From Bythopirellula polymerisocia (GTDB lineage Bacteria > Planctomycetota > Planctomycetia > Pirellulales > Lacipirellulaceae): a stretch of 64,000 bases of DNA. Every line of letters starts with the position of its first letter. Position 1 is the first letter of the stretch. Made by a program: the position numbers and the translations under genes. The notes under the pieces were generated by a model, which had not been told where the DNA came from, did no database searches, and saw only the letters and a program-made list of their open reading frames with translations. The stretch is taken from positions 62,001 through 126,000 of the forward strand of contig NZ_SJPS01000007.1 in the NCBI RefSeq assembly GCF_007860015.1, given 5' to 3'. Shown in pieces: positions 1 through 64,000 of this stretch.

Positions 1-236
1 TTTGAAGTCTCGTCGCGGTAGGTATCGTGACGGAAACCTGCCGAGGGGACCACGTCCAAACCATAGGAGGGTCGCACCGCATCGGTAAGCTGGAAGCTGC
101 CGTAGCGACTGACTCCCAAATGAGCCTCAAGTTCGGACTCGTTGAGCAACTCGAAGCTGCTGGTGCTTTGGGTGCCAAGTTCCTCATGGAACACATTACG
201 GAAGAATTTTTTTAGGAAGCCCATCGGCGAACTCAT
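1..236 (-). CDS. Hypothetical protein, 5' part only (runs off the left edge)
   Basis: An open frame on the minus strand has no stop from an ATG at 236 to the window edge (78 codons). It begins MSSPMGFLKKFFRNVF and continues ...ELLNESELEAHLGVSRYGSFQL... An in-frame ATG at 224 (MGFLKKFF) is an alternative start; neither has a good ribosome-binding site. The composition (acidic, Ser/Leu-rich, no low-complexity runs) looks like real protein, and the overlapping plus-strand frame does not. I do not recognise the family. The rest of the gene lies outside the window. Confidence 0.55.
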   Translation of the reverse strand, partial: MSSPMGFLKKFFRNVFHEELGTQSTSSFELLNESELEAHLGVSRYGSFQLTDAVRPSYGLDVVPSAGFRHDTYRDETS

Positions 237-621
237 TACTGGGTTGAGCAAACTAGTGTGATAAATCTTGGGGAGTTGCCGGCAGTATTTGCAGGGTGGA
301 CAAGCTGGTCAAAATGCTCGTTCGTCTGCTGCTAAAATCTACGTTATGTCTTGGAGGCAGGTTTCGTCATAATCGACAGAACCTACAGCCTATCCGTCGT
401 CCGATCCGTGCCCGGCGGCACTCGTCGTGCGAATAGCAAAAGGTAGCTCAACACCATTTCACACCCTGGGAAAAAACCATCACTGCAGAAGACTTTTTCA
501 GCAAAATGCAGAGCCTGCGTTGTGTCCTACGAAATCTTCGCGCTAACCCTACCAGCACGTTGAAAAACAGAAACGCAGCTAGAATTAAGCGGTGCGTTGA
601 GGCCACACTACCGCCTGCGGT
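237..621. other. Gene-free stretch, nothing recognised
   Basis: About 385 bases between the start of the edge gene and the end of the prenyltransferase-fold gene. I see no convincing ORF, RNA gene or strong hairpin. It must hold the promoter of the leftward edge gene, but no clear -35/-10 pair stands out. Confidence 0.4.
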
Positions 622-1965
622 TTAGCGGTCTTCACCCGGCAAACACCGCACCAGTGACGAGATCGCCATTGAGGTGCCGTATTGCTGGTGGTAATCGTAG
701 AGGATGTAGTCCCACCAGCTGCCGTCGCTTTCCTGCAAAGGAAGCAAAACATGCGCAAGCTGACCCTGGTAGAAAGGTTGTGCCTCGGCAGGAAGCTGCT
801 CGATGCACATCGAGGCATAGTAGTGGCCGTAATAATAGAAATAACCTGCCACACCAAAATCCGCATAATGTGGCGATTGGCCCGGGTAATTGCGCTTGCG
901 ACTCATGTTGAGCCAGCCATTACGAGCAAACAGCCGGTTAAGCCACGTCTCCAGCACCTCGTCCGTGACCAGCTTGTCGCCATACAACCGCAAGGCAAGG
1001 TTGCAGACCTGCGAGCGACCTAGACTGCCACCCGGACGATTGATGTCCATCCGGGGCACATACTTAAGATACTCACCATAGGCGTAGGCAAAGTCGGGAT
1101 AGCGCTGCCGTATGATCGAGGCAATCGCAGGCGTGGTCACCTTCTCTGGCACTTCGATACCGAATTCCTGGGCCTGCTTCAGGGCAATCAACACAGTGGC
1201 TGTTGTGAAGCTGATGGAACTCCCCGTGGGAGTCGCGAGTTTGGCACGACGTGGCTGGACAGGATTACCGTACTTGTCCGAGAAGGGATCGTCGTAATAG
1301 CCCCAACCCCCATTGATAAATTCATCTTTCTCGAGCCGCTTGACCTGGAATGCAACTAACTCCTTCAGCTTAGACTGCAAGTCACTATTCCCAGCAGACC
1401 TTTCGTGCAAAGCGATTCCAGCTTGAATGGCATAGGCATGGCCCCACACATTGTAGAGGGCATAACCCATGTAATCGTCGTATTGATCGGGTGCGCTGCG
1501 GCGAAGATTGCTCCCATGTTCCAACAACCATGCTTGGCTAAGGTCTAGGGATTGCTCAATGCGCTCTCGCAGTTCGCCATCGAAGAGGTCGCGTGCATCT
1601 AACAGGGCCATGATTGCCAATGAGGTCGTGGCCGTGCGATAGGCGTTGTGCGCCCCTGGCACTGGTGACCAAATGCGATAGTACTTGCCGTTTTCCGAGC
1701 GTCCCCAGGCCCCTTGCTTTAATTGCGTCTTGAGCAGGAATTCAACTCCCCGTTCGATCGACTGCTTGATTTCGTCAGGGCTGGGGGGTGTGACGGGCGC
1801 CGGCTTGGGGCCTTCGACGGAGAGTGGATACGTCGCCTTTCCCTTAGCACTGGTCTTGGCAGGAACTGCCGATTCGGCCAGCAAGGCTCCCGAAGTCGAC
1901 AGAGAACTCCCCAGGACGAGGAACAACTTGCAGGCAAGTGTCAGTTTATTACTATGAGATCTCAT
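622..1965 (-). CDS. Exported prenyltransferase/squalene-cyclase-fold repeat protein
   Basis: A protein of about 447 residues. The N-terminus is a signal peptide (basic start, then a hydrophobic stretch ending near GALLAES), so it is exported. The rest resembles the alpha/alpha-barrel repeat fold of prenyltransferases and squalene cyclases: QLKQGAWG near the start and LQESDGSWW near the end are QxxxGxW-type repeats. No DxDD cyclase acid motif is visible, so cyclase activity is not supported; planctomycete members have no assigned reaction. The ATG at 1965 puts the basic residues of the leader at the start; a GTG at 1980 is an alternative. It lies about 50 bases downstream of the HlyD-type gene on the same strand, so the two are probably co-transcribed. 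Confidence 0.8.
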   Translation of the reverse strand: MRSHSNKLTLACKLFLVLGSSLSTSGALLAESAVPAKTSAKGKATYPLSVEGPKPAPVTPPSPDEIKQSIERGVEFLLKTQLKQGAWGRSENGKYYRIWSPVPGAHNAYRTATTSLAIMALLDARDLFDGELRERIEQSLDLSQAWLLEHGSNLRRSAPDQYDDYMGYALYNVWGHAYAIQAGIALHERSAGNSDLQSKLKELVAFQVKRLEKDEFINGGWGYYDDPFSDKYGNPVQPRRAKLATPTGSSISFTTATVLIALKQAQEFGIEVPEKVTTPAIASIIRQRYPDFAYAYGEYLKYVPRMDINRPGGSLGRSQVCNLALRLYGDKLVTDEVLETWLNRLFARNGWLNMSRKRNYPGQSPHYADFGVAGYFYYYGHYYASMCIEQLPAEAQPFYQGQLAHVLLPLQESDGSWWDYILYDYHQQYGTSMAISSLVRCLPGEDR

Positions 1966-2018
1966 GCCTGGGATTGCCACTCTATCAACTACTGACCATT
2001 CATACTGGAGAGAAATTC

Positions 2019-3746
2019 CTATTCATCTTCTTCCTCAGCGTCTTTCTTCGCCGTGTCCTTGCTAATTCTATCCCCTTCGTTCAATCCCTCAAGAATCTCG
2101 ACCATGTCGCCTTTACTGTGACCAAGCTTCACATCTCGGCGTTGGAGTTCGTCGTCTTCGCCAAGCACCATGACGTACTTAGTTTTCTCGTCTTCTTTGT
2201 CAGTTTGCACCAAAGCTTTCGGAATCTGCAAGGCATCTTTTTTCACGTAAGTCGTAACTTTCGCAGTACAAGACATTCCAGCAACCAACCACTCGGGCAA
2301 TTCATTCTTTTCTAGATCGAAGTGCATTCCAAACTTTCTGCTAGCATTCGGAATACCCGCCACGCTCTCGACCTTCCCGGCAAGCTCCACTTCGTCATCA
2401 GCACTTGGAATAATCACCGCGTCGAGCCCCTCTTTAAACTTAGAAAAATCCTTCTCGCTCAAATCGGCTGACACGTAAAGAGGCCGTTGATTGACGATCG
2501 TCATGATCACCGTGTTAGGAGGGATCGTTCCATATGGAACCAGTTTAGACGAGAGCGTGCTAATCTCTCCCCACTTCCCATCCACACAGCGACCATAATA
2601 AACTGTCCCGTCGACCGGTGATTTCAAATCCATCAATGCCCGATCACCGAGTATTTTGGCATTCGTGCGAACGCTCTTCGCTCGCTTTTCACGCTTCTGC
2701 TCGAGTTCATACTTTCCCCGGGAGATTCCTAGCTCGCGGGCAGTTTTGGCACGTTCCAAAACTAGTTTGGCTTTCGCCAAAGTGGTTGTATAAGTCAAGT
2801 CATTCCGTGGCAGCGAAACATTCATCGTGTAGTCGCGGCTGGCTTCTTGCAATTCCAACATCAACTCGGCGGTATTAACCTCAAACTCTTGGCGGCGCAA
2901 TACGATGGCCTCGGTCTCTTCGGTCAATTCATCCGCTTCGTACATCTTCTTGAGCTGAGCGAGTTCCTCGCGTTGAGATTCCAAGTCTTCCTTGGCGGAG
3001 CTGAAACGATATTCAGCGATTCTCTCAGCAAAAGGGCGGTCCGTTTTCAGATAGTACTCGTGGTCTTCGACTAATTGGTCGTAGTCCCGCATGGCTTCCC
3101 GGTAGGCCAACTCAAGCAACTTTTCCTCCCGAGGGGTTTCCTCCTCCGCGAGCATTAGAGACAACTCGTCGAGTCGCAGGTCAATCGACTCCTCAGCCAA
3201 CCGGTCATCGAACTGCTCGTCGTCAAAGCGAACCAATAGATCTCCTTTCTTGACCTCCTGGCCGTGCTCGGCAGCTTCCAGCACTACGAAACGCGACCAG
3301 ACATCGGGGCGAACCGCTATCTCTTGCATCTCTCTAGCAACGAAAACCCCGCTCAACTCCTCCTCGATTTTCAAGGGCTTGCGTTTTACCGTATAGGTTT
3401 TGGGCTTTTTCTCAGATTCTGTTTTCTTCGCGGTTTCGTCGGCAGACTTTTTCTCGTCAGCTTCTGATTTCTTGTCAGACTCTTTGTTATCCTCGACGTC
3501 TGCGGCGGACTCCTTCGATTCTGCTGCAATAGCGTCTTTGCCGTCTTTCTCCTCAGCTACCTTTTCGGATGCTTTTTCCTCTTTTTTTGCAGTTGCTGCA
3601 TCGTTCGATGCCTCGTCAGTAGCAGCAGTCTGCTCCACGATGGCAATGGGCTTGTCGTCCGCAACTGCCGAGCCTGCCGCGAACACGATTGAAATAGTGC
3701 CCAAAAGCACAAATAACATTCTTGGGCATTCTGATAACCAAGGCAT
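2019..3746 (-). CDS. HlyD-family periplasmic adaptor (membrane fusion) protein
   Basis: 575 residues. A signal peptide (about 1-29) is followed by a long Lys/Glu/Ala/Asp-rich linker (about 35-115). Next come the split lipoyl-like parts (GVFVAREMQEIAVRPDVWSR, then KKGDLLVRFDD), a long helical coiled coil (about 185-360), the second lipoyl half (LKSPVDGTVYYGRC) and beta-barrel and membrane-proximal parts ending GLNEGDRIS. This is the adaptor that links an inner-membrane pump to an outer-membrane channel. No pump or channel gene adjoins it; the only partner is the prenyltransferase-fold gene just downstream. The charged linker is much longer than usual and probably spans part of the wall or periplasm (inference). 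Confidence 0.8.
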   Translation of the reverse strand: MPWLSECPRMLFVLLGTISIVFAAGSAVADDKPIAIVEQTAATDEASNDAATAKKEEKASEKVAEEKDGKDAIAAESKESAADVEDNKESDKKSEADEKKSADETAKKTESEKKPKTYTVKRKPLKIEEELSGVFVAREMQEIAVRPDVWSRFVVLEAAEHGQEVKKGDLLVRFDDEQFDDRLAEESIDLRLDELSLMLAEEETPREEKLLELAYREAMRDYDQLVEDHEYYLKTDRPFAERIAEYRFSSAKEDLESQREELAQLKKMYEADELTEETEAIVLRRQEFEVNTAELMLELQEASRDYTMNVSLPRNDLTYTTTLAKAKLVLERAKTARELGISRGKYELEQKREKRAKSVRTNAKILGDRALMDLKSPVDGTVYYGRCVDGKWGEISTLSSKLVPYGTIPPNTVIMTIVNQRPLYVSADLSEKDFSKFKEGLDAVIIPSADDEVELAGKVESVAGIPNASRKFGMHFDLEKNELPEWLVAGMSCTAKVTTYVKKDALQIPKALVQTDKEDEKTKYVMVLGEDDELQRRDVKLGHSKGDMVEILEGLNEGDRISKDTAKKDAEEEDE

Positions 3747-4085
3747 CGAGGGCTCCTCGCAAAGGATCTAGGTGAGATGACGCAGCGCTTTAAAATGGCC
3801 TATAAACAGCAAGCCGGCAAGATGGGAAAACTTTGCGGCCCCTAGATTCTAGCTCTTAGACCCGCAAGTCACTACACTTCTCTACGGAACGAGAGGGCAT
3901 TTTGGGTTCTGGATTTAGTGATTGCAGCGAGGCTCGATTTGCCATTCTACTCCTATCCAGTCCTCGAAGCTGATATCGTTTCAGGCCCGTACGACGGTTG
4001 CCTGCACAGAGACAGCAAGTATCGTATCCTCCCAATCCAATTAATTGATACAACACGCAATCCTACAACCAGAGTAATTTCTGCC
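3747..4085. other. Divergent spacer between the adaptor and adenosyltransferase genes
   Basis: 339 bases between two divergent genes. An open frame continues upstream of the adenosyltransferase ATG to 3918, but its translation does not resemble the family N-terminus, so I treat it as non-coding. I looked for a cobalamin riboswitch ahead of the adenosyltransferase gene and saw no recognisable B12-box. Promoters for both genes must lie here, but none is clear enough to mark. Confidence 0.4.
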
Positions 4086-4631
4086 ATGAAGATTTATACA
4101 AAGACCGGTGATGACGGTTCGACAAGCCTCTACGGCGGAATACGCGTTTCTAAAACTGATGCGAGAATCGAGGCTTGTGGAGCAGTAGATGAACTCAATG
4201 CCCTGCTGGGAGTCGTCCGAGTGAATGGCCCTTCTCCCTCGATCGACCCTATTCTTGCCCATCTACAGAATCAACTCTTCGACCTCGGTGCCGAACTAGC
4301 AACACCCGATGCTTCGGCCAAAGGTACCGACTACCTGCAAGACTCAGACGTCGCTCAACTGGAAGCTTGGATCGACCAACTGGATCCTGCGCTCCCGATG
4401 TTAAAGACTTTCATTCTCCCTGGGGGAAGTTCTGCAGGAGCGTGGCTTCACTTAGCACGTTCTGTTTGTCGGCGGGCGGAAAGAAAACTGGTGGCTCTCG
4501 ACCAGAAGTCCCCTTTGCGAAGAATGGTTTTACTCTATGTGAACCGACTGGGGGACCTTCTATTCGTGCTCGCCCGGACAGCCAATGCCGAATCAGGTAC
4601 CGCCGACGTTCCTTGGCAGAAATCACGCTAA
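4086..4631 (+). CDS. Cob(I)alamin adenosyltransferase, PduO/MMAB type
   Basis: 181 residues. It transfers the 5'-deoxyadenosyl group of ATP to cob(I)alamin to make coenzyme B12. Family motifs run in order: TKTGDDGSTSLYGG at the N-terminus (ATP binding), RIEACGAVDELNALLG, FDLGAELATP, then ILPGGSSAGAWLHLARSVCRRAERK and YVNRLGDLLFVLAR in the C-terminal helices. The start is placed at 4086 because MKIYTKTGDDG matches the family N-terminus exactly, although the frame stays open upstream. It stands alone between a divergent gene and amtB, 154 bases away. It implies that the cell uses adenosylcobalamin-dependent enzymes. Confidence 0.92.
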   Translation: MKIYTKTGDDGSTSLYGGIRVSKTDARIEACGAVDELNALLGVVRVNGPSPSIDPILAHLQNQLFDLGAELATPDASAKGTDYLQDSDVAQLEAWIDQLDPALPMLKTFILPGGSSAGAWLHLARSVCRRAERKLVALDQKSPLRRMVLLYVNRLGDLLFVLARTANAESGTADVPWQKSR

Positions 4632-4785
4632 GGAAAAGCCTCTTTACAGCCAAAAACCCTCTGTCAGCTACTTTACTCAAGTCATTCTTGCTCTTATTCT
4701 ACTTATCTGTTGGGCCTGGCTGCTGCTGCAATAACCGCATCTATCTTGCCGGGCAACTCATCATCGATCTCAGGCGGAGGTTGTC

Positions 4786-6201
4786 ATGTTCAATCGGTTT
4801 CATTTTGCCATTGGGGCGCTGTTCCTCACCGGCATCGTGTTGGTAGGCATTCCTGTCCAAGCCCAGGATTTGGCCGATGTCGCCGCTAAAGCCGATGAAG
4901 CGGCACTCGCGGGTCACAACGCCTGGATGTTGACTTCTTGTGCCTTGGTGCTCTTCATGACTGCACCCGGACTAGCCATGTTCTACGGTGGTCTTGTCCG
5001 GAGCAAGAACGTGCTAAGCATCATGATGCAATGTATCTTCTTGATGGGTTTGATGACCGTACTTTGGGCTTTGTATGGATACACTCTCTCCTTCGGTGGA
5101 GACAACGCCGAAGAGCTTGGCAGCTCTTTCAGTCCTTACATTGGTAATACTGACTATCTATTTATGAGAAACGTCGAAAGATCCTGGAATGAATCGACCC
5201 AGGCACCGAATGAACCGATGATAGGTGCTATCCCTCGTTATACGCATATGTTGTTTCAGGGGATGTTTTTCATCATTACTCCCGCGCTCATCTGTGGTGC
5301 TTTTGCTGAGCGTATGAAATTCAGTGCGATGGTCGTGTTCAGTATCCTCTGGGGTACCTTGGTGTACTGTCCCCTCTGTCATTGGGTCTGGGGTGGAGGA
5401 ATCCTGGCTTTCGGTTCCGACTACGCAATCATGGGAGGTGCCCTCGATTTTGCTGGGGGTACTGTGGTGCATATCAGTTCTGGCGTTTCCGCTCTGATGT
5501 GCGCATTCTTATTGGGCAAGCGCAAAGGGTTCGGCACGGCTGATCTCCGACCTCACAATCTCAGCTACACCACGCTCGGAGCCGCGATGCTCTGGGTCGG
5601 TTGGTTTGGTTTCAATGCGGGAAGCGAATTGGCTTCCGACGGCCTTACTTCAAGTGCCTTTGCCGTTACCCATTTTTCTGCCGCTGCTGGCTTGTTGGGC
5701 TGGGCCTGCTATGAATGGCTCACCAATGGCAAGCCAAGCGTATTGGGTGCCGCCTCGGGTGCGGTGGCTGGTTTGGTCTGCATTACCCCGGCAGCCGGGT
5801 TCGTGAATCCGATGCCAGCCCTTCTGATGGGAGCGGCAGCAGGGGTCATTTGCGCCTTGGCCTGCGGCAAACTCAAGAACAGGTTTGGCTACGATGATTC
5901 TCTCGATGCGTTTGGTGTCCACGGCGTTGGTGGGACACTTGGAGCAGTACTTACGGGTGTATTTGCCACCCGTGCCTGCTGGAATATCGCCGAGGGAGAG
6001 CCCCTTGGGATGGTCGAAGGTGGCAGCATAATGCCAGGTCAACTTATCGCTATCGCCATAACATGGGTATTCAGCATCGTGGCAACTTTGATTATTCTAA
6101 AAGTCGTCGATGTTGCCATCGGGTTGCGAGTGGATGAGAATAGTGAAGTTCGCGGCCTCGACCTCACAGAGCATGGAGAAGAAGGTTACATCTTCGTCTA
6201 A
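4786..6201 (+). CDS. amtB: Ammonium transporter AmtB
   Basis: 471 residues with an N-terminal signal-like segment (to about VQAQ) followed by about 11 membrane helices, as in Amt/Rh channels. Diagnostic stretches are FYGGLVRSKNVLSIMMQ, the pore histidines in GGTVVHISSGVSAL and DAFGVHGVGGTLGAVLTG, and WFGFNAGSELASDG. It carries ammonium across the inner membrane. The PII gene follows 94 bases after its stop and glnD follows that. This is the usual AmtB-GlnK arrangement, in which the PII trimer plugs the channel when nitrogen is plentiful. The start ATG has GGCGGAGG about 6-13 bases upstream. Confidence 0.96.
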   Translation: MFNRFHFAIGALFLTGIVLVGIPVQAQDLADVAAKADEAALAGHNAWMLTSCALVLFMTAPGLAMFYGGLVRSKNVLSIMMQCIFLMGLMTVLWALYGYTLSFGGDNAEELGSSFSPYIGNTDYLFMRNVERSWNESTQAPNEPMIGAIPRYTHMLFQGMFFIITPALICGAFAERMKFSAMVVFSILWGTLVYCPLCHWVWGGGILAFGSDYAIMGGALDFAGGTVVHISSGVSALMCAFLLGKRKGFGTADLRPHNLSYTTLGAAMLWVGWFGFNAGSELASDGLTSSAFAVTHFSAAAGLLGWACYEWLTNGKPSVLGAASGAVAGLVCITPAAGFVNPMPALLMGAAAGVICALACGKLKNRFGYDDSLDAFGVHGVGGTLGAVLTGVFATRACWNIAEGEPLGMVEGGSIMPGQLIAIAITWVFSIVATLIILKVVDVAIGLRVDENSEVRGLDLTEHGEEGYIFV

Positions 6202-6229
6202 TGCAAAGTGAATAGTCGCCTTTCGCTAA

Positions 6230-6634
<405 letters not shown>

Positions 6635-6640
6635 GCAATG

Positions 6641-6741
6641 AAGGGATGGGGGAATAGCAGGAATTTTGGAAACATGAGGGAAACCGACTTTCTCCAATCC
6701 CCCGTTCCTTCCATTCCTTAATTCCTCCTATCTCCTCTCCT
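6641..6741. repeat. Purine-rich / pyrimidine-rich imperfect inverted repeat
   Basis: The glnK-glnD spacer starts with purine-rich words (GGGATGGGGGAATAGCAGG) and ends with approximate complements (CCCCCGTTCCTTCCATTCC, then CTCCTATCTCCTCTCC). The RNA could fold back on itself. It belongs to the spacer class described in the findings. Confidence 0.45.
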
Positions 6742-6756
6742 ACGGGAACTCGATTC

Positions 6757-9384
6757 ATGTCAGAAAGTTCCCCTTCCGGCGATTTGCTAGCCGAACTGCG
6801 CCAAGAACTCGATCAGCGGCGGGCCGAGATCCGCGAGGTACATCAGCGCGGTCTCAGTGGGGCACAAGTCTCGGCCAAGCTCGCCACACTGCTCGACACT
6901 ATTCTGATCCGACTGCTGGATGCTACTCTCTCTGAGGCGTCCGGGCCACGCGCCGCAACCCTTTCATCTCATCTGTCGGTGGTTTGCTTGGGAAGCCACG
7001 GTCGCAGGCAATGCTCCCCCTTTTCTGATGTTGACCTGATGTTTCTGTACAAGGGAATGTCGCGAAATGAAGTGGCTGAGCTATTGCGCCCGATGACCCA
7101 GGGTGTCTTTGATATCGGCCTTGATCTGGGGTCGAGCATTCGCAAGCCCGCCGAGGCCGTTCAATTGGCCCGCGAGGATACGGTGATCTGCACGTCGCTT
7201 ATCGATGCACGATTCTTGAAGGGTGATCGGACTTTGTTCGAAGAGTTTCGCCTGGGCTTTGAAAAGATGGCCAAGCGCTACAGCAAATCGCTTTGCAAAT
7301 CATTTCTCGAAGCACGGGCCGAGGAACGCAATCAATATGGCGAAAGCGTCTATCTGCTCGAACCCCACGTAAAGCGCTCGCGCGGGGGAATCCGCGATAT
7401 AAACTTGCTCCGCTGGCTCGGATTTGCCGAGTTTGGCGAGTCCGACCCAGATCGGCTGCACCTGCTGGGGGCAATGTCTAAGTTCGATCATCATCGCCTA
7501 CTCTCGTCGAGCGAGTACCTCTTGCGCCTGCGCAATGAAATGCACTTTCACGCAGGCGCGGCCTCCGACATGCTCGATCGGGCTGAGCAATTGCGGATCG
7601 CCGATTGGCTCGGCTTTCAGCAGCGAAGTGGTCTCCTGCCAGTCGAGCAGTTCATGCGGGACTACTTTCGCCATACGAACCACATTTGGCAGATGGTCCG
7701 TCGTCGAGAAGCAAGTTTGCTTTCTGTATCGACCGCTTCGCGAGTCCTTGATCCGCTGTTCGGCAAGACGGTCGACGGTGACTTTCGTGTTGGTATGAAA
7801 CACATCAGCGCGACCCCGGCAGGGTTGGCCCGCGTGAGAACCGATCTGCGCGAGGTGTTGCAACTGGTGGAACTCTCCGCGCGCGAAGAAAAGCCCCTCG
7901 ATCAGCCTACGTACTCAGCACTTCTTCTAGCGGCCCCCGATTTTCCTGAGCAGGTATCGGTCGAAGTTCGTCAGGCATTTTATGAAATGCTAGCCGACTG
8001 CGACTCCGTTGGCCGTCTGCTAGCGCTACTGCATGAGTTGGGCTACCTGGAAAAACTGGTGCCTGCCATGCAACACGCCCGCTATTTGCTGCAATTCAAT
8101 CAATATCACAAGTACACCGTCGACGAGCACTCCTTGCGTGCGGTACGCGAGGCCGCCAGTTTTGCTAATTCGGAGGACACACTCGGCCAGGCCTACCGCG
8201 AAGTTCAAGATAAGCGCGTCTTGCACATGGCATTGCTCTTGCATGACCTGGGCAAAGGTTTTGAAGAGGATCACAGCGAGGTTGGCCGGCGGATCGCTGA
8301 GGAGACTGCCGAGTTGTTCCAACTCGATGAGCAGTCAGCCCAAGACATTGTGTTTCTGGTCCACAAACATCTGGTGATGTCACATCTGACCTTTCGTCGG
8401 GATACTTCTGACATCCGCGTACTGGAAGGCTTTGCCAGGCAGATAGGCAACGAAGAGCGACTGAGAATGCTCTACGTGATGACGTGCGCCGACTTGGCCG
8501 CCGTAGGCCCCGACGTACTGACCGACTGGAAACGCGACGTGTTAGCCGACGTCTATCTCAAGGCTTCAAAATTCCTTCGGGTCGAAGACTCCACTGACTT
8601 TCGCGCAATTCTTACCGCCCAAACGGCTGCCGTACTACAAGCACTAACACATGAGCAGCGGGGTGATGAGTGGTATGTCCGGCAGCTAGAGGCGTTGCCG
8701 GCGAGCCAGTTGGTAAGCCAGGATCCCCAGACAATTGTGCAAACGCTCGCGCGGCTCAGACCGCTTGCCGAGGGGGCAGCCGATGCCTGGTGCCAATACA
8801 ACCCGGAAACCAAGGTCCTGGAGTGCTTCGCCGGTGTGAGCCGTGGTCTGGGACGCGGCGTGTTTTCCAGCATGGCAGGTGCCCTGAGCAGTGAAGGCCT
8901 CGAGATCCTCGCAGCCGATGTCGATGTGTTGGGCGACGATCTTTTAATCCTTCGCTTTACGGCGACGGAATCGCAGGCAACTAGTCCAACCACCCCCGAT
9001 CGCTTAGCGAAACTCTCCAAGAATATGCTCGGCTCCCTGGAGAGCGACCAGCCACCTCAATTCCGGCGCGTCTGGGGCCAAGAACAAGAAGAGGCCTCTA
9101 AAAAACTTACTGACATGACCAACGAAGTTCGAATCGATACTTCTCTCTCAGCAGCTTTCACCATCATCGAAGTCTTCACCTTCGATCGCACGGGCCTGTT
9201 GTATTCCTTGGCCCGCAAACTACACGACTTGGGCATGTCCATCCGCCACGCCAAGATCGGCACCTTCATCGATCAGGTAGTTGATGTGTTCTATGTGACC
9301 AACAGAGAAGGTCGCAAAGTGACCGACGAGGGGACCTTGGGACATTTGAAACACGAGCTGATGCAGGTGATCGAGGAGGAGTAG
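6757..9384 (+). CDS. glnD: Bifunctional PII uridylyltransferase / uridylyl-removing enzyme
   Basis: 875 residues, normal for GlnD. The nucleotidyltransferase core has GSHGRRQCSPFSDVDLMF with the metal-binding DVD at residues 91-93. The GlnD/GlnE linker domain follows, then the HD hydrolase with HDLGKGFEEDHSEVG near residue 496 that removes UMP from PII. Two C-terminal ACT domains (about 695-775 and 805-870; the second has FDRTGLLYSLARKLHDLG) sense glutamine. It should uridylylate Tyr51 of the PII protein encoded just upstream. It is the last gene of the amtB-glnK-glnD series. A palindromic repeat lies 12 bases after its stop. Confidence 0.95.
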   Translation: MSESSPSGDLLAELRQELDQRRAEIREVHQRGLSGAQVSAKLATLLDTILIRLLDATLSEASGPRAATLSSHLSVVCLGSHGRRQCSPFSDVDLMFLYKGMSRNEVAELLRPMTQGVFDIGLDLGSSIRKPAEAVQLAREDTVICTSLIDARFLKGDRTLFEEFRLGFEKMAKRYSKSLCKSFLEARAEERNQYGESVYLLEPHVKRSRGGIRDINLLRWLGFAEFGESDPDRLHLLGAMSKFDHHRLLSSSEYLLRLRNEMHFHAGAASDMLDRAEQLRIADWLGFQQRSGLLPVEQFMRDYFRHTNHIWQMVRRREASLLSVSTASRVLDPLFGKTVDGDFRVGMKHISATPAGLARVRTDLREVLQLVELSAREEKPLDQPTYSALLLAAPDFPEQVSVEVRQAFYEMLADCDSVGRLLALLHELGYLEKLVPAMQHARYLLQFNQYHKYTVDEHSLRAVREAASFANSEDTLGQAYREVQDKRVLHMALLLHDLGKGFEEDHSEVGRRIAEETAELFQLDEQSAQDIVFLVHKHLVMSHLTFRRDTSDIRVLEGFARQIGNEERLRMLYVMTCADLAAVGPDVLTDWKRDVLADVYLKASKFLRVEDSTDFRAILTAQTAAVLQALTHEQRGDEWYVRQLEALPASQLVSQDPQTIVQTLARLRPLAEGAADAWCQYNPETKVLECFAGVSRGLGRGVFSSMAGALSSEGLEILAADVDVLGDDLLILRFTATESQATSPTTPDRLAKLSKNMLGSLESDQPPQFRRVWGQEQEEASKKLTDMTNEVRIDTSLSAAFTIIEVFTFDRTGLLYSLARKLHDLGMSIRHAKIGTFIDQVVDVFYVTNREGRKVTDEGTLGHLKHELMQVIEEE

Positions 9385-9396
9385 TACCGAAGGCTA

Positions 9397-9424
9397 TAGC
9401 CGCGATCAAACCTGATCGCAGGGT
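9397..9424. repeat. Short palindromic repeat, TAGCCGCGA family, copy 1
   Basis: Begins TAGCCGCGA and ends TCGCAGG, with the perfect arms GCGATCA (9402-9408) and TGATCGC (9413-9419) around a 4-base loop. It starts 12 bases after the glnD stop. The same outer words recur after recG and after the ECF sigma gene at 36377. Confidence 0.6.
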
Positions 9425-9580
9425 ACCACTCCAGAGACTTATCGAGTTCTTCAGGGAAGAAGTAAGCGGAGGGGAGTCGATTTTAGCAACGAACCCCCTC
9501 AGCCAGGAAGTGGCGGCAGGAAAGAAATGAACTCCTGCGGGGCAATGTATTCATACGCCGAAGGTGTTACATTCCAAAGG

Positions 9581-9611
9581 CCATGGTCGCCCGTACTCGG
9601 GCGCACCCTGG
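9581..9611. repeat. Hairpin (REP-like palindrome)
   Basis: The arms CCATGGTCGCCCG (9581-9593) and CGGGCGCACCCTGG (9598-9611) pair with one mismatch and one bulge around a TACT loop. It directly precedes the remnant of a Y1-type transposase, the kind of enzyme that mobilises REP palindromes. Confidence 0.5.
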
Positions 9612-9614
9612 GTA

Positions 9615-9687
9615 ACTTTGCAAGAATCAAGCTTCTCCTTTGATCAAAGTGGGTGGCGTGGAAGACCACGTACACATCCTCTGCCGA
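9615..9687 (+). pseudogene. Remnant of an IS200/REP-associated (Y1, HUH) transposase
   Basis: One frame reads KNQASPLIKVGGVEDHVHIL followed by CRA. It matches the core of Y1 transposases, in which the HxH of DHVH binds the catalytic metal. A stop lies just upstream in this frame (9613-9615), and a similar-looking stretch upstream (LGRTLGNFARIK) is in another frame, so the gene is frameshifted and truncated. The match ends at CTGCCGA (9681-9687), exactly where an IS110 fragment begins on the other strand. It is not functional. Confidence 0.6.
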
Positions 9688-9767
9688 GCCTGCAGGACAT
9701 CCCCTTCTTCGTTGCGGAGTGAAATCGTCAGTTGCCGTGCATGTTGGTCGATTCCAAGGTATAACAT
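9681..9767 (-). pseudogene. Remnant of an IS110-family transposase, N-terminus only
   Basis: 29 codons read MLYLGIDQHARQLTISLR and then NEEGDVLQARQ. This is the typical start of an IS110/IS1111 transposase, including the first catalytic Asp of its RuvC-like DEDD domain (GIDQH). The match stops abruptly at the CTGCCGA junction with the Y1-transposase remnant; the rest of the about 340-residue enzyme is gone. It is a decayed insertion scar. Confidence 0.65.
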
Positions 9768-9976
9768 CTTCGTGGTTCTCCAGTAGTAGCGGGAAGTGAT
9801 AAACAGCATCCCAATTCGATAGGGGAACCACTTCTTCTTTTCAGGACTCTTTCATAGATATCACTGAAGGTTAACAACAGGCGGTATGATCTAAGCAAAG
9901 GCCCATTGCCACCAAGCATCCAAGCCGAATTAGTTCGGTAGGATGCTCAGCCGTTTATCGAGCTGACTTCAAGAAA

Positions 9977-10447
9977 CTACGATTTCGGCTCTGCTTTCAC
10001 GTAGATTTCCCTTGGAGGCTTTTCGTAGTATTTGAACATTGCGGGGCAAATCCAGCCTTCCATCGGCGGGTCGTCTAACGCGTAATAATTTCCATCCATG
10101 TCGCCACGCAACCAAGTGAGTTTCTTCTGATAGCCAGGAAAGGAATTCGCCGAAAACAACAGTCGGAACCCGTCTTTTGCGTCCAGGATGTCGGTTACTA
10201 GCACGTCCATCATCTCGGGAATGCCAACGACAAATGGCTCTCGAACTAGACCGTAGCGAGGATCGTCGAACACCCACGTACCGTTATAGTCGTATGGAGC
10301 AATCACGACGATCGCATTTGCAGGCGGGCGTCCATGGGAAAGACCCAAGAGATCGAAATACCACCCAATGCAAGCCCCAATAGCAACGAGTAAGGAAAGG
10401 GTAACCACTACTCTTAGGAGGCTGAATGATTTCGATTCTGTGGTCAT
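9977..10447 (-). CDS. Membrane-anchored DUF6717-like protein
   Basis: 156 residues: one N-terminal membrane segment (about 9-30), then a compact domain containing NGTWVFDDPRYGLVREPFV, GIPEMMDVLVTDI, FRLLFSANSFPGYQ and GWICPAMFKYYEKPPREIY. I recall this pattern as that of DUF6717 proteins, for which I know no function; the family name is from memory and should be checked. A good ribosome-binding site (AGAAGGA) lies 7 bases ahead of the ATG. It is a lone gene between the transposase scar and a gene-poor region. Confidence 0.7.
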   Translation of the reverse strand: MTTESKSFSLLRVVVTLSLLVAIGACIGWYFDLLGLSHGRPPANAIVVIAPYDYNGTWVFDDPRYGLVREPFVVGIPEMMDVLVTDILDAKDGFRLLFSANSFPGYQKKLTWLRGDMDGNYYALDDPPMEGWICPAMFKYYEKPPREIYVKAEPKS

Positions 10448-10618
10448 TCTGAATCCTTCTCATTGCACAAGGTGTTGTGAGGCAAGAATAAAGCACATGA
10501 ACAAATTGTATCTTGGAAGCTTAGACTTTGCAAAATGCCATATTTACCTCCGTACTTTTCTCGCGGCGGTGACTGCCATGGGGATTTCAAGTCCTGAATT
10601 AAAAATAATGTCAGTGCG

Positions 10619-10660
10619 AACGTTTTACGCACCACGCTGAGCGTGGTTTTTTTAAACGTT
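10619..10660 (+). terminator. Strong intrinsic terminator-like hairpin with no gene upstream
   Basis: ACCACGC (10631-10637) and GCGTGGT (10641-10647) form a perfect stem with a TGA loop, followed by a run of T to 10653. An outer pair, AACGTTT and AAACGTT, flanks it (about 10620-10659). It reads as a rho-independent terminator on the plus strand, yet no convincing plus-strand gene ends here. It could end a small RNA, or be a repeat element with a double stem. Confidence 0.5.
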
Positions 10661-10716
10661 CTGGAGGAATCGATCCGTCGACCTGTCCGGTGAGGATCCT
10701 CGCGCATGTTCAGCAA

Positions 10717-10836
10717 GTAGGATGGGTGGTTCTGCTGGCAGGGGGGATGCTGAACACTCCAACATACTCTCCGCCAGCAGGTTCACCCATCTGCCTTGGC
10801 AGGAAGCCAAATGATGGGTGCGAGCACCCATCCTAC
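10717..10836. repeat. 120-bp nested inverted repeat
   Basis: The outer arms GTAGGATGGGTG (10717-10728) and CACCCATCCTAC (10825-10836) are perfect. Inner arms CTGCTGGC (10732-10739) and GCCAGCAG (10773-10780) are also perfect, and a local hairpin GATGGGTG-CGAG-CACCCATC occupies 10813-10832. No ORF spans it. It has the shape of a small non-autonomous repeat or a structured RNA. Confidence 0.65.
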
Positions 10837-12146
10837 CAAGCGAATTCGTGATCACCACAACAAAGTTTCCCTAAGTTGCTGTGCATATTTGCGCTGTAGA
10901 CGGAGACGGGAGACCCGCACACAGCACTGAATCTCCAATTTTTCACTCGCTTTTGGGCCACTGAGTTTGATAGGGTGGATGACTGTATTGATCCAGCATG
11001 AAAGCGGTCAGCCGAGGAGAATTGCAAAGTCGAATTTGTAGCCAACTGAAGATGGCCACAGAGATCTCAGAGAAAAATACAACGAATTCTCAGTGCTCTC
11101 GGTGTTCTCTGTGGCTATGCAATCTTTGGGTTTTCTGCTTTTGCATTTTTCCTAGCGGTCAGCCATCAGCTTTCAGCCAGAAATTCCAGAGTGCGCAATA
11201 CTGCCTGGCTCCTACTGACGACTGATCGCCAGAACTACCAAGTTGTTCGTGCTGCTAACGATTCAAGTTTTCGTAGTTTACGCAAGATAATTGAACGAGA
11301 GATAACTGAGGGAACGGAGGAAATGGAAAAGTGAGGTCCAACACGATTCTTCGTTAATCAGACTGGCGTAGATTTGCGTTCTTCTCTCTCAATTTCTCTT
11401 TTTCTCTGTTAGCTCCGATACCTCCTGTTCCATGATTTCTGGTTGCGGCCACGGTCGCGCTGGGGCCGTCATTTCCTGTCAGAACTCATTTTCACACTGA
11501 GAACATGTCTACTTCCTCAATCGCAGAAACCGCTGCCTCCAGCAGCTCGACAAGATGCAGAAATCGCTTTTGGCCAATACCTTTCAGCCCTGCAAGGCGA
11601 CCCAGCTCCAAAGCCTTCCGAGGAGCGTTGTTACGACAAGTTGCAGCGCGACATCCAGGAGCTCACCGGCGGTTTCGACACGGATGTCGCATCAGCCATC
11701 AAAGCAATCGAGGCCAGCGATCACCGCCGCGAAACAGAGCGGACGAATAATATTGGTTTACATAACCCACCTGGGTAGACGCCCACTAGAATGACGTAAG
11801 CCTTGGATCGCTAGAGAGTTGAAGCGATTCTGGCCGGCGAAATGAGAGGGGGTTTTTTAATAAAAAAAAGAAAACGAAAAATACCAGGTGCCATCAAACT
11901 TCAATGCGCACATGATTCGTTAGCCGCGGCGCGTCCGCCCCCATCCCAGAATACCCTGGAGATCGGCAGTGCGGAGCGCGTTTATGGCCCAAGAATCGTT
12001 GTGGAAATTGGTCACCAAACCATGATAATGGACTCCTGTTCTGTGAGCGGATCGGCGCTAGCCGCCGGTAATCACGTGTTTGCGATAGCCCACCACTTTC
12101 GGACACGCGGCCAACTTGACCAAACATGACCAAGATGGAGCCTGGC
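10837..12146. other. Gene-poor region with folded repeats
   Basis: About 1.3 kb without a convincing gene. It holds GCCACAGAGA (11055-11064) opposed by TCTCTGTGGC (11106-11115); a GATCAGC/TCAGCCATCAGC-type word cluster around 11155-11185; and a purine-rich stretch (GAGAGATAACTGAGGGAACGG from 11298) opposed by TTTTCTCTGTTAGCTCCGAT from 11400. A frame at 11443-11778 has partly protein-like composition but no recognisable family, and may be a decayed gene. The region reads as a graveyard of small repeats. Confidence 0.45.
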
Positions 12147-13220
12147 TTACGCATTCAACTTCACACTCGCATCATTCGCCACGTTGACCCACACATGCAC
12201 GTGGGGCGAGCCGCGGAAGTGCCAGACGAACGACGGGCCTTCGAGCCGCCAGTTGTCCCACACGCCGTCCTTGCCGATGTCCCCTTGCTGGTAGAACGCC
12301 AAGTGACAGGCATCGAGACCACCTTGCTGGTTCAAACAGGCAATCACCTCGTCGCGGTCGTTTTGGCGATAAGGTTCGACAAGTTTGCGAAGCACTTCCT
12401 GCACTCGTTCTTTTTGGTCACTGGAGAACTCGGTGAGAGGAATGCCCTGATACTTTCCCTTGGCACCTTGGAAACCGACTCGCTGCTCGCGCGGGAGGCC
12501 TTGCTTTACCAAAGCCAGTTGTTGCTGCTTGCCATCGAGGGCTTGATACAGGTTGTTTGCCTCAACAGCCTGTGGCCAAAACACATTGCCGGGGTGCGTT
12601 GGCCCTTCGTCAAATCCATCGGCGGCGTGACCGTAAAAGATTGGCCCGCCAAAGGCGACATGCTCGGTCGTATTGCCGTCACAGCGGACCGTCATGTGGC
12701 GGCCCGTGAGGACGAATTCAAAGTGTTCGCCCCCCGGTTCACCGAAGATGGCGATGCTGTTCTGCTCGCCAAAGCCGCCGGAGTCGTCGTCAAGTTGTTG
12801 ATCGATCTTCGCATGCCATTCGCGCCTGTAGAGACTCTCAAACACCGCACGGATTATGGCACGCTGGTCATCTGTGTAAAAGTCATCGTTGACGTAGTAA
12901 TCAGTAATGTCCCAGTTGTTGGCGACGCGGCTACGCAGAAGTCCTCGCTCCTTGTCCTGATGATCCCAGGCGAAGCAAACCTTTTCGCGCTGACCGGGTG
13001 TGAGTGCTTCGTAAAGCAGCTTCACCAACGACTCGGAGGATTTGCCATTAGCCCCGGATGCAATCTGCTCTGCGGCGCGTGCAGCCATTGCAGGCAAGAC
13101 AAGCGGGGCCGAAAGTGCAGCGCCGCCGACCAACGCAACTTTGCTCGCCTGTTCGAGAAACACTCTGCGATCAACCGCAGGGGAATCAGCATCGTCGCAA
13201 CAAGAATTCCAGGGATTCAT
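12147..13220 (-). CDS. Tat-exported DUF3500-like protein
   Basis: 357 residues. A twin-arginine signal (DRRVFLEQASKVALVGGAAL) near residue 17 and an Ala-rich cleavage region predict folded export by Tat. The mature part has QREKVCFAWDHQDKERGLL, IFGEPGGEHFEFVLTGRH and, at the C-terminus, WHFRGSPHVHVWVNVA. The EPG...F.L.GRH core is the pattern I associate with DUF3500, a family without a known reaction. The conserved His pairs near the C-terminus could bind metal (inference). It is monocistronic, with a large plus-strand shadow frame. Confidence 0.72.
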   Translation of the reverse strand: MNPWNSCCDDADSPAVDRRVFLEQASKVALVGGAALSAPLVLPAMAARAAEQIASGANGKSSESLVKLLYEALTPGQREKVCFAWDHQDKERGLLRSRVANNWDITDYYVNDDFYTDDQRAIIRAVFESLYRREWHAKIDQQLDDDSGGFGEQNSIAIFGEPGGEHFEFVLTGRHMTVRCDGNTTEHVAFGGPIFYGHAADGFDEGPTHPGNVFWPQAVEANNLYQALDGKQQQLALVKQGLPREQRVGFQGAKGKYQGIPLTEFSSDQKERVQEVLRKLVEPYRQNDRDEVIACLNQQGGLDACHLAFYQQGDIGKDGVWDNWRLEGPSFVWHFRGSPHVHVWVNVANDASVKLNA

Positions 13221-13493
13221 AGATAATAACTCCTCATCAGAAAGTTGACCAGAAAGTTCACGTTACCAAGAAATCATTAGACCTCATGCTGGAACCATCG
13301 GCAAACGGGTAATCGCATTCCTGCGCAATGAACCGTGCTCAAGTGGGTGCGTTGGCATAATCCCTACAACAGTTCTTAAGTGATTGATGTTTAAAAAATG
13401 AAAAGGTGGTCAGGCCGCAGGAAACTATTCTACGCTTTTGTACGGCAGGATAAGAAGAGAGTTTGTCTAGCTAAAACTGCGGATATTCTGAAA

Positions 13494-14489
13494 ATGGCTA
13501 TCGGTCTCGAAGAGAAGACGTCTCGAACTGCTAATCCTGCGCAGCGGAAGTTCATTTGCATCCCGATTTCTGTGTTTCAAGTGAATCAGAATTCGCAGGT
13601 CGATCTCTATCTCAAGATTGAAGGCAATCAGTCACCTGTCCTTTATCGTAGTGCTGCAATTCCTATCTCCTCCAGAGACATCGAGGAACTTCGCCGCAAT
13701 GGCCATCGGGCACTGTGCGTCGCGAGTTCTGATTTTTCCAGACTCGATCGCGCCCTGAACGAATCACTGCACGAAGTCCTCGCCAATCAGGAAATTCCTC
13801 CTGCAGAACGGTTCGCCATTCTTCAGACAGCTGCAGCGATGGAAATGGACATTGCCTTTCATATGATCAAGTGCGATCGCATCGTGACAATGTCCCAGCG
13901 GATTGCCAAACACATCACCAGCTTACTAAACGGAGAGCATCTGGTTCCACAGCAGCTCTTCGCCGTCGTACAGCACGACTACTACACCTATACCCATGTC
14001 ATCAACGTAGCCGGCTTTGCTACTTTGCTCGCGGATCTTTTGGGTTTTAGCGATCCCAAGTTGAAAGAGCAAATCACGATTGGCGCATTGCTACACGACA
14101 TTGGCAAGCGATTTATTCCTTCGAGTGTACTCTGCAAAGAGAACAAACTTACCGAAGAAGAATGGCAGTTGATAAAGTCCCACCCGCAGCGTGGTTTCGA
14201 AGATCTTTGCGAGCGAATCGATTTGACTCAAGAGCAATTGTTGATGGTCTATGAACACCACGAACGATTTGATGGCAAGGGATATCCCGTCGGTCTGGTG
14301 GGAGAAGAGATTCACACCTGGGCCAGGCTCTTGGCAGTCGTTGATGTGTTTGATGCCGTCACAAGCGCTCGACCCTACCGTAAGCCCATGAGTCTGTCGC
14401 AGAGTCTCAATTACCTCGAATCGAATTCAGGCTCACACTTTGATCCGGAGATGGTCCAATGTTGGGTATCAGCAATGAAACTGACCTGA
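13494..14489 (+). CDS. HD-GYP domain protein, probable c-di-GMP phosphodiesterase
   Basis: 331 residues from the ATG at 13494. The N-terminal half is of unknown fold (FICIPISVFQVNQNSQVDLYL...); the C-terminal HD-GYP domain has the HD pair in ALLHDIGKRFIP, then HPQRGFEDL, YEHHERFDGKGYP and LAVVDVFDAVTSARPYR. Such domains hydrolyse cyclic di-GMP to pGpG or GMP. The frame is open to an ATG at 13398, but the extra 32 residues look non-coding. Its 3' end overlaps the next gene by 31 bases, implying translational coupling. There is no membrane segment, so it acts in the cytoplasm. Confidence 0.88.
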   Translation: MAIGLEEKTSRTANPAQRKFICIPISVFQVNQNSQVDLYLKIEGNQSPVLYRSAAIPISSRDIEELRRNGHRALCVASSDFSRLDRALNESLHEVLANQEIPPAERFAILQTAAAMEMDIAFHMIKCDRIVTMSQRIAKHITSLLNGEHLVPQQLFAVVQHDYYTYTHVINVAGFATLLADLLGFSDPKLKEQITIGALLHDIGKRFIPSSVLCKENKLTEEEWQLIKSHPQRGFEDLCERIDLTQEQLLMVYEHHERFDGKGYPVGLVGEEIHTWARLLAVVDVFDAVTSARPYRKPMSLSQSLNYLESNSGSHFDPEMVQCWVSAMKLT

Positions 14490-14875
14490 ACGAGCAAGTT
14501 TGGCAATCACTTACTTCTCGTACGGTACTGCTATGCTCTTTTGAGGAGTATCTCCAATCGGAGAGGGACCAACCATTCATAATCGAATCTAAACGGCTCT
14601 ATGCTAGAAGGTCGTTGCACAAGATTGCGATCGCTATGCTTGGGGGAAATCGCCATGCTTGCTTTGCCAAAGACATTTCACGCATGGGCGTGGGGTTCTA
14701 TGCCCCGATCAACATCTTGCCCAAGAAAAAAGTGACCTTGTGGTTCGCAGGAGGAAAAGTTCTCCAATTGTCTATCACTCGCTGCCGGCGTCTTGGAGAT
14801 AAGTGCTTCGAGTGTGGAGGCACATTTCAGTTGCCTGCTAAGATTTCAAGACCTCACTTGTGCAGGTCTGCCTAG
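14459..14875 (+). CDS. PilZ-like domain protein coupled to the HD-GYP gene
   Basis: 138 residues overlapping the end of the HD-GYP gene. The C-terminal half (HACFAKDISRMGVGFYAPIN, then KKKVTLWFAGGKVLQL and CRRLGDKCFECGGTF) has the D-S-x-x-G-x-G-F core of PilZ domains, which bind cyclic di-GMP. An RxxxR-type motif, needed for full binding, is possible in YARRSLHK but not certain. Pairing with a c-di-GMP phosphodiesterase supports the call. It could instead be a degenerate PilZ that does not bind the nucleotide. Confidence 0.65.
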   Translation: MLGISNETDLNEQVWQSLTSRTVLLCSFEEYLQSERDQPFIIESKRLYARRSLHKIAIAMLGGNRHACFAKDISRMGVGFYAPINILPKKKVTLWFAGGKVLQLSITRCRRLGDKCFECGGTFQLPAKISRPHLCRSA

Positions 14876-14886
14876 GAGCAAATGCA

Positions 14887-15360
14887 ATGACTACCGTTAA
14901 AGAAATCATGAGTACATCGCTGCGAACCCTGGCACCCAACAGTTCACTCGGCGAGGCCATCGAACTATTGGCTAAGCACAAATGCAGCGGGGCACCCGTG
15001 GTTTCCAACGGTAGCGTAGTTGGTATGATTACGGAACTTGAGTTGTTCGACGTGCTCTTCGATCCTGCGCTACGTGATTCGCCGGTCTCTGAATTTATGA
15101 CAAGTCAGGTGTGGACCGTTGCGGATGAGGACTCGTTGGGCCATGCCGCCCACATGTTTGCGCTCTATGGCATTCGGCGTCTTCCTGTCCTGCGGGACGG
15201 CAAGTTGGTGGGGCTGGTTTCGCGCCGCGACGTCCTCCTGAGCGTACTTTGTAACAATCCTTCGGCCTGCGAAACGATGGCTGGGTTTATCCCATTCTTG
15301 GATGAGCCGACGGCCGATGGCACTAATCAAGAAGAATTCCTGCTTGATTGTCCTACTTAG
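14887..15360 (+). CDS. Two-CBS-domain protein
   Basis: 157 residues made of a CBS pair: MTTVKEIMSTSLRTLAPNSSL begins the first and VSEFMTSQVWTVADEDSLGH the second; each ends with the expected G-x-V-S/T-x-x-D/E (VGMITELELF, VGLVSRRDVL). Such stand-alone pairs bind adenine nucleotides or similar ligands and act as sensors. The start at 14887 has AGGAG about 9 bases upstream. It follows the PilZ-like gene by 11 bases, so the three genes form one transcript. Confidence 0.88.
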   Translation: MTTVKEIMSTSLRTLAPNSSLGEAIELLAKHKCSGAPVVSNGSVVGMITELELFDVLFDPALRDSPVSEFMTSQVWTVADEDSLGHAAHMFALYGIRRLPVLRDGKLVGLVSRRDVLLSVLCNNPSACETMAGFIPFLDEPTADGTNQEEFLLDCPT

Positions 15361-15502
15361 AAAGACTGTTGAATCTAAGGGTTACCCTCTTGCACACGAA
15401 AGATTCGGGTGTTCTGTCGCACTCGCTTTTTCTTCACTCCGGCGCTACACTTACAAGAGATCAGTCGTCTGAATGAATTCCCAAGCTTGAGTATTTGTGG
15501 TC

Positions 15503-16495
15503 ATGAGTGAAGAACAATCCGAATCGGCCGCTAGCGGCAACTATCCACAACTCGACGCCAAGGATACCGACCGCAAGCTGTCGCAGTACTACTCCAATAG
15601 TTTTACAAGGTATTCCGACTTCGATCCGTTGGCAAAGGGAGGTTCTGCGCTCTTGCGGACATGCCGGGACAACAATCTCGGGCGGATGGTCGTGATGAAG
15701 ACACTTCATCCGCACTTGGCTCAGAATGAATACATGCGAGCCCGGTTCCTGCGCGAGGCACGCGTCACCGCCCAACTGCAACATCCGGCCACCGTGCCCG
15801 TCTATGAGATTGGCCACGATATCGAAGGGCGCCTGTACTTCACGATGAAGAGAGTCGAAGGGGAAACCCTGCGAGAGATTCTAGAACAGCAGTGCCTCGG
15901 AGATGAACAGGCAATTGCCACCTACAATCTCGACCGTATGTTGGGCCTGATCATTCAGGTTTGCAATGCACTGTCGTATGCTCATGTCCACGGTGTGGTG
16001 CATCGTGATGTGAAACCGGAAAACATCCTGATCGGATCCTTTGGTGAAGTCATGTTGCTCGACTGGGGAGTTGCCAAAGTCTGGGCAAGCGAGGATCCTG
16101 ATCTGCCCGAGATTGAACACGAGGTGCTCACGGACGTGGGTCAGCGCCCTGGCACGCCGCTCTACATGTCACCTGAGCAAATCCGTGGAGGCGGCGACGA
16201 AATCGATGAACGCACCGACATCTACGGAATCGGAGTGGTGTTGTACGAAGTACTCACTTTGAAAGAACCCCATCGAGGCGAGAACATTAATGAAACTTTT
16301 GAGATGATTCTCAAAGAAGAGACCATCCCCCCCGAAACGCGAGCGCCGAAACGCCAAGTCCCTAAGCGACTCTCAGCCATCGCGATGAAGGCATTGGAAA
16401 AAGACCCGGCCAATCGGTTTCAATCAATGGCTGAACTGATCGATGCACTTCGAGACTTCCGCAGCCGTGTGTTCCAATCGCTGACGGGATACTGA
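15503..16495 (+). CDS. Cytoplasmic Ser/Thr protein kinase
   Basis: 330 residues, almost all kinase domain. Visible motifs are MVVMKTLHPHL (ATP-anchoring Lys), VHRDVKPENILI near residue 167 (catalytic loop), LLDWGVAKV near 186 in place of the usual DFG, and GTPLYMSPEQIRGG (activation segment), then RTDIYGIGVVLYE. The DWG variant occurs in many bacterial kinases and keeps the metal-binding Asp. There is no membrane segment or sensor domain, unlike most planctomycete kinases. The ATG at 15503 is chosen over a GTG two codons upstream. It may act with the CBS/PilZ/HD-GYP genes upstream, but 142 bases separate them. Confidence 0.9.
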   Translation: MSEEQSESAASGNYPQLDAKDTDRKLSQYYSNSFTRYSDFDPLAKGGSALLRTCRDNNLGRMVVMKTLHPHLAQNEYMRARFLREARVTAQLQHPATVPVYEIGHDIEGRLYFTMKRVEGETLREILEQQCLGDEQAIATYNLDRMLGLIIQVCNALSYAHVHGVVHRDVKPENILIGSFGEVMLLDWGVAKVWASEDPDLPEIEHEVLTDVGQRPGTPLYMSPEQIRGGGDEIDERTDIYGIGVVLYEVLTLKEPHRGENINETFEMILKEETIPPETRAPKRQVPKRLSAIAMKALEKDPANRFQSMAELIDALRDFRSRVFQSLTGY

Positions 16496-16503
16496 TGCTG
16501 CGA

Positions 16504-17337
16504 CTACCTCTGACACTTCGCACAGAAAAAAGTTGCACGTTGAGCCTGCACGATCCGCTCGATAATACTTCGACGACATCGTAAACATGGTTGGCCAGCA
16601 CGGGCGTAGACACGATGCTGATTCTGATAGCCACCTTGTTTGTTGAGTGCGTTGCGATAGGTGCCGTCGCTCAGCGTGGAACCTTCGTAGAGGATTGCCT
16701 CTGAGAGTACGGCTTGCGTCGCTTCGGCGAGTGTTTGCCAATGTTTCTTGGTGAGTTCGCTCGAACGTCGTTTAGGGTGAATTCGCGCAACGTGGAGGAT
16801 TTCTGCCGCATACAGATTGCCAATCCCTGCGACTGCTTTTTGGTCCAAGAGCGCAACTTTGATTTCCCGCCGCGATCGACCGAGTCGCGCTCGATACTCC
16901 TCCGCAGAAATTCTTAGCGCATCGGGTCCTAAATTCTCGGGGCCAAAACGTTCGGCAAAAGATTTTGCCGAAAAGAGGTGAACATTTCCCAGCCCGCGGC
17001 GGTCCCAGTAATAGATATCAGAGATCGGCCCCCCTGAGAGTTCCAGTCGCAACCGCAAGTGCTGCCTTGTGGGAGCATCCTCGACCAGAACCAGGCCTGT
17101 CATGCGTGGCTCGATGACGACTGCATCAGTGCTGTCGAGCCAGATCACAACTCGTTTGCCTGCTCGATCGATTTCGGCAATGCTCGTTCCCTCGACTCGC
17201 CGGCGAAATATTTGAAATGAAGGTTGAAAGGCAATCGGCTGCTTCAGGCAACGAGGCCGAGAGATCGCGGTAATCTGGCTTCCCTGGGCAGGTAGAATCC
17301 CGCGACACATCGTTTCGACTTCAGGCAGTTCGGGCAT
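16504..17337 (-). CDS. mutM: Formamidopyrimidine-DNA glycosylase
   Basis: 277 residues. It excises oxidised purines such as 8-oxoguanine from DNA and nicks the abasic site. The catalytic Pro and Glu follow the initiator Met (MPELPEVETMCRG), the conserved Lys sits in DRAGKRVVIWL (about 58), and the C-terminal zinc finger has all four Cys (CLRCRR ... FFCAKCQR). The helix-two-turn-helix GIGNLYAAEILHVARIHP is intact. It converges on the kinase gene with only 8 bases between the stop codons. Confidence 0.95.
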   Translation of the reverse strand: MPELPEVETMCRGILPAQGSQITAISRPRCLKQPIAFQPSFQIFRRRVEGTSIAEIDRAGKRVVIWLDSTDAVVIEPRMTGLVLVEDAPTRQHLRLRLELSGGPISDIYYWDRRGLGNVHLFSAKSFAERFGPENLGPDALRISAEEYRARLGRSRREIKVALLDQKAVAGIGNLYAAEILHVARIHPKRRSSELTKKHWQTLAEATQAVLSEAILYEGSTLSDGTYRNALNKQGGYQNQHRVYARAGQPCLRCRRSIIERIVQAQRATFFCAKCQR

Positions 17338-17417
17338 GCTAAGATTGTTTGAGGTGAAATGGCAGACGTCAGCTAAACCTCACTCTAACATTTCAAATCA
17401 AAGATTTCTCCCGGTTC

Positions 17418-17446
17418 TTGACCTCAAGCGGATGGCAATCGACAAT
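17418..17446 (+). promoter_or_regulatory. Candidate sigma-70 promoter for trpB-trpA
   Basis: TTGACC at 17418-17423 and GACAAT at 17441-17446 are 17 bases apart, the ideal spacing; the -35 box is 5/6 and the -10 box 4/6 to consensus. It lies 40 bases upstream of the chosen trpB start. Assignment is by pattern only. Confidence 0.35.
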
Positions 17447-17486
17447 CGAAGGTCCCTCACTAGTGCCCAACTCCCAAGAGAAACTT

Positions 17487-18707
17487 ATGCCAACGCTATC
17501 CCAGCCAAATAACGCTCAGGTACCCGACGCCGCCGGGCGTTTCGGTGTGTTCGGGGGGCGGTACGTGCCGGAGACATTGGTATATGCACTCGATAAGCTC
17601 GTTGAAGATTATGCGGCCGCCAGAGCTGACAAACAGTTCCAGGCGGAGTTGGATGACCTGCTTCACAACTATGTGGGCCGCCCCTCGCCGTTGTACTTGG
17701 CGCGCCGACTCACCGAGAAGTGTGGCGGGGCGGAAATCTGGCTCAAGCGGGAAGACTTGAATCACACCGGTGCCCACAAGATCAACAATACCCTTGGCCA
17801 GGCGCTGCTCACTCTTCGAATGGGGAAGCAGCGAGTGATCGCCGAGACTGGGGCAGGCCAGCATGGGGTGGCTACAGCGACTGCCTGTGCCCATTTTGGC
17901 CTGGACTGCGTGGTCTACATGGGCGAGGAAGATATTCGCCGTCAGGCACCCAACGTGTTTAGCATGAAACTCTTGGGGGCGGAAGTGCGACCCGTAAGCA
18001 GCGGATCACGAACCTTGCGCGATGCAATCAACGAAGCGATGCGCGACTGGATGGCGAGCGTGGATACGACGCACTATATTCTCGGCTCGGTCGTGGGACC
18101 GCATCCTTTTCCGCAAATCGTTCGCGACTTTCAAGCTGTGATTGGCCAAGAGACCATCGAGCAGTCTCGAGCTCGATTCGCGAGCTTACCCGATCTGGTC
18201 GTCGCCTGTGTCGGCGGCGGGAGCAACGCGGCAGGAATGTTTTATCCGTTCATCGAACACACTGCAGTTAAACTGGTTGGAGTCGAAGCCGGTGGTCGTG
18301 GAAGAAAACCCGGTGATCATGCTTCTCCTTTGACTTATGGAAACCCCGGCGTCCTGCACGGCAGTTTCAGCTATGTCATGCAGGACGAAGATGGCCAGAC
18401 CTGCGATGTGCATTCGATGTCGGCGGGATTGGATTACCCCGGTGTCGGCCCCGAGCATAGCTACTGGAAAGATTCGGGACGCGTGCAGTACACGAGTTGC
18501 ACCGACGGCGCAGCAATGGAGGCGTTTGATGCCTTGGCTTCAAACGAAGGAATTTTGCCTGCCCTGGAGTCTGCTCATGCGATAGCCGAAGCGATGCGAT
18601 TGGCGAGCACGATGAAAAAGAGTGAGCGAATCGTAGTCTGCCTGTCGGGTCGAGGTGACAAAGACGCGTCAGAACTGGCGCGTCTGAAGGGCGTCAAGTT
18701 CGGCTAA
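17487..18707 (+). CDS. trpB: Tryptophan synthase beta chain
   Basis: 406 residues. It condenses indole with serine to form tryptophan using pyridoxal phosphate. The PLP lysine lies in [13 protein letters not shown] (about residue 97), the phosphate loop is [12 protein letters not shown], and the family N-terminus [15 protein letters not shown] is intact, as is [13 protein letters not shown]. The start at 17487 is chosen because the upstream 23 codons do not look like TrpB. trpA follows 30 bases after the stop; the rest of the pathway is not here. Confidence 0.97.
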
Positions 18708-18737
18708 CCATTCTTGCCTTAGAGTGATTCAAAATTC

Positions 18738-19538
18738 ATGTCAGCAATTGACAAACTTTTTACAAGTCTCCGTAGCGAGAACCGCAAGGCGTTGATGCCG
18801 TTTGTCACGGCCGGTGATCCCGACCTAGAGTTCACTGGCGAGGTAATTCGAGAACTCGTCTCCCGCGGAGCTGCGATATGCGAAGTGGGAATCCCTTATA
18901 GCGACCCGATCGCCGATGGCCCGGTGATCCAGGCGTCTTACACTCGCGCTCTCGAGAAAAAAGTGAAGCTCACCGGGATTCTCAATATGCTTGGCGAGGT
19001 GGCTCCGCAGGTGCCGGCCCCGCTGGTGACGATGGTGAGCTACGCGATCATCTATCGCCATGGTGTGGAAGCATATGCCGACGAACTCAGCAATCGCGGC
19101 GTTGCTGGGATGATTGTTCCCGATCTTCCGGTGGAAGAATCTCCGCAGTTGGCGAAAATCTGCGCGGCGCGCGACTTGAGTCTCGTGCAGTTGATCACTC
19201 CCACGACTCCCCAGGAGCGGGCCTTGAGGATCGCCGCCACCTCCAGCGGGTTCATCTACTATGTGTCCGTAGCGGGAATCACGGGAGAACGAACGCAACT
19301 TCCCCCGGAGTTGGTAGACCGTGTCAGTTGGCTCCGCGAGCAGACTCCATTGCCGGTATGCATCGGTTTTGGCATCAACCAACCGGAGCATGTGCGGCTG
19401 CTTTCCCCGGTGGCCGACGGCCTTATTGTGGGCTCGGCGGTTGTGCGTCGCATCGCCGAGGCTGCCTCGAATGGTCGTCAGGCGACTCTTGCATCAGTCG
19501 GTGATTACCTCGAATCTATGCTGGCAGCGCTGAATTAG
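18738..19538 (+). CDS. trpA: Tryptophan synthase alpha chain
   Basis: 266 residues, a TIM barrel. It cleaves indole-3-glycerol phosphate and channels indole to TrpB. The two catalytic acids are visible in CEVGIPYSDPIADGPVIQ (Glu and Asp), and the phosphate-binding loops GFGINQPEHV and GLIVGSAVVRRI are intact. It sits directly downstream of trpB, forming an alpha2-beta2 complex with its product. Confidence 0.97.
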   Translation: MSAIDKLFTSLRSENRKALMPFVTAGDPDLEFTGEVIRELVSRGAAICEVGIPYSDPIADGPVIQASYTRALEKKVKLTGILNMLGEVAPQVPAPLVTMVSYAIIYRHGVEAYADELSNRGVAGMIVPDLPVEESPQLAKICAARDLSLVQLITPTTPQERALRIAATSSGFIYYVSVAGITGERTQLPPELVDRVSWLREQTPLPVCIGFGINQPEHVRLLSPVADGLIVGSAVVRRIAEAASNGRQATLASVGDYLESMLAALN

Positions 19539-19623
19539 ATCGCGGATAGGTATTTTTTTCTATGGTCGGTATCTCCTTTCTACCGAGATATGATAATGCG
19601 GCAATCCAGGAACCAAAAATTTG

Positions 19624-19645
19624 ACCTTGCCTCGATGGGCAAGGT
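19624..19645 (+). terminator. Hairpin after trpA
   Basis: The perfect 8-base arms ACCTTGCC (19624-19631) and GGCAAGGT (19638-19645) enclose a 6-base loop. No T-run follows, so it is either a weak or factor-dependent terminator for trpBA or a leader structure of the next gene. Confidence 0.35.
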
Positions 19646-19734
19646 ACAATTAAAAGAGGTCTCGTATGCATGTGGGTAGTGTGTCCGTTTGCGTGCGAGT
19701 GAAACGACTCCATGTCACTTGATGGAGGTCGCCC

Positions 19735-20277
19735 ATGACCGCTGGTTCTCCGCATTCCAATCGTAGCGAAGTATTGCACCGGTTTTTTGCCGGCATCACC
19801 GAGTACACCTTCACTTCACAACTCGGCGTGGCCGATCCCCCGCTGATCGACTATCTCTCAGGACTACTGACTCACTTTGTACGGACCGACGCGATCTTTG
19901 GTCTCCGTACGCCTACCGGCGAGCGATTGTTGCAGGTTACTGACATGCTCGCCGAGGCCCAGGCACGGCAAGGCCCGGCACGTCGCCGCGTGCATCGCCA
20001 CATCGGCGACTTCACTCTGTTCTGGCTAGGTGTCTACCCCGAAACCGCAGAAAACCGTCGCAAGCAAACCAAAGACAGCCTCATTAATTACAAGGACCAA
20101 GGCAAACGTAACTACTTTCTGGCCAGTCGCCTGCCTGCCGACGACAGCTCCACCCCTGACGACGTCCTGAAACGCCTGAGCGATCGCTTCGAGCTTTGCG
20201 TTTATGGCCTCGGCGAAGTTCGCAAACAATGGGCCGAGCGCGAAGGAGATGACGACGCACCAATATTGCTTGGATGA
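19735..20277 (+). CDS. Conserved hypothetical protein
   Basis: 180 residues, soluble, with no signal peptide or membrane segment. It has an N-terminal helix HRFFAGITEYTF, a central RRRVHRHIGDFTLFWLGVYPE and a C-terminal ELCVYGLGEVRKQW. I do not recognise a named family, though the motif HRHIGDFTLFW.GVYPE gives the impression of a conserved planctomycete protein. The good ATG follows a GGAGGT site about 6 bases upstream. The ion-channel gene begins shortly downstream on the same strand. Confidence 0.75.
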   Translation: MTAGSPHSNRSEVLHRFFAGITEYTFTSQLGVADPPLIDYLSGLLTHFVRTDAIFGLRTPTGERLLQVTDMLAEAQARQGPARRRVHRHIGDFTLFWLGVYPETAENRRKQTKDSLINYKDQGKRNYFLASRLPADDSSTPDDVLKRLSDRFELCVYGLGEVRKQWAEREGDDDAPILLG

Positions 20278-20355
20278 TTGCAAGCAGATCTTTATACCTT
20301 GACGCTCCGAGTCACGGATAACGCGCGTTGTCCGGGTGGCGGTATCTTCCTCGCC

Positions 20356-21093
20356 ATGTTAAATTTTGGCTGTATGCCACAGCTGAAGAGCATCATTGAA
20401 CGAACCGATACCAAGGCGGGTTTTGCGTTTGCTGTCTTCATTCAATTGCTCATATTGATTTCGGTCACTACCTTCTCGATTGAAACCTTGCCCCACTTGA
20501 ATCCTGTTACCCTAAAGTGGCTGAATCGTGTTGATTTTGTCATTCTGGTGCTCTTTACGATCGAGTATCTGGCCCGGTTTGTCGTGGCAGATCATCCTTG
20601 GCAATACATTCGGAGTTTCTATGGAATCATAGACTTAGTGGCCATTTTTCCATTTTGGATTGGGAATGTCATCGATCTGCGGGCAGTGCGAGTGTTTCGG
20701 TTCCTGCGGTTGTTTCGAGTGCTGAAGATCGTGCGCTACAATAAGGCGATTCGCCGTCTGTTTCGCGCGCTACACATAGCCCGAGAAGAGATCGTGTTAT
20801 TCACTTGTGTAACGGGGATCTTGATGTATCTGGCGGCGGTGGGGATCTACTATTGCGAACATGAGGCTCAGCCAGAAAAGTTCGCCTCTGTTTTTCACAG
20901 CCTGTGGTGGGCGGTCGCCACGCTGACCACGGTAGGCTATGGCGATGTCTATCCAATTACGGTGGGAGGCCGGTGCTTTACTTTTTTCATTCTGATCATC
21001 GGGTTGGCGGTGGTCTCAGTGCCTGCTGGTTTGGTGGCGGCATCCTTGCAAAAGGCGCGCGAGATGGAAGAAGCGGAGAAAGGGTATAAGTAA
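20356..21093 (+). CDS. Voltage-gated-type potassium channel
   Basis: About 245 residues with six membrane segments. The S4 voltage-sensor helix is rich in regularly spaced Arg (LRAVRVFRFLRLFRVLKIVR), and the pore loop has the selectivity filter TLTTVGYGDVYP (about residue 191), diagnostic of potassium. It sits in the inner membrane. The frame is open to a TTG at 20278; ATGs at 20356 and 20374 are both plausible, and I take 20356. A C-terminal helix (KAREMEEAEKG) is short, without a nucleotide-binding domain. Confidence 0.9.
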   Translation: MLNFGCMPQLKSIIERTDTKAGFAFAVFIQLLILISVTTFSIETLPHLNPVTLKWLNRVDFVILVLFTIEYLARFVVADHPWQYIRSFYGIIDLVAIFPFWIGNVIDLRAVRVFRFLRLFRVLKIVRYNKAIRRLFRALHIAREEIVLFTCVTGILMYLAAVGIYYCEHEAQPEKFASVFHSLWWAVATLTTVGYGDVYPITVGGRCFTFFILIIGLAVVSVPAGLVAASLQKAREMEEAEKGYK

Positions 21094-21104
21094 AAGGAAG
21101 AATT

Positions 21105-21128
21105 GCACAGAGATTACAATCCCTGGGC
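21105..21128. repeat. Palindromic repeat, CCCTGGG family, copy 1 (left arm degraded)
   Basis: GCACAGAGATTACAATCCC followed by TGGGC. The right half is identical to the other copies; the left half has diverged. It begins 11 bases after the ion-channel stop. Confidence 0.55.
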
Positions 21129-21643
21129 ATTGCGTCCTGAAATTTAATGAAGCAGCTGTAACATGATGAAGCGAAAATTGGAGACTCCGTATAGGGCGTG
21201 GTCTTTTGTGTTGCAGCGGGGTTGATGTTGCGAGTCGGTTGGGTGTTCTTACCTGGACATATCGGCGCCTATTATGTCTCCGAGGATTTTTCCAAGGTTC
21301 GCGAGCAGTTTTACCTGTGGATCTGGATGTGTCGAGTGCGTATTTGTGGCATGGTTATTACGGCGATCACATTGTTGGCAGTGGCAGCTATACTCGCGGA
21401 GGAATCTTTGCCGGATTGCGATTTGGCCAGGGGTTGGCGAAGCGACGGGGGTGGCGATTGGGAGAGTTGAGAGTTGAGTGTTGAGGGATATCACTTGCCC
21501 GCGGATTGCAAAATCTGGGCGATGGGAGAAATTGCTTCTCGGTTTTTTATTGCTGAAAGTAGACGCTGTTGTGTAGGATGGATACTTGCGAAGCTCTGAT
21601 ATGCAGGGAGCGTTCCATCCTGACACTTATGGCGGAGGATTCA
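21129..21643. other. Spacer with a possible decayed gene
   Basis: About 515 bases between the repeat and the next gene. One plus frame (about 21320-21460) contains DVSSAYLWHGYYGDHIVGSG followed by a Gly-rich stretch that resembles an outer-membrane or secreted protein fragment, but it has no start or clear family. Purine-rich words (GAGAGTTGAGAG at 21462-21473) follow and recur at 22505-22516. The end of the stretch must hold the promoter of the PEP-CTERM gene. Confidence 0.35.
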
Positions 21644-22513
21644 ATGATCACGAGATGGTTTGGTTGTGTCGCAGTTTGTTTTGCGACTTTAGCGATCTTG
21701 GTTAGCACACAGACTGTTCATGCTGCACCACAGGCAGTTTCATTCGTCGGCCAGACAATTGATCAAACTAATTTTCAATCGCTGGGATTTGGTCAGGCGG
21801 GATATTACTTCGCGCAGTTCTCCGCGAGTACACCGGTGACGGAAAAGGCACCGCAGGATAACATGCGATTCGCCCTGCCCAGTTGGGCAAGTATGCAGTT
21901 CGACATTTCGCAATCGGATCGCACTTTTTCTGGCGATGCCGGCTACTTTTCTGGCGATACCATGGATCCGTTGGATACGATGGCCCCGTTTGGTAATCCA
22001 CTCGTTTTTGGCGTCTACTCTAAAGGGGGTCAGCCTTCCTGGGACACGTTTACGCTGCCCAGCGGGGAGCAGGGATTATCCGGTTCGCTGGTGGATCTGA
22101 ATACGAGAAACAATTCCAATAATTCAGTGAACAGGATTTCGCTGGGTCCAGGGGTTCCGACATCATTCCTGCTAAGAATCGTAGTAGACAACACGAACGG
22201 AGAACATGACTCAGTCGCTCGGCTCAATCCTCGTGGTGCCAGCAACGTGGATCCGAGTGTCGATGTCGGTGTGAATCTAACAGGCTTGACCTTCAACGGA
22301 ACCACGGACGTCTATACGTTTCGATACGACAATTTCACAGCCGACGATTTCATTAAGATCCGCTTCAACTCCGGAGTCGTCGGTGAGGCAGCCGGATTCG
22401 CTGGGATCATGTTTGATGTAATACCTGAACCGTCGACGATGGCGATAGTTGTGGCGATGTTGGGAAGCTTTCTATGTTTTCGCGGGCATCGGAAGCTGGA
22501 AACTGAGAGTTGA
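21644..22513 (+). CDS. PEP-CTERM exported protein
   Basis: 289 residues. It has a signal peptide (MITRWFGCVAVCFATLAILV..., cleavage near TVHA), a beta-rich Ser/Thr/Asn-rich body, and a C-terminal sorting tail: VIPEPSTMAIVVAMLGSFL, then basic residues. PEP-CTERM tails are recognised by an exosortase that anchors or exports the protein; no exosortase gene lies in this window. The ATG at 21644 is chosen because GGAGG lies 5 bases upstream and the signal peptide begins there. I do not recognise a domain in the body. Confidence 0.82.
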   Translation: MITRWFGCVAVCFATLAILVSTQTVHAAPQAVSFVGQTIDQTNFQSLGFGQAGYYFAQFSASTPVTEKAPQDNMRFALPSWASMQFDISQSDRTFSGDAGYFSGDTMDPLDTMAPFGNPLVFGVYSKGGQPSWDTFTLPSGEQGLSGSLVDLNTRNNSNNSVNRISLGPGVPTSFLLRIVVDNTNGEHDSVARLNPRGASNVDPSVDVGVNLTGLTFNGTTDVYTFRYDNFTADDFIKIRFNSGVVGEAAGFAGIMFDVIPEPSTMAIVVAMLGSFLCFRGHRKLETES

Positions 22514-22542
22514 GAGAGAGTGGCGTCGGGAGAAAAGAAATC

Positions 22543-22566
22543 GCCCAGGGAGTGCAATCCCTGGGC
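22543..22566. repeat. Palindromic repeat, CCCTGGG family, copy 2
   Basis: GCCCAGGGAGTGCAATCCC followed by TGGGC: an almost perfect 24-base palindrome in the 81-base gap between two convergent genes. It may serve both as terminator. Confidence 0.7.
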
Positions 22567-22594
22567 GTTGCGAAGAGCGGTTCTCAGCCGTTAT

Positions 22595-23800
22595 TTAGCG
22601 GCTCAGTGTGCTGAAGTTGCCTCCTTTGATGATCGGGGTGACTGCCTTGCGGTAGACCTGGGTGACTCCGTTGATGGATTCCCAATTTCGAAGAGCCAGA
22701 TCGCGGACGTAGGCATTGTTCCATCGACTGACGGAATCGTTGCCACCTTCTCCATCCAAGATCATCTCATCGGCTCCGACATATTCCATTTTGAGCGAGT
22801 CATCTCCTTCACCCAAGTAGGCGAAGAAATCGTCTGCAGCACGGACATCAGTAAGATTGAAGGTGTCATTTCCGGCGTCTCCAAAGAGCACGATGTCGGT
22901 TCCTGCGAAGACACCGAGCATCCGAAGTTGATCGTTTCCACCACCCAAGGAAGTGTTGATGTGGTGACTGACGTAAGTGCTTCGCATGTCGACAGTGTCG
23001 GCATCGTTCTCGGCAATGTTGTCGTAGGCGTAGACATTCAGGTGACCACGCACATAGGTCGATCCTAACGCATTGGTGTTGAAATTGATCGAGTCAGCCC
23101 CAGTTCCCGCGTAGACGTTGAGATAGTCGATGCCTATGCCATCACCGATGGTCGAGGACGAAACATCGATGTAGTCATTGCCACCTTTGGTGTAGATATT
23201 GAGATAGTCCTTTGTGGTGACGCCAAAGAATCGCACGCTGTCGTTACCTTCACCAGTGTCGACACTGAAATAGCCTCCATAATTGGCATTGAAGATAGTT
23301 TTGTCCAAAACCACATTATCTGAGCCTCCACCGGTGTAGATATTGGATCCAGCGCGCGTGGAGACATTGTATAACTTGACCAGGTCTGCATCGCCCGGGT
23401 CATTCGGATTTGACGAGGCGGTGTTAATAGAGATGGTATTGAATTTGTTGACGACATTGCCTGTTCCCACGATGATGCTGTCGTTGCCGCCTCCCAAGTA
23501 GACGACCAGATGGCCAACTTGTTGGGAATAGGTGGGGATATTGAAGTCTTGGTAGGGGAGGCCATTGACGAGCGTCTGGCCGCCTCCTTGATTTGCAGTT
23601 CCTTGGACCCGCACCAATCCGTTCGAGAGTTGCGAGACCTGCACTGCATTGGCGGTGCCCGCCTGCCCGGAAGCCTCGTTGACGTAAAGGTTGCCGTTGT
23701 TCATATAGGCCGCTACGTCGCCAGCCATCATTTGGCGTTCTTCAAGACGTTCCATTGAGAAACTTGGTCGGTATGACGAACTGTGCTTGCGAGATTTCAT
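22595..23800 (-). CDS. Surface protein with planctomycete leader and RTX-like repeats
   Basis: 401 residues. Near the N-terminus MERLEERQMMAGDVAAY matches the planctomycete extracellular-protein leader motif (LExRxxLA type). The body is a string of Gly/Asp/Asn repeats such as GGGNDSIIVG, GGGSDNVVLD, GEGNDSVRFF, GGGNDQLRML and GDAGNDTFNL. These resemble the calcium-binding nonapeptides of RTX proteins and would form a beta-roll (inference). The C-terminal motif is not PEP-CTERM. Probably secreted or surface-bound; no enzymatic domain is visible. It converges on the PEP-CTERM gene. Confidence 0.82.
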   Translation of the reverse strand: MKSRKHSSSYRPSFSMERLEERQMMAGDVAAYMNNGNLYVNEASGQAGTANAVQVSQLSNGLVRVQGTANQGGGQTLVNGLPYQDFNIPTYSQQVGHLVVYLGGGNDSIIVGTGNVVNKFNTISINTASSNPNDPGDADLVKLYNVSTRAGSNIYTGGGSDNVVLDKTIFNANYGGYFSVDTGEGNDSVRFFGVTTKDYLNIYTKGGNDYIDVSSSTIGDGIGIDYLNVYAGTGADSINFNTNALGSTYVRGHLNVYAYDNIAENDADTVDMRSTYVSHHINTSLGGGNDQLRMLGVFAGTDIVLFGDAGNDTFNLTDVRAADDFFAYLGEGDDSLKMEYVGADEMILDGEGGNDSVSRWNNAYVRDLALRNWESINGVTQVYRKAVTPIIKGGNFSTLSR

Positions 23801-23970
23801 GGAAAGGTTCCTTGTGAGAGAGGGTCGTTTGGTTCGTTAGCAGGTGCCGTAATCGGCTCAAATTGAATGAGCGTAGGGACGCGAGAAGTGTTACAGGGGA
23901 AAGCAGCGTGCTAGCAGGGGTGGTTCGGCCTTGCAGGGCTGGCGGGGTTTGGGGAAGATTCGCCGGTTTT

Positions 23971-23998
23971 GGTCCGTGGCCCGTGGTTCGTTGTCAGT
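23971..23998. repeat. Left arm of an inverted repeat flanking the lipoprotein gene
   Basis: 28 bases starting GGTCCGTGGCCCGTGG. It is complementary to 24788-24815 at 22 of 28 positions. The arms stand on either side of the gene at 24001. Confidence 0.5.
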
Positions 23999-24000
23999 AG

Positions 24001-24756
24001 ATGGAATCTCGAAACAAAAAGAAGAGTGTGCAACGCCTAGCGCTTAAACGCCCAGGGATTGCAATCCCTGGGCTTTGCTGCGCTTTGGTGGTCGCACTTA
24101 TGTCGGGATGTCATCATTTTCAAGAGGCACCTGTGCCGCTGACGGCGCCAGTGGTAGGAACCGCCCAGCCAACGTTTGTAGCACCTGGCGGAGCGAACTC
24201 CCTTTTTCAGGCACCACAAATGGGACAAACCCAGTCAGAGCCTACAGTCACCCAAGGAGTGTTAGTCCCCGTTGTGAACGAAGACTTTGCCTGGGAACAG
24301 ATCGTCGACGTCGTAGACGACTACTTCCGAGTCGATCAAGAGAATCGCGTGCAACTGGTGGGCAATGTGCTGACCGAGGGTCGCATCGACACATTTCCGC
24401 AGGTCGGCTCAACACTGCTCGAGCCCCAGATGCGTGACTCCGTGGGGCGCTACAATCTATTCGAAAGCACTTTTCAAAGCATTCGCCGCCGAGCGGAGAT
24501 CAGGGTAATTCCCCAGCAAGGGGGCTGGTTTGTAGAAGCGATTGTACAAAAGGAGATTGAAGACCTGCCACGCCCCGAGAACTCTACGGCGGGGGCGGCC
24601 GTATTTCGTAGCGACAACTCACTTCGCAGTAACATGAATGAGCAGGTCAGTCGCACCCGGCCGAGTGCCTACTGGATCCCGCTGGGACGGGACTGCGAAG
24701 TTGAACTACAGATGCTCGAAGATATTCAAGAGCGACTGACGAACCCGAGGGAGTAA
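24001..24756 (+). CDS. Lipoprotein with a repeat-derived signal peptide
   Basis: 251 residues. The N-terminus is basic (MESRNKKKSVQRLALKRPG), then hydrophobic, with the lipobox LMSGC, so Cys should be lipidated. The codons for RPGIAIPGL are a perfect copy of a 24-base palindrome found in nearby spacers. The body has WEQIVDVVDDYFRVDQENR, EPQMRDSVGRYNLFESTFQS, IRRRAEIRVIP and WFVEAIVQKE. I do not recognise the family; it looks like a conserved envelope lipoprotein. The gene is bracketed by imperfect 28-base inverted repeats. No ribosome-binding site is visible before the ATG. Confidence 0.75.
   Translation: MESRNKKKSVQRLALKRPGIAIPGLCCALVVALMSGCHHFQEAPVPLTAPVVGTAQPTFVAPGGANSLFQAPQMGQTQSEPTVTQGVLVPVVNEDFAWEQIVDVVDDYFRVDQENRVQLVGNVLTEGRIDTFPQVGSTLLEPQMRDSVGRYNLFESTFQSIRRRAEIRVIPQQGGWFVEAIVQKEIEDLPRPENSTAGAAVFRSDNSLRSNMNEQVSRTRPSAYWIPLGRDCEVELQMLEDIQERLTNPRE
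24050..24073. repeat. Palindromic repeat, CCCTGGG family, copy 3 (inside a CDS)
   Basis: A perfect palindrome containing CCAGGGATTGCAATCCCTGG, in frame within the lipoprotein gene and encoding RPGIAIPG in its signal peptide. Confidence 0.8.
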
Positions 24757-24787
24757 ATGACCAATTTGCATCGACCAATGACCAACG

Positions 24788-24815
24788 ACTGATAACCAAC
24801 CACTAACCACCGACC
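24788..24815. repeat. Right arm of the inverted repeat flanking the lipoprotein gene
   Basis: 28 bases starting ACTGATAACCAACCAC, the imperfect complement of 23971-23998. It overlaps the last codons of the histidine kinase gene on the minus strand. Confidence 0.5.
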
Positions 24816-25624
24816 ACTTCTCCCCGAGTCTCACCGGTGGGGACGCCCAGTTTGGGCAGTGGGACCGTCTGCGCCTTCTGCTGGAATACTGGTAGGCGGA
24901 TGACAAACGCGGTGCCGCGGCCGACTGTGCTTTGCACACGTATGCGGCCCTGGTGGGCATCGATGATGTCTTTGCAGGTGGCCAATCCCACTCCAGTGCC
25001 CCCTTTGCCAGTTTCGTCGGGGCCGGACTTCGTGGAGAAGTAGCGGTCGAATATCTTTGGCAATTGCTCGCGGGGAATGCCACTGCCGGTGTCGCGGATC
25101 GTGAGATCAACAGAGTTGCTGGCTCCGTCATGAGCGAGTTGCAACAACAGTTCGCCTCCCATGGGCATGGCCTGGCGGGCGTTGGTCATCAGATTCAACA
25201 GGACCTGCTGGATCTGATTCCCGATGGCGCGGACGCAAGGAACCTCAGCGAATTCGCGGCGGACATTGACTCGATACTTGGTCATCTCGCGTTCGAGCAA
25301 GATGAGCGATTCGTTGATGAGTTGGGACAATTGCGTAGGGGCAAATTCCTCCTGGCGATTGCGGGCTAGGCCCAGGACGCTGTTAGTGATCTTCTCGGCA
25401 CGCTGAGCGGCGGCGAGGATTTTGGTGAGAGCCTTGTCGCGGGTTGGTTCATCTTTGTGGCGTAGGCCAAGCTTGGCGTAGTTGAGAATGGTCATCAACA
25501 CATTGTTGAATTCGTGCGTAGTTGTGCCAGCCAATTCGCCGAGGGCAGCCATCCGCTGGGTCTGGGCAAGTTGCCGTTTCAAGAGTTCGATTTCCTGTTC
25601 GGGAGTTAGATTTCTGCCTGACAT
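24803..25624 (-). CDS. Soluble sensor histidine kinase
   Basis: 273 residues with no membrane segment. A short N-terminal coiled coil (EQEIELLKRQLAQTQRMAAL) leads into the HisKA dimerisation domain with the phospho-acceptor His37 in TTTHEFNNVLM. The ATPase domain has N-box NLMTNARQAMP, G1 DTGSGIP, F-box FDRYFSTKSG and G2 GGTGVGLATCKDII. It resembles the NtrB-like class with an EFNN H-box. No sensor domain or response regulator lies next to it, so its input and partner are unknown. Confidence 0.9.
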   Translation of the reverse strand: MSGRNLTPEQEIELLKRQLAQTQRMAALGELAGTTTHEFNNVLMTILNYAKLGLRHKDEPTRDKALTKILAAAQRAEKITNSVLGLARNRQEEFAPTQLSQLINESLILLEREMTKYRVNVRREFAEVPCVRAIGNQIQQVLLNLMTNARQAMPMGGELLLQLAHDGASNSVDLTIRDTGSGIPREQLPKIFDRYFSTKSGPDETGKGGTGVGLATCKDIIDAHQGRIRVQSTVGRGTAFVIRLPVFQQKAQTVPLPKLGVPTGETRGEVVGG

Positions 25625-25862
25625 TCGTGCTCCGTCCGGTTTCGACTTTGATTTTGGACCAATAGTTAAACACGCCTCAGTTTGCCAAGTCGTGCTACTC
25701 TCGCTCGCTTGACTGAAAGGAATGATTTAACTTGTTTCGTGATTAAGACTTAGCTCATCTCTTCACTCATTACTTTCTATCGACGGATTCGCCTGGGCGA
25801 CTCAAACCGAAGACGCTACAATCCCGGCCCGCATTTTGGAAAATACGAAAGGGAACAGTCTT

Positions 25863-26129
25863 ATGCATACGGCGAAACTGCTATCACTGGCGCTGGAGAC
25901 GGCACGAAGTGCGGGTTACGAGGTTCGCGAAGAGGTGCTCGACGGTGCGGGTGGCGGACACTGCGTAATTCGTGGAAAGAAGTGTTTGCTGTTGGACATG
26001 ACGCAATCACATCGTGAGCAGCTAAGCGATGTGGTAGATGCATTACGCGCAGAGCCAGATTTGATCCTGGGTAATTTGCACCAACTAGTGCTAGCGACTC
26101 TGCAGGAACCCACAGCCGAGGCGGCGTAG
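25863..26129 (+). CDS. Small conserved hypothetical protein
   Basis: 88 residues. It has an N-terminal helix (HTAKLLSLALETARSAGYEV), then EEVLDGAGGGHCVIRGKKCL and LLDMTQSHREQLSDVVDALR. The ATG at 25863 has AAAGGGA about 10 bases upstream; the frame extends nine codons further, less plausibly. No family recognised. The alternating charged and hydrophobic pattern suggests a small folded domain rather than a spurious frame. Confidence 0.7.
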   Translation: MHTAKLLSLALETARSAGYEVREEVLDGAGGGHCVIRGKKCLLLDMTQSHREQLSDVVDALRAEPDLILGNLHQLVLATLQEPTAEAA

Positions 26130-26214
26130 ACGCGGCGAGCCAGAAGCGTCAGCGCCTGGAGCTAATGGCGAGCCAAACGCGTAATCTTCTGGCATTGCGG
26201 GACGTGCCAGAGGC
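26130..26214. repeat. Spacer with direct GGCGAGCCA repeats
   Basis: GGCGAGCCA occurs at 26134-26142 and 26167-26175, around CAGAAGCGTCAGCGCCTGG. This is repeat-like intergenic sequence between two convergent genes. Confidence 0.4.
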
Positions 26215-26835
26215 TTACGCACCCGCCTCGCCTAGATAAAGTCCATGCTCACGGATGTACTCTGCAACCGTTTCAGGCACCTGTGATTGCCATTCTTTGC
26301 CTTGGGCGATTGCTTCGCGAATCGATGTGCTGCTGATCGCTAGGGGAGGCATCTTCACTTCAAGAGACTCAATCTCAGCCAACCGAGAGGGCGAGACTAT
26401 TTCACTCAGATGCCCGAAATTTGGTGCGGGCTCCCCGGCACGATTAACTACCAGGGGCGTGGCAAGTCGGCAAATGTCGGCCGGGCGGCGCCAAAAAGGA
26501 AAATCGGCGAGCGAATCGGCACCCAGCAATAAAAACCATTCCGACTCTGGATGAGTATCTTTAAGGTGCGTTAAGGTATCGATGGTGTAGCTCATGCCGC
26601 CGCGCTCGATTTCGTGAGTGCAAATCTCGCAGTTCATACATTCGGCGAGAGCAATCTCTAGCATCGCCAATCGATCGGCATTCGATGCAAAGGGTCCCCC
26701 AGGCTTGAAGGGCTGATGTGCCGTCGGGACAAACCAGACTCGATCGAGCTGGGCCTGCTCGCGGCAACTATTGGCCAGCGCAAGGTGTGCCCGATGAACG
26801 GGATCAAAACTGCCGCCGAAGAGTCCGATTTTCAT
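26215..26835 (-). CDS. nadD: Nicotinate-nucleotide adenylyltransferase
   Basis: 206 residues. It makes deamido-NAD from nicotinate mononucleotide and ATP. The nucleotidyltransferase motif GLFGGSFDPVHRAHL starts at residue 4, with the ATP-binding ISSTSIREAIAQG near the C-terminus and GADSLADFPFWRRP in the middle. The ATG at 26835 matches the family start; the frame extends 14 codons further upstream without family similarity. It is divergent from priA. Confidence 0.93.
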   Translation of the reverse strand: MKIGLFGGSFDPVHRAHLALANSCREQAQLDRVWFVPTAHQPFKPGGPFASNADRLAMLEIALAECMNCEICTHEIERGGMSYTIDTLTHLKDTHPESEWFLLLGADSLADFPFWRRPADICRLATPLVVNRAGEPAPNFGHLSEIVSPSRLAEIESLEVKMPPLAISSTSIREAIAQGKEWQSQVPETVAEYIREHGLYLGEAGA

Positions 26836-26942
26836 GGGAGCTTGGGAGTCTGGGGAAATTGTCGCGCTGTGAAACAAACCTGTGACAATGTACCATAGCG
26901 TGTTCTTTCCTCAGACCCCAGTCCCCTCTGGTCCAAGCTTCC
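26836..26942. repeat. Purine-rich / pyrimidine-rich inverted repeat between nadD and priA
   Basis: GGGAGCTTGGGAGTCTGGGG at the nadD end is opposed by CAGACCCCAGTCCCC and CCAAGCTTCC at the priA end. Both divergent start regions lie in it. Confidence 0.45.
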
Positions 26943-26946
26943 TACT

Positions 26947-29244
26947 ATGTCCAAGCAACAACAGAGTTTGTTTGACGACGAACCCGCGGAATGGGAAGTG
27001 GATGCCCAATCGCAGCGGTTAGTGGCGACGATAGTGCTGGGGGAAGGAGCCACGGGTGAGTATGACTATCTTGTGCCAGATACTTTGAGTGACCGGGGCG
27101 ACTATTTCTTAGAGGTAGGGCGACGGGTGCGAGTGCCCTTTGGGCGGTCGAATCGAAAAGTGGTTGGTTACTGTGTGACATTAGAGACGAAGCTGGTCGA
27201 TGCGGCGCGACTCAAATTGGTCGCCGAAGTGATTGATGCGTCTGCGCTTTTATCGCCGGCCATGCTGCGGCTCACGAGGTGGATGGCAGACTATTACCTT
27301 TGTAAGTGGGGCGAAGTGCTTGAGGCGGTTGTCCCTGCGGGGGTGAGACTGCTGGCAGGGACACGCAAAGTGACGCTGTTGTCGGTGCCCGAGGATGTTC
27401 GGGATACGCTGGGGCAATTGAAACTTGGCTCGCCGCAACAACGCAAGGCATTGGCTCATTTGGCAGCGAGTGAAAGAAGTCTCACAACGGCTCAATTAGC
27501 CGATGCTGTAGGCTGCACGGCGGGACCGATAAAACAACTCCTAAAAAGGGGATTGATAGAAGCTCACGAGAAACGAGTCCGGTCAAGTGAGCTCGACGAA
27601 ACGATCGTCGAACGAGAGTCGCCGCTCGTACTAAATGAGGATCAGCAGCACGCACTCGATGCCATCGATGCGGCCCTAGAGTCTGGCAAACCGCGTGGGA
27701 TGGTACTTTTTGGCGTAACAGGGAGCGGCAAGACTGAGGTCTATTTGCAGGCGATTGAGCGGGTCGTTGGCTACGGGCGGCAGGCTATTGTCCTTGTGCC
27801 GGAGATTAGTTTGACGCCGCAAACAGTACGGCGGTTTCGCGCTCGTTTCGACGGGGTGGCGGTATTGCATAGTCACCAGTCGCATGTCGAGCGTCATCGT
27901 GAGTGGCAGCGGATTGCCCGGGGCGACGTGCAAGTCGTCGTTGGCGCACGGAGTGCCGTCTTTGCTCCGACACCGAATCTGGGTTTGATCGTCATGGACG
28001 AGGAACATGAATCTTCATTCAAGCAGGACAGCGCACCACGGTACCATGCCCGCGATGTGGCTTGGCAGAGGGCACAGGCCGAAGGGATTCCGCTGGTCTT
28101 GGGTAGCGCGACACCATCACTGGAATCGTGGTACAAGACCGAGCAAGGCGAATTTGCGAGGCTCGATCTGCCGCGTAGGGTCTCGAATCGGCCTTTGCCA
28201 GATGTGCTGACGGTCGATTTGCGCGATCCGGCACACACGCGTTTCAGCCGAGGGGCTATCAGTCGACCATTGCACCAGGCTATGGTGGCTGCGCTGCGGG
28301 ATGAGGGCCAGGTGATTCTACTCTTAAACCGCCGCGGGTTTGCGACCCATGTCCAGTGCCCGGCGTGTGGGTATGTGGCCGAGTGCCCGGCGTGCGATTT
28401 GTCGCTTACCTTTCATCGGCAAGAGTCGATACTTCGCTGCCACTATTGCGACCACCATGAGCCACCCCCTGTGAATTGCCCTGACTGCAAGTCCCCGGCG
28501 ATTCGCTACGGCGGGATGGGGACTCAGAAACTCGAGGCCGAAGTGCGGGCTCGATTCCCCGAGCACACCTGCGAGCGAATGGATACCGACAGTATGCGCA
28601 AGGCCGGCAGTCACCAGCGCGTGCTCGATAAATTCTGTCAGGGCGAAATCGACATCCTGCTGGGGACCCAAATGATTGCCAAGGGGTTGGACTTTCCCAA
28701 CGTCACGTTGGTGGGAGTAATCAACGCCGACACCGCGCTCCACTTGCCAGACTTCCGTGCGGGAGAACGCACCTTTCAGCTAGTAGCCCAGGTGGCGGGT
28801 CGCACGGGGCGGGGTGAAAAAGGGGGGCGGGTTTTAGTCCAGACATTGAGCCCCGAACACATGGCGATTCGCGCGGCGGTGCGGCATGATTTTGAAATGT
28901 TTGCCGAGGAAGATCTCGCCACGCGACGCCAGCTCTGTTATCCACCCTTCGGTTCGATGATTCGAATTCTGGTGCGCGGACCGCAGGAAGAAACCGCACA
29001 GGCAGTGGCTGAGGGACTCACCCAACGCTTGAGGCAGGAAACCACAGGCGAAGAAGGAGTCCGCATCATGGGTCCCGCAGCGGCGGCGATTCCCAAGCTT
29101 CGCGACCATTATCGCTTTCAGATTCAACTGCAAGCACCAACGCTCGACCCTCTGCGAAGTGCCGTAACCGGAGCGACAGCTAAGTGGAAGGTGCCCACCG
29201 GGACGTTTCTAGCAGTGGACGTGGATCCGTGGGACATGATGTGA
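26947..29244 (+). CDS. priA: Primosomal protein N' (replication restart helicase)
   Basis: 765 residues, normal for PriA. It recognises stalled forks and D-loops/R-loops and reloads the replisome. The 3'-binding domain is N-terminal. Walker A is GVTGSGKTEVYL near residue 256, the DEAH-box is MDEEHESSFKQ near 350, and two zinc sites lie in CPACGYVAECPACDLS ... CHYCDHHEPPPVNCPDC (about 471-518). The helicase C-terminal motifs GTQMIAKGLDFPNVTLVG and QVAGRTGRG are intact. rnhA and recG lie downstream on the same strand. Confidence 0.96.
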   Translation: MSKQQQSLFDDEPAEWEVDAQSQRLVATIVLGEGATGEYDYLVPDTLSDRGDYFLEVGRRVRVPFGRSNRKVVGYCVTLETKLVDAARLKLVAEVIDASALLSPAMLRLTRWMADYYLCKWGEVLEAVVPAGVRLLAGTRKVTLLSVPEDVRDTLGQLKLGSPQQRKALAHLAASERSLTTAQLADAVGCTAGPIKQLLKRGLIEAHEKRVRSSELDETIVERESPLVLNEDQQHALDAIDAALESGKPRGMVLFGVTGSGKTEVYLQAIERVVGYGRQAIVLVPEISLTPQTVRRFRARFDGVAVLHSHQSHVERHREWQRIARGDVQVVVGARSAVFAPTPNLGLIVMDEEHESSFKQDSAPRYHARDVAWQRAQAEGIPLVLGSATPSLESWYKTEQGEFARLDLPRRVSNRPLPDVLTVDLRDPAHTRFSRGAISRPLHQAMVAALRDEGQVILLLNRRGFATHVQCPACGYVAECPACDLSLTFHRQESILRCHYCDHHEPPPVNCPDCKSPAIRYGGMGTQKLEAEVRARFPEHTCERMDTDSMRKAGSHQRVLDKFCQGEIDILLGTQMIAKGLDFPNVTLVGVINADTALHLPDFRAGERTFQLVAQVAGRTGRGEKGGRVLVQTLSPEHMAIRAAVRHDFEMFAEEDLATRRQLCYPPFGSMIRILVRGPQEETAQAVAEGLTQRLRQETTGEEGVRIMGPAAAAIPKLRDHYRFQIQLQAPTLDPLRSAVTGATAKWKVPTGTFLAVDVDPWDMM

Positions 29245-29245
29245 G

Positions 29246-29409
29246 AGTAGAGGTTAGAGACTGGAGGATAGAGGCTAGAGAGAGGCAGAAAGCGTTGCAC
29301 TTGGACGTGATTGCTGTGGTGGCCTAGAATAGTAGTTCGTTGCTCCGGTCACATTCGCTCTCGGCTGACTGCTGAATCCCTAACCTCTAACATCTAGACA
29401 CTACTCTCC
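29246..29409. repeat. Spacer with purine-rich words and their complements
   Basis: GAGTAGAGGTTAGAGACTGG at the left and CCCTAACCTCTAACATCTAG with ACTACTCTC at the right are approximate reverse complements about 130 bases apart, between priA and the sensor kinase gene. Confidence 0.45.
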
Positions 29410-29415
29410 CCCTCC

Positions 29416-31188
29416 ATGAGTTACCGCGGGTTCAAAAAGGCGATTGGCGAAAGCAGCTTGGAACGCAAGTGTCGGCTGCTTTTTGGCACGTGCCTGTTGC
29501 CTTTAATCGCAGGGAGTTTCTGGTGGTCGGCTAATCTGATGAATCAGATTGTCGAAGATCGGACCAGTTTTACCGGGGAGGCACTTGCCAAGTCCGTCTT
29601 GGTTGAGGCTCACTTCAAGAAGCAAGAAGCCGATGAAGCTATGCAGCGGGCCGACGAACGCACTGCCGAGATGCTGCGAAGTGCGAATGTTAAATGGCAA
29701 ATCTTGCGACCTAAGAACGAACAAGGTCTAGGTAGTCCCGAAGAGCAGTTTGAATGGGACCTCTTAGATCGGTGGGAAGATATAGGTAAAAACTTGAAAA
29801 GCGATGCCGAGATCGAGGACCTTGGCCCACAATGGTACCAACGACTCGTGAAAGCCAAAGAGTATGATTCGGTAGTGGTCGAGCAAGAAGGGACTCAACC
29901 AGATATCGGAAATAAGAATCGTTGGATCTATCAATATTACGAACCGGTGTTCGCCAAGGAGGGTTGCATCCTTTGTCACAGTTCGCCGGGGATGGAAGTC
30001 TACTGGCCCGACTTGCGGGTGGGCGATTTGTTGGCCGTGGTGAGGATCGAAACAGACGCGGCGGAAATCAAGAAGGCACAGCAGAACATAATCGCCTGGT
30101 TGATCGTGGCGGCGATAGTCACCGTGTTCCTGGCGATGATGGCCCTGTATGCCATTGTGCGTTACATCATCGTCAAGCCGCTCCGGCATTTGCGCGACGT
30201 GAGCGATGCGGTCCGTAGCGGCGATATCGACCAGCGGGCTGTGATCCATACTGGAGACGAATTCGAGGAACTAGGTGCCGCGTTCAACCGCATGTTGCGG
30301 CAATTGTTGCGTCAGCAAGACGAGCTCCGCGAAGTCAACACGGAGCTAGACGAAAAGATCGATGAGATGGCCGAGGCCAATATGCGGCTGTTTGAGATGA
30401 ACCAGGTGAAGAGCGATTTTCTCGCCACGGTGAGCCACGAACTGCGAACGCCGCTCAATAGCATTATTGGATTCAGTGATCTGCTCGTGTCGTTGGAAAA
30501 GCTCGAGGACAAGGAAAAACGCTATGCCGGAAACATCCAGCGTTCTGGTCGGCAGCTGCTGGAGATGATCAACGATATTCTTGATCTGGCGAAGATCGAA
30601 AGCGGCAAGATGGAGATTCGCCCGAGCGAGTTTAGTATCGGCTCGATCGTGGCGAACCAGTGCGACATGGCGCGTCCACTAAGCGAAAAGAAACACATCG
30701 AGTTGGATTGCCAAGTCGAACCGGGTTTGCCCCATATGCGACAGGATTGCAGCAAGGTAGAGCAGATTATCAATAATTTGCTTTCCAATGCAATTAAATT
30801 CACACCCGATGGAGGGCGGATCACTGTGAGCGTGAGGCGTGACCGACGGGACGAACTCCGGATGAGTGTCGCCGACACGGGCGTAGGAATCAGCGACTCG
30901 GAGCAGACAATAATCTTTGAAAAATTCCGCCAAGGTTCGAATGTACTCGCCGGCGGCACGGCGATGACCCGTGAATACTCTGGAACTGGATTAGGATTGT
31001 CGATCGTTCGTGAGTTATGCCGCTTATTGGGCGGAGAAATCACAGTGGAGAGCGAACTGGGCAAAGGAAGCGAGTTCACGGTCGTTTTGCCCTGGACTAT
31101 CGATGACGGTTCGCGGAGCTTTTCGACGATTGGCGATGAATTACGAGAATTGGCAAGACCACGAGTAGAAGCAACTGCGAACAAGTAA
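29416..31188 (+). CDS. Membrane sensor histidine kinase with a CxxCH (heme-type) sensor domain
   Basis: 590 residues. Membrane helices at about 22-42 and 225-250 enclose a periplasmic domain like DUF3365, containing C184-I-L-C187-H188, the classic c-type heme attachment motif. A HAMP linker (about 251-305), a coiled coil, HisKA with ATVSHELRTPLNS (His near 341), and the ATPase domain (NNLLSNAIKFTP, DTGVGIS, GTGLGLSIVRELC) follow. It probably senses redox state or gas through bound heme and signals to an unknown regulator (inference). The rnhA ATG follows its stop by two bases, so the two genes are translationally coupled. Confidence 0.9.
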   Translation: MSYRGFKKAIGESSLERKCRLLFGTCLLPLIAGSFWWSANLMNQIVEDRTSFTGEALAKSVLVEAHFKKQEADEAMQRADERTAEMLRSANVKWQILRPKNEQGLGSPEEQFEWDLLDRWEDIGKNLKSDAEIEDLGPQWYQRLVKAKEYDSVVVEQEGTQPDIGNKNRWIYQYYEPVFAKEGCILCHSSPGMEVYWPDLRVGDLLAVVRIETDAAEIKKAQQNIIAWLIVAAIVTVFLAMMALYAIVRYIIVKPLRHLRDVSDAVRSGDIDQRAVIHTGDEFEELGAAFNRMLRQLLRQQDELREVNTELDEKIDEMAEANMRLFEMNQVKSDFLATVSHELRTPLNSIIGFSDLLVSLEKLEDKEKRYAGNIQRSGRQLLEMINDILDLAKIESGKMEIRPSEFSIGSIVANQCDMARPLSEKKHIELDCQVEPGLPHMRQDCSKVEQIINNLLSNAIKFTPDGGRITVSVRRDRRDELRMSVADTGVGISDSEQTIIFEKFRQGSNVLAGGTAMTREYSGTGLGLSIVRELCRLLGGEITVESELGKGSEFTVVLPWTIDDGSRSFSTIGDELRELARPRVEATANK

Positions 31189-31190
31189 CT

Positions 31191-31649
31191 ATGGCAAAAC
31201 TTCCTGAAGTTCATTTATACACGGATGGTGGCTGTAGCGGGAATCCAGGTCCCGGTGGCTGGGCGTTCATCTTGCGCCATCCGGCGACGGGCAAAGAGAT
31301 GGAGCGTTCCGGTGGGGAGCGCGAGACCACCAACAACCGCATGGAGCTAATCGGAGTGATTGAGGGTTTGTCCGCACTTAAGAAGCCCACGCACGTGGAA
31401 TTATTTACTGACAGCGTATATGTCGGCAAAGGGATGAGCGAGTGGATGCCCAAGTGGAAGGCAAACGGATGGCGGCGCAGAGAAGGAAAGCGATTCGTGC
31501 CCGTCAAGAACGAGGATCTATGGAAACTGCTCGACGAACAATTAGCTCGGCATGAGGTCCGATACACTCGCGTAGCGGGACACAGCGGCCACGCCGAAAA
31601 CGACCGCGTGGACGAATTGGCGGTCGCGGCGTACCAGAAGTATCTGTGA
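31191..31649 (+). CDS. rnhA: Ribonuclease HI
   Basis: 152 residues. It cleaves RNA in RNA-DNA hybrids. The metal-binding acids are Asp12 (LYTDGGCSGNPGPGG), Glu52 (NNRMELIG), Asp74 (LFTDSVYV) and Asp138 (AENDRVDELA), with the basic-handle region WRRREGKRF as in the E. coli enzyme. It is coupled to the sensor kinase gene upstream; recG follows after a long hairpin. Confidence 0.96.
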   Translation: MAKLPEVHLYTDGGCSGNPGPGGWAFILRHPATGKEMERSGGERETTNNRMELIGVIEGLSALKKPTHVELFTDSVYVGKGMSEWMPKWKANGWRRREGKRFVPVKNEDLWKLLDEQLARHEVRYTRVAGHSGHAENDRVDELAVAAYQKYL

Positions 31650-31656
31650 GTGGCAA

Positions 31657-31748
31657 GTTAGCCGTGACGCGGCTGCCGAGTTCCACGAGGCATTAAGCGG
31701 AGCGCTCCGCTTTGCCTCGTGAGGTTCGGCAATCGCGTCGCGGCTAAC
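31657..31748. repeat. 92-base near-perfect inverted repeat between rnhA and recG
   Basis: Arms of about 45 bases pair almost fully: GTTAGCC...GACGCG at the left and CGCGTC...GGCTAAC at the right, meeting at CGGAGCGCTCCG in the centre. Its ends carry the TAGCCG(T/C)GACGC word of the repeats found after glnD, recG and a sigma gene. It starts 8 bases after the rnhA stop. It may be a larger member of that family or a terminator hairpin. Confidence 0.75.
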
Positions 31749-31786
31749 CCTCGACGCTCGCCTCTTACGTCTTCTACAATGCGAGA

Positions 31787-33871
31787 ATGGAAGATACCAT
31801 CAAGCAAACTCTGCTCGCCACTGTCGAAGGGCTTCGCCATGTGGGGCGAGAGCGGGCGCGGCTCCTGGAGCGGATGGGGATCCGCACCGCAAGTGATTTG
31901 CTGTTCGACTTCCCTCGCGACTATCAGGATCTTTCGGACGAGCGACTCATCGCCGAGCTTGACGAAGACGAGTTGCAGAGCGTGCGCGCCGAGGTAACCG
32001 AAACCGCCATCGCCAACTCGGGCTTTGGTAAGACCCGCGTTTCTATACTCGTACAAGACTCGACTGGCCATCTGCGGGCGACCTGGTTCAATCAGCCATT
32101 CATGCGCGGGAAATTTCACGAAGGGCAGCAGTTGTTGCTCACCGCCAAACCAAAGATGCGCGGCATGATGTGGGAGATGTCGCACCCGCAGATCACTTTT
32201 CTCGCAGACGAGGAAGACCCATTGGCTGGGCGAAAGCTGTTGCCCGTCTATGCACTTACCGAGGGACTGTCGCAGTTTTACATGCGGCGGATGGTGTGGT
32301 CGGCAGTAGAAGAACTGGCCGAGGTGCCGGAGGAAGTTTTTCCGGAGCAGTTGCTGCGTCGCTACAAAATCGAACCACTTTCCGAAGCAATTCGCGGGAT
32401 TCATCAACCTGCCGATCTGGAAGTGCTCGAACGGGCGAGACGCAGATTCATTTTTCAAGAACTGTTTGTCTTGCAGTTGGCCGTCTCGACGCGACGTTCC
32501 ATGCAGCGTTCGTTGCCCGCGCCTCCTCTGCCGGCGACGACCAAGATTGATGCCCGCATTCGCAGGCTGTTGCCGTTTGAGCTTACTGAGAGTCAAAGCC
32601 GCGCGATTGGCGAGGTGAGCGCCGACATGGCACTCGACCGACCAATGAATCGCTTGCTGCAAGGAGATGTGGGGAGCGGCAAGACGCTAGTGGCATTGTA
32701 CGCAATGCTGGTGGCGGTGGCGCATGGTAAGCAGGCTGTGTTGATGGCTCCCACGGAGATTCTGGCCCGGCAACATGCCGACACACTGGCCGGGATGCTC
32801 GAGGCAAGCCGGGTGCGATTTGCTGTTCTTGCCGGTGGGACGGCCAAGAGTGAACGGGAGCAGATTCTCGCGGATATCGCAGCCGGAGAAATCAACGTGG
32901 TTCTTGGCACCCACGCCGTGATCCAGGACGCGGTTAAATTCAAGGACCTGGGCTTGGTAGTTATCGATGAGCAACACAAATTCGGCGTGCGGCAACGGGC
33001 GGCATTGAGACAAGGAGATATGTCGCCCCATTATCTGGTGATGACAGCCACGCCGATCCCGCGCACTGTGACGATGACCCTCTTCGGCGACTTGGATATT
33101 TCCACGCTGACCGAACTTCCCGGGGGACGGCAGCCGATCAACACCTACCTCGTCGAGCCGGATCAACAGACTCGCTGGTGGCAATTTGTCCGAGATCGCC
33201 TACGGGAAGGGCGGCAGGCGTATGTCGTCGCGCCGTTGGTGGATGAATCCGAGACCGTGTCTGCACCCAGTGTGGCGGAGGCATTCGAGCAACTCACGAA
33301 CGGTGAACTCGAAGCATTTCGCATCGCCCTCTTGCATGGAAGGTTGAGTCCCGCCGATAAACAGGAGACGATGGACCTGTTTCGCGATGGTGAGACGCAG
33401 GTGTTGGTCAGCACGTCAGTAATTGAAGTGGGAGTTGATGTGCCCAACGCCTCGGTGATGACGATCGCCGGGGCGGAGCGATTTGGCCTGGCTCAACTGC
33501 ACCAACTCCGAGGCCGGGTGGGTCGTGGCAATCACGCGGGATTTTGTGGCGTACTGGTTGGCGAGGAATTGAGCGATCAAGGCCGCGAACGGTTAACGGC
33601 GTTTTCCAAATCCACGGATGGTTTCGCCTTGGCAGAGCTAGACTTTTCAATGCGCGGCCCCGGTGATCTTTTCGGCACACAGCAACATGGTTTGCCGCCA
33701 TTGCGAATTGCCGACCTGCAACGTGATCGAGACATCTTAGAAGAGGCCCGCCGCGAAGCACAGCTTCTCGTCAGTGAAGACCCCGGCCTCAAACACGCGG
33801 ATCATGAGCGTCTAAGAGTGCAGATGCTCAAGCGTTACGGCGAGGCGCTGGACATTAGCGATGTGGGTTGA
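31787..33871 (+). CDS. recG: ATP-dependent DNA helicase RecG
   Basis: 694 residues. It reverses stalled forks and unwinds D- and R-loops. The N-terminal wedge (OB) domain is followed by helicase motifs: Walker A GDVGSGKTLVALYA (about 293), MAPTEILARQHADTL, DEQHKFGVRQRAAL (about 394), MTATPIPRTV, and in the second lobe VSTSVIEVGVDVPNAS and QLRGRVGRGNHAG. The C-terminal TRG-like stretch contains SMRGPGDLFGTQQHGLP. It is the last of the priA-kinase-rnhA-recG series and converges with the vWA gene. Confidence 0.96.
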   Translation: MEDTIKQTLLATVEGLRHVGRERARLLERMGIRTASDLLFDFPRDYQDLSDERLIAELDEDELQSVRAEVTETAIANSGFGKTRVSILVQDSTGHLRATWFNQPFMRGKFHEGQQLLLTAKPKMRGMMWEMSHPQITFLADEEDPLAGRKLLPVYALTEGLSQFYMRRMVWSAVEELAEVPEEVFPEQLLRRYKIEPLSEAIRGIHQPADLEVLERARRRFIFQELFVLQLAVSTRRSMQRSLPAPPLPATTKIDARIRRLLPFELTESQSRAIGEVSADMALDRPMNRLLQGDVGSGKTLVALYAMLVAVAHGKQAVLMAPTEILARQHADTLAGMLEASRVRFAVLAGGTAKSEREQILADIAAGEINVVLGTHAVIQDAVKFKDLGLVVIDEQHKFGVRQRAALRQGDMSPHYLVMTATPIPRTVTMTLFGDLDISTLTELPGGRQPINTYLVEPDQQTRWWQFVRDRLREGRQAYVVAPLVDESETVSAPSVAEAFEQLTNGELEAFRIALLHGRLSPADKQETMDLFRDGETQVLVSTSVIEVGVDVPNASVMTIAGAERFGLAQLHQLRGRVGRGNHAGFCGVLVGEELSDQGRERLTAFSKSTDGFALAELDFSMRGPGDLFGTQQHGLPPLRIADLQRDRDILEEARREAQLLVSEDPGLKHADHERLRVQMLKRYGEALDISDVG

Positions 33872-33939
33872 CAGCAATAGCCGCGACGCAACGGGTCGCA
33901 GGTAGAGTCGTGTCACGCGTTGCCTTACCGCTATTGCTG
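33872..33939. repeat. Palindromic repeat, TAGCCGCGA family, with outer arms, after recG
   Basis: The core at 33878-33903 has TAGCCGCGACGCAACGGG then TCGCAGG. Outer arms CAGCAATAG (33872-33880) and CTATTGCTG (33931-33939) are perfect complements. The right arm contains the stop codon and last codons of the vWA gene on the other strand. It probably terminates both convergent genes. Confidence 0.65.
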
Positions 33940-36324
33940 CAACTGCTTTGCGATTCGCACTAGGTCCATGAACTCAGCACGGTAACCATGGTGGTCGCGA
34001 CTGCTGGCGCTACCGGCAGTTTCCAGGACCGTATCGTAGGTCGCGTCGCCGCAGTACTCGGAGTTGCGGAGCAACATACCGAAACTGGCGACGGCCGAGG
34101 CGAATTGGAAGTCAGCCGTTGCATCGGTGAAGGAATCGCCCTTGTCAGTGACCGGGAATTCCAGCTTGGTACTCGTATCGCCATCGGGAGGTTTGTACCG
34201 GAGCTTTAATGTAAGCAACTTATCACTCCCCGCTTGCGGTTTCGCCTCTTCCTGATATTTCAATGGATCGACCGCGCCACTCTCTACGGATTTCCCCACA
34301 GGAACAATTTCATACAGAGCCGTAACCGTATGCCCTGCGCCGATCTCCCCCGCGTCCATCTTGTCGTCATTAAAATCCTCGGTCCGCAACATGCGGTTCT
34401 CGTAGCCAATCAGCCGGTAACCGGCCACCTGCGCGGGGTTAAACTCTACCTGGATCTTCACATCCTTGGCAATCGTCACGAGTGTGCCGACCATCTGTTC
34501 GACCAGCAGCTTGCGGGCTTCAGTGAGATTGTCGACGTAGTGGTAGTTGCCGTTGCCTTTGCCGCTGATGGCTTCCATCATCGCGTCGTTGAGGTTGCCG
34601 CGACCGAAGCCGAGAACGGTGAGAAACACGCCGGACTCTTTCGCCTTCTCCTCTGCCATGCGTTCCAGTTCGGGGGTACCGGTGACGCCGACATTGAAAT
34701 CGCCATCGGTGCAGAGGATCACGCGGTTGACGCCTCCTTTGATAAAATTGTCCTGGGCCGTCTGGTAGGCGAGTTGGATCCCCGCCCCGCCGGCGGTGGA
34801 ACCCCCGGCTTGCAGACGCATCAGCGCGGCTAGGATCGTCTGCTGCTGATCGCCGCGAGTGCTTTCGAGCGCCAAACCTTCGCTAGAGGCGTAAACCACG
34901 ATGGCAACCTTGTCGTTCTCGCCTAGTTCACGGGTCAGCAGTTTCATTCCCTCGACGAGGAGTGGCAACTTGTTTGGTTCGTTCATCGAGCCCGACACAT
35001 CGATCAGAAACACGAGGTTCGATTGCGGTCTGACTTTGCGGTCGATCTCGCGGCCCTTGATGCCGATCCGCGCCAGCCGATGCTCAGCGTTCCACGGGCA
35101 GGCGGCGATTTCCATGTGGGCGGCGAAAGGCGTCTCGTCGATTGGCCCCGCGTAGTCGTAATCAAAATAGTTGACCAACTCCTCGATCCGCACCGCATCC
35201 GGCGGCGGCAACTGGCGCGACTGCTCGAGGAACTGCCGCACGTTGGCATAGCTGGCCGTATCGACATCAATTGAAAACGTACTGACGGCGTTCCCTCCTT
35301 CGGCCTTGATGAAGGAATTATCGTTGATGCGGGTGTATTGGTCGCCGGAGGAGTCAGGGCCGGTGCCTTGTTCGCCGAGTTGTGGACGGCGGCGTTCAAT
35401 TAATTCTCGTAAATCTTCACGCGAGCTCCGTAAACTCTCAAATTCAACGATAGTTTTACCGGCTACATCCTGTCGAGCGATTTGGCGATTCAGGTGTGCA
35501 CCTTCGAAATACTGATCAACTTCAGTTCTAGGGCCGGCACCAAGTCTGAATCGTTGGCGTACGACTTGTGGTGCTTCACTGAGACGCTCAACAGAACTAC
35601 CTGCGTAGTACTGCACATCATCAGATGAGTAGTACGGGCTGGGAAGGCTTCTCTCTTTGGCATGCAATGTCTCATCTCGCATCCTGCCTGATTCTCTCGC
35701 TTGAGGTCTGGCTGGCATAAACTCGAAACCGAGCTTCGGGTTTTTTCCTGAAGAGGGTGCGGTCTGTAACGGAGAAAAGGCTTGCCCCTCATAATCCTCC
35801 GCAATCACATGCGGTTCGACCATCATTTGCAGTTTGTCACCTGATAATCCACTTTTGGGTGTTCCTGCATAGGAATCGTCGAAGTATTCACCGGTATCAA
35901 TGTGTTCTCGCTCATCGATGACGAAATTCCCCACGACACCTGGTATCGAGTAAACCCCTTTGCTAGTTGCATTCGGCTGGGTCGCGGCCTGAGGCTCAGT
36001 TCGCAACGCAGTTTCTCTGTCAGACCTGACTTCTCGCAACGCAGTTTCTCTGGCAGACCTAACTTCCGCCAGCATCAACCCGACAGCCACGCCACAGAGC
36101 GAAATGGCAACTGCGATCGTGATCCAAGTTTTGGCATTTGAGTGGGCAATGGGCGTAATCATGACGTCGGTTCCTTCAGCCAGGGTTACTTTTTCCGCTT
36201 GGCCAGAATGGGCCGCGGCGAGGATGCGGTCGGTCAGGTCGGGGGGCATTTCACCACCAACCAGTTCGGCCAGGCCGCGGTCGATGAGGGTGTCGTGCCA
36301 GTCGTGTTGTTCGTTGTCTTTCAT
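33931..36324 (-). CDS. Membrane-anchored von Willebrand factor A protein (YfbK-like)
   Basis: 797 residues. A short cytoplasmic N-terminus (RGLAELVGGEMPPDLTDRIL) leads to one membrane helix (about 65-86). After a variable linker come an N-terminal vWA-associated domain (FSIDVDTASYANVRQFLEQS), the vWA domain with the MIDAS motif DVSGSMNEPNK (about 440), and a C-terminal region ending in repeated helices (FASAVASFGMLLRNSEY), as in YfbK-type proteins. Just after the membrane helix an 11-residue unit is duplicated (VRSARETALRE / VRSDRETALRT). The ECF sigma gene lies 52 bases upstream on the same strand, so the cytoplasmic tail may control it like an anti-sigma factor (inference). Confidence 0.85.
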   Translation of the reverse strand: MKDNEQHDWHDTLIDRGLAELVGGEMPPDLTDRILAAAHSGQAEKVTLAEGTDVMITPIAHSNAKTWITIAVAISLCGVAVGLMLAEVRSARETALREVRSDRETALRTEPQAATQPNATSKGVYSIPGVVGNFVIDEREHIDTGEYFDDSYAGTPKSGLSGDKLQMMVEPHVIAEDYEGQAFSPLQTAPSSGKNPKLGFEFMPARPQARESGRMRDETLHAKERSLPSPYYSSDDVQYYAGSSVERLSEAPQVVRQRFRLGAGPRTEVDQYFEGAHLNRQIARQDVAGKTIVEFESLRSSREDLRELIERRRPQLGEQGTGPDSSGDQYTRINDNSFIKAEGGNAVSTFSIDVDTASYANVRQFLEQSRQLPPPDAVRIEELVNYFDYDYAGPIDETPFAAHMEIAACPWNAEHRLARIGIKGREIDRKVRPQSNLVFLIDVSGSMNEPNKLPLLVEGMKLLTRELGENDKVAIVVYASSEGLALESTRGDQQQTILAALMRLQAGGSTAGGAGIQLAYQTAQDNFIKGGVNRVILCTDGDFNVGVTGTPELERMAEEKAKESGVFLTVLGFGRGNLNDAMMEAISGKGNGNYHYVDNLTEARKLLVEQMVGTLVTIAKDVKIQVEFNPAQVAGYRLIGYENRMLRTEDFNDDKMDAGEIGAGHTVTALYEIVPVGKSVESGAVDPLKYQEEAKPQAGSDKLLTLKLRYKPPDGDTSTKLEFPVTDKGDSFTDATADFQFASAVASFGMLLRNSEYCGDATYDTVLETAGSASSRDHHGYRAEFMDLVRIAKQLQQ
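36001..36066. repeat. 33-bp tandem duplication inside the vWA gene
   Basis: Two adjacent 33-base units start TCGCAACGCAGTTTCTCTG and differ at only a few positions. They keep frame and encode the duplicated 11-residue unit after the membrane helix. Confidence 0.75.
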
Positions 36325-36330
36325 GGTAGT

Positions 36331-36358
36331 GCCCTGCGACGCGTGGCGTCGCGGCTAG
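36331..36358. repeat. Palindromic repeat, TAGCCGCGA family, between sigma and vWA genes
   Basis: On the minus strand it reads TAGCCGCGACGCCACGCG and then TCGCAGGGC. GCGACGCGTGGCGTCGC is a palindrome. It lies 18 bases after the sigma gene stop and just before the vWA start. Confidence 0.6.
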
Positions 36359-36376
36359 GGGGGGAATGGCAATGTT

Positions 36377-36922
36377 TCACATTCGCTTTTCAATACAATT
36401 CCGCAATACTTCTCGTGTGCGCCTGAGCAGCGTCTTCACGCCGTCGGGTTTCATGTTCATATCGTAGGCAAGTTCTTCGCGGCTGCGGCGGTCGCGATAA
36501 AATCCGTCGATAGCTGCGCGGGCGCGGCCTTCGAGCTTTTCCAGGCAGTCGACTAGCGCTGCGAGCAGAACACTGCTGCCGGTCTCGGAGACCAGCGTGC
36601 TCCATACTTGTTCCGCAGCGGCGAGAGCGACCGTGCTGATCTGGTGATTCTCACGTCGGCGGGCCATCAGTAATTGGTTGCGGGCCACCGTACGCAGGTA
36701 CGCCGCCGTCTGCTGGGGGCTTTGTTCGCTAAACTGGGCTCGGGCGACGGCCAAAAAGGTTTCCTGCGTGAGGTCGTCGGCATCGGCAGTCGTGGCACCC
36801 AGGTATCGCAAATAGCGCCACACGTCGGCCTGATGTTCGCGTACCAATTCGGCCAACTGCGCGGGGGCAAGTTTCATCATCGGCGACTGCATAATCGATG
36901 GTTGGCTCATGACAATGGACAT
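36377..36922 (-). CDS. ECF-type sigma factor upstream of the vWA protein
   Basis: 181 residues. Region 2 has LVREHQADVWRYLRYLGA, DADDLTQETFLAVAR and YLRTVARNQLLMARRRE; region 4 has RSREELAYDMNMKPDGVKTLLRRTREVLRNC. It should direct RNA polymerase to an alternative promoter set. In-frame ATGs at 36910 and 36886 are alternative starts. It shares a strand and a 52-base gap with the vWA membrane protein, which may control it. Confidence 0.88.
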   Translation of the reverse strand: MSIVMSQPSIMQSPMMKLAPAQLAELVREHQADVWRYLRYLGATTADADDLTQETFLAVARAQFSEQSPQQTAAYLRTVARNQLLMARRRENHQISTVALAAAEQVWSTLVSETGSSVLLAALVDCLEKLEGRARAAIDGFYRDRRSREELAYDMNMKPDGVKTLLRRTREVLRNCIEKRM

Positions 36923-36960
36923 GCCCCCATAGTGCCAACCGAGGGAGAAAAGGGTTCAAT

Positions 36961-37077
36961 AAACTCAGAAAAGAAATTAGCCGCAGAAGAACGCGGATTA
37001 TACGAATTTTCGCGGACCATACACTCTTATCCGCGATTATCCGCTAAATCTGCGTTCATCTGCGGCCCATTTCTTCA
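36961..37077. repeat. Spacer with opposed GCCGCAGA / TCTGCGGC words
   Basis: AAGAAATTAGCCGCAGAAGA with ACGCGGATTATACG at the left is opposed by ATCCGCGATTATCCGC and TCTGCGGCCCATTTCTTC at the right, an imperfect inverted repeat of about 117 bases between two sigma genes on the same strand. Confidence 0.5.
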
Positions 37078-37665
37078 CTAAGCAAGCATTTCGTGCAGAC
37101 GGCTCAGCGCCCGGGATATCATCACACGAGTAGCTCCGTCGGTCTTGCCGATTTTTTTGGCGATCTCTTTCGATGAGAGTCCAACTAGGTAGCGCAGCCG
37201 CAATGCCTCGCGCTGGTCCTCGGGCAAGGTATCCAGGGCAGCGAGCATTGCCAGTTGCCGCTGGTCGCGGGAGAAGGCGGCGCTGGGAGTGGTCATGCTG
37301 GCTGCCAGCAAGTTGGCCAGTCCCGCCGCCTCGCTGCCGTCGGGGATCGCGGCCTCGCGGCTGGCGTCGCGTTTCTGGCTGGCGAAAAACTTGCGGTGGG
37401 AGTCGATGATTTTCCGCTCGCAAATCTGGAATAGCCAGTGCAGTGGGTCCCAGGTCGAGAGATCAGTCGTCGGCAGGATGCGAATCGCCTCCATACTGGC
37501 TTCCTGGAGCACGTCCTCCGGCTCGATTTTTTTCTGCAACTGCGACCCAATGCGGCTGCGAATAAACGTCAGCAGGGCCGCTTCGTTGATTTTCAAGAAC
37601 TCCAAAAGCGCATTTTCATCGCCGGTTCGCAGAGAGGCCAGGATTTGGGTATCATGGTCGTTCAT
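37078..37665 (-). CDS. ECF sigma factor divergent from a Ser/Thr kinase
   Basis: 195 residues. Region 2 includes IRSRIGSQLQKKIEPEDVLQ, EASMEAIR, WLFQICERKIIDSHRKFF; region 4 includes LPEDQREALRLRYLVGLSSK and IGKTDGATRVMISRALSRLH. The long insert between regions and the divergent Ser/Thr kinase 119 bases away match the planctomycete ECF groups linked to kinases, in which phosphorylation rather than an anti-sigma factor is thought to control activity (inference). Confidence 0.9.
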   Translation of the reverse strand: MNDHDTQILASLRTGDENALLEFLKINEAALLTFIRSRIGSQLQKKIEPEDVLQEASMEAIRILPTTDLSTWDPLHWLFQICERKIIDSHRKFFASQKRDASREAAIPDGSEAAGLANLLAASMTTPSAAFSRDQRQLAMLAALDTLPEDQREALRLRYLVGLSSKEIAKKIGKTDGATRVMISRALSRLHEMLA

Positions 37666-37669
37666 ATAG

Positions 37670-37740
37670 GGGAATGACTAATGTTCAATTTCCAATGACC
37701 CATTGCTAGAACTGTTTGGTCATTGGTCATTGAGCCTTGG
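37670..37740. repeat. Spacer with AATGAC/GTCATT words
   Basis: GGAATGACTAATGTTCAATT and CCAATGACCCATTGC are followed by GGTCATTGGTCATTGAG and CCTTGGACATT, a loose inverted repeat in the divergent sigma/kinase spacer. Overlapping promoter signals cannot be separated from it. Confidence 0.4.
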
Positions 37741-37784
37741 ACATTTATAGTATTCGTCTTTTTCCTTTATTAGCCGCGCCTCGT

Positions 37785-40073
37785 ATGTCCACCTCTTCCC
37801 ATTCTAGCCTTTCGAAGCCGTCCGCCCAGAGCGATGAGCAGCGTTGGGAACGGGTAGCGCGCGCGATTGATGGGTTGTCGGAGGCGTGGGAGGCCCATTT
37901 TTCTGGCGGGGAGGCTGAACCGAGCCTTGCCGATTTCCTGCCCAGTGCGGAGGGGGAATTCGTAAAACTAGCTTTGCCGGAGCTGGTAAAGCTCGATTTG
38001 GAGTACCGCTGGCAATATAGCCGCGCTCCGCGCCGGGTGGAGGAGTATGCAGTCGAGTTCCCTGCCTTAGGACCTGTGGATCAGTTGCCGTTGGACCTGA
38101 TTCACGAGGAATTGCAGGTACGAATGCAGGCCGGGGATCGGGTGACCGAGGAGGAAATCCGCGAACGGTTTCCCAAACAGGCGACCGCGCTCTGTGCGTT
38201 GGTGGGGGGGATGGCAGTCTCAGGGTCGCCGACCTGTACTTACTACGGCTCGACCGTGCGGAGCGATGCTCTGAAAGGAGAAGGCAAAGAGCCGACGAAG
38301 CTCGAAGAGATTCCGCTCAGCTTTGAGGCAGGGCAAACGGTCGACGATTTTCAACTTCTCACCGAACTTGGAAGTGGAGCATTCGCCCAGGTTTTTCTCG
38401 CTAGGCAGATGTCGATGGAGCGGCTGGTCGCGCTCAAAATATCCAAGCATACCGGCAACGAACCGCAAACCCTTGCACAGCTTGATCACCAGTACGTCGT
38501 GCGAGTGTTCGATCAACGGGTATCTGTTGTGCCTCCCGCGAGACTCTTGTACATGGAGGTGATTCCAGGTGGGACGGTCTTTGATGTTGTGAGACGCGTA
38601 CGAGGCACGCCGCAAAAGCAGCGCACGGGGCAACTGCTGCTGGATGTGGTGGATGCAAATTTGGGATCGAGCGGGGTGGCACGTCCTGACAGTTCTTCGC
38701 ATCGCCATTGGCTGGCCGAGACCAGCTGGCCGTTGGTCGTGTGTCGCCTCGGAGCCCAATTGGCAGAAGGCTTGGCTTACGCACATTCTCGGGGAGTGCT
38801 GCATCGAGATATCAAGCCGGCCAACGTGCTGTTGTCGCCCGAGGGACTCCCTAAGCTGGCGGACTTCAATGTGAGTTACAACGGCGGGCGGGCCGATGAA
38901 GACCCCGCCGAGGCGTTTGGCGGTTCGCTGGCGTACATGTCGCCGGAACAATTGCAGGCATGCCATCCGGTTCTGGGTGGTTCGCCGCAACTTGTGCGTG
39001 GGCAGAGCGATGTTTATTCGCTAGGCATCTTACTCTGGGAGCTGTTGGTCGGCCTCCGTCCATTTGACGATGGGCCATCCGACGGCGGGTCGCTCGCGCA
39101 TATTCAGCGGATGATTGACCGTCGGCACTATGCGGATTTTGGCGAGATGAGCAAGGCGCTGCCGAGCGATTGCCCCGAGTCGCTGCGCCAGGTGCTTTTG
39201 AAATGCCTCGCCTCGCGCAAGGAAGAACGCTATCAAACGGCTGATGAAGTCGCGCGTGATTTGCGGCTCTGTTTGAATCCGCGTTGCTGGAAACTGCTGC
39301 AAGAGCCGCAGAGTGTGATAACGAAACTAATGCTCGCTTTGCCGATTCCGACAGTGGTGATTGCGGGGTTGTTGCCAAATGCCTTGGCTGGCCGGTTTAA
39401 TTTGGAGTACAATCGCAGTCGGATTCCCCCTGATCTTTCGGAGTGGTTTGAAACCGTTCAGTTGTGGATTAATGGTATCGTTTTTCCTTTAGGGGTGTTG
39501 GTAGGGGTGTGGATGGTTCGTAAGATTGCGCGCCTGCTGGACCGCACCAAACCTCAGGTGTCGGCTCAAGGGGGGAAACAAGTGCTGTTCTTCGGTTGGT
39601 TTGTTTCGCTTCTGACGCTAGGGATGTGGAGTTCTTCAGGTTTGATCTTTCCTTTCGTCATGAATCTGGGAGGAGCAATCGAGGGAAAAGTCAGTTTCTA
39701 TTCACACTTCTTCATGTCATTGGCATTGTGTGGCATCGCGGCGGCTGTGTTTCCGTATTTCATCCTGACAGCCCTGGCGGTGAGGGTGTACTTTCCTGCG
39801 GTCGTTCGCAATGGACTCGTGCCGGGGCCCCGCTGGCATGATTTACAGAAGCTCAGAAAGCTGAATCTCGTGCATCTGGCGTTGTCGGCCTTGGTTCCGA
39901 TGCTCGGTATCCTCCTGGTAACACTCTCGAGTACTACGCAGCAGTGGGCCTTGGTGGTGGTGTGTATAGTCGGGATTGTCGGCTTCGCGGCAATGTTTCT
40001 CTTAGAGCGGTACATCAACTCAAATCTCGATGCGTTAGAAAAGATCGCAATCGAGACTCCACGTGGCATCTAA
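37785..40073 (+). CDS. Membrane Ser/Thr protein kinase
   Basis: 762 residues. The N-terminal 180 residues are a planctomycete-type extension (EPSLADFLPSAEGEF, LPELVKLDLEYRW). The kinase domain follows: ELGSGAFAQVFLARQ (about 188), VALKISKH, VLHRDIKPANVLL (about 345) and LADFNVSYN, where DFN replaces DFG, then GSLAYMSPEQL. The C-terminal third has five to six membrane helices (from about 515) and no obvious extracellular sensor. The ATG at 37785 fits the family better than that at 37737. It lies divergent to an ECF sigma gene, its likely substrate (inference). Confidence 0.9.
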   Translation: MSTSSHSSLSKPSAQSDEQRWERVARAIDGLSEAWEAHFSGGEAEPSLADFLPSAEGEFVKLALPELVKLDLEYRWQYSRAPRRVEEYAVEFPALGPVDQLPLDLIHEELQVRMQAGDRVTEEEIRERFPKQATALCALVGGMAVSGSPTCTYYGSTVRSDALKGEGKEPTKLEEIPLSFEAGQTVDDFQLLTELGSGAFAQVFLARQMSMERLVALKISKHTGNEPQTLAQLDHQYVVRVFDQRVSVVPPARLLYMEVIPGGTVFDVVRRVRGTPQKQRTGQLLLDVVDANLGSSGVARPDSSSHRHWLAETSWPLVVCRLGAQLAEGLAYAHSRGVLHRDIKPANVLLSPEGLPKLADFNVSYNGGRADEDPAEAFGGSLAYMSPEQLQACHPVLGGSPQLVRGQSDVYSLGILLWELLVGLRPFDDGPSDGGSLAHIQRMIDRRHYADFGEMSKALPSDCPESLRQVLLKCLASRKEERYQTADEVARDLRLCLNPRCWKLLQEPQSVITKLMLALPIPTVVIAGLLPNALAGRFNLEYNRSRIPPDLSEWFETVQLWINGIVFPLGVLVGVWMVRKIARLLDRTKPQVSAQGGKQVLFFGWFVSLLTLGMWSSSGLIFPFVMNLGGAIEGKVSFYSHFFMSLALCGIAAAVFPYFILTALAVRVYFPAVVRNGLVPGPRWHDLQKLRKLNLVHLALSALVPMLGILLVTLSSTTQQWALVVVCIVGIVGFAAMFLLERYINSNLDALEKIAIETPRGI

Positions 40074-40099
40074 GCGAGCCGGCCCGTCCCCGAGCCCGA

Positions 40100-41113
40100 C
40101 TAATTTTCTGTACTTTGCAGTAATCGCGGCTCTTTAATCCCTCTCAAGAAAGTGACTTCAAACACTTCGTTGCCTCCTTCGACAAATTCCAGAAAGCCTT
40201 CTTGCTCTCCGGTCAATAGATTCACCAGCGCGACACCGGCCATCAACTCGCCATGACGAGTACGGACTGGGGGGGCATCAAGGATATGTTCGGGGCGAAT
40301 CTTTGAGAGGCCGACTAGGGCATGCTTACCGGTAAAGCAAAGACCGCGTGTGAAACCTGGGAGCGAGCAGGTTTCACGGCACTCGCCGCTGGCAGGGTCA
40401 AACTGCGAGAGCGATCCGTGCCCAGAGTTACAAAGCCACCATTGGCCCCTATAACGACGGGGTGAGTGCGGCATACAGAGATTACGGGCGACGATTTCGT
40501 TGCAAATTACATCGATGAGTACTCCAGAAGTAAAGCGATCTTCCTTGCGCCAATCGTTTCGCTCGTCGGTTTCGCAGAAAGCGGTCATCATGGTCGGTTG
40601 GCCTGACTGCATTCCCAGGCCGTTGAGGTGGCAGCGGTCTTGCGCAACCATGGTCGAAATAAACGGAGGCAACCAGCATTGGACGAACTGCTTGCGATCG
40701 GAAACCCTCGCAAGACAGTTGAAACGAGTATTGGCAAAATAGATGCCGCGCCGACCGAAAGCTACGTCATGTGCGTTGACCTTGCCGGTGTTATAGGTTC
40801 GGTCAAGAGTAAATCCCTCCGAATCATCGATGCGGAAGGTGAGAATCTGCTCGCGGATTGCGATGGCGAGGCGATTGCCGTTGCGGGCCATGCCCATCGG
40901 CCGGGCGAACTTTTGGGTGTGGATCGTGAGTTTCTTTCCAACGCTGCCTACCAACACAAGCTTTCCCGAGGTGTAGGTGGTGATCGCCAGGCTTCCCCCG
41001 GAGCGAGCTAGCCAGGGGGCCAGGTTGCCGTGAAAGCGACACTGGAGAGGGCGCTGCCGCAACTTTTCCTCAGCGCGCTCTTCAGAAGCGGAGTCGTCAC
41101 TATGCTCGGGCAT
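40100..41113 (-). CDS. TIGR03032-type protein (predicted beta-propeller)
   Basis: 337 residues, soluble. Family-like signatures include CWLPPFISTMVAQDRCHLNG, MPHSPRRYRGQWWLCNSGHG, LPGFTRGLCFTGKHALVGLS and FVEGGNEVFEVTFL. The repeated GxL-x-FDP-type blades suggest a propeller. I associate the pattern with TIGR03032, whose members have no proven function. It is divergent to galE with a 158-base gap. Confidence 0.78.
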   Translation of the reverse strand: MPEHSDDSASEERAEEKLRQRPLQCRFHGNLAPWLARSGGSLAITTYTSGKLVLVGSVGKKLTIHTQKFARPMGMARNGNRLAIAIREQILTFRIDDSEGFTLDRTYNTGKVNAHDVAFGRRGIYFANTRFNCLARVSDRKQFVQCWLPPFISTMVAQDRCHLNGLGMQSGQPTMMTAFCETDERNDWRKEDRFTSGVLIDVICNEIVARNLCMPHSPRRYRGQWWLCNSGHGSLSQFDPASGECRETCSLPGFTRGLCFTGKHALVGLSKIRPEHILDAPPVRTRHGELMAGVALVNLLTGEQEGFLEFVEGGNEVFEVTFLRGIKEPRLLQSTEN

Positions 41114-41271
41114 GGCTTGGATTTTTTGTGAAATTTCGTGGAGTGACTGTTATACGCCCACAGTAGCCTCGACTGGAAGGTCATGAGCTTGGTTGCGAAA
41201 AGGTGCAAGACAAATTACCTTGGAGACTCGCTTGATTGGTCACGCTAAGCCGCACGTCGGCAGGGGAAAAG

Positions 41272-42255
41272 ATGAAAGTATTGTTGTGTGGTGGGGCAGG
41301 GTATGTCGGCTCACATGCTGCGAAATTGCTCATGCACGAGGGGCATGAGGTGTGGGTCTACGACAACCTCTCTGAGGGTCATCGGGCGGCGGTACCAGAG
41401 GGGCGGCTGATCGAAGGGGATTTGCACGATCGCCCGGCATTGGAAAGCGCCTTGCGAGAAAAAAAGATCGAGGCCGTGATGCACTTTGCTGCTTCCTGCT
41501 ATGTAGGAGTCTCGGTCACCAACCCCGCAGAGTATTACCAGAACAATGTGGTGGGAACGCTATCGCTCTTGGAATCGATGCGAGCCGTCGGGGTAAAGCG
41601 GCTCGTGTTTTCCAGCACGTGTGCCACATACGGTGTCCCAGAAATCGTGCCGATCACCGAGGCAGAGAAGCAAGAGCCGATCAATCCCTATGGGTTTACA
41701 AAGCTGATTATCGAGTACGCGTTGGCTGATTATAGTCGCGCCTACGGCTGGGGCTACGCGGCCCTACGTTATTTCAATGCCTCAGGCGCTGCGGCTGACG
41801 GTACGATTGGCGAAGATCACGACCCCGAGACGCATCTGATTCCTCTGGTGCTGGAGGTGGCGCTTGGTAAACGCGAGAACGTAAAGATCTTCGGCGATGA
41901 CTATCCAACTCCCGACGGGACCTGCATTCGTGATTATATTCATGTCGATGATCTGGCCACAGCCCATCTGGCGGCGCTCGAGCAACTCAAAGATGGCACG
42001 CAGCTTAAACTGAATCTAGGCACAGGGAGCGGAGCGAGTGTACTAGAGGTAATCGAAGCCTGTCGCCACGTGACAGGTCATGCGATCCCGGCGGTGGTAG
42101 CACCCCGCCGCGAAGGAGACCCGCCGGCACTGGTGGCGGATGCACGCGAGGCAAATCGTGTGCTCCAATGGCAGCCCAAGCACAAAGAGATTGGCTCGAT
42201 TGTGGAGAGTGCCTGGGGTTGGCACCAGAAACACCCTGAAGGGTATGGGGATTGA
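41272..42255 (+). CDS. galE: UDP-glucose 4-epimerase
   Basis: 327 residues, an extended short-chain dehydrogenase. It interconverts UDP-glucose and UDP-galactose with bound NAD. The NAD-binding motif GGAGYVGSHAAKLL is at residue 7; the catalytic Ser/Thr lies in FSSTCATYG and the YxxxK in NPYGFTKLIIEY; the substrate motif RYFNASGA and the C-terminal RDYIHVDDLATAHL are intact. AGGGGA lies 5 bases before the ATG at 41272, chosen over 41236. It supplies galactose units for envelope polysaccharide. Confidence 0.94.
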   Translation: MKVLLCGGAGYVGSHAAKLLMHEGHEVWVYDNLSEGHRAAVPEGRLIEGDLHDRPALESALREKKIEAVMHFAASCYVGVSVTNPAEYYQNNVVGTLSLLESMRAVGVKRLVFSSTCATYGVPEIVPITEAEKQEPINPYGFTKLIIEYALADYSRAYGWGYAALRYFNASGAAADGTIGEDHDPETHLIPLVLEVALGKRENVKIFGDDYPTPDGTCIRDYIHVDDLATAHLAALEQLKDGTQLKLNLGTGSGASVLEVIEACRHVTGHAIPAVVAPRREGDPPALVADAREANRVLQWQPKHKEIGSIVESAWGWHQKHPEGYGD

Positions 42256-42294
42256 GTTTCTGCTTCGGCGATATGCGATCCTTCTCGAATGTTA

Positions 42295-43017
42295 CTACTT
42301 GTTGTAGATCACGGGCATTTGACCTTTCCATTTGTTCCATGTGTCATGGTTTGTAATTAATTCAGCCATGAAATGGCCAACATTGATGCGACTGGTTTTC
42401 CCCGAGTTAAAAATGGCACTTCTTGTCGGTGAAGTGTGTACCTCATATTCAGAGACTTCTTCTTCGTTGGTTAGGCTGTCGGGACGGACTACTGCCCACT
42501 CAATCTCCAGGCTGTGCTGGCCAACCTTGGTTCTCAAATAGTCAGCTGCTTGCTCATTGTCGACGTGAGGTGGTAGTAGAATTCGAATCAAACCAACGAC
42601 GCACTTTTGGGCAATTGGAATTGGCTCCTGGAGATCACGGTTGCTGTTGCCAGCGGTGTTCATAAGCACAAACTTGGTTGGCTTTTCTGACTTGTTCGAC
42701 TCGATGGCTTGGCACAGGCGGCGCGTGGAGTCGGCCACGAGCCTGCGCGGGGGGCCGAAGACACCTTTCAAGGTCAGGTTGTGTCCCAGGCACGAGGCGA
42801 CTGCGTCGCACCCCTCGACATGCTGTGCCAACTCGGTGTCGATGAGGTCGAGAAGGTTGGCAGAAATCAAATGCAACTTCTCGTGATTCAAAAGCACTTT
42901 GGGCATCTTATCTGGCGATCGCACAATTGCCTTGACATATTGCCCGCGATTGAGGAGTTGCTCGACGAGTAGTCGCCCGGTTGCCCCGTTCGCTCCAAGC
43001 ACAAGGGTTGTCATCAT
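42295..43017 (-). CDS. NAD(P)-binding SDR-type oxidoreductase
   Basis: 240 residues. A Rossmann fold begins TTLVLGANGATGRLLVEQLL, the GxxGxxG pattern of atypical SDRs that resemble NmrA or flavin reductases. Later features are FVLMNTAGNS and WAVVRPDSLTNEEE. A full YxxxK is not evident, so catalysis may differ or be absent; such proteins often sense NADP(H) redox state. The start at 43017 has AGGAG five bases upstream. It converges with galE. Confidence 0.82.
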   Translation of the reverse strand: MMTTLVLGANGATGRLLVEQLLNRGQYVKAIVRSPDKMPKVLLNHEKLHLISANLLDLIDTELAQHVEGCDAVASCLGHNLTLKGVFGPPRRLVADSTRRLCQAIESNKSEKPTKFVLMNTAGNSNRDLQEPIPIAQKCVVGLIRILLPPHVDNEQAADYLRTKVGQHSLEIEWAVVRPDSLTNEEEVSEYEVHTSPTRSAIFNSGKTSRINVGHFMAELITNHDTWNKWKGQMPVIYNK

Positions 43018-43062
43018 CTTTCTCCTGAGTTCTCGCAAAAAGTTAGGTTTCTCAGTAAAGTC

Positions 43063-43081
43063 TTAGCAAAACCATTGCTAA
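43063..43081. promoter_or_regulatory. Perfect 7-base inverted repeat in a divergent spacer
   Basis: TTAGCAA and TTGCTAA are separated by five bases, 46 bases ahead of the SDR start and in the spacer shared with the Wzz-like gene. It has the form of a dimeric regulator site; no regulator gene is adjacent. Confidence 0.3.
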
Positions 43082-43253
43082 AACTTGAAATGCCCAGAGA
43101 TCACCCATTTTCATTGGCAGTAATATGAGGAAGTCGTTTTATCACCACCACTGCGATCGCACTAGCAGCGACTTTACAGCTATGCCATGAATTCACTATG
43201 ATGCCTCAAGCTTGGTTTTTTGAGATTCTCTTATTTCCCTGGAGTTTCCTGCC

Positions 43254-44273
43254 ATGGCATTCGATCGATTTTTCATATTTCGTCGAATCTTGATCATTCT
43301 AGTTGGACTGACTATGGCGATTCTGGCCAGTGCCATCTTGTTGTGGTGGTTGCCTGAAGCCTCAACGGTAACGTCCTATTTGCAAATTGAAGCCAATCCA
43401 ACGAATCTAGGCTTTCTTGATCCGGAACAAGGGTTTTCGCCCAAAGAATTCGAACTGTTTCAGCAAACACAACTCACTCTACTGAAAAGTCAATTTGTAT
43501 TGATGGCAGCCCTCAGTCGTCGAGACGTCGCAGAACTCAACGCAGTGGTCTCAAGACGTCCGAACGAACTCCAGTGGCTGAACGACGAACTAGAAGTCTC
43601 GTTTCCAGGTGAGAGCAAAATTCTGATGATTAATTATGAGGGGGGCGCAGATCCAGAGGAAATGAAGAAGATTATCGATGCGGTCGTTGAGGCGTACATG
43701 AATGAAGTAGTAGTTGCGAAAAGAATTAGTGACATTGAAGACACACATAGACTAGAGAAGTTGCTGAAACAATTGGCAGTTGAACTCCGGAGCAAGCGAG
43801 AAGATTTTTATACTCTACAGAAAGAGTTGACGAGCATGGCATCCGAAACCGATGAAAAGGGACACGACTTGATAGTCGCTCAATTGCGTGAGTATCAACT
43901 CGCTTCGAATGGAACGAAGAACGATATAGCAGTGAAAATCGTTGACAGTTTGGCGGACACACTTGAAGGTAGCGCCTTGCACTCGAAACTGCAGACAGCT
44001 CCCAATGCCGAATTAGACATGCGCCAAGAGGAAATCGATGAACTCGAAGAACTTAGCCACGAACTCTCATTTCAATTGCGAAAGATGAGATTCAGGGACG
44101 ATATGAGCGGGGAGAGAATTCAAGTCATGCAAAAGGCATTTGCCACAGAGAATATGAATTCCGACGTGAGATATAGTCTTGTAGCTTTGGGCGGCGTGGC
44201 CAGTTTCGGAGTGACTTGCCTGGCCCTGGCCCTGATAGGCAAATGTTTCGGTAGGCGGGATGCTACTGGCTAA
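43254..44273 (+). CDS. Wzz-like polysaccharide chain-length determinant
   Basis: 339 residues. Two membrane helices at the ends (about 12-32 and 307-330) enclose a large extracytoplasmic helical domain with coiled-coil character (ELRSKREDFYTLQKEL...). This is the two-helix topology of the Wzz/PCP family. The beta-rich start (SYLQIEANPTNLGF) after the first helix is also typical. It lacks a fused tyrosine kinase, and no Wzx/Wzy genes lie nearby. GGAG lies about 10 bases before the ATG. Confidence 0.72.
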   Translation: MAFDRFFIFRRILIILVGLTMAILASAILLWWLPEASTVTSYLQIEANPTNLGFLDPEQGFSPKEFELFQQTQLTLLKSQFVLMAALSRRDVAELNAVVSRRPNELQWLNDELEVSFPGESKILMINYEGGADPEEMKKIIDAVVEAYMNEVVVAKRISDIEDTHRLEKLLKQLAVELRSKREDFYTLQKELTSMASETDEKGHDLIVAQLREYQLASNGTKNDIAVKIVDSLADTLEGSALHSKLQTAPNAELDMRQEEIDELEELSHELSFQLRKMRFRDDMSGERIQVMQKAFATENMNSDVRYSLVALGGVASFGVTCLALALIGKCFGRRDATG

Positions 44274-44277
44274 CGCA

Positions 44278-45765
44278 TTACACAGGTGCCCCCTCTTCGA
44301 GCACATGGGCCGCTTCGGGGCACGCTTCTGGTACTGCAATTTCGCAGCTTTCCGGTTGTGGATGATGAATCTGTTCGATGACGCGCATCGTGCGCCATTT
44401 GCCGCCGATGAAACGGAATAAGTAAGTCACTGCCAAGATAGTGAGCCAGAAGACGATGATCACCCAACAGGCGTAGACGTCCAGATGCAATACTTCGACG
44501 GCCAGATAAGTGAGCGCTGCCAGAGTCGTGGCCATGATGAGGCTCACCCCCATGATGAAGCGGGTGTCGCCGGAGCCTTTGAGCGCTGAGACGAAAATAA
44601 TCTGCGTGGTGTCGAATGCATTGTATGCCGCCACGAAGTAGAGCAGCATCAGGGCCATCTGATAGAGTTCGGGTTGCGTTGTCCCTTTGATAAACGAAGT
44701 GAGAAACAAGTCGGGCAAAGTGACATACATCACCGTCAATAAAGCCATGTAGGCCATGCCGATCTGGTAGGTGGTCCACGTCGCACGGGCAGCCAGGTCG
44801 TCGCGGTTTTCACCCAGGTGCTGACCGACGAGGATACCAGCGCTCATGCCAAGGCCCCAGACAGGCATGAACGAAACAGTATTGATGCTGAAGGCCATGC
44901 TCGAGGCCATGGCTGGCATATCGCCGAGTCGGCCGACGAGGATTATGAAGATGGTGAAGCCGGTGATGTCTAGCAGCATTTGCATTCCACCCGGACCACC
45001 GTAGTAGATGAGGCGTCGTAAGAGAGGAAGGTCAAGTCGCCAGTTGTCGGTGTGGAAAGTAATGCGGTTAGTTTGCTGCCACATCAGGGCAAAGAAAATG
45101 AAAGGCTTTATCCAGATTCCAACGACTGTTGCCCACGCCGCACCGGCAATACCCATCTCGGGAAATCCGGCATAACCGAAGATCAGGAAGTAATCGAGCA
45201 AAAGATTGACTGCCGTGCCAATTAGATCAACGACCATAGTGACCCAGGTCATGCCTCGCCCGCTGTAGAAACAAGAGAAAGACGTGGCCAGCACCATGCC
45301 TGGTCCCCCGAGGCACAGGATTTTGAAGTAGCGAATTTCCTGTTCCGTGACTTCGGGGCGATGTTTGGCAAGGGAGAAGATCCAGGGGGCGAGTGGGATC
45401 GCTGCCAGCGCCAATGGCACTGACACGAGTGCTAGCCAGTTCCCCTGCCAGACAACTGGGCCGATTCGTTCGGGTTGTTCGTCGCCATGGTACTGTGAGA
45501 CGAAGGTGCACACATAACTACAGATGCCCAGGAAGATGCAGAACAGTGCGAACCAAAGAACCCCAGCTGAGAAGGCGGCCGTCATGGCGATCGGGGAATA
45601 ATGCGCGAGCATCGCCCGATCCACGTAAGTCATCACGGTCCACGACATTGTGGAAACGACCATGGGGAGTGCGATCTGAAGCACTTCGCGGCCACCACAT
45701 TCCCTCAGCCACCAACGTTTGTGCCACGAAAGCGATTCGGGCTGGGTGTTTGTCGAGAAAGTCAT
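44278..45765 (-). CDS. MATE-family multidrug/cation antiporter
   Basis: 495 residues, 12 membrane helices. Family features are LQIALPMVVSTMSWTVMTYV in the first helix, the QYHGDEQPERIG loop, GIAGAAWATVVGIWIKP and ALKGSGDTRFIMGVSLI. It exports drugs or metabolites against a sodium or proton gradient. It is divergent to the FAD oxidase gene and convergent with the Wzz-like gene, with 4 bases between stops. Confidence 0.93.
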   Translation of the reverse strand: MTFSTNTQPESLSWHKRWWLRECGGREVLQIALPMVVSTMSWTVMTYVDRAMLAHYSPIAMTAAFSAGVLWFALFCIFLGICSYVCTFVSQYHGDEQPERIGPVVWQGNWLALVSVPLALAAIPLAPWIFSLAKHRPEVTEQEIRYFKILCLGGPGMVLATSFSCFYSGRGMTWVTMVVDLIGTAVNLLLDYFLIFGYAGFPEMGIAGAAWATVVGIWIKPFIFFALMWQQTNRITFHTDNWRLDLPLLRRLIYYGGPGGMQMLLDITGFTIFIILVGRLGDMPAMASSMAFSINTVSFMPVWGLGMSAGILVGQHLGENRDDLAARATWTTYQIGMAYMALLTVMYVTLPDLFLTSFIKGTTQPELYQMALMLLYFVAAYNAFDTTQIIFVSALKGSGDTRFIMGVSLIMATTLAALTYLAVEVLHLDVYACWVIIVFWLTILAVTYLFRFIGGKWRTMRVIEQIHHPQPESCEIAVPEACPEAAHVLEEGAPV

Positions 45766-45896
45766 TCAGTGTGCGCCTAGTTCTGACCGCTGATATCGAG
45801 AGCCATGATTCTAGTCAAATCTCTCGGCAATAATATGGAGGCGGCTCTAAAGACTTCTAGATTGGGAAAATGGTTCGCAGGATTTCGCAGGGCCAG

Positions 45897-45925
45897 TTGA
45901 GAACCGTGATTTTGCAGTCTATGAT
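45897..45925 (+). promoter_or_regulatory. Candidate sigma-70 promoter for the FAD/Fe-S oxidase gene
   Basis: TTGAGA at 45897-45902 and TATGAT at 45920-45925 with a 17-base spacer; each box is 5/6 to consensus. It lies 50 bases ahead of the start codon. Confidence 0.5.
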
Positions 45926-45974
45926 AGTGACGTACTGACCTCTGAAACACCACTTTCAACGATTTCGTGCCTAA

Positions 45975-48941
45975 ATGTCTGTTGCCACTGCTGAGTCAAA
46001 AACTACTGCAAAGCCTCTCCCCGAAAGAGTACGAGATTATTTGGCGGAACTAGGCAAGCGCACCGGGGGCGATATTCGCTCGGATAGCTTTAGCCGAGTT
46101 CTTTATAGCACCGACGCTAGCATCTATCAGGTCATGCCACTGGCGGTGGTTTTTCCCCGTGATGTCGAGGAGTTGCAGGCCGGCGTGGAATTGGCGGCAA
46201 AACATGGCGTACCGATCCTTCCACGGACTGGTGGAAGCAGCCTGGCAGGACAGGCCGTGAACGAAGCAGTCGTTTTCGATCTCACCCGGCACTTGAATCG
46301 CCTTTTGGAAGTGAACACCGACGAGAAATGGGCTCGCGTCGAACCAGGGATGGTGCTCGATCCGCTAAACTTGCAACTCAAGCAGTACGGTTTGCAATTT
46401 GGGCCTGACCCCGCGAGCAGCAATCGCGCAGCGATTGGTGGCATCATTGGAAACAACTGCACGGGGAGCCATTCAATCGTTTATGGCATGGCAGCGGATC
46501 ACGTTCTGGAAACGGGCGTGTTCTTGAGTGACGGTAGTCGCGCTCATTTCGGCCCCCTGGAGAACGGCTCGCTCACGGCAAAAACGCAACTCAATGGATT
46601 GGAGGGAAAAATCTATCGAGAGTTGGCATCGCTAGTTGAATCGCCCAAGAATCGCGCCGTGATTCGAGACAACACCCCCAAGCATTGGCGCCGCTGTGGG
46701 GGATATAATCTTGACCGACTTGTGCCGGGTTCGGCTAGTTATATGCGGCCGCAGGATCCGCGGTTTAATCTGGCTAAGCTTCTCTGCGGCAGCGAGGGGA
46801 CGTTGGGCGTAATGCACGAGATCAAAGTGAATCTCGTAAACGTACCGGAACGGTCCACGATCGCAGTTATTCATTTCGATCAACTATACGCAGCTCTCTC
46901 AGCTGTGCCGACGATTTTAGAGACGCAGCCGACCGCGATTGAATTGCTGGATCAGATGGCAATGAAACTCTGCCGCGGCGTGCGCGAATTCGCTCGGCCC
47001 TTAAGCAACTTCGTCGAGGGGTCGCCGAATTGCGTGTTGATGACAGAATTCACCGGCACAAGCGACGAGGAACTGGCAGACAAGGTTGAGCGACTCCGAG
47101 CGCACTTGAAATCACAGGGTGTTCCCGCCACGGCCGTGACTGAAGCCAAATCACTCTCGCAACAAGCAGACGTGTGGACGGTTCGAAAGGCGGGGTTGGG
47201 TCTGTTGATGAGTATGAAGGGTGACTACAAGCCGCTCCCGTTTATTGAAGATGCAGCTGTTCCAGTAGAGCATCTAGCCGACTACGTAACACAAATCGAG
47301 GAGTTTTGCCAAGGACTTGGCAGCCAAGTGGCCTACTACGCCCACGCCAGCGCGGGTTGTTTGCATATTCGTCCTCTCTTGAATGTGAAGCAGGCCGTCG
47401 AAGTGGCGAAACTGCCCGCGATCAGCGATTTCTCGGTGAAACTTTTGAAAGGCTATGGCGGGGCGCTTTCGAGCGAACATGGCGACGGGCGGTCGCGGAG
47501 TTGGCAAAACGAAAAGTTCTATGGACCTGAGTTGTATGGTCTCTATCGCCGCGTGAAGCAGATATTTGATCCACACAATCTGCTCAACCCAGGAGACATT
47601 GTTGATGCTCCGCCAATGACTGACCATCTGCGCTATGGCGCGGAGTATCACGTTCATGTGGAGCCGGATCATGTCGACTTCTCTGAGGATCAGGGTTTCC
47701 ATCGGGCTGTGGAAATGTGCAACGGTGCGGGGATCTGTCGCAAGACGACCGGCGGGACGATGTGTCCTAGCTTCATGGTCACGCAAGAGGAAGAACATAG
47801 CACGCGGGGCCGAGCTAATCTGCTGCGGGCGGGGTTGTCGGGACTCTTGCCGACGGAGTCGCTCACAAGTGATCGGATGTACGAAGCGCTCGACCTGTGC
47901 ATCGAGTGTAAAGCGTGCAAGAGCGAATGCCCTTCGTCGGTCGATATGGCAAAGATCAAGTTCGAGTTTCTTGCTCGTTATTACGAAAAGAATGGTGTGC
48001 CACTGAGGGCACGGATGATGGCAGGGATCGCGCGGGCGAGTCGGATTTGTTCAGGACCTCTCGCGCCAGTAGTGAATGGCATCGCAGGCAATGGGCTCGT
48101 GCGAACCATGCTAGAAAAAATGCTGGGAATCTCCCGCCAGCGGCAGTTGCCCCGATTCGCCAGTGAGCCCTTTACGACTTGGTTCAAGCATCGCGGACCA
48201 CAACGGGCCACCGGCAATCAGGTCGTATTATTTAATGATACCTGGAATACTTACAATTATCCTGAAGTAAGCATCGCAGCGACCGAAGTGCTAGAGGCTG
48301 CCGGGTTTGATGTCTTGCTTCCCGGACACTTTTGCTGCGGACGGCCGATGATCTCCAAGGGAATGGTCAATCAAGCGCGGAGAGCGGCGCGGGATTGCGT
48401 GGAGAAACTTGCGCCCTTTGCCGAGCAGGGGATACCGATCGTTGGTCTGGAGCCGAGTTGTCTACTTACGCTTCGCGATGAATTGTTTGAGTTGTTACCC
48501 GACGAACCTCGAACGGCGAAGATCGCCGAGCACTCGCTGCTATTTGAAGAGTTCATCGCCAAGTTGGCGAGCGAAGGGACTTTGGATCTGAAGGTCCAAC
48601 AGGCCGTCGGCAAGGTACTGCTGCATGGGCATTGTCATCAAAAAGCACTTGTAGGAACGGGGCCTTCGAAGCAGGCGTTGGCAGCTGTTGGTGCCGAGGT
48701 TGAAGAAGTCGATTCAGGTTGCTGCGGCATGGCAGGATCGTTTGGCTACGAGGCGGAGCACTTTGATGTGTCACTGGCTATGGGAGAGCGGCGACTCTTA
48801 CCGGCAGTCCGCGCGGCGGGAGTTGACACAACCATCGTGGCCGCGGGGGTAAGTTGCCGCCAGCAGATCAAGCACGGCACGGGCCGGAGTGCGTTGCACC
48901 CAGCCGAGGCGTTGCATGGGGCGCTGTTCCCTAAACGATGA
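45975..48941 (+). CDS. FAD- and Fe-S-containing oxidase/dehydrogenase (D-lactate/glycolate type)
   Basis: 988 residues, a GlcD-GlpC fusion. The FAD domain (PCMH) has PRTGGSSLAGQAVNEAVV and DPASSNRAAIGGIIGNNCTG; its oxidase C-terminal part follows. Then a ferredoxin-like region (CNGAGICRKTTGGTMCPSF and CIECKACKSECPSSVDMAK, near 580-655) and two CCG domains (GHFCCGRPM, SGCCGMAGSFGYEAEH). Members oxidise D-2-hydroxy acids such as D-lactate and pass electrons to the quinone pool. No acid transporter lies beside it, so the substrate is not fixed by context. Confidence 0.92.
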   Translation: MSVATAESKTTAKPLPERVRDYLAELGKRTGGDIRSDSFSRVLYSTDASIYQVMPLAVVFPRDVEELQAGVELAAKHGVPILPRTGGSSLAGQAVNEAVVFDLTRHLNRLLEVNTDEKWARVEPGMVLDPLNLQLKQYGLQFGPDPASSNRAAIGGIIGNNCTGSHSIVYGMAADHVLETGVFLSDGSRAHFGPLENGSLTAKTQLNGLEGKIYRELASLVESPKNRAVIRDNTPKHWRRCGGYNLDRLVPGSASYMRPQDPRFNLAKLLCGSEGTLGVMHEIKVNLVNVPERSTIAVIHFDQLYAALSAVPTILETQPTAIELLDQMAMKLCRGVREFARPLSNFVEGSPNCVLMTEFTGTSDEELADKVERLRAHLKSQGVPATAVTEAKSLSQQADVWTVRKAGLGLLMSMKGDYKPLPFIEDAAVPVEHLADYVTQIEEFCQGLGSQVAYYAHASAGCLHIRPLLNVKQAVEVAKLPAISDFSVKLLKGYGGALSSEHGDGRSRSWQNEKFYGPELYGLYRRVKQIFDPHNLLNPGDIVDAPPMTDHLRYGAEYHVHVEPDHVDFSEDQGFHRAVEMCNGAGICRKTTGGTMCPSFMVTQEEEHSTRGRANLLRAGLSGLLPTESLTSDRMYEALDLCIECKACKSECPSSVDMAKIKFEFLARYYEKNGVPLRARMMAGIARASRICSGPLAPVVNGIAGNGLVRTMLEKMLGISRQRQLPRFASEPFTTWFKHRGPQRATGNQVVLFNDTWNTYNYPEVSIAATEVLEAAGFDVLLPGHFCCGRPMISKGMVNQARRAARDCVEKLAPFAEQGIPIVGLEPSCLLTLRDELFELLPDEPRTAKIAEHSLLFEEFIAKLASEGTLDLKVQQAVGKVLLHGHCHQKALVGTGPSKQALAAVGAEVEEVDSGCCGMAGSFGYEAEHFDVSLAMGERRLLPAVRAAGVDTTIVAAGVSCRQQIKHGTGRSALHPAEALHGALFPKR

Positions 48942-48989
48942 ATAAAGCCCCCAAGTCGAAAAATTTGCCAGGAAAATCATGGAAAATGC

Positions 48990-49018
48990 TTGCAATTGTT
49001 ATTCGGCTAGTAAATAAT
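48990..49018 (+). promoter_or_regulatory. Candidate promoter for the second PEP-CTERM gene
   Basis: TTGCAA at 48990-48995 and AATAAT at 49013-49018 are 17 bases apart. The -10 box is 5/6 to consensus. It lies about 145 bases ahead of the start, giving a long leader. Confidence 0.4.
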
Positions 49019-49163
49019 ACAACTTGTTTTGAAACCGCTTGCAGGCTCCCTCGAGCGAATGCGGCAATCTCTTCAATAGGCTGAATTCCAGCATGTGCCT
49101 TTGCGTACTAGGCTATGCAACTACTGTTGAGTTTTTACTACTTAAGAAAGGTTGGTTAGTGTA

Positions 49164-49895
49164 ATGAGAAGACTTATGATCTTTGCCATCGCTTTGGGCA
49201 TTGCATTCTCGTCGGCCGCATCTGCGGCAACGCTGTTCTATGACTTTGGCGCTAGTGCCAGAGAGACCCTGTCGCCTCTTCCAGCGGACCAGTACAACAA
49301 CATTACCATGGACACCCCAGTGGTGCTTAGCATTGTGGATTCCGTTGACTCTACTGGAGCATCGACGGGCATATCGATTGATGCAGCGGGTTTCTGGCCA
49401 GGACAGAATTCATCCGGACCAGGCGTTGCCGGTGGGGATGCAGCAGCAATTTTTGCGCCAGATGCCTACGTAGACAATGCTTTTGGCAGTGTTGCTTCTT
49501 TCGGTGGCTTCATTACGCCTGAGGCAACCGTATCACTTGGTGGTTTAGATGGCACTGGCGCAACCAGCTACGACTTCACCTTTTTCGGCTCGAGAACTGG
49601 AGCCACTGACAATCGCGAGACCAAATACGATGTGACGGGTAGTAACAACGGAATCGGTCTCCTAAATGTAACTGCCAATCTTAGCGAGGTCGTTCACGTT
49701 AATGGAATTGTCCCTACGGCAGCGGGTGATATCACAATTTTGGTTTCACCTGGACCAGCTAATAACAATGGTTCTGGTTTCTACTATCTAGGCGCTATGA
49801 GGATGGTGAGCAATCAAATCCCAGAGCCGGCAACGATTGGTCTACTGGCCTTCGCCGGTCTGGCCTTCACTATGCAGCGCCGCAGCAGATCTTAG
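49164..49895 (+). CDS. PEP-CTERM exported protein
   Basis: 243 residues. It has a signal peptide MRRLMIFAIALGIAFSSAAS, then a beta-rich body of the kind seen in secreted PEP-CTERM proteins (TLFYDFGAS, GGLDGTGATSYDFTFFGSR), and the sorting tail IPEPATIGLLAFAGLAFTMQ with RRSRS. AAGAAAGG lies about 12 bases before the ATG. No catalytic motif is visible. A 12-base hairpin follows the gene. An exosortase elsewhere in the genome should process it. Confidence 0.85.
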   Translation: MRRLMIFAIALGIAFSSAASAATLFYDFGASARETLSPLPADQYNNITMDTPVVLSIVDSVDSTGASTGISIDAAGFWPGQNSSGPGVAGGDAAAIFAPDAYVDNAFGSVASFGGFITPEATVSLGGLDGTGATSYDFTFFGSRTGATDNRETKYDVTGSNNGIGLLNVTANLSEVVHVNGIVPTAAGDITILVSPGPANNNGSGFYYLGAMRMVSNQIPEPATIGLLAFAGLAFTMQRRSRS

Positions 49896-49926
49896 TGTAA
49901 GCGGATCATGTTTCTACCTAATGTTC

Positions 49927-49958
49927 GACACGCCCTACTCAAGCGGGTAGGGCGTGTC
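49927..49958 (+). terminator. Terminator-like hairpin
   Basis: Perfect 12-base arms GACACGCCCTAC (49927-49938) and GTAGGGCGTGTC (49947-49958) with an 8-base loop, 32 bases after the PEP-CTERM stop. No strong T-run follows. Confidence 0.6.
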
Positions 49959-50011
49959 AGTCTTATGCTATGCCTCAATAAAACTCGCCTTGGTTCGAGG
50001 AGATTGAATTC

Positions 50012-50911
50012 ATGATACGAAAAAAATACAGCCTGATTCTTGCGTGTGTGACTCTGGCAGTCATCCAGTTGAGCCTGCCTGCTGCTGCAGAAGACCCCAA
50101 AGATATTCTCTGGTACGGCAATAGTTTCACCCTCGCCACGTGCTGCGGGAGCAGCGTTTCTGTTCCAAATACTTTCCGCGCAATCGCAGCATCAGCAGGA
50201 CATCCCCTTCCGCGTATGTACAACGCATCGGTGAACGGGCAGTCCTTGCAGTGGCATCTCACGACGCCCTCCCAATTAGACTACATCACAACACAAATCT
50301 CCGCCGGCGAGAATTGGGAACATGTCGTATTGCAGGATTTTTCGACAGGGCCCACTCATATTGGCAACCTACCTGAGCATCTCTCCAGTACACTGGCTTT
50401 GTATCAGGCTGTCGCAGCGCACAGTCCTCAGGTGGTGCCGGTGCTGTATGAAACATGGGCTCGCGGATATGGAAATGCTTTTTACACGGGTGTCAGCCCC
50501 TCGTTTCCCGGCGGGCCTACTCAGATGCAGCAAGAATTGCGGGACGGTTACGACCTTTCGACAGCCAACATCAACACCACGGTAGGGAGTGACATTGCTA
50601 AACTGGCACCAGCAGGAGATGCCTGGGAATTAGCAAACTTCCCAGCAGACTTCTACGGGGATGGTAGTTATCATGCTTCCAATCAGGGAACCCTGCTCAA
50701 CGCGTTAGTGTTGTACGGCACGATCTACGATGATCCAACGACGAGCGACATCAACTTGACCACCGTGTTGAACGGTTTGAAGCTTACGGCACAAGATGGG
50801 CAATACCTCACGTCCTTAGCCGATGCAGTGCTTGCGGTCCCCGAACCGTCGGCAATGGTTCTACTTGGTGTGGGGATGCTTGTCCTTGCTGGACGACGGA
50901 ATCGGATTTAA
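50012..50911 (+). CDS. PEP-CTERM protein with an SGNH-hydrolase-like domain
   Basis: 299 residues. It has a signal peptide (to about PAAAED), then ILWYGNSFTLATCCG, where the GNS of a GxS-like block could hold the nucleophile. WEHVVLQDFSTGP follows, and ADFYGDGSYHASNQGTLLNA provides the late D-x-x-H acid/base pair expected of SGNH/GDSL esterases. The tail VPEPSAMVLLGVGMLVLAG with RRN is a PEP-CTERM signal. It would be an exported esterase or acyl hydrolase (inference). GAGGAGA lies 8 bases before the ATG. The aldo/keto reductase gene follows 12 bases after the stop. Confidence 0.8.
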   Translation: MIRKKYSLILACVTLAVIQLSLPAAAEDPKDILWYGNSFTLATCCGSSVSVPNTFRAIAASAGHPLPRMYNASVNGQSLQWHLTTPSQLDYITTQISAGENWEHVVLQDFSTGPTHIGNLPEHLSSTLALYQAVAAHSPQVVPVLYETWARGYGNAFYTGVSPSFPGGPTQMQQELRDGYDLSTANINTTVGSDIAKLAPAGDAWELANFPADFYGDGSYHASNQGTLLNALVLYGTIYDDPTTSDINLTTVLNGLKLTAQDGQYLTSLADAVLAVPEPSAMVLLGVGMLVLAGRRNRI

Positions 50912-50923
50912 TGGTGCTCTAAG

Positions 50924-51919
50924 ATGCAGCATCGCAAACTAGGAAAGACGGATCTCCGTGTTTCGGAGATCGGTCTGGGTTGCTGGCAATTGGGCGGCGA
51001 TTTCGGTGCGATGGAAGATGAGCGGGCACTCGCTATTCTTCATGAAGCCACTCGACAGGGGATCACCTTCTGGGACACCGCTGATGTGTACGGGGCGGGG
51101 CTCAGCGAATCGTGCATAGGTCGTTGGTGCCAGGAGCATTGCGACCAAGCGGGAATAACACGGCCAACGATCGCAACCAAGGTCGGTCGCAGCAGCGAAC
51201 TATTTCCCGACAAGTACACCAAAGAGCGCGTTCGGGCGAGTCTCACAGGGTCCCTCGGACGGTTAGGGAGCGACTCGCTCGATCTGGTACAGTTGCACTG
51301 CGTACCCGTCGACATTATCAAACAGGGGGACATCCTCGGCTGGCTGGAAGATTTTCAGCGGGAAGGGCTGATTCGCCACTACGGAGCGAGTGTTGAAACG
51401 ATCGAAGAAGCCATGATCTGCCTCACCCAGCCAGGGATCGCTACACTGCAAATAATCTTCAACTTATTTCGACAGGATGCCATTAAGGAGTTATTTGCCG
51501 CAGCACAAGTAGCCAAAGTCGGCATCATTGTGCGACTACCCTTGGCCAGCGGTCTTTTGGGGGGCAAGATGTCGGCTAGCCAACAATTTGCGGAGGAAGA
51601 TCACCGCAACTTCAATCGCGACGGCCAATGTTTCAATGTGGGAGAAACTTTTGCGGGGCTACCCTTTGATAAGGGGATAAAGCTGGTCGAAGAACTGAGA
51701 CAGCTAGCACCGAACGACATGCCGTTGGGGCGTTTTGCCTTACGCTGGATTCTGGATCATCCGGCCGTGAGCACGATCATTGTAGGGGCCAGCCACCCAT
51801 CGCAAGTTGCTGAAAACGCGGAGGCCAGTGATGCGACACCCCTCGCGAGCGAATTGCACGAGCAACTCTCCGCGTTCTATCTAGACCAGATCCGCCCGCT
51901 TGTTCGCGGGTCGATTTAA
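50924..51919 (+). CDS. Aldo/keto reductase
   Basis: 331 residues, a TIM-barrel NADPH-dependent reductase. The N-terminus MQHRKLGKTDLRVSEIGLGC is typical. The catalytic tetrad is visible in FWDTADVYGAGLSES (Asp, Tyr), TIATKVGR (Lys) and LVQLHCVP (His). The late STIIVGASHPSQVAENAEA is the cofactor-binding region. The substrate cannot be read from sequence. It may be co-transcribed with the SGNH-like gene. Confidence 0.93.
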   Translation: MQHRKLGKTDLRVSEIGLGCWQLGGDFGAMEDERALAILHEATRQGITFWDTADVYGAGLSESCIGRWCQEHCDQAGITRPTIATKVGRSSELFPDKYTKERVRASLTGSLGRLGSDSLDLVQLHCVPVDIIKQGDILGWLEDFQREGLIRHYGASVETIEEAMICLTQPGIATLQIIFNLFRQDAIKELFAAAQVAKVGIIVRLPLASGLLGGKMSASQQFAEEDHRNFNRDGQCFNVGETFAGLPFDKGIKLVEELRQLAPNDMPLGRFALRWILDHPAVSTIIVGASHPSQVAENAEASDATPLASELHEQLSAFYLDQIRPLVRGSI

Positions 51920-51959
51920 GCAGGCGGGCTCTTTACACCACGCATCGCAAAAAGTCATC

Positions 51960-51989
51960 TTGCACTGCTTAGCCGAGGGTCGCTACAAT
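51960..51989 (+). promoter_or_regulatory. Candidate promoter for the 32-residue basic peptide
   Basis: TTGCAC at 51960-51965 and TACAAT at 51984-51989 with an 18-base spacer, 85 bases ahead of the peptide start. Confidence 0.4.
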
Positions 51990-52074
51990 CCGCGCGAAGT
52001 CGTGACAATAGAGTGTCGGGTATTGTTAACCTGGCAGTCACGCTCGCCCCGTTTCTTCAAAGGAGAAACTTTAG

Positions 52075-52173
52075 ATGGCTACGAAGCAACCACAGAAGGG
52101 CAGCGCCAAAGCCGCCGCCAAACCAGCCCCATCCCACAAGCCAGCCGCAAAGACTGCCAAAAAGGGAAAGTAA
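52075..52173 (+). CDS. Small Lys/Ala/Pro-rich peptide like a histone H1 tail
   Basis: 32 residues: MATKQPQKGSAKAAAKPAPS then HKPAAKTAKKGK. It has an excellent ribosome-binding site (AAAGGAGA, 8 bases upstream) and a promoter candidate, and is followed by a strong hairpin, so it looks like a complete gene although very short. The composition matches the tails of histone H1 and HctA-like bacterial proteins that bind DNA or RNA through repeated K-x-A-A-K units. Function is inferred from composition only; a nucleoid or ribosome-associated peptide is plausible. Confidence 0.7.
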   Translation: MATKQPQKGSAKAAAKPAPSHKPAAKTAKKGK

Positions 52174-52217
52174 TTGGCTGGTCGCAGTGAGCTTCACTGC
52201 GATAGCTTGAATGACAA

Positions 52218-52251
52218 CGGCCTCGCCTGCGGTAAAAACCGGGCGAGGCCG
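52218..52251. terminator. Hairpin between the peptide gene and the OPT gene
   Basis: Perfect 10-base arms CGGCCTCGCC (52218-52227) and GGCGAGGCCG (52242-52251), GC-rich. It lies 44 bases after the peptide stop and 43 bases from the convergent OPT stop, so it may terminate both. Confidence 0.55.
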
Positions 52252-52294
52252 CTAGCATTTCTGGGGGCCGTTGAGTTCGCTACGTCTCAAGCGG

Positions 52295-54085
52295 TCAAGT
52301 CAACGGCGGGACTTCAAAGATCGTCAGCGTCGCGTTGACGATGCCCATCAAGCCTTCGCCGGCGATAAATCCGGCGGCGACGGCGAAGCTAAGTTTTTCC
52401 ACGGCCGTCGGATTGATCGCGCGCCAGATGTACCACGCAATTAGACCGTAGAACATCACTAACGAATTATACGCGGGGATGATGAAGGCGATTCCCATGG
52501 CCAGGCCGCTGGGGAGATACGGTTTCAGGGTTTCGTTGCGGCGAATCACGGGAAGTGCGGCACCAACTATTGCCGCAATAGCCAAGGCCTTTGTGGCGTG
52601 AAGGGGTAACATGCCAAATCCGCCGGCCAACAGTTCTGCCATGGCTTTCCAGGCCATTGCCGCCGGGGCTGGAAGTTTTTCTCCTCCCAACTCCCACGCA
52701 TTCGTGAATAGATTATAAACTGGCACCACCAGGATTACGCCGGCACAGATTCCTACTAGCTGGGCAATGAATTGCTTACGTGGTGAGGCGCCGAGTAAAT
52801 GCCCCGTCTTGAGGTCTTGCATCATGTCCGAGGCCTGACTGGCACCTGCACCCGTAATGGCGGCGGCCATCAAGTTGGTCGTGGTTTGCCCTGGGGCGAG
52901 CCCGCCGAAGACCAACTGCGTCACTTTGCCGACACCGCCGACGGGGTTGATATCTGTTTCCCCTGTCGAACGCGTGGCGACAGCAGCCAGCACAGCCGAG
53001 AGGGGAATAGCTACCAGAGTCAGATACCAGGCGATGCCGAAGACATGATCTGCCATGAAAATGGTCAAGCACGAGCCAGCGATCAGCCCACCCATCCACC
53101 AACTATTGGGGATAGCTTCAGGGTTCTCTTCTCTGGAATCTCCCAGAGCATTGGCTGAGGTGAAAGCCCGGAGCACAGTTCGCCAGGAGAGTCCCAATGA
53201 CATCAGGGCTTCACTGACCATCAATGCCACGCCAGGCCACAAAAGCCAACCTCGTGGTCCGTCGGAGTAACTCATCACATCACCGGGAGCCCAACCCAGG
53301 CGTTGGGCCATTGGTCCTAAAATTCCCCAAGAGAGAACTGCTCCGGCGACCAATGACCAAACAACGCGCGGTCCGATTAACAAGCCGGCACCTAGGAGCG
53401 ATGGACTGATCGAAATATGAAACCCCCAGGTGGCAGCCAGCGCCAAGAAGCTCCAACTAAACCACTCGTCCAGCGGAGGATTCTCTAGTTGAGGAATAAA
53501 ATAGTATGCCAAGGTAAAAATCGCCGCAGCTAGCGCGGAAAACAACAGCACTCGCGCTTTCATGACGGCATCGCCGGCCTCGCTGTACATAGCAAGGATG
53601 GTTTCCGCCGCGGCAGTGCCCGTTGGGAATCGTAACCGCTCTACTTCAACGTATTGACGGCGCAGGGGAACGGCGAAGAACACACCTAAGAAAGCCACGC
53701 CCAGGGCCCACAGGATGAGCATCCCTTGGGGAACTTCGACACCTAATAACATTAAAGCCGGGATAGCGGAAACCAGTCCCGCTGCGCTGGACATATAACC
53801 TGCGGCCGAGCCAGCCGTTTGCGCAATGTTGGTTTCCATTACGGAGAGGTGGCGATTGAACATCGCAAAGGCGGAATAGCTCAAGACGGCCGCGATAATT
53901 GACGCCCCAAAAGTCCAGCCGATTTTCAGCCCAATGTAAATGTTCGTGCAGGAGACGACACTTCCCACGAGGCAGCCAGCAATGAGAGCTCGAACCGTGA
54001 GCTGGCGTTCGCCCGGTTGGGGAGTGTATTTGACGTCGCTTTCTGGTGGGGAGGTGTTTTCGATTTCTGACATGATGTCTGGCAT
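52295..54085 (-). CDS. OPT-family oligopeptide transporter
   Basis: 596 residues with about 14-16 membrane helices. It opens with QPGERQLTVRALIAGCLVGS and NIYIGLKIGWTFGASIIAAV, both typical of the OPT family, and later has ETNIAQTAGSAAGYMSS and LMAAAITGAGASQASDMMQD with LKTGHLLGASPRKQF. OPT proteins import small peptides or metal chelates by proton symport. An in-frame ATG at 54073 is an alternative start. It is monocistronic. Confidence 0.92.
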   Translation of the reverse strand: MPDIMSEIENTSPPESDVKYTPQPGERQLTVRALIAGCLVGSVVSCTNIYIGLKIGWTFGASIIAAVLSYSAFAMFNRHLSVMETNIAQTAGSAAGYMSSAAGLVSAIPALMLLGVEVPQGMLILWALGVAFLGVFFAVPLRRQYVEVERLRFPTGTAAAETILAMYSEAGDAVMKARVLLFSALAAAIFTLAYYFIPQLENPPLDEWFSWSFLALAATWGFHISISPSLLGAGLLIGPRVVWSLVAGAVLSWGILGPMAQRLGWAPGDVMSYSDGPRGWLLWPGVALMVSEALMSLGLSWRTVLRAFTSANALGDSREENPEAIPNSWWMGGLIAGSCLTIFMADHVFGIAWYLTLVAIPLSAVLAAVATRSTGETDINPVGGVGKVTQLVFGGLAPGQTTTNLMAAAITGAGASQASDMMQDLKTGHLLGASPRKQFIAQLVGICAGVILVVPVYNLFTNAWELGGEKLPAPAAMAWKAMAELLAGGFGMLPLHATKALAIAAIVGAALPVIRRNETLKPYLPSGLAMGIAFIIPAYNSLVMFYGLIAWYIWRAINPTAVEKLSFAVAAGFIAGEGLMGIVNATLTIFEVPPLT

Positions 54086-54362
54086 TGAGGTTTGAGAATA
54101 ACCGGACGCTAACGCGAATCGGCTGAGGGATTACTGCTAGGAATATGCTAGCAGGGCGTATTCTGTGCCAGCACAATTTACCCTGCCTGGACAATGCAAG
54201 CGAGACGAATCTAGGAACCTGCTGCACTTGACCCTGCTGAGGGAAGCAGATATTTAACATGCTTTGCCAGCAGTCATAAAACCACTGCGACTTCGTGAGT
54301 CCATATGACGACTCTTGCGATTCGTCTTTTCCTTCAAAATCAATTAACCAGGCAGGACAGGC

Positions 54363-56801
54363 ATGGATGCCACTGCGACGGATCGCAATCCGATTTCACG
54401 CACAGCTACTGCGTATCGCCCGAGCATTTCGCTCGTACTGCCGGCGTATAATGAAGCCGACACGATCCAGCAGGCGATGAGCGAAGCAGTCGCCGCTCTC
54501 TCGGAGCTGACCGACAATTTTGAAGTGCTGGTCGTCGACGACGGGAGCACCGATGTCACGGCAGAACTCGTAAAACAAGCGGCTGAAAAGTCGCCACAGA
54601 TTCGTTTGCTCAAGCAGCCGAGAAATCTGGGATATGGCGCGGCTTTGCGCCGTGGTTTCAGTGAGGCTTCCAAAAATCTGGTCGGATTCACTGACGCAGA
54701 TTGCCAGTTCGACTTAACAGAGCTCAATCGCCTGGTGATGCTCTCTCGGGATTACCAGATCGTGACTGGCTATCGTATCGACCGGCAGGACCCTTGGCTG
54801 AGGCGAATGTATTCAGCTGGCTACAACGTACTGGTCCGAAATCTGCTGGGAACGCGCGTCCGTGATTGCGACTGCGCCCTCAAATTATTTCATCGCGAGA
54901 TACTCGCCAAACTCCCGATCACCACCGACGGTTTTTTGATTAACGGTGAGATGCTCTCTCGGGCGCGGCAACTTAGTCTGTCGATTGTAGAAGTCGGAGT
55001 ATCGCATCGACCTCGTGCAGGAGGAGAAAGCAAGGTCTCGGTTTTCGAGATACCAGTCGTGCTTGCCTCACTCACACGGCATTGGTGGAACAAAGTGATG
55101 TTCCCCGTGATTGCTGGTGATCGATCAAGCGAATTAATGACCTGGTCGCCGCGCAAGATTGCAGCGATGACACTCCTCCTGACAGCAATCGCCGCGATCC
55201 TCTTGCTCACGAACCTGCGCTACGCGCTCATCGAACCCGACGAGACTCGTTATGCCCAGATTGCTTTGGAGATGGTGCATACTGGGGATTGGCTCGTACC
55301 TCGACTTCAGGGCGAGCCGTACCTGGATAAGCCGCCACTCTTGTATTGGCTCACCGCCGCGAGTTATACGCTTTTCGGTGAGAATCAAATGAGTGCGCGC
55401 TTGCCGTGCACTTTATCTGCCCTACTGACAGTGTTTGCGAGCTTCTTACTCGGCCGACGGCTCGTTGGAGATCGTGCAGCCTGGATTGGTGCTCTTTTGC
55501 TCAGCCTGACCGGGGGTTTTATACTTGCCGGGCGGTTTCTGCTCATGGATAGCGTCCTTTCGTTGTTCACGACTGTGGGGTTGCTATGTGCGCTACTGGC
55601 TATCAGCAATCCCCGCCGCGCATTTGCGTGGTGGCTGGCGACCGGCGTCGCCTGCGGGTTAGGCGTAATGACCAAGGGCCCCGTTGCCCCGGTGCTGTGT
55701 TTTCCGCCAATTGTCATGCTGGCCTGGCTTACTAAGAACTATGCAGCATTTCGCTTACGAAATGTACTTGCCGTGTTGGTGCCTACGGTGCTGATCGCCG
55801 CTCCTTGGTTTTGGCAGGTGGCGGAGAGCCAGTCGGAATTTGTCGGCTATTTTTTTTGGAAACACAACTTTCAGCGTTTCGTCCATGGCTTGAATCACGT
55901 GCAGCCCTGGTGGTTTTATCTTCCCGTGATGGCGCTGGGGATGCTCCCAGGGACGTTTCTTGCCCCGGCGATGGCAGTCTATCTGGGACGCAAGAGTGAT
56001 GATGCCTGTCAGAAGCGGACGCAAGAACTGGGCGCGCTGCTGCTCTCGAGTGCCTGGATAGTGGGATTCTTCTCGCTCTCCAGCTGCAAGCTTCCGACCT
56101 ACATCCTGCCGGCGATTCCCTTGTTGGCGTTGGCCTTGGGGAAAATGCTAGGGGATTGCAGGTGGTCCACGATTCCAGGGCAAGTGAATGCGTTGGTCGA
56201 GTTTTATTCGACGCGAGCTGCCTGGCAAGTCGTTGCAGGCTCAACGATCATGGCATTCGCATTGCTGATCGCCCATCTAGTGATTACGCCGTCGGCAATT
56301 TGGCTGGCAATCTTGTTTGGATTCGTCCCAATCGCTGGAAGTGCGCTGTTGTTGAGCAGGCAACTCCAATCACACCACCGTTTGCTGTCTGCTTCTGTGG
56401 GGATGTGCTTGATTGTTACGCTGTTTGGGTTCGGTCGGGTTGTCCCTGAGTTTGCCAACTGGCGGTCGGTATCGCGATCCGCCGCCAGACTACAAGCAGA
56501 GCTTGGTGGATCGACCCCGATCGTGTTCTTCGGCCGACCTCCGGAAGCGACTTCGTTTGCAATCAACTCTGAAGTCATAAAGTTCTCGCCAGACCAGTCG
56601 AAAGAATTCAAAAAGTTCGTCTCCGAACATCGAGAGGCAGTAGTAGTGGCCAATCGCTCGGCATTGGGAGTCCTCAAGGATGTCTGTTCCGGTGAGATCG
56701 ACCTCGCAGGACCCCAGGCACGAGGTCGGGTGTTCGTGGCGAAACGGGGTAACGAGGCCCTGGCAGCGCGGCCGAAACGTGACGCAGCACGTCGGGAGTA
56801 A
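54363..56801 (+). CDS. Fused GT2 glycosyltransferase / ArnT-PMT-like membrane glycosyltransferase
   Basis: 812 residues. The first 240 or so form a GT2 domain like dolichol- or undecaprenyl-phosphate mannosyl/glucosyl transferase: LVLPAYNEADTIQQAM (about 22), VLVVDDGSTDVT (about 58), GFTDADCQFDL (DxD) and RDCDCALKLFHRE. From about 275 a multi-helix membrane domain resembles ArnT and protein mannosyltransferases: LIEPDETRYAQIALEM, EPYLDKPPLLYWL, SARLPCTLSALL. One chain could thus charge a polyprenyl phosphate with sugar and transfer it outside. Donor and acceptor cannot be read. Confidence 0.88.
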   Translation: MDATATDRNPISRTATAYRPSISLVLPAYNEADTIQQAMSEAVAALSELTDNFEVLVVDDGSTDVTAELVKQAAEKSPQIRLLKQPRNLGYGAALRRGFSEASKNLVGFTDADCQFDLTELNRLVMLSRDYQIVTGYRIDRQDPWLRRMYSAGYNVLVRNLLGTRVRDCDCALKLFHREILAKLPITTDGFLINGEMLSRARQLSLSIVEVGVSHRPRAGGESKVSVFEIPVVLASLTRHWWNKVMFPVIAGDRSSELMTWSPRKIAAMTLLLTAIAAILLLTNLRYALIEPDETRYAQIALEMVHTGDWLVPRLQGEPYLDKPPLLYWLTAASYTLFGENQMSARLPCTLSALLTVFASFLLGRRLVGDRAAWIGALLLSLTGGFILAGRFLLMDSVLSLFTTVGLLCALLAISNPRRAFAWWLATGVACGLGVMTKGPVAPVLCFPPIVMLAWLTKNYAAFRLRNVLAVLVPTVLIAAPWFWQVAESQSEFVGYFFWKHNFQRFVHGLNHVQPWWFYLPVMALGMLPGTFLAPAMAVYLGRKSDDACQKRTQELGALLLSSAWIVGFFSLSSCKLPTYILPAIPLLALALGKMLGDCRWSTIPGQVNALVEFYSTRAAWQVVAGSTIMAFALLIAHLVITPSAIWLAILFGFVPIAGSALLLSRQLQSHHRLLSASVGMCLIVTLFGFGRVVPEFANWRSVSRSAARLQAELGGSTPIVFFGRPPEATSFAINSEVIKFSPDQSKEFKKFVSEHREAVVVANRSALGVLKDVCSGEIDLAGPQARGRVFVAKRGNEALAARPKRDAARRE

Positions 56802-57108
56802 TGGTAGCCTTACTAGGTCACTTGCAGACGTATGTCCTGTTATTGATTTCTTGTAATCGAAATGGATCATTTGCCCAGTAAAAGATTAATTGTGTGGTTC
56901 GGACATATCCACAATTTAATGGACAATCTCGACTCGCCACTTTCTACGCCCAGTCTCTTAGGTTGACGAGCCAGTCTAACTGTTGCCCATTTTCATGGCC
57001 GAGAGCCGGATTTCAAGCGAGAAAGGGCTGGCCAGCCTCGTCGCGCAGAACTAAGTTGAATAATAGGCGAATACTCTACACCACTCGCTTATAAGTCTTG
57101 GCTCAACT
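56802..57108. other. Spacer ahead of the xanthine dehydrogenase operon
   Basis: 307 bases with no convincing ORF. ATTGTGTGG and CCACAAT (about 56889-56916) form a short imperfect inverted repeat that could be an operator or a hairpin. No clear promoter pair is visible. Confidence 0.35.
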
Positions 57109-58551
57109 ATGCGCGATTATGTTCTGATTTATATCAATGGTGTCCGTCACCAGATCCGTGGCCAGCAGGCGCGGCTTTCACTCTCCAACTTCATACGTCG
57201 CGAGCTGGGGCAGATTGGCACGAAGATCGTTTGCAGCGAAGGAGACTGCGGGGCATGCTCAGTCCTGGTAGGCCGGGCTTGTGAGGACGGTATCCGTTAT
57301 CAGGCGATTGATTCTTGTATCGCATTTCTGTTTCAGCTCGACTCGACACACATTGTTACGGTTGAAGGAATTTCCAAAGCCGGGCAAACCAACGGTGTGC
57401 AGCAAGCGCTCATCGATTGCCATGGTTCACAGTGTGGCTTCTGTACGCCGGGTTTTGCCATGGCAATGACTGCCATGCAGGAAAATGGCTGTGGCAAAGT
57501 TGTTGATGAACTAAGGGCCGGACTCACTGGCAACCTGTGTCGCTGCACAGGGTATGTGTCGATTCTCGAAGCGGGGCTTACGACGGAGATTGCCGAAGGG
57601 GAGCGGATGGACTCGATGTATCCGCCGGATACGATGTTGCAGGATTTTGCAACGCACGCGGACGATAATATGGCGTTGGTGGAGGACAACGAGGAATCAG
57701 CTTCTCGCACCTATTGCCCCGCAACATTGAGGAGTGCATTGGAAGTGCTGCAAGATTGGCCCCAGGCGATGATTGTGGCCGGGGCCACAGATATTGGCGT
57801 CCGCGTGAATAAAGGGCAGACTCTGCCAGAGACGATTCTGGATTTGAATCGTGTCAAGGAATTGGAACAAGCAGAATTAGTTGCCGGAAAGCTTGTGATG
57901 GGGGCGCGAGTTTCTTGGACTTCCGTAGAGTCGCTTAGTCGCGCATCGATTCCAGAATTCTATCGCGTGCTGAAGGTTTTCGGTGCGCCGCAGATTCGCA
58001 ACATGGGCACCGTGGGAGGCAACGTGATCAACGCTTCACCGATTGCCGACTCGTTGCCGTTTTATTTTGTTATGGATGCTGAGTTGGAATTGCAATCATC
58101 CAGCGGCAGCCGCAAGGTGAGCATCAATGATTTTTACCAGGGATACAAGAAGTTTGATCTTCGACAAGGCGAGCTGCTTACGAGAGTGACGGTGCCGCTG
58201 CCGAAAGAGAGGGAACTGCTGCGACTATTCAAAGTCTCACGACGGTTGGATCTGGATATTTCGTCATTCACCGCGGCAATTCGAATGCGACTCGATGGTG
58301 ACACGATCACCGAGGCGGCTCTGGCTTTCGGGGCGGTTGGTCCGACCGTCCTGCGGGCTCGCAATACCGAAGCCTATCTTGTGGGCCGTGAATTAACAGA
58401 GGCTACGATGCTCGCGGCGGGCGAATTGGCCGTAGCGGAAGTAACACCGATCAGTGACGTGCGAGGTAGCGAGGACTATCGATTGCAGCTTACGCGTAAT
58501 GTGTTTGTTAAGTTTTACCTGGAGCATCAACCGGATGCGGTGTTGGTGTAG
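57109..58551 (+). CDS. xdhA: Xanthine dehydrogenase small subunit (2Fe-2S and FAD)
   Basis: 480 residues. The first domain binds a plant-type 2Fe-2S cluster through Cys42, 47, 50 and 70 (CSEGDCGACSVLVG); the second binds another through Cys109, 112, 144 and 146 (CGFCTPGF, CRCTGY). The FAD domain follows (VAGATDIGVRVN, FGAPQIRNMGTVGGNVINAS). It passes electrons from the molybdenum site of the large subunit, encoded next, to NAD. The large subunit, XdhC and a convergent YgfK-like protein place it in purine breakdown. Related molybdenum hydroxylases share this layout, so the substrate is inferred. Confidence 0.9.
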   Translation: MRDYVLIYINGVRHQIRGQQARLSLSNFIRRELGQIGTKIVCSEGDCGACSVLVGRACEDGIRYQAIDSCIAFLFQLDSTHIVTVEGISKAGQTNGVQQALIDCHGSQCGFCTPGFAMAMTAMQENGCGKVVDELRAGLTGNLCRCTGYVSILEAGLTTEIAEGERMDSMYPPDTMLQDFATHADDNMALVEDNEESASRTYCPATLRSALEVLQDWPQAMIVAGATDIGVRVNKGQTLPETILDLNRVKELEQAELVAGKLVMGARVSWTSVESLSRASIPEFYRVLKVFGAPQIRNMGTVGGNVINASPIADSLPFYFVMDAELELQSSSGSRKVSINDFYQGYKKFDLRQGELLTRVTVPLPKERELLRLFKVSRRLDLDISSFTAAIRMRLDGDTITEAALAFGAVGPTVLRARNTEAYLVGRELTEATMLAAGELAVAEVTPISDVRGSEDYRLQLTRNVFVKFYLEHQPDAVLV

Positions 58552-58618
58552 AGTCTAGAGCCAGAAACCAGATTTTGACTCTTGGCTCTGGATTCTCAGC
58601 TAAATAGGACTATCAGTC
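58552..58618. repeat. Short spacer with complementary words
   Basis: GTCTAGAGCCAGAAACCAG is opposed by CTCTTGGCTCTGGATTCTC, an imperfect inverted repeat in the 67-base gap between the two xanthine dehydrogenase genes. Confidence 0.45.
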
Positions 58619-60973
58619 ATGACTTCCGTCGGAAAACCATTGCCCCATGATTCGGCTCGAGGGCACGTCACCGGTAGCGCCTTGTTTATCGATGATATGC
58701 CTGCCCAGGTCGGGGAATTGCACGTCGGATTCGTCGGTAGTCCGGTTGCCTGTGGTGAGATCATGCGAATCGATGTGGAAGCCGCGTTGAAAACGCCTGG
58801 CGTGGTGGCTTGTTACACAGCTGAAGACGTGGCGGGGCACAATGTTTTTGGCCTGATCGTGGCCGATGATCCGTTCTTGGCCCAAGAGGAAGTGATGTAC
58901 GTCGGGCAACCGGTAGTGGTGGTGGCTGCCGAGAACCCAAAGGCATTGGAGCTTGGTCGTCGGGCGGTGGTGATTGAATGCCGTGAGCAAACGCCTGTGC
59001 TAACCATCGAACAGGCGATTCAAGCGAATCGCTATCTGGGTCCCGTGCGAAAAATCGCACGCGGCCGAGTCGATGAGAATCTCGCCTCCGCGCCTCATCG
59101 AATTGCGGGGACATTCAAAAGCGGCGGGCAGGAGCAGTTTTACCTTGAATCCCAAGCCGCCCTCGCTTATCCGGGGGAGCAGGGGCAGATCGTCGTGCAT
59201 TCTTCCACACAGAATACGACAGAGATTCAAGCGGTTGTCGCCGAAGTTTTAGGCCTGGGGCAGCACGAGGTGATTTGCATCTGCAAACGGATGGGGGGTG
59301 CATTTGGTGGCAAGGAAACCCAGGCAGCGATTCCCGCGATCATGGCGGCGTTAGTCGCGTCGAAAACAGGCCGCGCGGCTCGCGTGATCTACAACAAAGA
59401 CGACGACATGTGTGTCACCGGCAAGCGGCACGAATACTTTACGCGTTGGGATTGTGGATTCGACAATGCAGGGCATTTGTTGGCACTGCGATGTGAGTAT
59501 TTTTCCAATGGTGGGGCTACGACCGATCTTTCTCCCTCGGTGATGGAACGCACTCTGCTACACGGCGACAACGCCTACTTCCTGCCGCATGTGGAGTTCA
59601 CGGGTAAGGTCTGTTTTACGAACCTGCCGCCCAATACCGCATTTCGCGGTTTTGGCGGTCCGCAGGGGATGCTTGTCATCGAGAATGTGTTGGAGACGAT
59701 TGCCGAGAAGCTGGGGCTCGATGCTTTGCAAGTTCGCAGGGCCAATGTCTACGGCGTCGGCACCCGCAATGTGACTCCCTACGGTCAGGTGGTCGACAAA
59801 AACCATTTGCCCGAAATTTTTGAAACGCTGGCCGCTGATTCGGATTACGAGCGGCGGCGAGAAGAGATTGCTCAGTTCAATGCCAAGTCACGTTTGCAGG
59901 TGCGTGGACTCGCACTGACTGGGATGAAGTTTGGCATCTCGTTCACAACCAAGTTCCTAAATCAGGGAAACGCGCTTGTGAATGTATACACAGACGGCAC
60001 GATCCAGGTCTCGACTGGGGCGACCGAGATGGGGCAGGGGGTCAACGTAAAGATTCGACAACTGGTGGCCGACGAGTTCGCGATCGATCCCCGTCGCGTC
60101 TTGATGATGGCCACCAGCACTGAGAAGAACAACAATACTTCGCCCACTGCCGCCTCGGCCGGCACCGACCTCAACGGGGCCGCCGCCGTGGTGGCCTGTC
60201 AGGAAATCAAGACGCGATTGCGGTCATTTGCCGCCGAGCATCTGGCCGACAGCGAGTCGGGGTTGGTCGCTTCGCCGGAGCACATCTGCTTTGCCGAAGG
60301 GACTGTGCATGACGACCGGCGCCCGCAGGTTCGGATTCCGTTCGAGCAACTGTGCGAAGATGCCCGGCGGGATCGGGTCGATCTCGGTTCTCGCGGGTTC
60401 TTTGCCACACCGGGAATCGACTTCAACCGCGAGACGGGGCGCGGCACACCGTTTTTCTATTTCACCCAAGGGGCCGCCGTAGCCGAGGTGGTCATCGATC
60501 GCTTCACCGGCGAGATGCGCGTGCTACGCGTTGACCTGCTGATCGACATCGGCAAGTCCATCAACCCGGGTGTGGATCGAGGTCAGATCATCGGCGGCTT
60601 CGTGCAGGGAATGGGCTGGGTCACCAACGAATGTCTCACTTATAATGACAAAGGTGAATTGCTTTCGCACTCGCCGACGACTTACAAGATCCCTGCTGTG
60701 ACCGACATCCCCCCTGAGTTCAACGTGCGGATGTTCCCCAACCATGACAACACCCAAAACATTGGCAGCAGCAAGGCCGTCGGCGAACCACCACTGATGT
60801 TGGCATTGAGTGTGTGGGCAGCGGCCCGCAATGCGATTTCCTACGTGAAACCGGGGGCCGAGATTGATTTGAAGTCGCCCGCCACAGGAGAAGAAATCCT
60901 CCGCGTGATAACAGCACTCCAACAAGATACAGAACCAACTCAGCTTCCAGGGATTGTAATCCCTGGGCGTTAG
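58619..60973 (+). CDS. xdhB: Xanthine dehydrogenase molybdopterin-binding subunit
   Basis: 784 residues. The a/b hammerhead starts GKPLPHDSARGHVTGSALFI. Molybdopterin-binding segments include CICKRMGGAFGGKETQA, NTAFRGFGGPQGMLVIE, STGATEMGQGVNVKIRQ and SPTAASAGTDLNG. The catalytic Glu is residue 723 in SKAVGEPPLMLALSVW. The enzyme hydroxylates hypoxanthine/xanthine to urate. Its last codons (PGIVIPGR and stop) coincide with a copy of the CCCTGGG palindrome, so the natural C-terminus has been rewritten by the repeat. xdhC follows 40 bases later. Confidence 0.93.
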   Translation: MTSVGKPLPHDSARGHVTGSALFIDDMPAQVGELHVGFVGSPVACGEIMRIDVEAALKTPGVVACYTAEDVAGHNVFGLIVADDPFLAQEEVMYVGQPVVVVAAENPKALELGRRAVVIECREQTPVLTIEQAIQANRYLGPVRKIARGRVDENLASAPHRIAGTFKSGGQEQFYLESQAALAYPGEQGQIVVHSSTQNTTEIQAVVAEVLGLGQHEVICICKRMGGAFGGKETQAAIPAIMAALVASKTGRAARVIYNKDDDMCVTGKRHEYFTRWDCGFDNAGHLLALRCEYFSNGGATTDLSPSVMERTLLHGDNAYFLPHVEFTGKVCFTNLPPNTAFRGFGGPQGMLVIENVLETIAEKLGLDALQVRRANVYGVGTRNVTPYGQVVDKNHLPEIFETLAADSDYERRREEIAQFNAKSRLQVRGLALTGMKFGISFTTKFLNQGNALVNVYTDGTIQVSTGATEMGQGVNVKIRQLVADEFAIDPRRVLMMATSTEKNNNTSPTAASAGTDLNGAAAVVACQEIKTRLRSFAAEHLADSESGLVASPEHICFAEGTVHDDRRPQVRIPFEQLCEDARRDRVDLGSRGFFATPGIDFNRETGRGTPFFYFTQGAAVAEVVIDRFTGEMRVLRVDLLIDIGKSINPGVDRGQIIGGFVQGMGWVTNECLTYNDKGELLSHSPTTYKIPAVTDIPPEFNVRMFPNHDNTQNIGSSKAVGEPPLMLALSVWAAARNAISYVKPGAEIDLKSPATGEEILRVITALQQDTEPTQLPGIVIPGR
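60947..60968. repeat. Palindromic repeat, CCCTGGG family, copy 4 (3' end of xdhB)
   Basis: CCAGGGATTGTAATCCCTGG plus GC. It is in frame in the last codons of xdhB and encodes PGIVIPG, followed directly by Arg and the stop. Confidence 0.75.
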
Positions 60974-61013
60974 CCCCAATAACATTCCGAGTTCCGCACT
61001 CTGCATTCAAAAT

Positions 61014-61817
61014 ATGTCTTCCCCTCAAGGATTTGTCGAACGACTTGCGGAACTTGCTCGCGCCGAAGCTCCTTTTGTCAGCGTAACCATGGTCGAAGCC
61101 ATTGGCAGCACCCCACAGGACACTGGCAGCAAGTTGCTGGTTACCACCGAAGGGCTGTCGTCGGGGACCGTCGGCGGTGGCAAGGTCGAGCATAAGGCGA
61201 TCCAGCATGCTCAGGCGATGCTTGCCGACTCGTCCGGCCAGGCACCTGTGCATGAACTCGTGGAGTGGAACCTGCAGCGCGACGTGGGGATGACCTGCGG
61301 CGGGGTGGTAAAGCTTTTTTTCGAAACCTACAACCACAGCGATTGGCAGGTGGTAATCTTCGGCGCCGGCCACGTCGCTGGTGCCGTCGCGAATTGCCTG
61401 GGGCAAATCAATTGCCACACCCGCTGCATCGATTCCCGCAGTGAATGGCTAGACAAGATCGCCGACCGCCAGCGGCTCACCAAGGTTCACGCCGACGACC
61501 TTCCGGCCCAGGTCGCTTCCCTGCCGAACGACGCCTTCGTCCTCTCGATCACGATGGGCCACGGCACCGACCGCCCAGTACTGGCCGAGATTTTCCGCCA
61601 GGGCCGCAAGTTCCCCTACCTGGGCGTCATCGGCAGCCGCGCCAAGCGCGGCGTGCTGGTGCGCGAACTAATCGCCGATGGCATCCCACGCGAACGAGCC
61701 GAGGCATTCCACTGCCCAATTGGGTTGCCATTGGGATCGAACGAGCCTGGCGAAATTGCGATCAGCGTGGTGGCGGAGTTGATTCAGGAGCGAGATAAGT
61801 GGCGGGGTGGGGTTTAG
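61014..61817 (+). CDS. xdhC: Xanthine dehydrogenase maturation factor XdhC
   Basis: 267 residues. It binds and protects the molybdenum cofactor, helping its sulfuration before insertion into the large subunit. Family features are VTMVEAIGSTPQDTGSKLLV at the N-terminus, GGGKVEHKAIQHAQ, the CGG in MTCGGVVKLFFETY, the Rossmann-like VVIFGAGHVAGAVANCL, and LGVIGSRAKRGVLVREL near the end. It completes the xdhABC operon. Confidence 0.93.
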   Translation: MSSPQGFVERLAELARAEAPFVSVTMVEAIGSTPQDTGSKLLVTTEGLSSGTVGGGKVEHKAIQHAQAMLADSSGQAPVHELVEWNLQRDVGMTCGGVVKLFFETYNHSDWQVVIFGAGHVAGAVANCLGQINCHTRCIDSRSEWLDKIADRQRLTKVHADDLPAQVASLPNDAFVLSITMGHGTDRPVLAEIFRQGRKFPYLGVIGSRAKRGVLVRELIADGIPRERAEAFHCPIGLPLGSNEPGEIAISVVAELIQERDKWRGGV

Positions 61818-61829
61818 ATGGGGTGAAAG

Positions 61830-61851
61830 CCGGGGGATTGCAATCCCTCGG
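61830..61851. repeat. Palindromic repeat, CCCTGGG family, copy 5
   Basis: CCGGGGGATTGCAATCCCTC followed by GG. It lies 12 bases after the xdhC stop and 17 from the convergent YgfK-like stop. Confidence 0.6.
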
Positions 61852-61868
61852 ATTTGATGGAGGTAGTC

Positions 61869-63878
61869 TCACACTTGCTCGGCTACCAGCGGTGTATTCA
61901 CCGCGTGGATTCTTGCGTCGGAGGTAATGCCCTTGAGAAGGGTTACCAACGCGTGGAAGCGGCCCATGTCGATGGTGTGGGATTCGCTTGGGTGGAGACT
62001 ATTCTCAGCGAGGGTGAAATTGGCACGCGAAGACGCAAGGGTGATCGTGCCATCGTGGAAGCAGTATTCGCCTTTGGCGGATAGTGAGAGATGACACAAA
62101 TCCCCGGCAATGCGTGCATTAAGACATATCTCCCCGTTTTCGTTTTCTAGTTGAAAACCATCATGCGGAGAACCCGCTTCAAATGCTTCGCGGCTGCCGA
62201 AGAAGCTGGGTTTCATCAAATAGGGGCCGTCGTACTCGGGGCAGAAGGTGTCGCAGTTGCCGCAGTGGTTGCAATAATCGGCAAAGTTGGCAATTTGCTC
62301 TGCCTTCTCAACACGGAAGGGTTTCTCATCGCCGACTTCGACGAGTGTGCCGTCCGGCTGTACCTCCAGATCGCGGTAACTAATGTCGACAGCCTCGACA
62401 GCATAAGTAAAGTTAGCATCGTTGGGGCAGACAGGGATGCACTTGTCGCAGGTAATGCAGTCGAACGTGGTCAGGTGCGAATCGATCTTCTTGGGTATCG
62501 ATCGATTATGCTCAGCATAATACCGATTATCTGCTTGCGTCTTCGCGACAATCGTTTCCATATTCAAAAAACCAGCATGGAGTGGATCACCTCCCGCGGC
62601 AGCCCGATTGCCGCAACAATCCAAGAGATAGTCATCAATGGTCGTAGCACCACACGCATCCATCGCCTTGCGGAGATCCTGGAAATACGCCGGCAATCGT
62701 CCGTAGCCACCGACCCTCAATAAATCGGTGCAGGTGGTGACGGGGACAAACCCGCAGGCGATTGCGTTGGCCGCGTTCTTGCGGTCGATGCCTGCTGAGA
62801 AGGAGATCGGCATCACGTGGCCCACCTGCTTACGAAATTCGTGAGCCAGCGTGAGCGTGATCACATGCAACGGCAGGCCCGAGAGATACATCACCTTCTC
62901 CTTCTCGGGGAAGAATTCGCGGTGGTTGTTGACCTCGAGAGTGTTGGAAAACTTGGCACCGAAACCCATGTTGCGCTCCGTCGCAAGTTTCGCCAGTCGA
63001 CCACACATAGCGATCGATTCGTCAAACATCAAACCGCTGGAGTAGGCGTGCGGGTTGACGGTGATTTCTGTGTAACCCATCACGTCATAGAGTAACGCTT
63101 CGAGCCGTCCTTTCCCCAGCATCGGCGGGTTCATTTTTACGATCACATCGGTGCCGATCTCAGTGAGAAGAAACTCGCAGATGCGTTCGATCTCGTCAGC
63201 GGGGCAGCCATGGAAAGTAGAAAGTGTGATGCTGCGGCTCAAGGCGGTGGGATAGTCGAGGTCTCGCAGAGCGCGCAGCCGATGCGGCAATTGATCCCGG
63301 AGGCGGTTGACACTCTCGGTGGCATCCATCATGCCGCGGATGAATCCGACTACCTTGTCGGTCTGAATGCCTGCCAGGTCGTAGCCGACCGACATGTCGA
63401 AGACGGTCTCGCCCAAAGTACCGGCCATGTCGGTCTCACCGCAGGGATTGCCGAATTCCTGAGGCGCATTTCGCAGCATATGGATCAGCATGGCCCCTTG
63501 AACATATTGATCGAGTGACTCATGGACCTTGAGTTCCTGCGACCATTCGATGTTGTAGCCAACGTTGGTGGCATCGATGCAGGGTCGGGCAATTTCTAGC
63601 GCGTCGTTGATCTGCACGGTCTTTAGTTCCATGATCCGCGACCCGGCGAGCCACGAGAGCACCAGGTTCTGCGCCATCTGGGTTTGCGGACCCGAGGCGG
63701 GACCTAGCGGGTTGCCTGCCAATTGGCCATGGAAGCGGACCGTGAGATCGGTGCTGTCATTCGCATCGGGCACGTACCATTTGCGGCGAGGCAGATCAAA
63801 CATCGACTCCCGGTTCGCATACTCAAGCCGGATGCGGTCGACGAGTTCGACGAACGGTGTGCAGTAGAGATCGACCAT
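61869..63878 (-). CDS. YgfK-like oxidoreductase lacking the flavin/NAD(P) domain
   Basis: 669 residues. The N-terminal 450 resemble the PreA-like (FMN-barrel) part of E. coli YgfK: PFVELVDRIRLEYANRESMF, NPLGPASGPQTQMAQNLVLS, RIMELKTVQINDALEIARPC, STFHGCPADEIERICEF and TTCTDLLRVGGYGRL. Two 4Fe-4S motifs follow, CITCDKCIPVCPNDAN (about 479) and CNHCGNCDTFCPEYDGP (about 536), then the C-terminal strand region GFQLENENGEICLN. E. coli YgfK has an extra 350-residue glutamate-synthase-like NAD(P)/FAD domain between the barrel and the ferredoxin part; it is missing here. YgfK genes cluster with xanthine dehydrogenase-like genes, as here. Electrons must come from a separate partner. Confidence 0.82.
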   Translation of the reverse strand: MVDLYCTPFVELVDRIRLEYANRESMFDLPRRKWYVPDANDSTDLTVRFHGQLAGNPLGPASGPQTQMAQNLVLSWLAGSRIMELKTVQINDALEIARPCIDATNVGYNIEWSQELKVHESLDQYVQGAMLIHMLRNAPQEFGNPCGETDMAGTLGETVFDMSVGYDLAGIQTDKVVGFIRGMMDATESVNRLRDQLPHRLRALRDLDYPTALSRSITLSTFHGCPADEIERICEFLLTEIGTDVIVKMNPPMLGKGRLEALLYDVMGYTEITVNPHAYSSGLMFDESIAMCGRLAKLATERNMGFGAKFSNTLEVNNHREFFPEKEKVMYLSGLPLHVITLTLAHEFRKQVGHVMPISFSAGIDRKNAANAIACGFVPVTTCTDLLRVGGYGRLPAYFQDLRKAMDACGATTIDDYLLDCCGNRAAAGGDPLHAGFLNMETIVAKTQADNRYYAEHNRSIPKKIDSHLTTFDCITCDKCIPVCPNDANFTYAVEAVDISYRDLEVQPDGTLVEVGDEKPFRVEKAEQIANFADYCNHCGNCDTFCPEYDGPYLMKPSFFGSREAFEAGSPHDGFQLENENGEICLNARIAGDLCHLSLSAKGEYCFHDGTITLASSRANFTLAENSLHPSESHTIDMGRFHALVTLLKGITSDARIHAVNTPLVAEQV

Positions 63879-64000
63879 GTAATTTGCGTGTGAAAAATAG
63901 GTAGAACCCGCAGAAGTACTTATTTCGATTCTAACTCAGAAACCATCACGGTACTAGCTTCTCGATTGTTGGTGAGTTAGAGTGCAAAGTTGCTGTGTTG
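63879..64000. other. Right-edge spacer, nothing recognised
   Basis: The last 122 bases hold the start region of the YgfK-like gene on the minus strand and no visible ORF or hairpin. Confidence 0.4.

Follow-up and report, generated by a model that had tools for sequence, protein, structure and literature searches.

The window (the whole stretch of DNA analysed, 64,000 nucleotides from Bythopirellula polymerisocia) contains a gene for a 251-aa lipoprotein (Table 1), and 57 of 59 relatives, as distant as members of the same order, have an orthologue. No Pfam match was obtained for the protein. Scanning the genome contigs with the single lipoprotein sequence gave no match, a profile scan of the same contigs gave 29 loci, none of which was taken as a closer relative, and no homologue was found in viral contigs. 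The signal region comprises a basic n-region, a hydrophobic core and a lipobox with an invariant cysteine, as is characteristic of Sec/SPII lipoproteins. Due to an in-frame TAG at 23998-24000, which directly adjoins the ATG at 24001, no in-frame start further upstream is possible. Alternative starts are GTG 24028, TTG 24085 and GTG 24088, and among these a signal peptide results only from GTG 24028. We presume from these sequence features that the frame is used from 24001 or 24028 and that the product is exported and lipidated.

Both flanks of the gene carry features of their own. A leader at 23912-23966, conserved in the genus and situated at the same place in L002-L012, consists of CTAGCA, (C)CTTGC and then GAAGATTCGCCG at fairly constant spacing. 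It possibly represents the promoter together with the 5' leader, and no likeness to a sigma-70 consensus site was found in it. A degenerate GACCAATGACCAACGACTGATAACCAACCACTAACCACCGACC stretch lies at 24757-24815, between the lipoprotein gene and a convergent histidine kinase gene.

Table 1. Features of the lipoprotein locus and repeat copies in the window
Feature	Position	Strand	Remarks
Lipoprotein gene	24001..24756	+	ORF, 251 aa; coding score 99
Predicted lipoprotein signal peptide MESRNKKKSVQRLALKRPGIAIPGLCCALVVALMSG	24001..24108 (from 24028 if GTG used)	+	based on sequence, upstream TAG and Gly36-Cys37, invariant in 13/13 aligned orthologues
Lipobox Cys37 codon	24109..24111	+	lipobox LMSGC; Cys invariant in 13/13 aligned orthologues
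In-frame 30-bp repeat copy AACGCCCAGGGATTGCAATCCCTGGGCTTT	24047..24076	+	1 mismatch to consensus; same place and frame in G005
Perfect 24-base palindrome GCCCAGGGATTGCAATCCCTGGGC	24050..24073	+	repeat core; encodes (R)PGIAIPG(L), codons 17-25
Repeat copy in usual place	22540..22569		flanked by the stops of two convergent genes, at 26 and 25 bp
Degenerate repeat copy	21102..21131		8 bp after stop of ion-channel gene
Degenerate repeat copy AGCTTCCAGGGATTGTAATCCCTGGGCGTT	60942..60971	+	last 9 residues, LPGIVIPGR, of gene 58619-60973; not in G005 orthologue

The preliminary description of this DNA had reported that the palindrome is perfect, in frame and encodes RPGIAIPG, with the basic N-terminus on one side and the hydrophobic run that ends in the lipobox on the other. 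All of this is borne out by the sequence, in which the palindrome-encoded residues are followed by LCCALVVALMSGC up to the lipobox cysteine. The 24-base core was delimited correctly as well, but the unit to which it belongs is 30 bp long and reads AACGCCCNGGGATTGCAATCCCN'GGGCGTT, and starts other than ATG also have to be considered.

The palindrome is a member of a dispersed family with 26-28 copies in this genome (G000). With up to 3 mismatches allowed, the palindrome pattern occurs 4 times in the window and was absent from 100 shuffles, and the 22-base core has 28 occurrences in G000, 15 in G005, 13 in G004 and 64 in G007, all of one genus. Elsewhere the repeat was confined to certain members of the same genus; no match to the core was obtained in the 8 genomes tried outside the genus, and its reversed control gave 0 matches in any genome searched. 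The consensus of 40 aligned copies is a 30-bp sequence, AACGCCC-N-GGGATTGCAATCCC-N'-GGGCGTT, and almost every copy has an N' complementary to its N; the form AACGCCCN...N'GGGCGTT recurs regardless of context. The unit can be read without a stop in each of its three distinct frames (NAQGLQSLGV, TPRDCNPWA and RPGIAIPGR). When 36 distinct copies were compared, 93.8% of cells preserved the 13-pair hairpin, and 21 cells were double-changed, compared to 3.3 in shuffles (0 of 500 shuffles contained as many). The intergenic copies clearly keep their hairpin through paired changes.

Genes around the copies were called with a simple hexamer-based finder, for which the same loci served as training set. 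By these calls, 44 of 57 copies from three genomes lie no more than 60 bp past a stop belonging to a facing gene (42 within 40 bp), compared to 472 of 1951 random intergenic positions (24%). Given this placement, the repeat normally forms a 3'-end RNA hairpin in the manner of REPs (repetitive extragenic palindromes). The copy at 24047-24076 is placed otherwise: it lies not 3' of a stop, but at the 5' end of a coding sequence that has a divergent gene upstream, where it separates the basic end of the signal peptide from its hydrophobic core. Two further copies, L107:3753-3782 and L140:395-424, were tried as intragenic candidates and rejected; they are open in frame with the adjacent gene, and a longest-ORF rule would call them coding, but each is probably situated upstream of the true start and hence 5' untranslated. 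A small ORF in L127 is doubtful.

The closest orthologue of the lipoprotein, that of G005 (83% identical), carries AACGCCCTGGGATTGCCATCCCTGGGCTTT at the same place and in the same frame; its start codon would have to be TTG (or GTG). Over codons 16-29 the two genes differ at 5 bases, all 5 of which are synonymous, so that both encode the same KRPGIAIPGLCCAL (P about 0.0007 in a simulation with random placement), whereas 13 of 17 adjacent signal codons are changed in their residue. The repeat considered alone accounts for 2 of these differences, both synonymous, which is weak (P 0.09). Both of them disrupt pairing (T.T and C.A); for the isolated G005 hairpin -15.6 kcal/mol is predicted, compared to -23.9 kcal/mol for the consensus. 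Synonymous-only changes in combination with an unpaired G005 hairpin fit selection on the peptide better than selection on the hairpin. Thus it seems to be the peptide, and not the hairpin, that has been kept at the lipoprotein copy, judging from two changes, which are few.

These data also bear on the alternative that the hairpin is retained as an element of the early mRNA, attenuating transcription or slowing translation, while translation of the repeat is incidental. Consistent with it, the folding energy of the G000 transcript segment is -28.2 kcal/mol (z -5.6), pairing is preserved by the double changes of the intergenic copies, and most copies occupy 3' ends, a position from which hairpins exert their effect on RNA. 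Nevertheless, the corresponding G005 segment reaches a z of only -1.7 with its two mispairs while its peptide is identical, and a comparable hairpin is missing from this place in the other orthologues. We therefore regard a retained RNA element as rather unlikely.

Except for G005, the orthologues inspected, including that of G004 (70% identical), lack the repeat, and their signals are different but complete signals of the lipoprotein type. Among these repeat-less signals, the shortest (e.g., MRLFLITLCAALGC) has 13 residues before the cysteine. The preliminary description had pointed to the orthologous N-termini as the place to look; the same sequence without the repeat was not found there, as the N-termini differ widely, but the same architecture is present. 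Excision of the 30 bp from the G000 gene does not disturb the frame, and what is left, MESRNKKKSVQRLALSCALVVALMSGC, is a complete lipoprotein signal, with a peak hydropathy over 11 residues of 2.79 compared to 2.72 with the repeat. In the case of G005 the peak is lower after excision (1.91 compared to 2.59). The distance from the leader motif GAAGATTCG to the cysteine codon amounts to 102 bases in G004, 133 in G005 and 155 in G000. When each 30-nt cut that can be made in G005 (103 in all) was judged by alignment to G004, removal of exactly the repeat came first, level with a cut shifted by one base, whereas the same cut in G000 ranks only 60th, due to the poor alignment and about 22 further upstream bases in G000. 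The signal region of the G004 gene (L003, about 1985-2200, - strand) is itself internally repetitive with GAGTTGCGAGTTTCGAGTTGCGAG, and the G004 N-terminus may also include simple repeat sequence.

It had been proposed that the repeat serves as the signal peptide and that without it none would be left. The more modest part of this proposal holds, since the repeat does contribute residues to the signal, in common with G005 and with synonymous differences only. The stronger part does not, because the repeat-less orthologues have complete lipoprotein signals with the same lipobox, so that the repeat merely lengthens the signal, and the loss of the signal had been deduced from the downstream ATG at 24100 alone, whereas the comparison that matters is with the gene after removal of the repeat. 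For a gene that previously had no working signal peptide, and whose export signal was created by the repeat, one may still invoke the 8 to 10 residues which the repeat supplies, and the absence of a signal from that sole downstream in-frame ATG; given the orthologues and the full G000 signal after excision, and despite the lower G005 peak, such an origin is very improbable. On the sequences compared, the repeat adds 10 codons to a pre-existing signal and did not create it.

Many N-terminal REPs have been suspected of being untranslated (PMC3733652), and the copies of L107 and L140 described above look that way too. A start downstream of the repeat, which would leave it 5' untranslated, has accordingly to be weighed for the lipoprotein as well. 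However, the lipobox cysteine follows only 33 bp after the repeat, and starts at 24085, 24088 and 24100 leave 3 to 8 residues compared to the 13 of the shortest orthologous signal. Because post-repeat starts leave at most 8 residues before the cysteine, the published warning fits poorly here; with the differences in codons 16-29 being all synonymous in addition, an untranslated repeat is scarcely to be expected.

In our view the locus is probably explained by insertion of a REP-like 30-bp repeat into an existing lipoprotein gene, after which the peptide was kept while the hairpin lost its pairing in G005. The insertion would have taken place in the common ancestor of the G000 species and its nearest relative, G005, in the 5' part of the coding sequence at the border of the basic n-region and the hydrophobic h-region. 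It would have added 10 codons without a frameshift, given a unit of 30 bp that is free of stops in every frame, and it was presumably tolerated since 30 is a multiple of three, no stops are introduced and signal peptides accept sequence change. The frame used would give RPGIAIPG(L), a mildly hydrophobic and tolerated stretch, and would shift the hydrophobic core and lipobox 10 residues farther from the start. Afterwards the translated peptide would have been kept with synonymous changes only, while pairing of the G005 hairpin was lost. That the repeat was inserted here rather than lost elsewhere is our reading of two carrier species, the polarity resting on the outgroups. It is tempting to speculate, though we would put this forward only tentatively, that RPGIAIPG is now selected as a working part of the signal, e.g., by setting its length or the targeting rate, which would mean that an extragenic RNA-hairpin repeat was domesticated into part of a protein sorting signal with its hairpin decaying.

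A second translated copy was identified at the opposite end of a coding sequence. The TAG stop of gene 58619-60973 overlaps the last base of the degenerate repeat, and LPGIVIPGR is read in the same repeat frame as in the lipoprotein. The G005 orthologue of this gene has a different end, with the alignment halting at the repeat border.

The lipoprotein would thus represent a clean and datable case of a mobile or repetitive palindrome turned into protein, comprising a frame-neutral unit of 30 bp without stops, a tolerant site, two carriers and relatives without the repeat. It also offers a testable contrast, since paired changes preserve the hairpin of the intergenic copies, whereas in the translated copy the peptide persists and the hairpin is lost. 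The view of export signals is unchanged, because the signal predates the repeat.

Like REPs (PMC3733652), the repeat is a short, dispersed palindrome of 20-40 bp with many copies, mostly extragenic near gene 3' ends, just after the stops of convergent or co-directional genes, and with a minority inside genes, N-termini included. Among REPs inside genes, N-terminal ones outnumber those at the end (PMC3733652). In contrast to the GTAG/CGTC superfamilies of REPs, fewer copies are present here, and neither a GTAG nor a CGTC tag was found at the hairpin base or in the aligned flanks, as copies begin with AACG and end with CGTT. No RAYT-type gene flanked by the repeat was seen; in G000, 0 of 6 Y1_Tnp genes have a listed copy within about 5 kb. 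All 14 genomes of the genus contain Y1_Tnp genes, whether or not they carry the repeat, and a link between Y1 transposase and repeat was rejected due to the lack of a flanking pair. For a REP in a signal peptide, no direct precedent was found in the open papers to which the literature search was confined. With intrinsic (bidirectional) terminators the repeat shares a strong G+C-rich hairpin about 10-35 bp after stops, preceded by A and followed by T (T 40% over the 10 bases downstream), but it differs from them in having no consistent T run and a sequence that is fixed among copies.

N-terminal RPE-bearing proteins of Rickettsia are expressed in vivo (cited in PMC3733652). The present repeat resembles Rickettsia palindromic elements (RPEs) in that several frames are open and that it is translated in frame within an otherwise conserved protein, the lipoprotein copy being missing from the repeat-less orthologues. 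RPEs are longer and are frequent inside genes. Unlike them, the unit described here spans 30 bp and its translation is the exception, with two sites found.

Follow-up and report, generated by a model that had tools for sequence, protein, structure and literature searches.

A widespread short form of YgfK without the NAD(P)H/FAD part, probably ferredoxin-fed, as a variant in the known reductive urate pathway

From where does a reductase obtain its electrons when the part that takes them from NAD(P)H is absent? The question is raised by a gene at the end of the window, the 64,000-nucleotide stretch of Bythopirellula polymerisocia DNA analyzed here. The 669-aa product (61869..63878, minus strand) is a relative of E. 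coli YgfK. The reductive urate pathway was published in 2025 (PMC12507026), and E. coli YgfK was described there to reduce yanthine with NAD(P)H in a reaction coupled to SsnA. Herein, the short YgfK is proposed to be a ferredoxin-dependent yanthine (2,8-dioxopurine) reductase, parallel to PydAc and UacX; by analogy with these enzymes this is the reading that we favor, with moderate confidence. No description of the short form was found among the open-licence literature searched.

Domain content and fold of the short YgfK

The 669-aa protein matched the YgfK model TIGR03315 at model positions 7-397, with an E-value of 8.7e-118 for the whole protein. A second stretch of the model, 911-989, was matched in a six-frame search, and no match was found between 397 and 911. 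The score of 394.2 bits lies under the curated cut-off of 835.3. Comparison of the profile with E. coli YgfK via hhalign gave an E-value of 2e-102, and the barrel identity was 39%.

All parts of the protein are encoded on the minus strand. Residues 1-403 (62670..63878) form an FMN-type barrel domain with its N-terminal part, as judged from invariant columns and VIA-align, and the barrel motif STFHGCP at residues 220-226 is invariant. The AlphaFold2 model of the protein has a pLDDT of 94.7; its VIA-align comparison with pig dihydropyrimidine dehydrogenase (DPD, 1gt8) gave a Z of 27.7 and an rmsd of 2.6 with 291 aligned, and the comparison with DHODs gave a Z of about 27. The fold suggests that the barrel holds FMN. 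A linker of about 70 aa follows (residues 404-473, 62460..62669), delimited by the alignments and modeled by AlphaFold2 as two helices. Residues 474-547 (62238..62459) carry two [4Fe-4S] motifs, CITCDKCIPVCP at 474 and CNHCGNCDTFCP at 536, and the cysteines of both are invariant in the alignment (A2). In a profile comparison, this region weakly matched pyruvate:ferredoxin oxidoreductase (1b0p) at its ferredoxin-type domain, with an E-value of 1.2e-5. The strand-rich C-terminal domain (residues 548-669, 61872..62237), evident from the alignment and the AlphaFold2 model, aligns to the C-terminus of E. coli YgfK. The protein had no match to PF01180 DHO_dh at E 1e-3, and phmmer with the single protein as the query found no PDB relatives at E 0.01.

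The GltD-like NAD(P)H/FAD module was absent from the short YgfK by both profile searches and motif positions. In E. coli YgfK, the GltD-type cysteines lie at 455-511, the Rossmann motifs at 553 and 681, and the ferredoxin motifs from 898; the linker 404-473 of the short form occupies the site of this module. The barrel of the short form ends at about 395 and the first ferredoxin motif appears already at 474. This indicates that about 450 residues are missing, the GltD-type cysteines among them. The initial annotation had recognized a YgfK relative with the barrel and two ferredoxin-type clusters but without the NAD(P)/FAD domain, and TIGR03315, hhalign, and the motif positions agree on this. 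Its size of about 350 residues for the missing domain is corrected by the cysteine positions; 363 residues is the net length difference between E. coli YgfK and the short form.

A truncation or frameshift artefact was considered as the origin of the short form and ruled out. A 668-aa copy, 86% identical, is present in a relative (G585), and 22 short copies were found in a phylum sample of 392 genomes. In this sample 28 genomes carry YgfK, and the short form is found in 22 of them. Named loci were taken as the best 80 of 579 relatives from a genome-wide scan. All 80 have the short form, a proportion that is biased because the short-form sequence was the query; judged from record titles, they cover about 15 phyla. 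In a tree built with no outgroup, one branch (support 94/84) separates a group with all 8 long rows and 44 of the 101 short rows from the remaining short rows.

Gene neighborhood and the reductive urate pathway

The genes that face ygfK in the window are on the plus strand. They encode an xdhA-type small subunit with [2Fe-2S] and FAD domains (480 aa, 57109..58551), assigned by profile matches and just below the TIGR02963 cut-off (444.8 bits against 467), an xdhB-type molybdopterin subunit (784 aa, 58619..60973; TIGR02965, 921.2 bits, over the cut-off), and the maturation factor XdhC (267 aa, 61014..61817; TIGR02964, 167.2 bits, over the cut-off). The arrangement, first annotated as facing, is convergent, with 51 bp between the stops of xdhC and ygfK. 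In a scan for promoters and terminators, no candidate scored above shuffled sequences. XdhABC is also convergent on ygfK in G585, and in another relative (G590) the 6.4 kb past ygfK contain no xdhA- or xdhB-type genes. Among the best 80 of 579 relatives, XdhA-type genes are near the short YgfK in 6 loci and XdhB-type genes in 5. The adjacency of a classical xanthine dehydrogenase is not conserved.

Genes for PALP1, PALP2, SsnA, carbamate kinase, YgeW, YgeY, and XdhD are located within 11 kb past the window edge. The PALP1-PALP2-SsnA run begins 29 bp beyond the window and is divergent from ygfK. Relatives of XdhD, SsnA, YgeW, YgeY, and carbamate kinase from the reductive urate gene set are thus present beside the short YgfK, and the same gene order is found in three genus- and family-level relatives (G585, G590, and G604). 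The cluster XdhD has no FAD subunit beside it. The window's urate cluster contains no HyuA hydantoinase; the best candidate, with 34% identity, is on another contig (C4) near a PreA-like gene. A PreA-like gene of the host genome matches PF01180 at 6.7e-37. YgeX diaminopropionate lyase was also not found in the cluster, where ThrC-like and CysK-like PALP-fold genes are present instead. No PF01014 uricase was found in the host genome.

Co-occurrence was measured in the phylum sample. SsnA is present in 24/28 YgfK genomes vs 8/364 others (p 1.5e-27), and XdhD in 18/28 vs 4/364 (p 1.7e-20). Among the best 80 of 579 relatives, 47 named loci extend 5 kb or more in both directions; SsnA or XdhD is found in 38 of these, both in 32, and neither in 9. 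Near the short YgfK in the phylum sample, SsnA or XdhD is found in only 4 of 14 stretches. The short YgfK very probably belongs to the reductive urate pathway. The early link to purine catabolism is supported by genes directly past the window edge; the "new branch" once suggested is the pathway already described in 2025 (PMC12507026), with most genes lying just beyond that edge.

That XdhD and YgfK simply lost their FAD modules together was also considered and rejected. Three long-YgfK genomes of one family (f37) have an XdhD without the FAD domain nearby, and in five short-YgfK loci among the best 80 of 579 relatives a FAD subunit adjoins XdhD. Both observations speak against co-loss: the FAD-less XdhD does not strictly track the short YgfK.

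Proposed pathway and electron donor

In the proposed pathway, XdhABC would oxidize xanthine to urate and the cluster XdhD would reduce urate to yanthine. The short YgfK would then reduce yanthine at the FMN-type barrel, and SsnA would open the ring. The finish to pyruvate would be carried out by a hydantoinase encoded elsewhere, YgeW and carbamate kinase, YgeY, and PALP-fold lyases. The initial annotation proposed that electrons may come from another protein, and the absence of the protein's own NAD(P)H/FAD part bears out the need for an outside source. Because this module is missing, the two C-terminal [4Fe-4S] clusters would have to be the entry point for electrons. Their most likely source is the general pool of reduced ferredoxin, which could be filled by the 2-oxoacid:ferredoxin oxidoreductases whose genes are present in the host. 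Three POR_N genes were found in the host genome. As a discriminating ferredoxin source, POR_N was rejected: it is present in 28/28 YgfK genomes of the phylum sample and also in 328/364 others, and is nearly universal in the phylum. The host also has four COX1-family genes, and in such a host an oxygen-sensitive ferredoxin enzyme would not be expected.

Precedents for such a donor are available. PydAc takes electrons from reduced ferredoxin (PMC7332683). For UacX, the assay used reduced methyl viologen, with ferredoxin suggested as the donor (PMC12507026). In PMC12990295, the electron donor of the urate-pathway reductases is named as an open question for XdhAC. The neighbors of the short YgfK were also searched for a carrier. 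A Pfam scan covered 133 of the 207 selected unassigned neighbor ORFs, from 52 of the best 80 of 579 relatives. No redox family was assigned to more than one member; 10 matched BPD_transp_2 ABC permeases, and 2 matched PnrA-like binding proteins. Clusters of the unassigned neighbor ORFs, obtained by crude gene calling, comprised transporters, a nitrilase-type family, and an allantoate-amidohydrolase-type family, with no electron carrier among them. One cluster is a likely antisense artefact.

A two-subunit enzyme would solve the donor problem in another way, with a PreA-like short YgfK served by a GltD/PreT-like NAD(P)H subunit from a separate gene at another place in the genome. E. coli PreT and PreA are split in the same way and encoded by adjacent genes, and the initial annotation had advised a search for such a gene. 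None was found in the window's cluster. Of the two best GltD-like genes in the host genome, one, a possible candidate, lies on another contig next to a NuoE-NuoF fusion, and the other adjoins GltB. Among the best 80 of 579 relatives, a GltD-like gene is near the short YgfK in one locus, which makes a split subunit nearby unlikely. That exception is L092 (Propionivibrio dicarboxylicus), where a ferredoxin-like ORF, a GltD-PyrK fusion adjoining the short YgfK, and a PFOR-like gene are found together. We regard the two-subunit enzyme as rather unlikely.

Direct transfer from a neighboring molybdenum hydroxylase, XdhAB or XdhD, as the initial annotation had entertained, is very improbable. The convergent XdhABC in the window and in G585 would fit such transfer, but the few loci with XdhA- or XdhB-type genes and their absence from the G590 stretch argue against it. 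The window XdhA has its own FAD domain, and XdhD is a reductase that itself needs electrons (PMC12507026). It is also improbable, to a lesser degree, that some or all lineages use the short form to reduce a different substrate (a pyrimidine, a hydantoin, or a purine other than yanthine). Three loci (L062, L068, and L071) have a hydantoinase-type gene with the short YgfK and no SsnA or XdhD in the stretch covered, and L068 carries a gene for urate oxidase as well. Against this, the whole urate set is syntenic in the window lineage, and the conserved barrel positions are common to the short YgfK and E. coli YgfK. Ferredoxin is the donor that we consider somewhat favored, by analogy with PydAc and UacX.

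Significance and comparison with known systems

The reductive urate pathway has so far been described for gut and other anaerobes, and the short YgfK branch is found in about 15 phyla among the best 80 of 579 relatives, and its hosts include the present one with its four COX1-family genes. Tentatively, a single change in domain content may have split YgfK into NADH-driven and ferredoxin-driven clades. The ferredoxin-driven clade would run the reductive urate pathway in many environmental bacteria, oxygen-respiring ones included, and pyruvate oxidation by ferredoxin-linked enzymes would return the reducing power spent on urate dearomatization. The published survey, which relied on IPR017700 and IPR017701, would leave out a large part of this clade because members such as the window's score below those models, and such members would be overlooked by annotation as well. 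If true, the short YgfK is another ring-reducing flavoenzyme, beside PydAc and UacX, that draws on a low-potential donor outside the protein rather than on NAD(P)H.

E. coli YgfK (yanthine reductase; TIGR03315, IPR017701) shares with the short form the homologous barrel, the two C-terminal [4Fe-4S] motifs, the C-terminal domain, and the gene neighbors SsnA, XdhD, YgeW, and YgeY, but the short form has no GltD-like NAD(P)H/FAD module. Pig DPD (1gt8) has the barrel fold; the identity is 16%, and DPD has its own NADPH/FAD domain. E. coli PreA gave a weak profile match (E 2.6e-5, probability 75%), but PreA has PreT, and an adjacent GltD-like subunit gene is the exception for the short form (1/80 loci, best 80 of 579 relatives). 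The domain content, a barrel probably holding FMN with ferredoxin-type clusters and no FAD domain, is that of the UacX/PydAc type. PydAc, the ferredoxin-dependent dihydropyrimidine dehydrogenase, compared here by description, also has no FAD domain (PMC7332683) and presumably the same general fold class; unlike the short YgfK, it uses uracil and was described from strict anaerobes. UacX of C. difficile, likewise set beside by description, is an FMN enzyme of the same pathway without a FAD domain and with ferredoxin as the suggested donor (PMC12507026); it is a PF01180 DHO_dh protein, whereas the short YgfK gave no match to that family at E 1e-3. The pathway is known, and the variant is a widespread short form of YgfK without the NAD(P)H/FAD part that is probably fed by ferredoxin.

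Shortened YgfK protein and its predicted fold

The xdhA (57109-58551), xdhB (58619-60973) and xdhC (61014-61817) genes on the plus strand and a 669-aa ORF on the minus strand (61869-63878) were all found where the initial annotation had placed them, with 51 bp between the xdhC stop and the 669-aa ORF. A profile search matched this ORF to the YgfK model TIGR03315 at positions 7-397 and 911-989 only, with nothing between. The barrel shares 39% identity with that of E. coli YgfK (profile alignment, E 2e-102). In E. coli YgfK, GltD-type cysteines lie at 455-511, Rossmann motifs at 553 and 681, and ferredoxin motifs from residue 898 on, whereas in the window protein the barrel is followed by about 70 linker residues and then by ferredoxin motifs at 474 and 536. 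These motif positions indicate that a module of about 450 residues, GltD-type cysteines included, is missing. The NAD(P)/FAD module is indeed absent, as first described, and only its size had been put too low, at roughly 350 residues. The early observation was right, and its importance is invisible from the window alone.

The AlphaFold2 model of short YgfK, based on the window sequence together with those of 58 relatives, had a mean pLDDT of 94.7. The best structural match of the modelled barrel was pig dihydropyrimidine dehydrogenase 1gt8 (Z 27.7, rmsd 2.6, 291 residues), tied with dihydroorotate dehydrogenases at Z about 27. This fold suggests that FMN may be the cofactor of the barrel. The barrel gave no match to Pfam DHO_dh at E 1e-3, whereas this family was matched at 6.7e-37 by a PreA-like protein that the genome also encodes.

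Gene neighborhood and distribution

Upstream of the ygfK start, 122 bp remain before the window edge. The following ~11 kb encode, in order, a ThrC-like PALP, a CysK-like PALP (PALP2), SsnA, carbamate kinase, YgeW, YgeY, an XdhD-type and a MocA-type protein. The XdhD-type protein (901 aa) has [2Fe-2S] and molybdopterin parts and scored 946 bits against TIGR03311, above the cut-off. The gene order is kept in three relatives (G585, G590 and G604). On the short contig of G592 the PALP pair is conserved, and in G629, a more distant genome, YgeY, carbamate kinase and XdhD are. In G585 the XdhABC genes come after ygfK, but in G590 the 6.4 kb beyond ygfK lack them. The spread of ygfK is patchy, since only 6 of 59 near relatives, window genome counted, have the gene. 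The two PALP-fold genes (L009:14030-16895 = C7:126029-128894, own genome) occupy the place of YgeX in E. coli. PALP2 is present in 32 of the 80 short-YgfK loci, and is probably a general pathway gene because it also occurs in the long-YgfK cluster of G563 (68% identity). On the other side of xdhA, window 54363-56801 encodes an 812-aa protein with an N-terminal glycosyltransferase-2 type part joined to an ArnT-like part.

Among 392 genomes of the phylum, the YgfK barrel (called at E 1e-30) was found in 28, 22 short and 6 long. SsnA was present in 24 of the 28 YgfK genomes vs 8 of the 364 others (p 1.5e-27), and XdhD above the model cut-off in 18 vs 4 (p 1.7e-20), these being genome counts and not independent events. 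The link is by genome and not by cluster in this sample, since SsnA or XdhD lay close by in only 4 of 14 short-YgfK stretches. A single change separates long from short YgfK in the barrel trees, with loss or gain alike possible (split support 84 in the quick tree of 109 rows, 94/84 in the careful tree of 52 rows).

The named genomes gave 579 relatives, of which the best 80 were kept; GltD-type motifs were absent in 80/80, a figure that gives no measure of the share of short forms because the ranking favors them. Record titles place these loci in Planctomycetota, Sumerlaeota, Myxococcota, Acidobacteriota, Pseudomonadota, Gemmatimonadota, Actinomycetota, Chloroflexota and others. Both ferredoxin motifs were found by pattern search in 76 of these best 80, and one only in L055, L056, L059 and L102, the last being cut at a contig end. 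SsnA or XdhD was found in 53 of the best 80; where at least 5 kb was available on both sides (n=47), 38 loci had either and 32 had both. Classical XdhA-type and XdhB-type genes were found in 6 and 5 of the 80, respectively. An Acidimicrobiia contig (L118:3911-4987) carries a second, shorter YgfK-type ORF close to the first on the opposite strand. At one betaproteobacterial locus, ~3 kb separate a PF06181 urate oxidase gene (L068:5901-7202) from a hydantoinase gene paired with short YgfK, and SsnA and XdhD were not found within that stretch. Oxidative and reductive urate genes may lie side by side there, or YgfK may have a different role.

Electron donor of short YgfK

A separate GltD-like gene, which the initial annotation had proposed to search for, lay near short YgfK in only 1 of the best 80 of 579 relatives. 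Among the 46 loci with XdhD, 33 had no FAD-domain ORF in the stretch, and 5 of the other 13 had one adjoining XdhD. When 133 of the 207 selected unassigned neighbor ORFs (52 of the 80 loci) were compared with Pfam, no redox family reached two members; BPD_transp_2 permeases were the most frequent (10), and Bmp, a PnrA-like ABC binding-protein family, had 2. The exception is Propionivibrio dicarboxylicus DSM 5885 (L092, 10001-21795), where short YgfK is flanked by a ferredoxin-like ORF, a GltD-PyrK fusion that exceeds the PRK12779 cut-off, and a PFOR-like gene that falls far short of its own. This group is a ready candidate for an electron supply chain in a cultivable organism. An RnfC/PrdC-like electron-transfer gene (L050:1731-3059) shares a stretch with relatives of YgeW, carbamate kinase and short YgfK.

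The strongest GltD genes of the window genome adjoin GltB and a NuoE-NuoF fusion. The fusion and the GltD-like [2Fe-2S] protein next to it, on contig C2 (L012:4539-8974), resemble a putative electron-bifurcating transhydrogenase or NADH:ferredoxin module. The genome also has three POR_N (2-oxoacid:ferredoxin oxidoreductase) genes. POR_N permits a ferredoxin donor but does not single it out, because it is found in 28/28 YgfK genomes and 328/364 others. PydAc, which lacks the FAD domain, uses reduced ferredoxin (PMC7332683). From the neighbor data, POR_N and this precedent, our best guess for the donor is the general ferredoxin pool. Elsewhere in the genome, on contig C4, a hydantoinase gene lies close to a PreA-like gene (L179:10472-14011); no PreT-like gene was seen beside it, and the PreA-like protein, without a ferredoxin-type tail, is possibly another ring reductase lacking an NADH subunit.

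By redox bookkeeping, xanthine to urate (XdhABC) followed by urate to yanthine (2,8-dioxopurine; XdhD) would be neutral in sum, and the two electrons spent in the YgfK step would be regained as reduced ferredoxin when pyruvate is oxidized to acetyl-CoA. The host genome has four COX1-family genes, and a search for the PF01014 uricase family alone found none.

Comparison with the known urate pathway

The window SsnA scored 361.8 against TIGR03314 (cut-off 455.5) and the window YgfK 394.2 against TIGR03315 (cut-off 835.3). We take these models to be the InterPro entries IPR017700 and IPR017701 used by the published survey of the pathway. That survey was built on these two entries (PMC12507026), and would then probably have missed SsnA and YgfK of the window type. 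The article describes, in E. coli, conversion of urate to yanthine by XdhD and of yanthine to ureidomethyl-hydantoin by YgfK and SsnA with use of NAD(P)H, with HyuA, YgeW, YgeY and YgeX completing the route to pyruvate (Li et al. 2025, PMC12507026). The "new branch of purine catabolism" first suggested is therefore a pathway already known from this source, and the novelty lies in the YgfK variant within it. In C. difficile, UacX, without the FAD domain, takes the place of YgfK, and ferredoxin was suggested by the authors (PMC12507026). The widespread YgfK branch without the NAD(P)H module is a new variant inside this known pathway.
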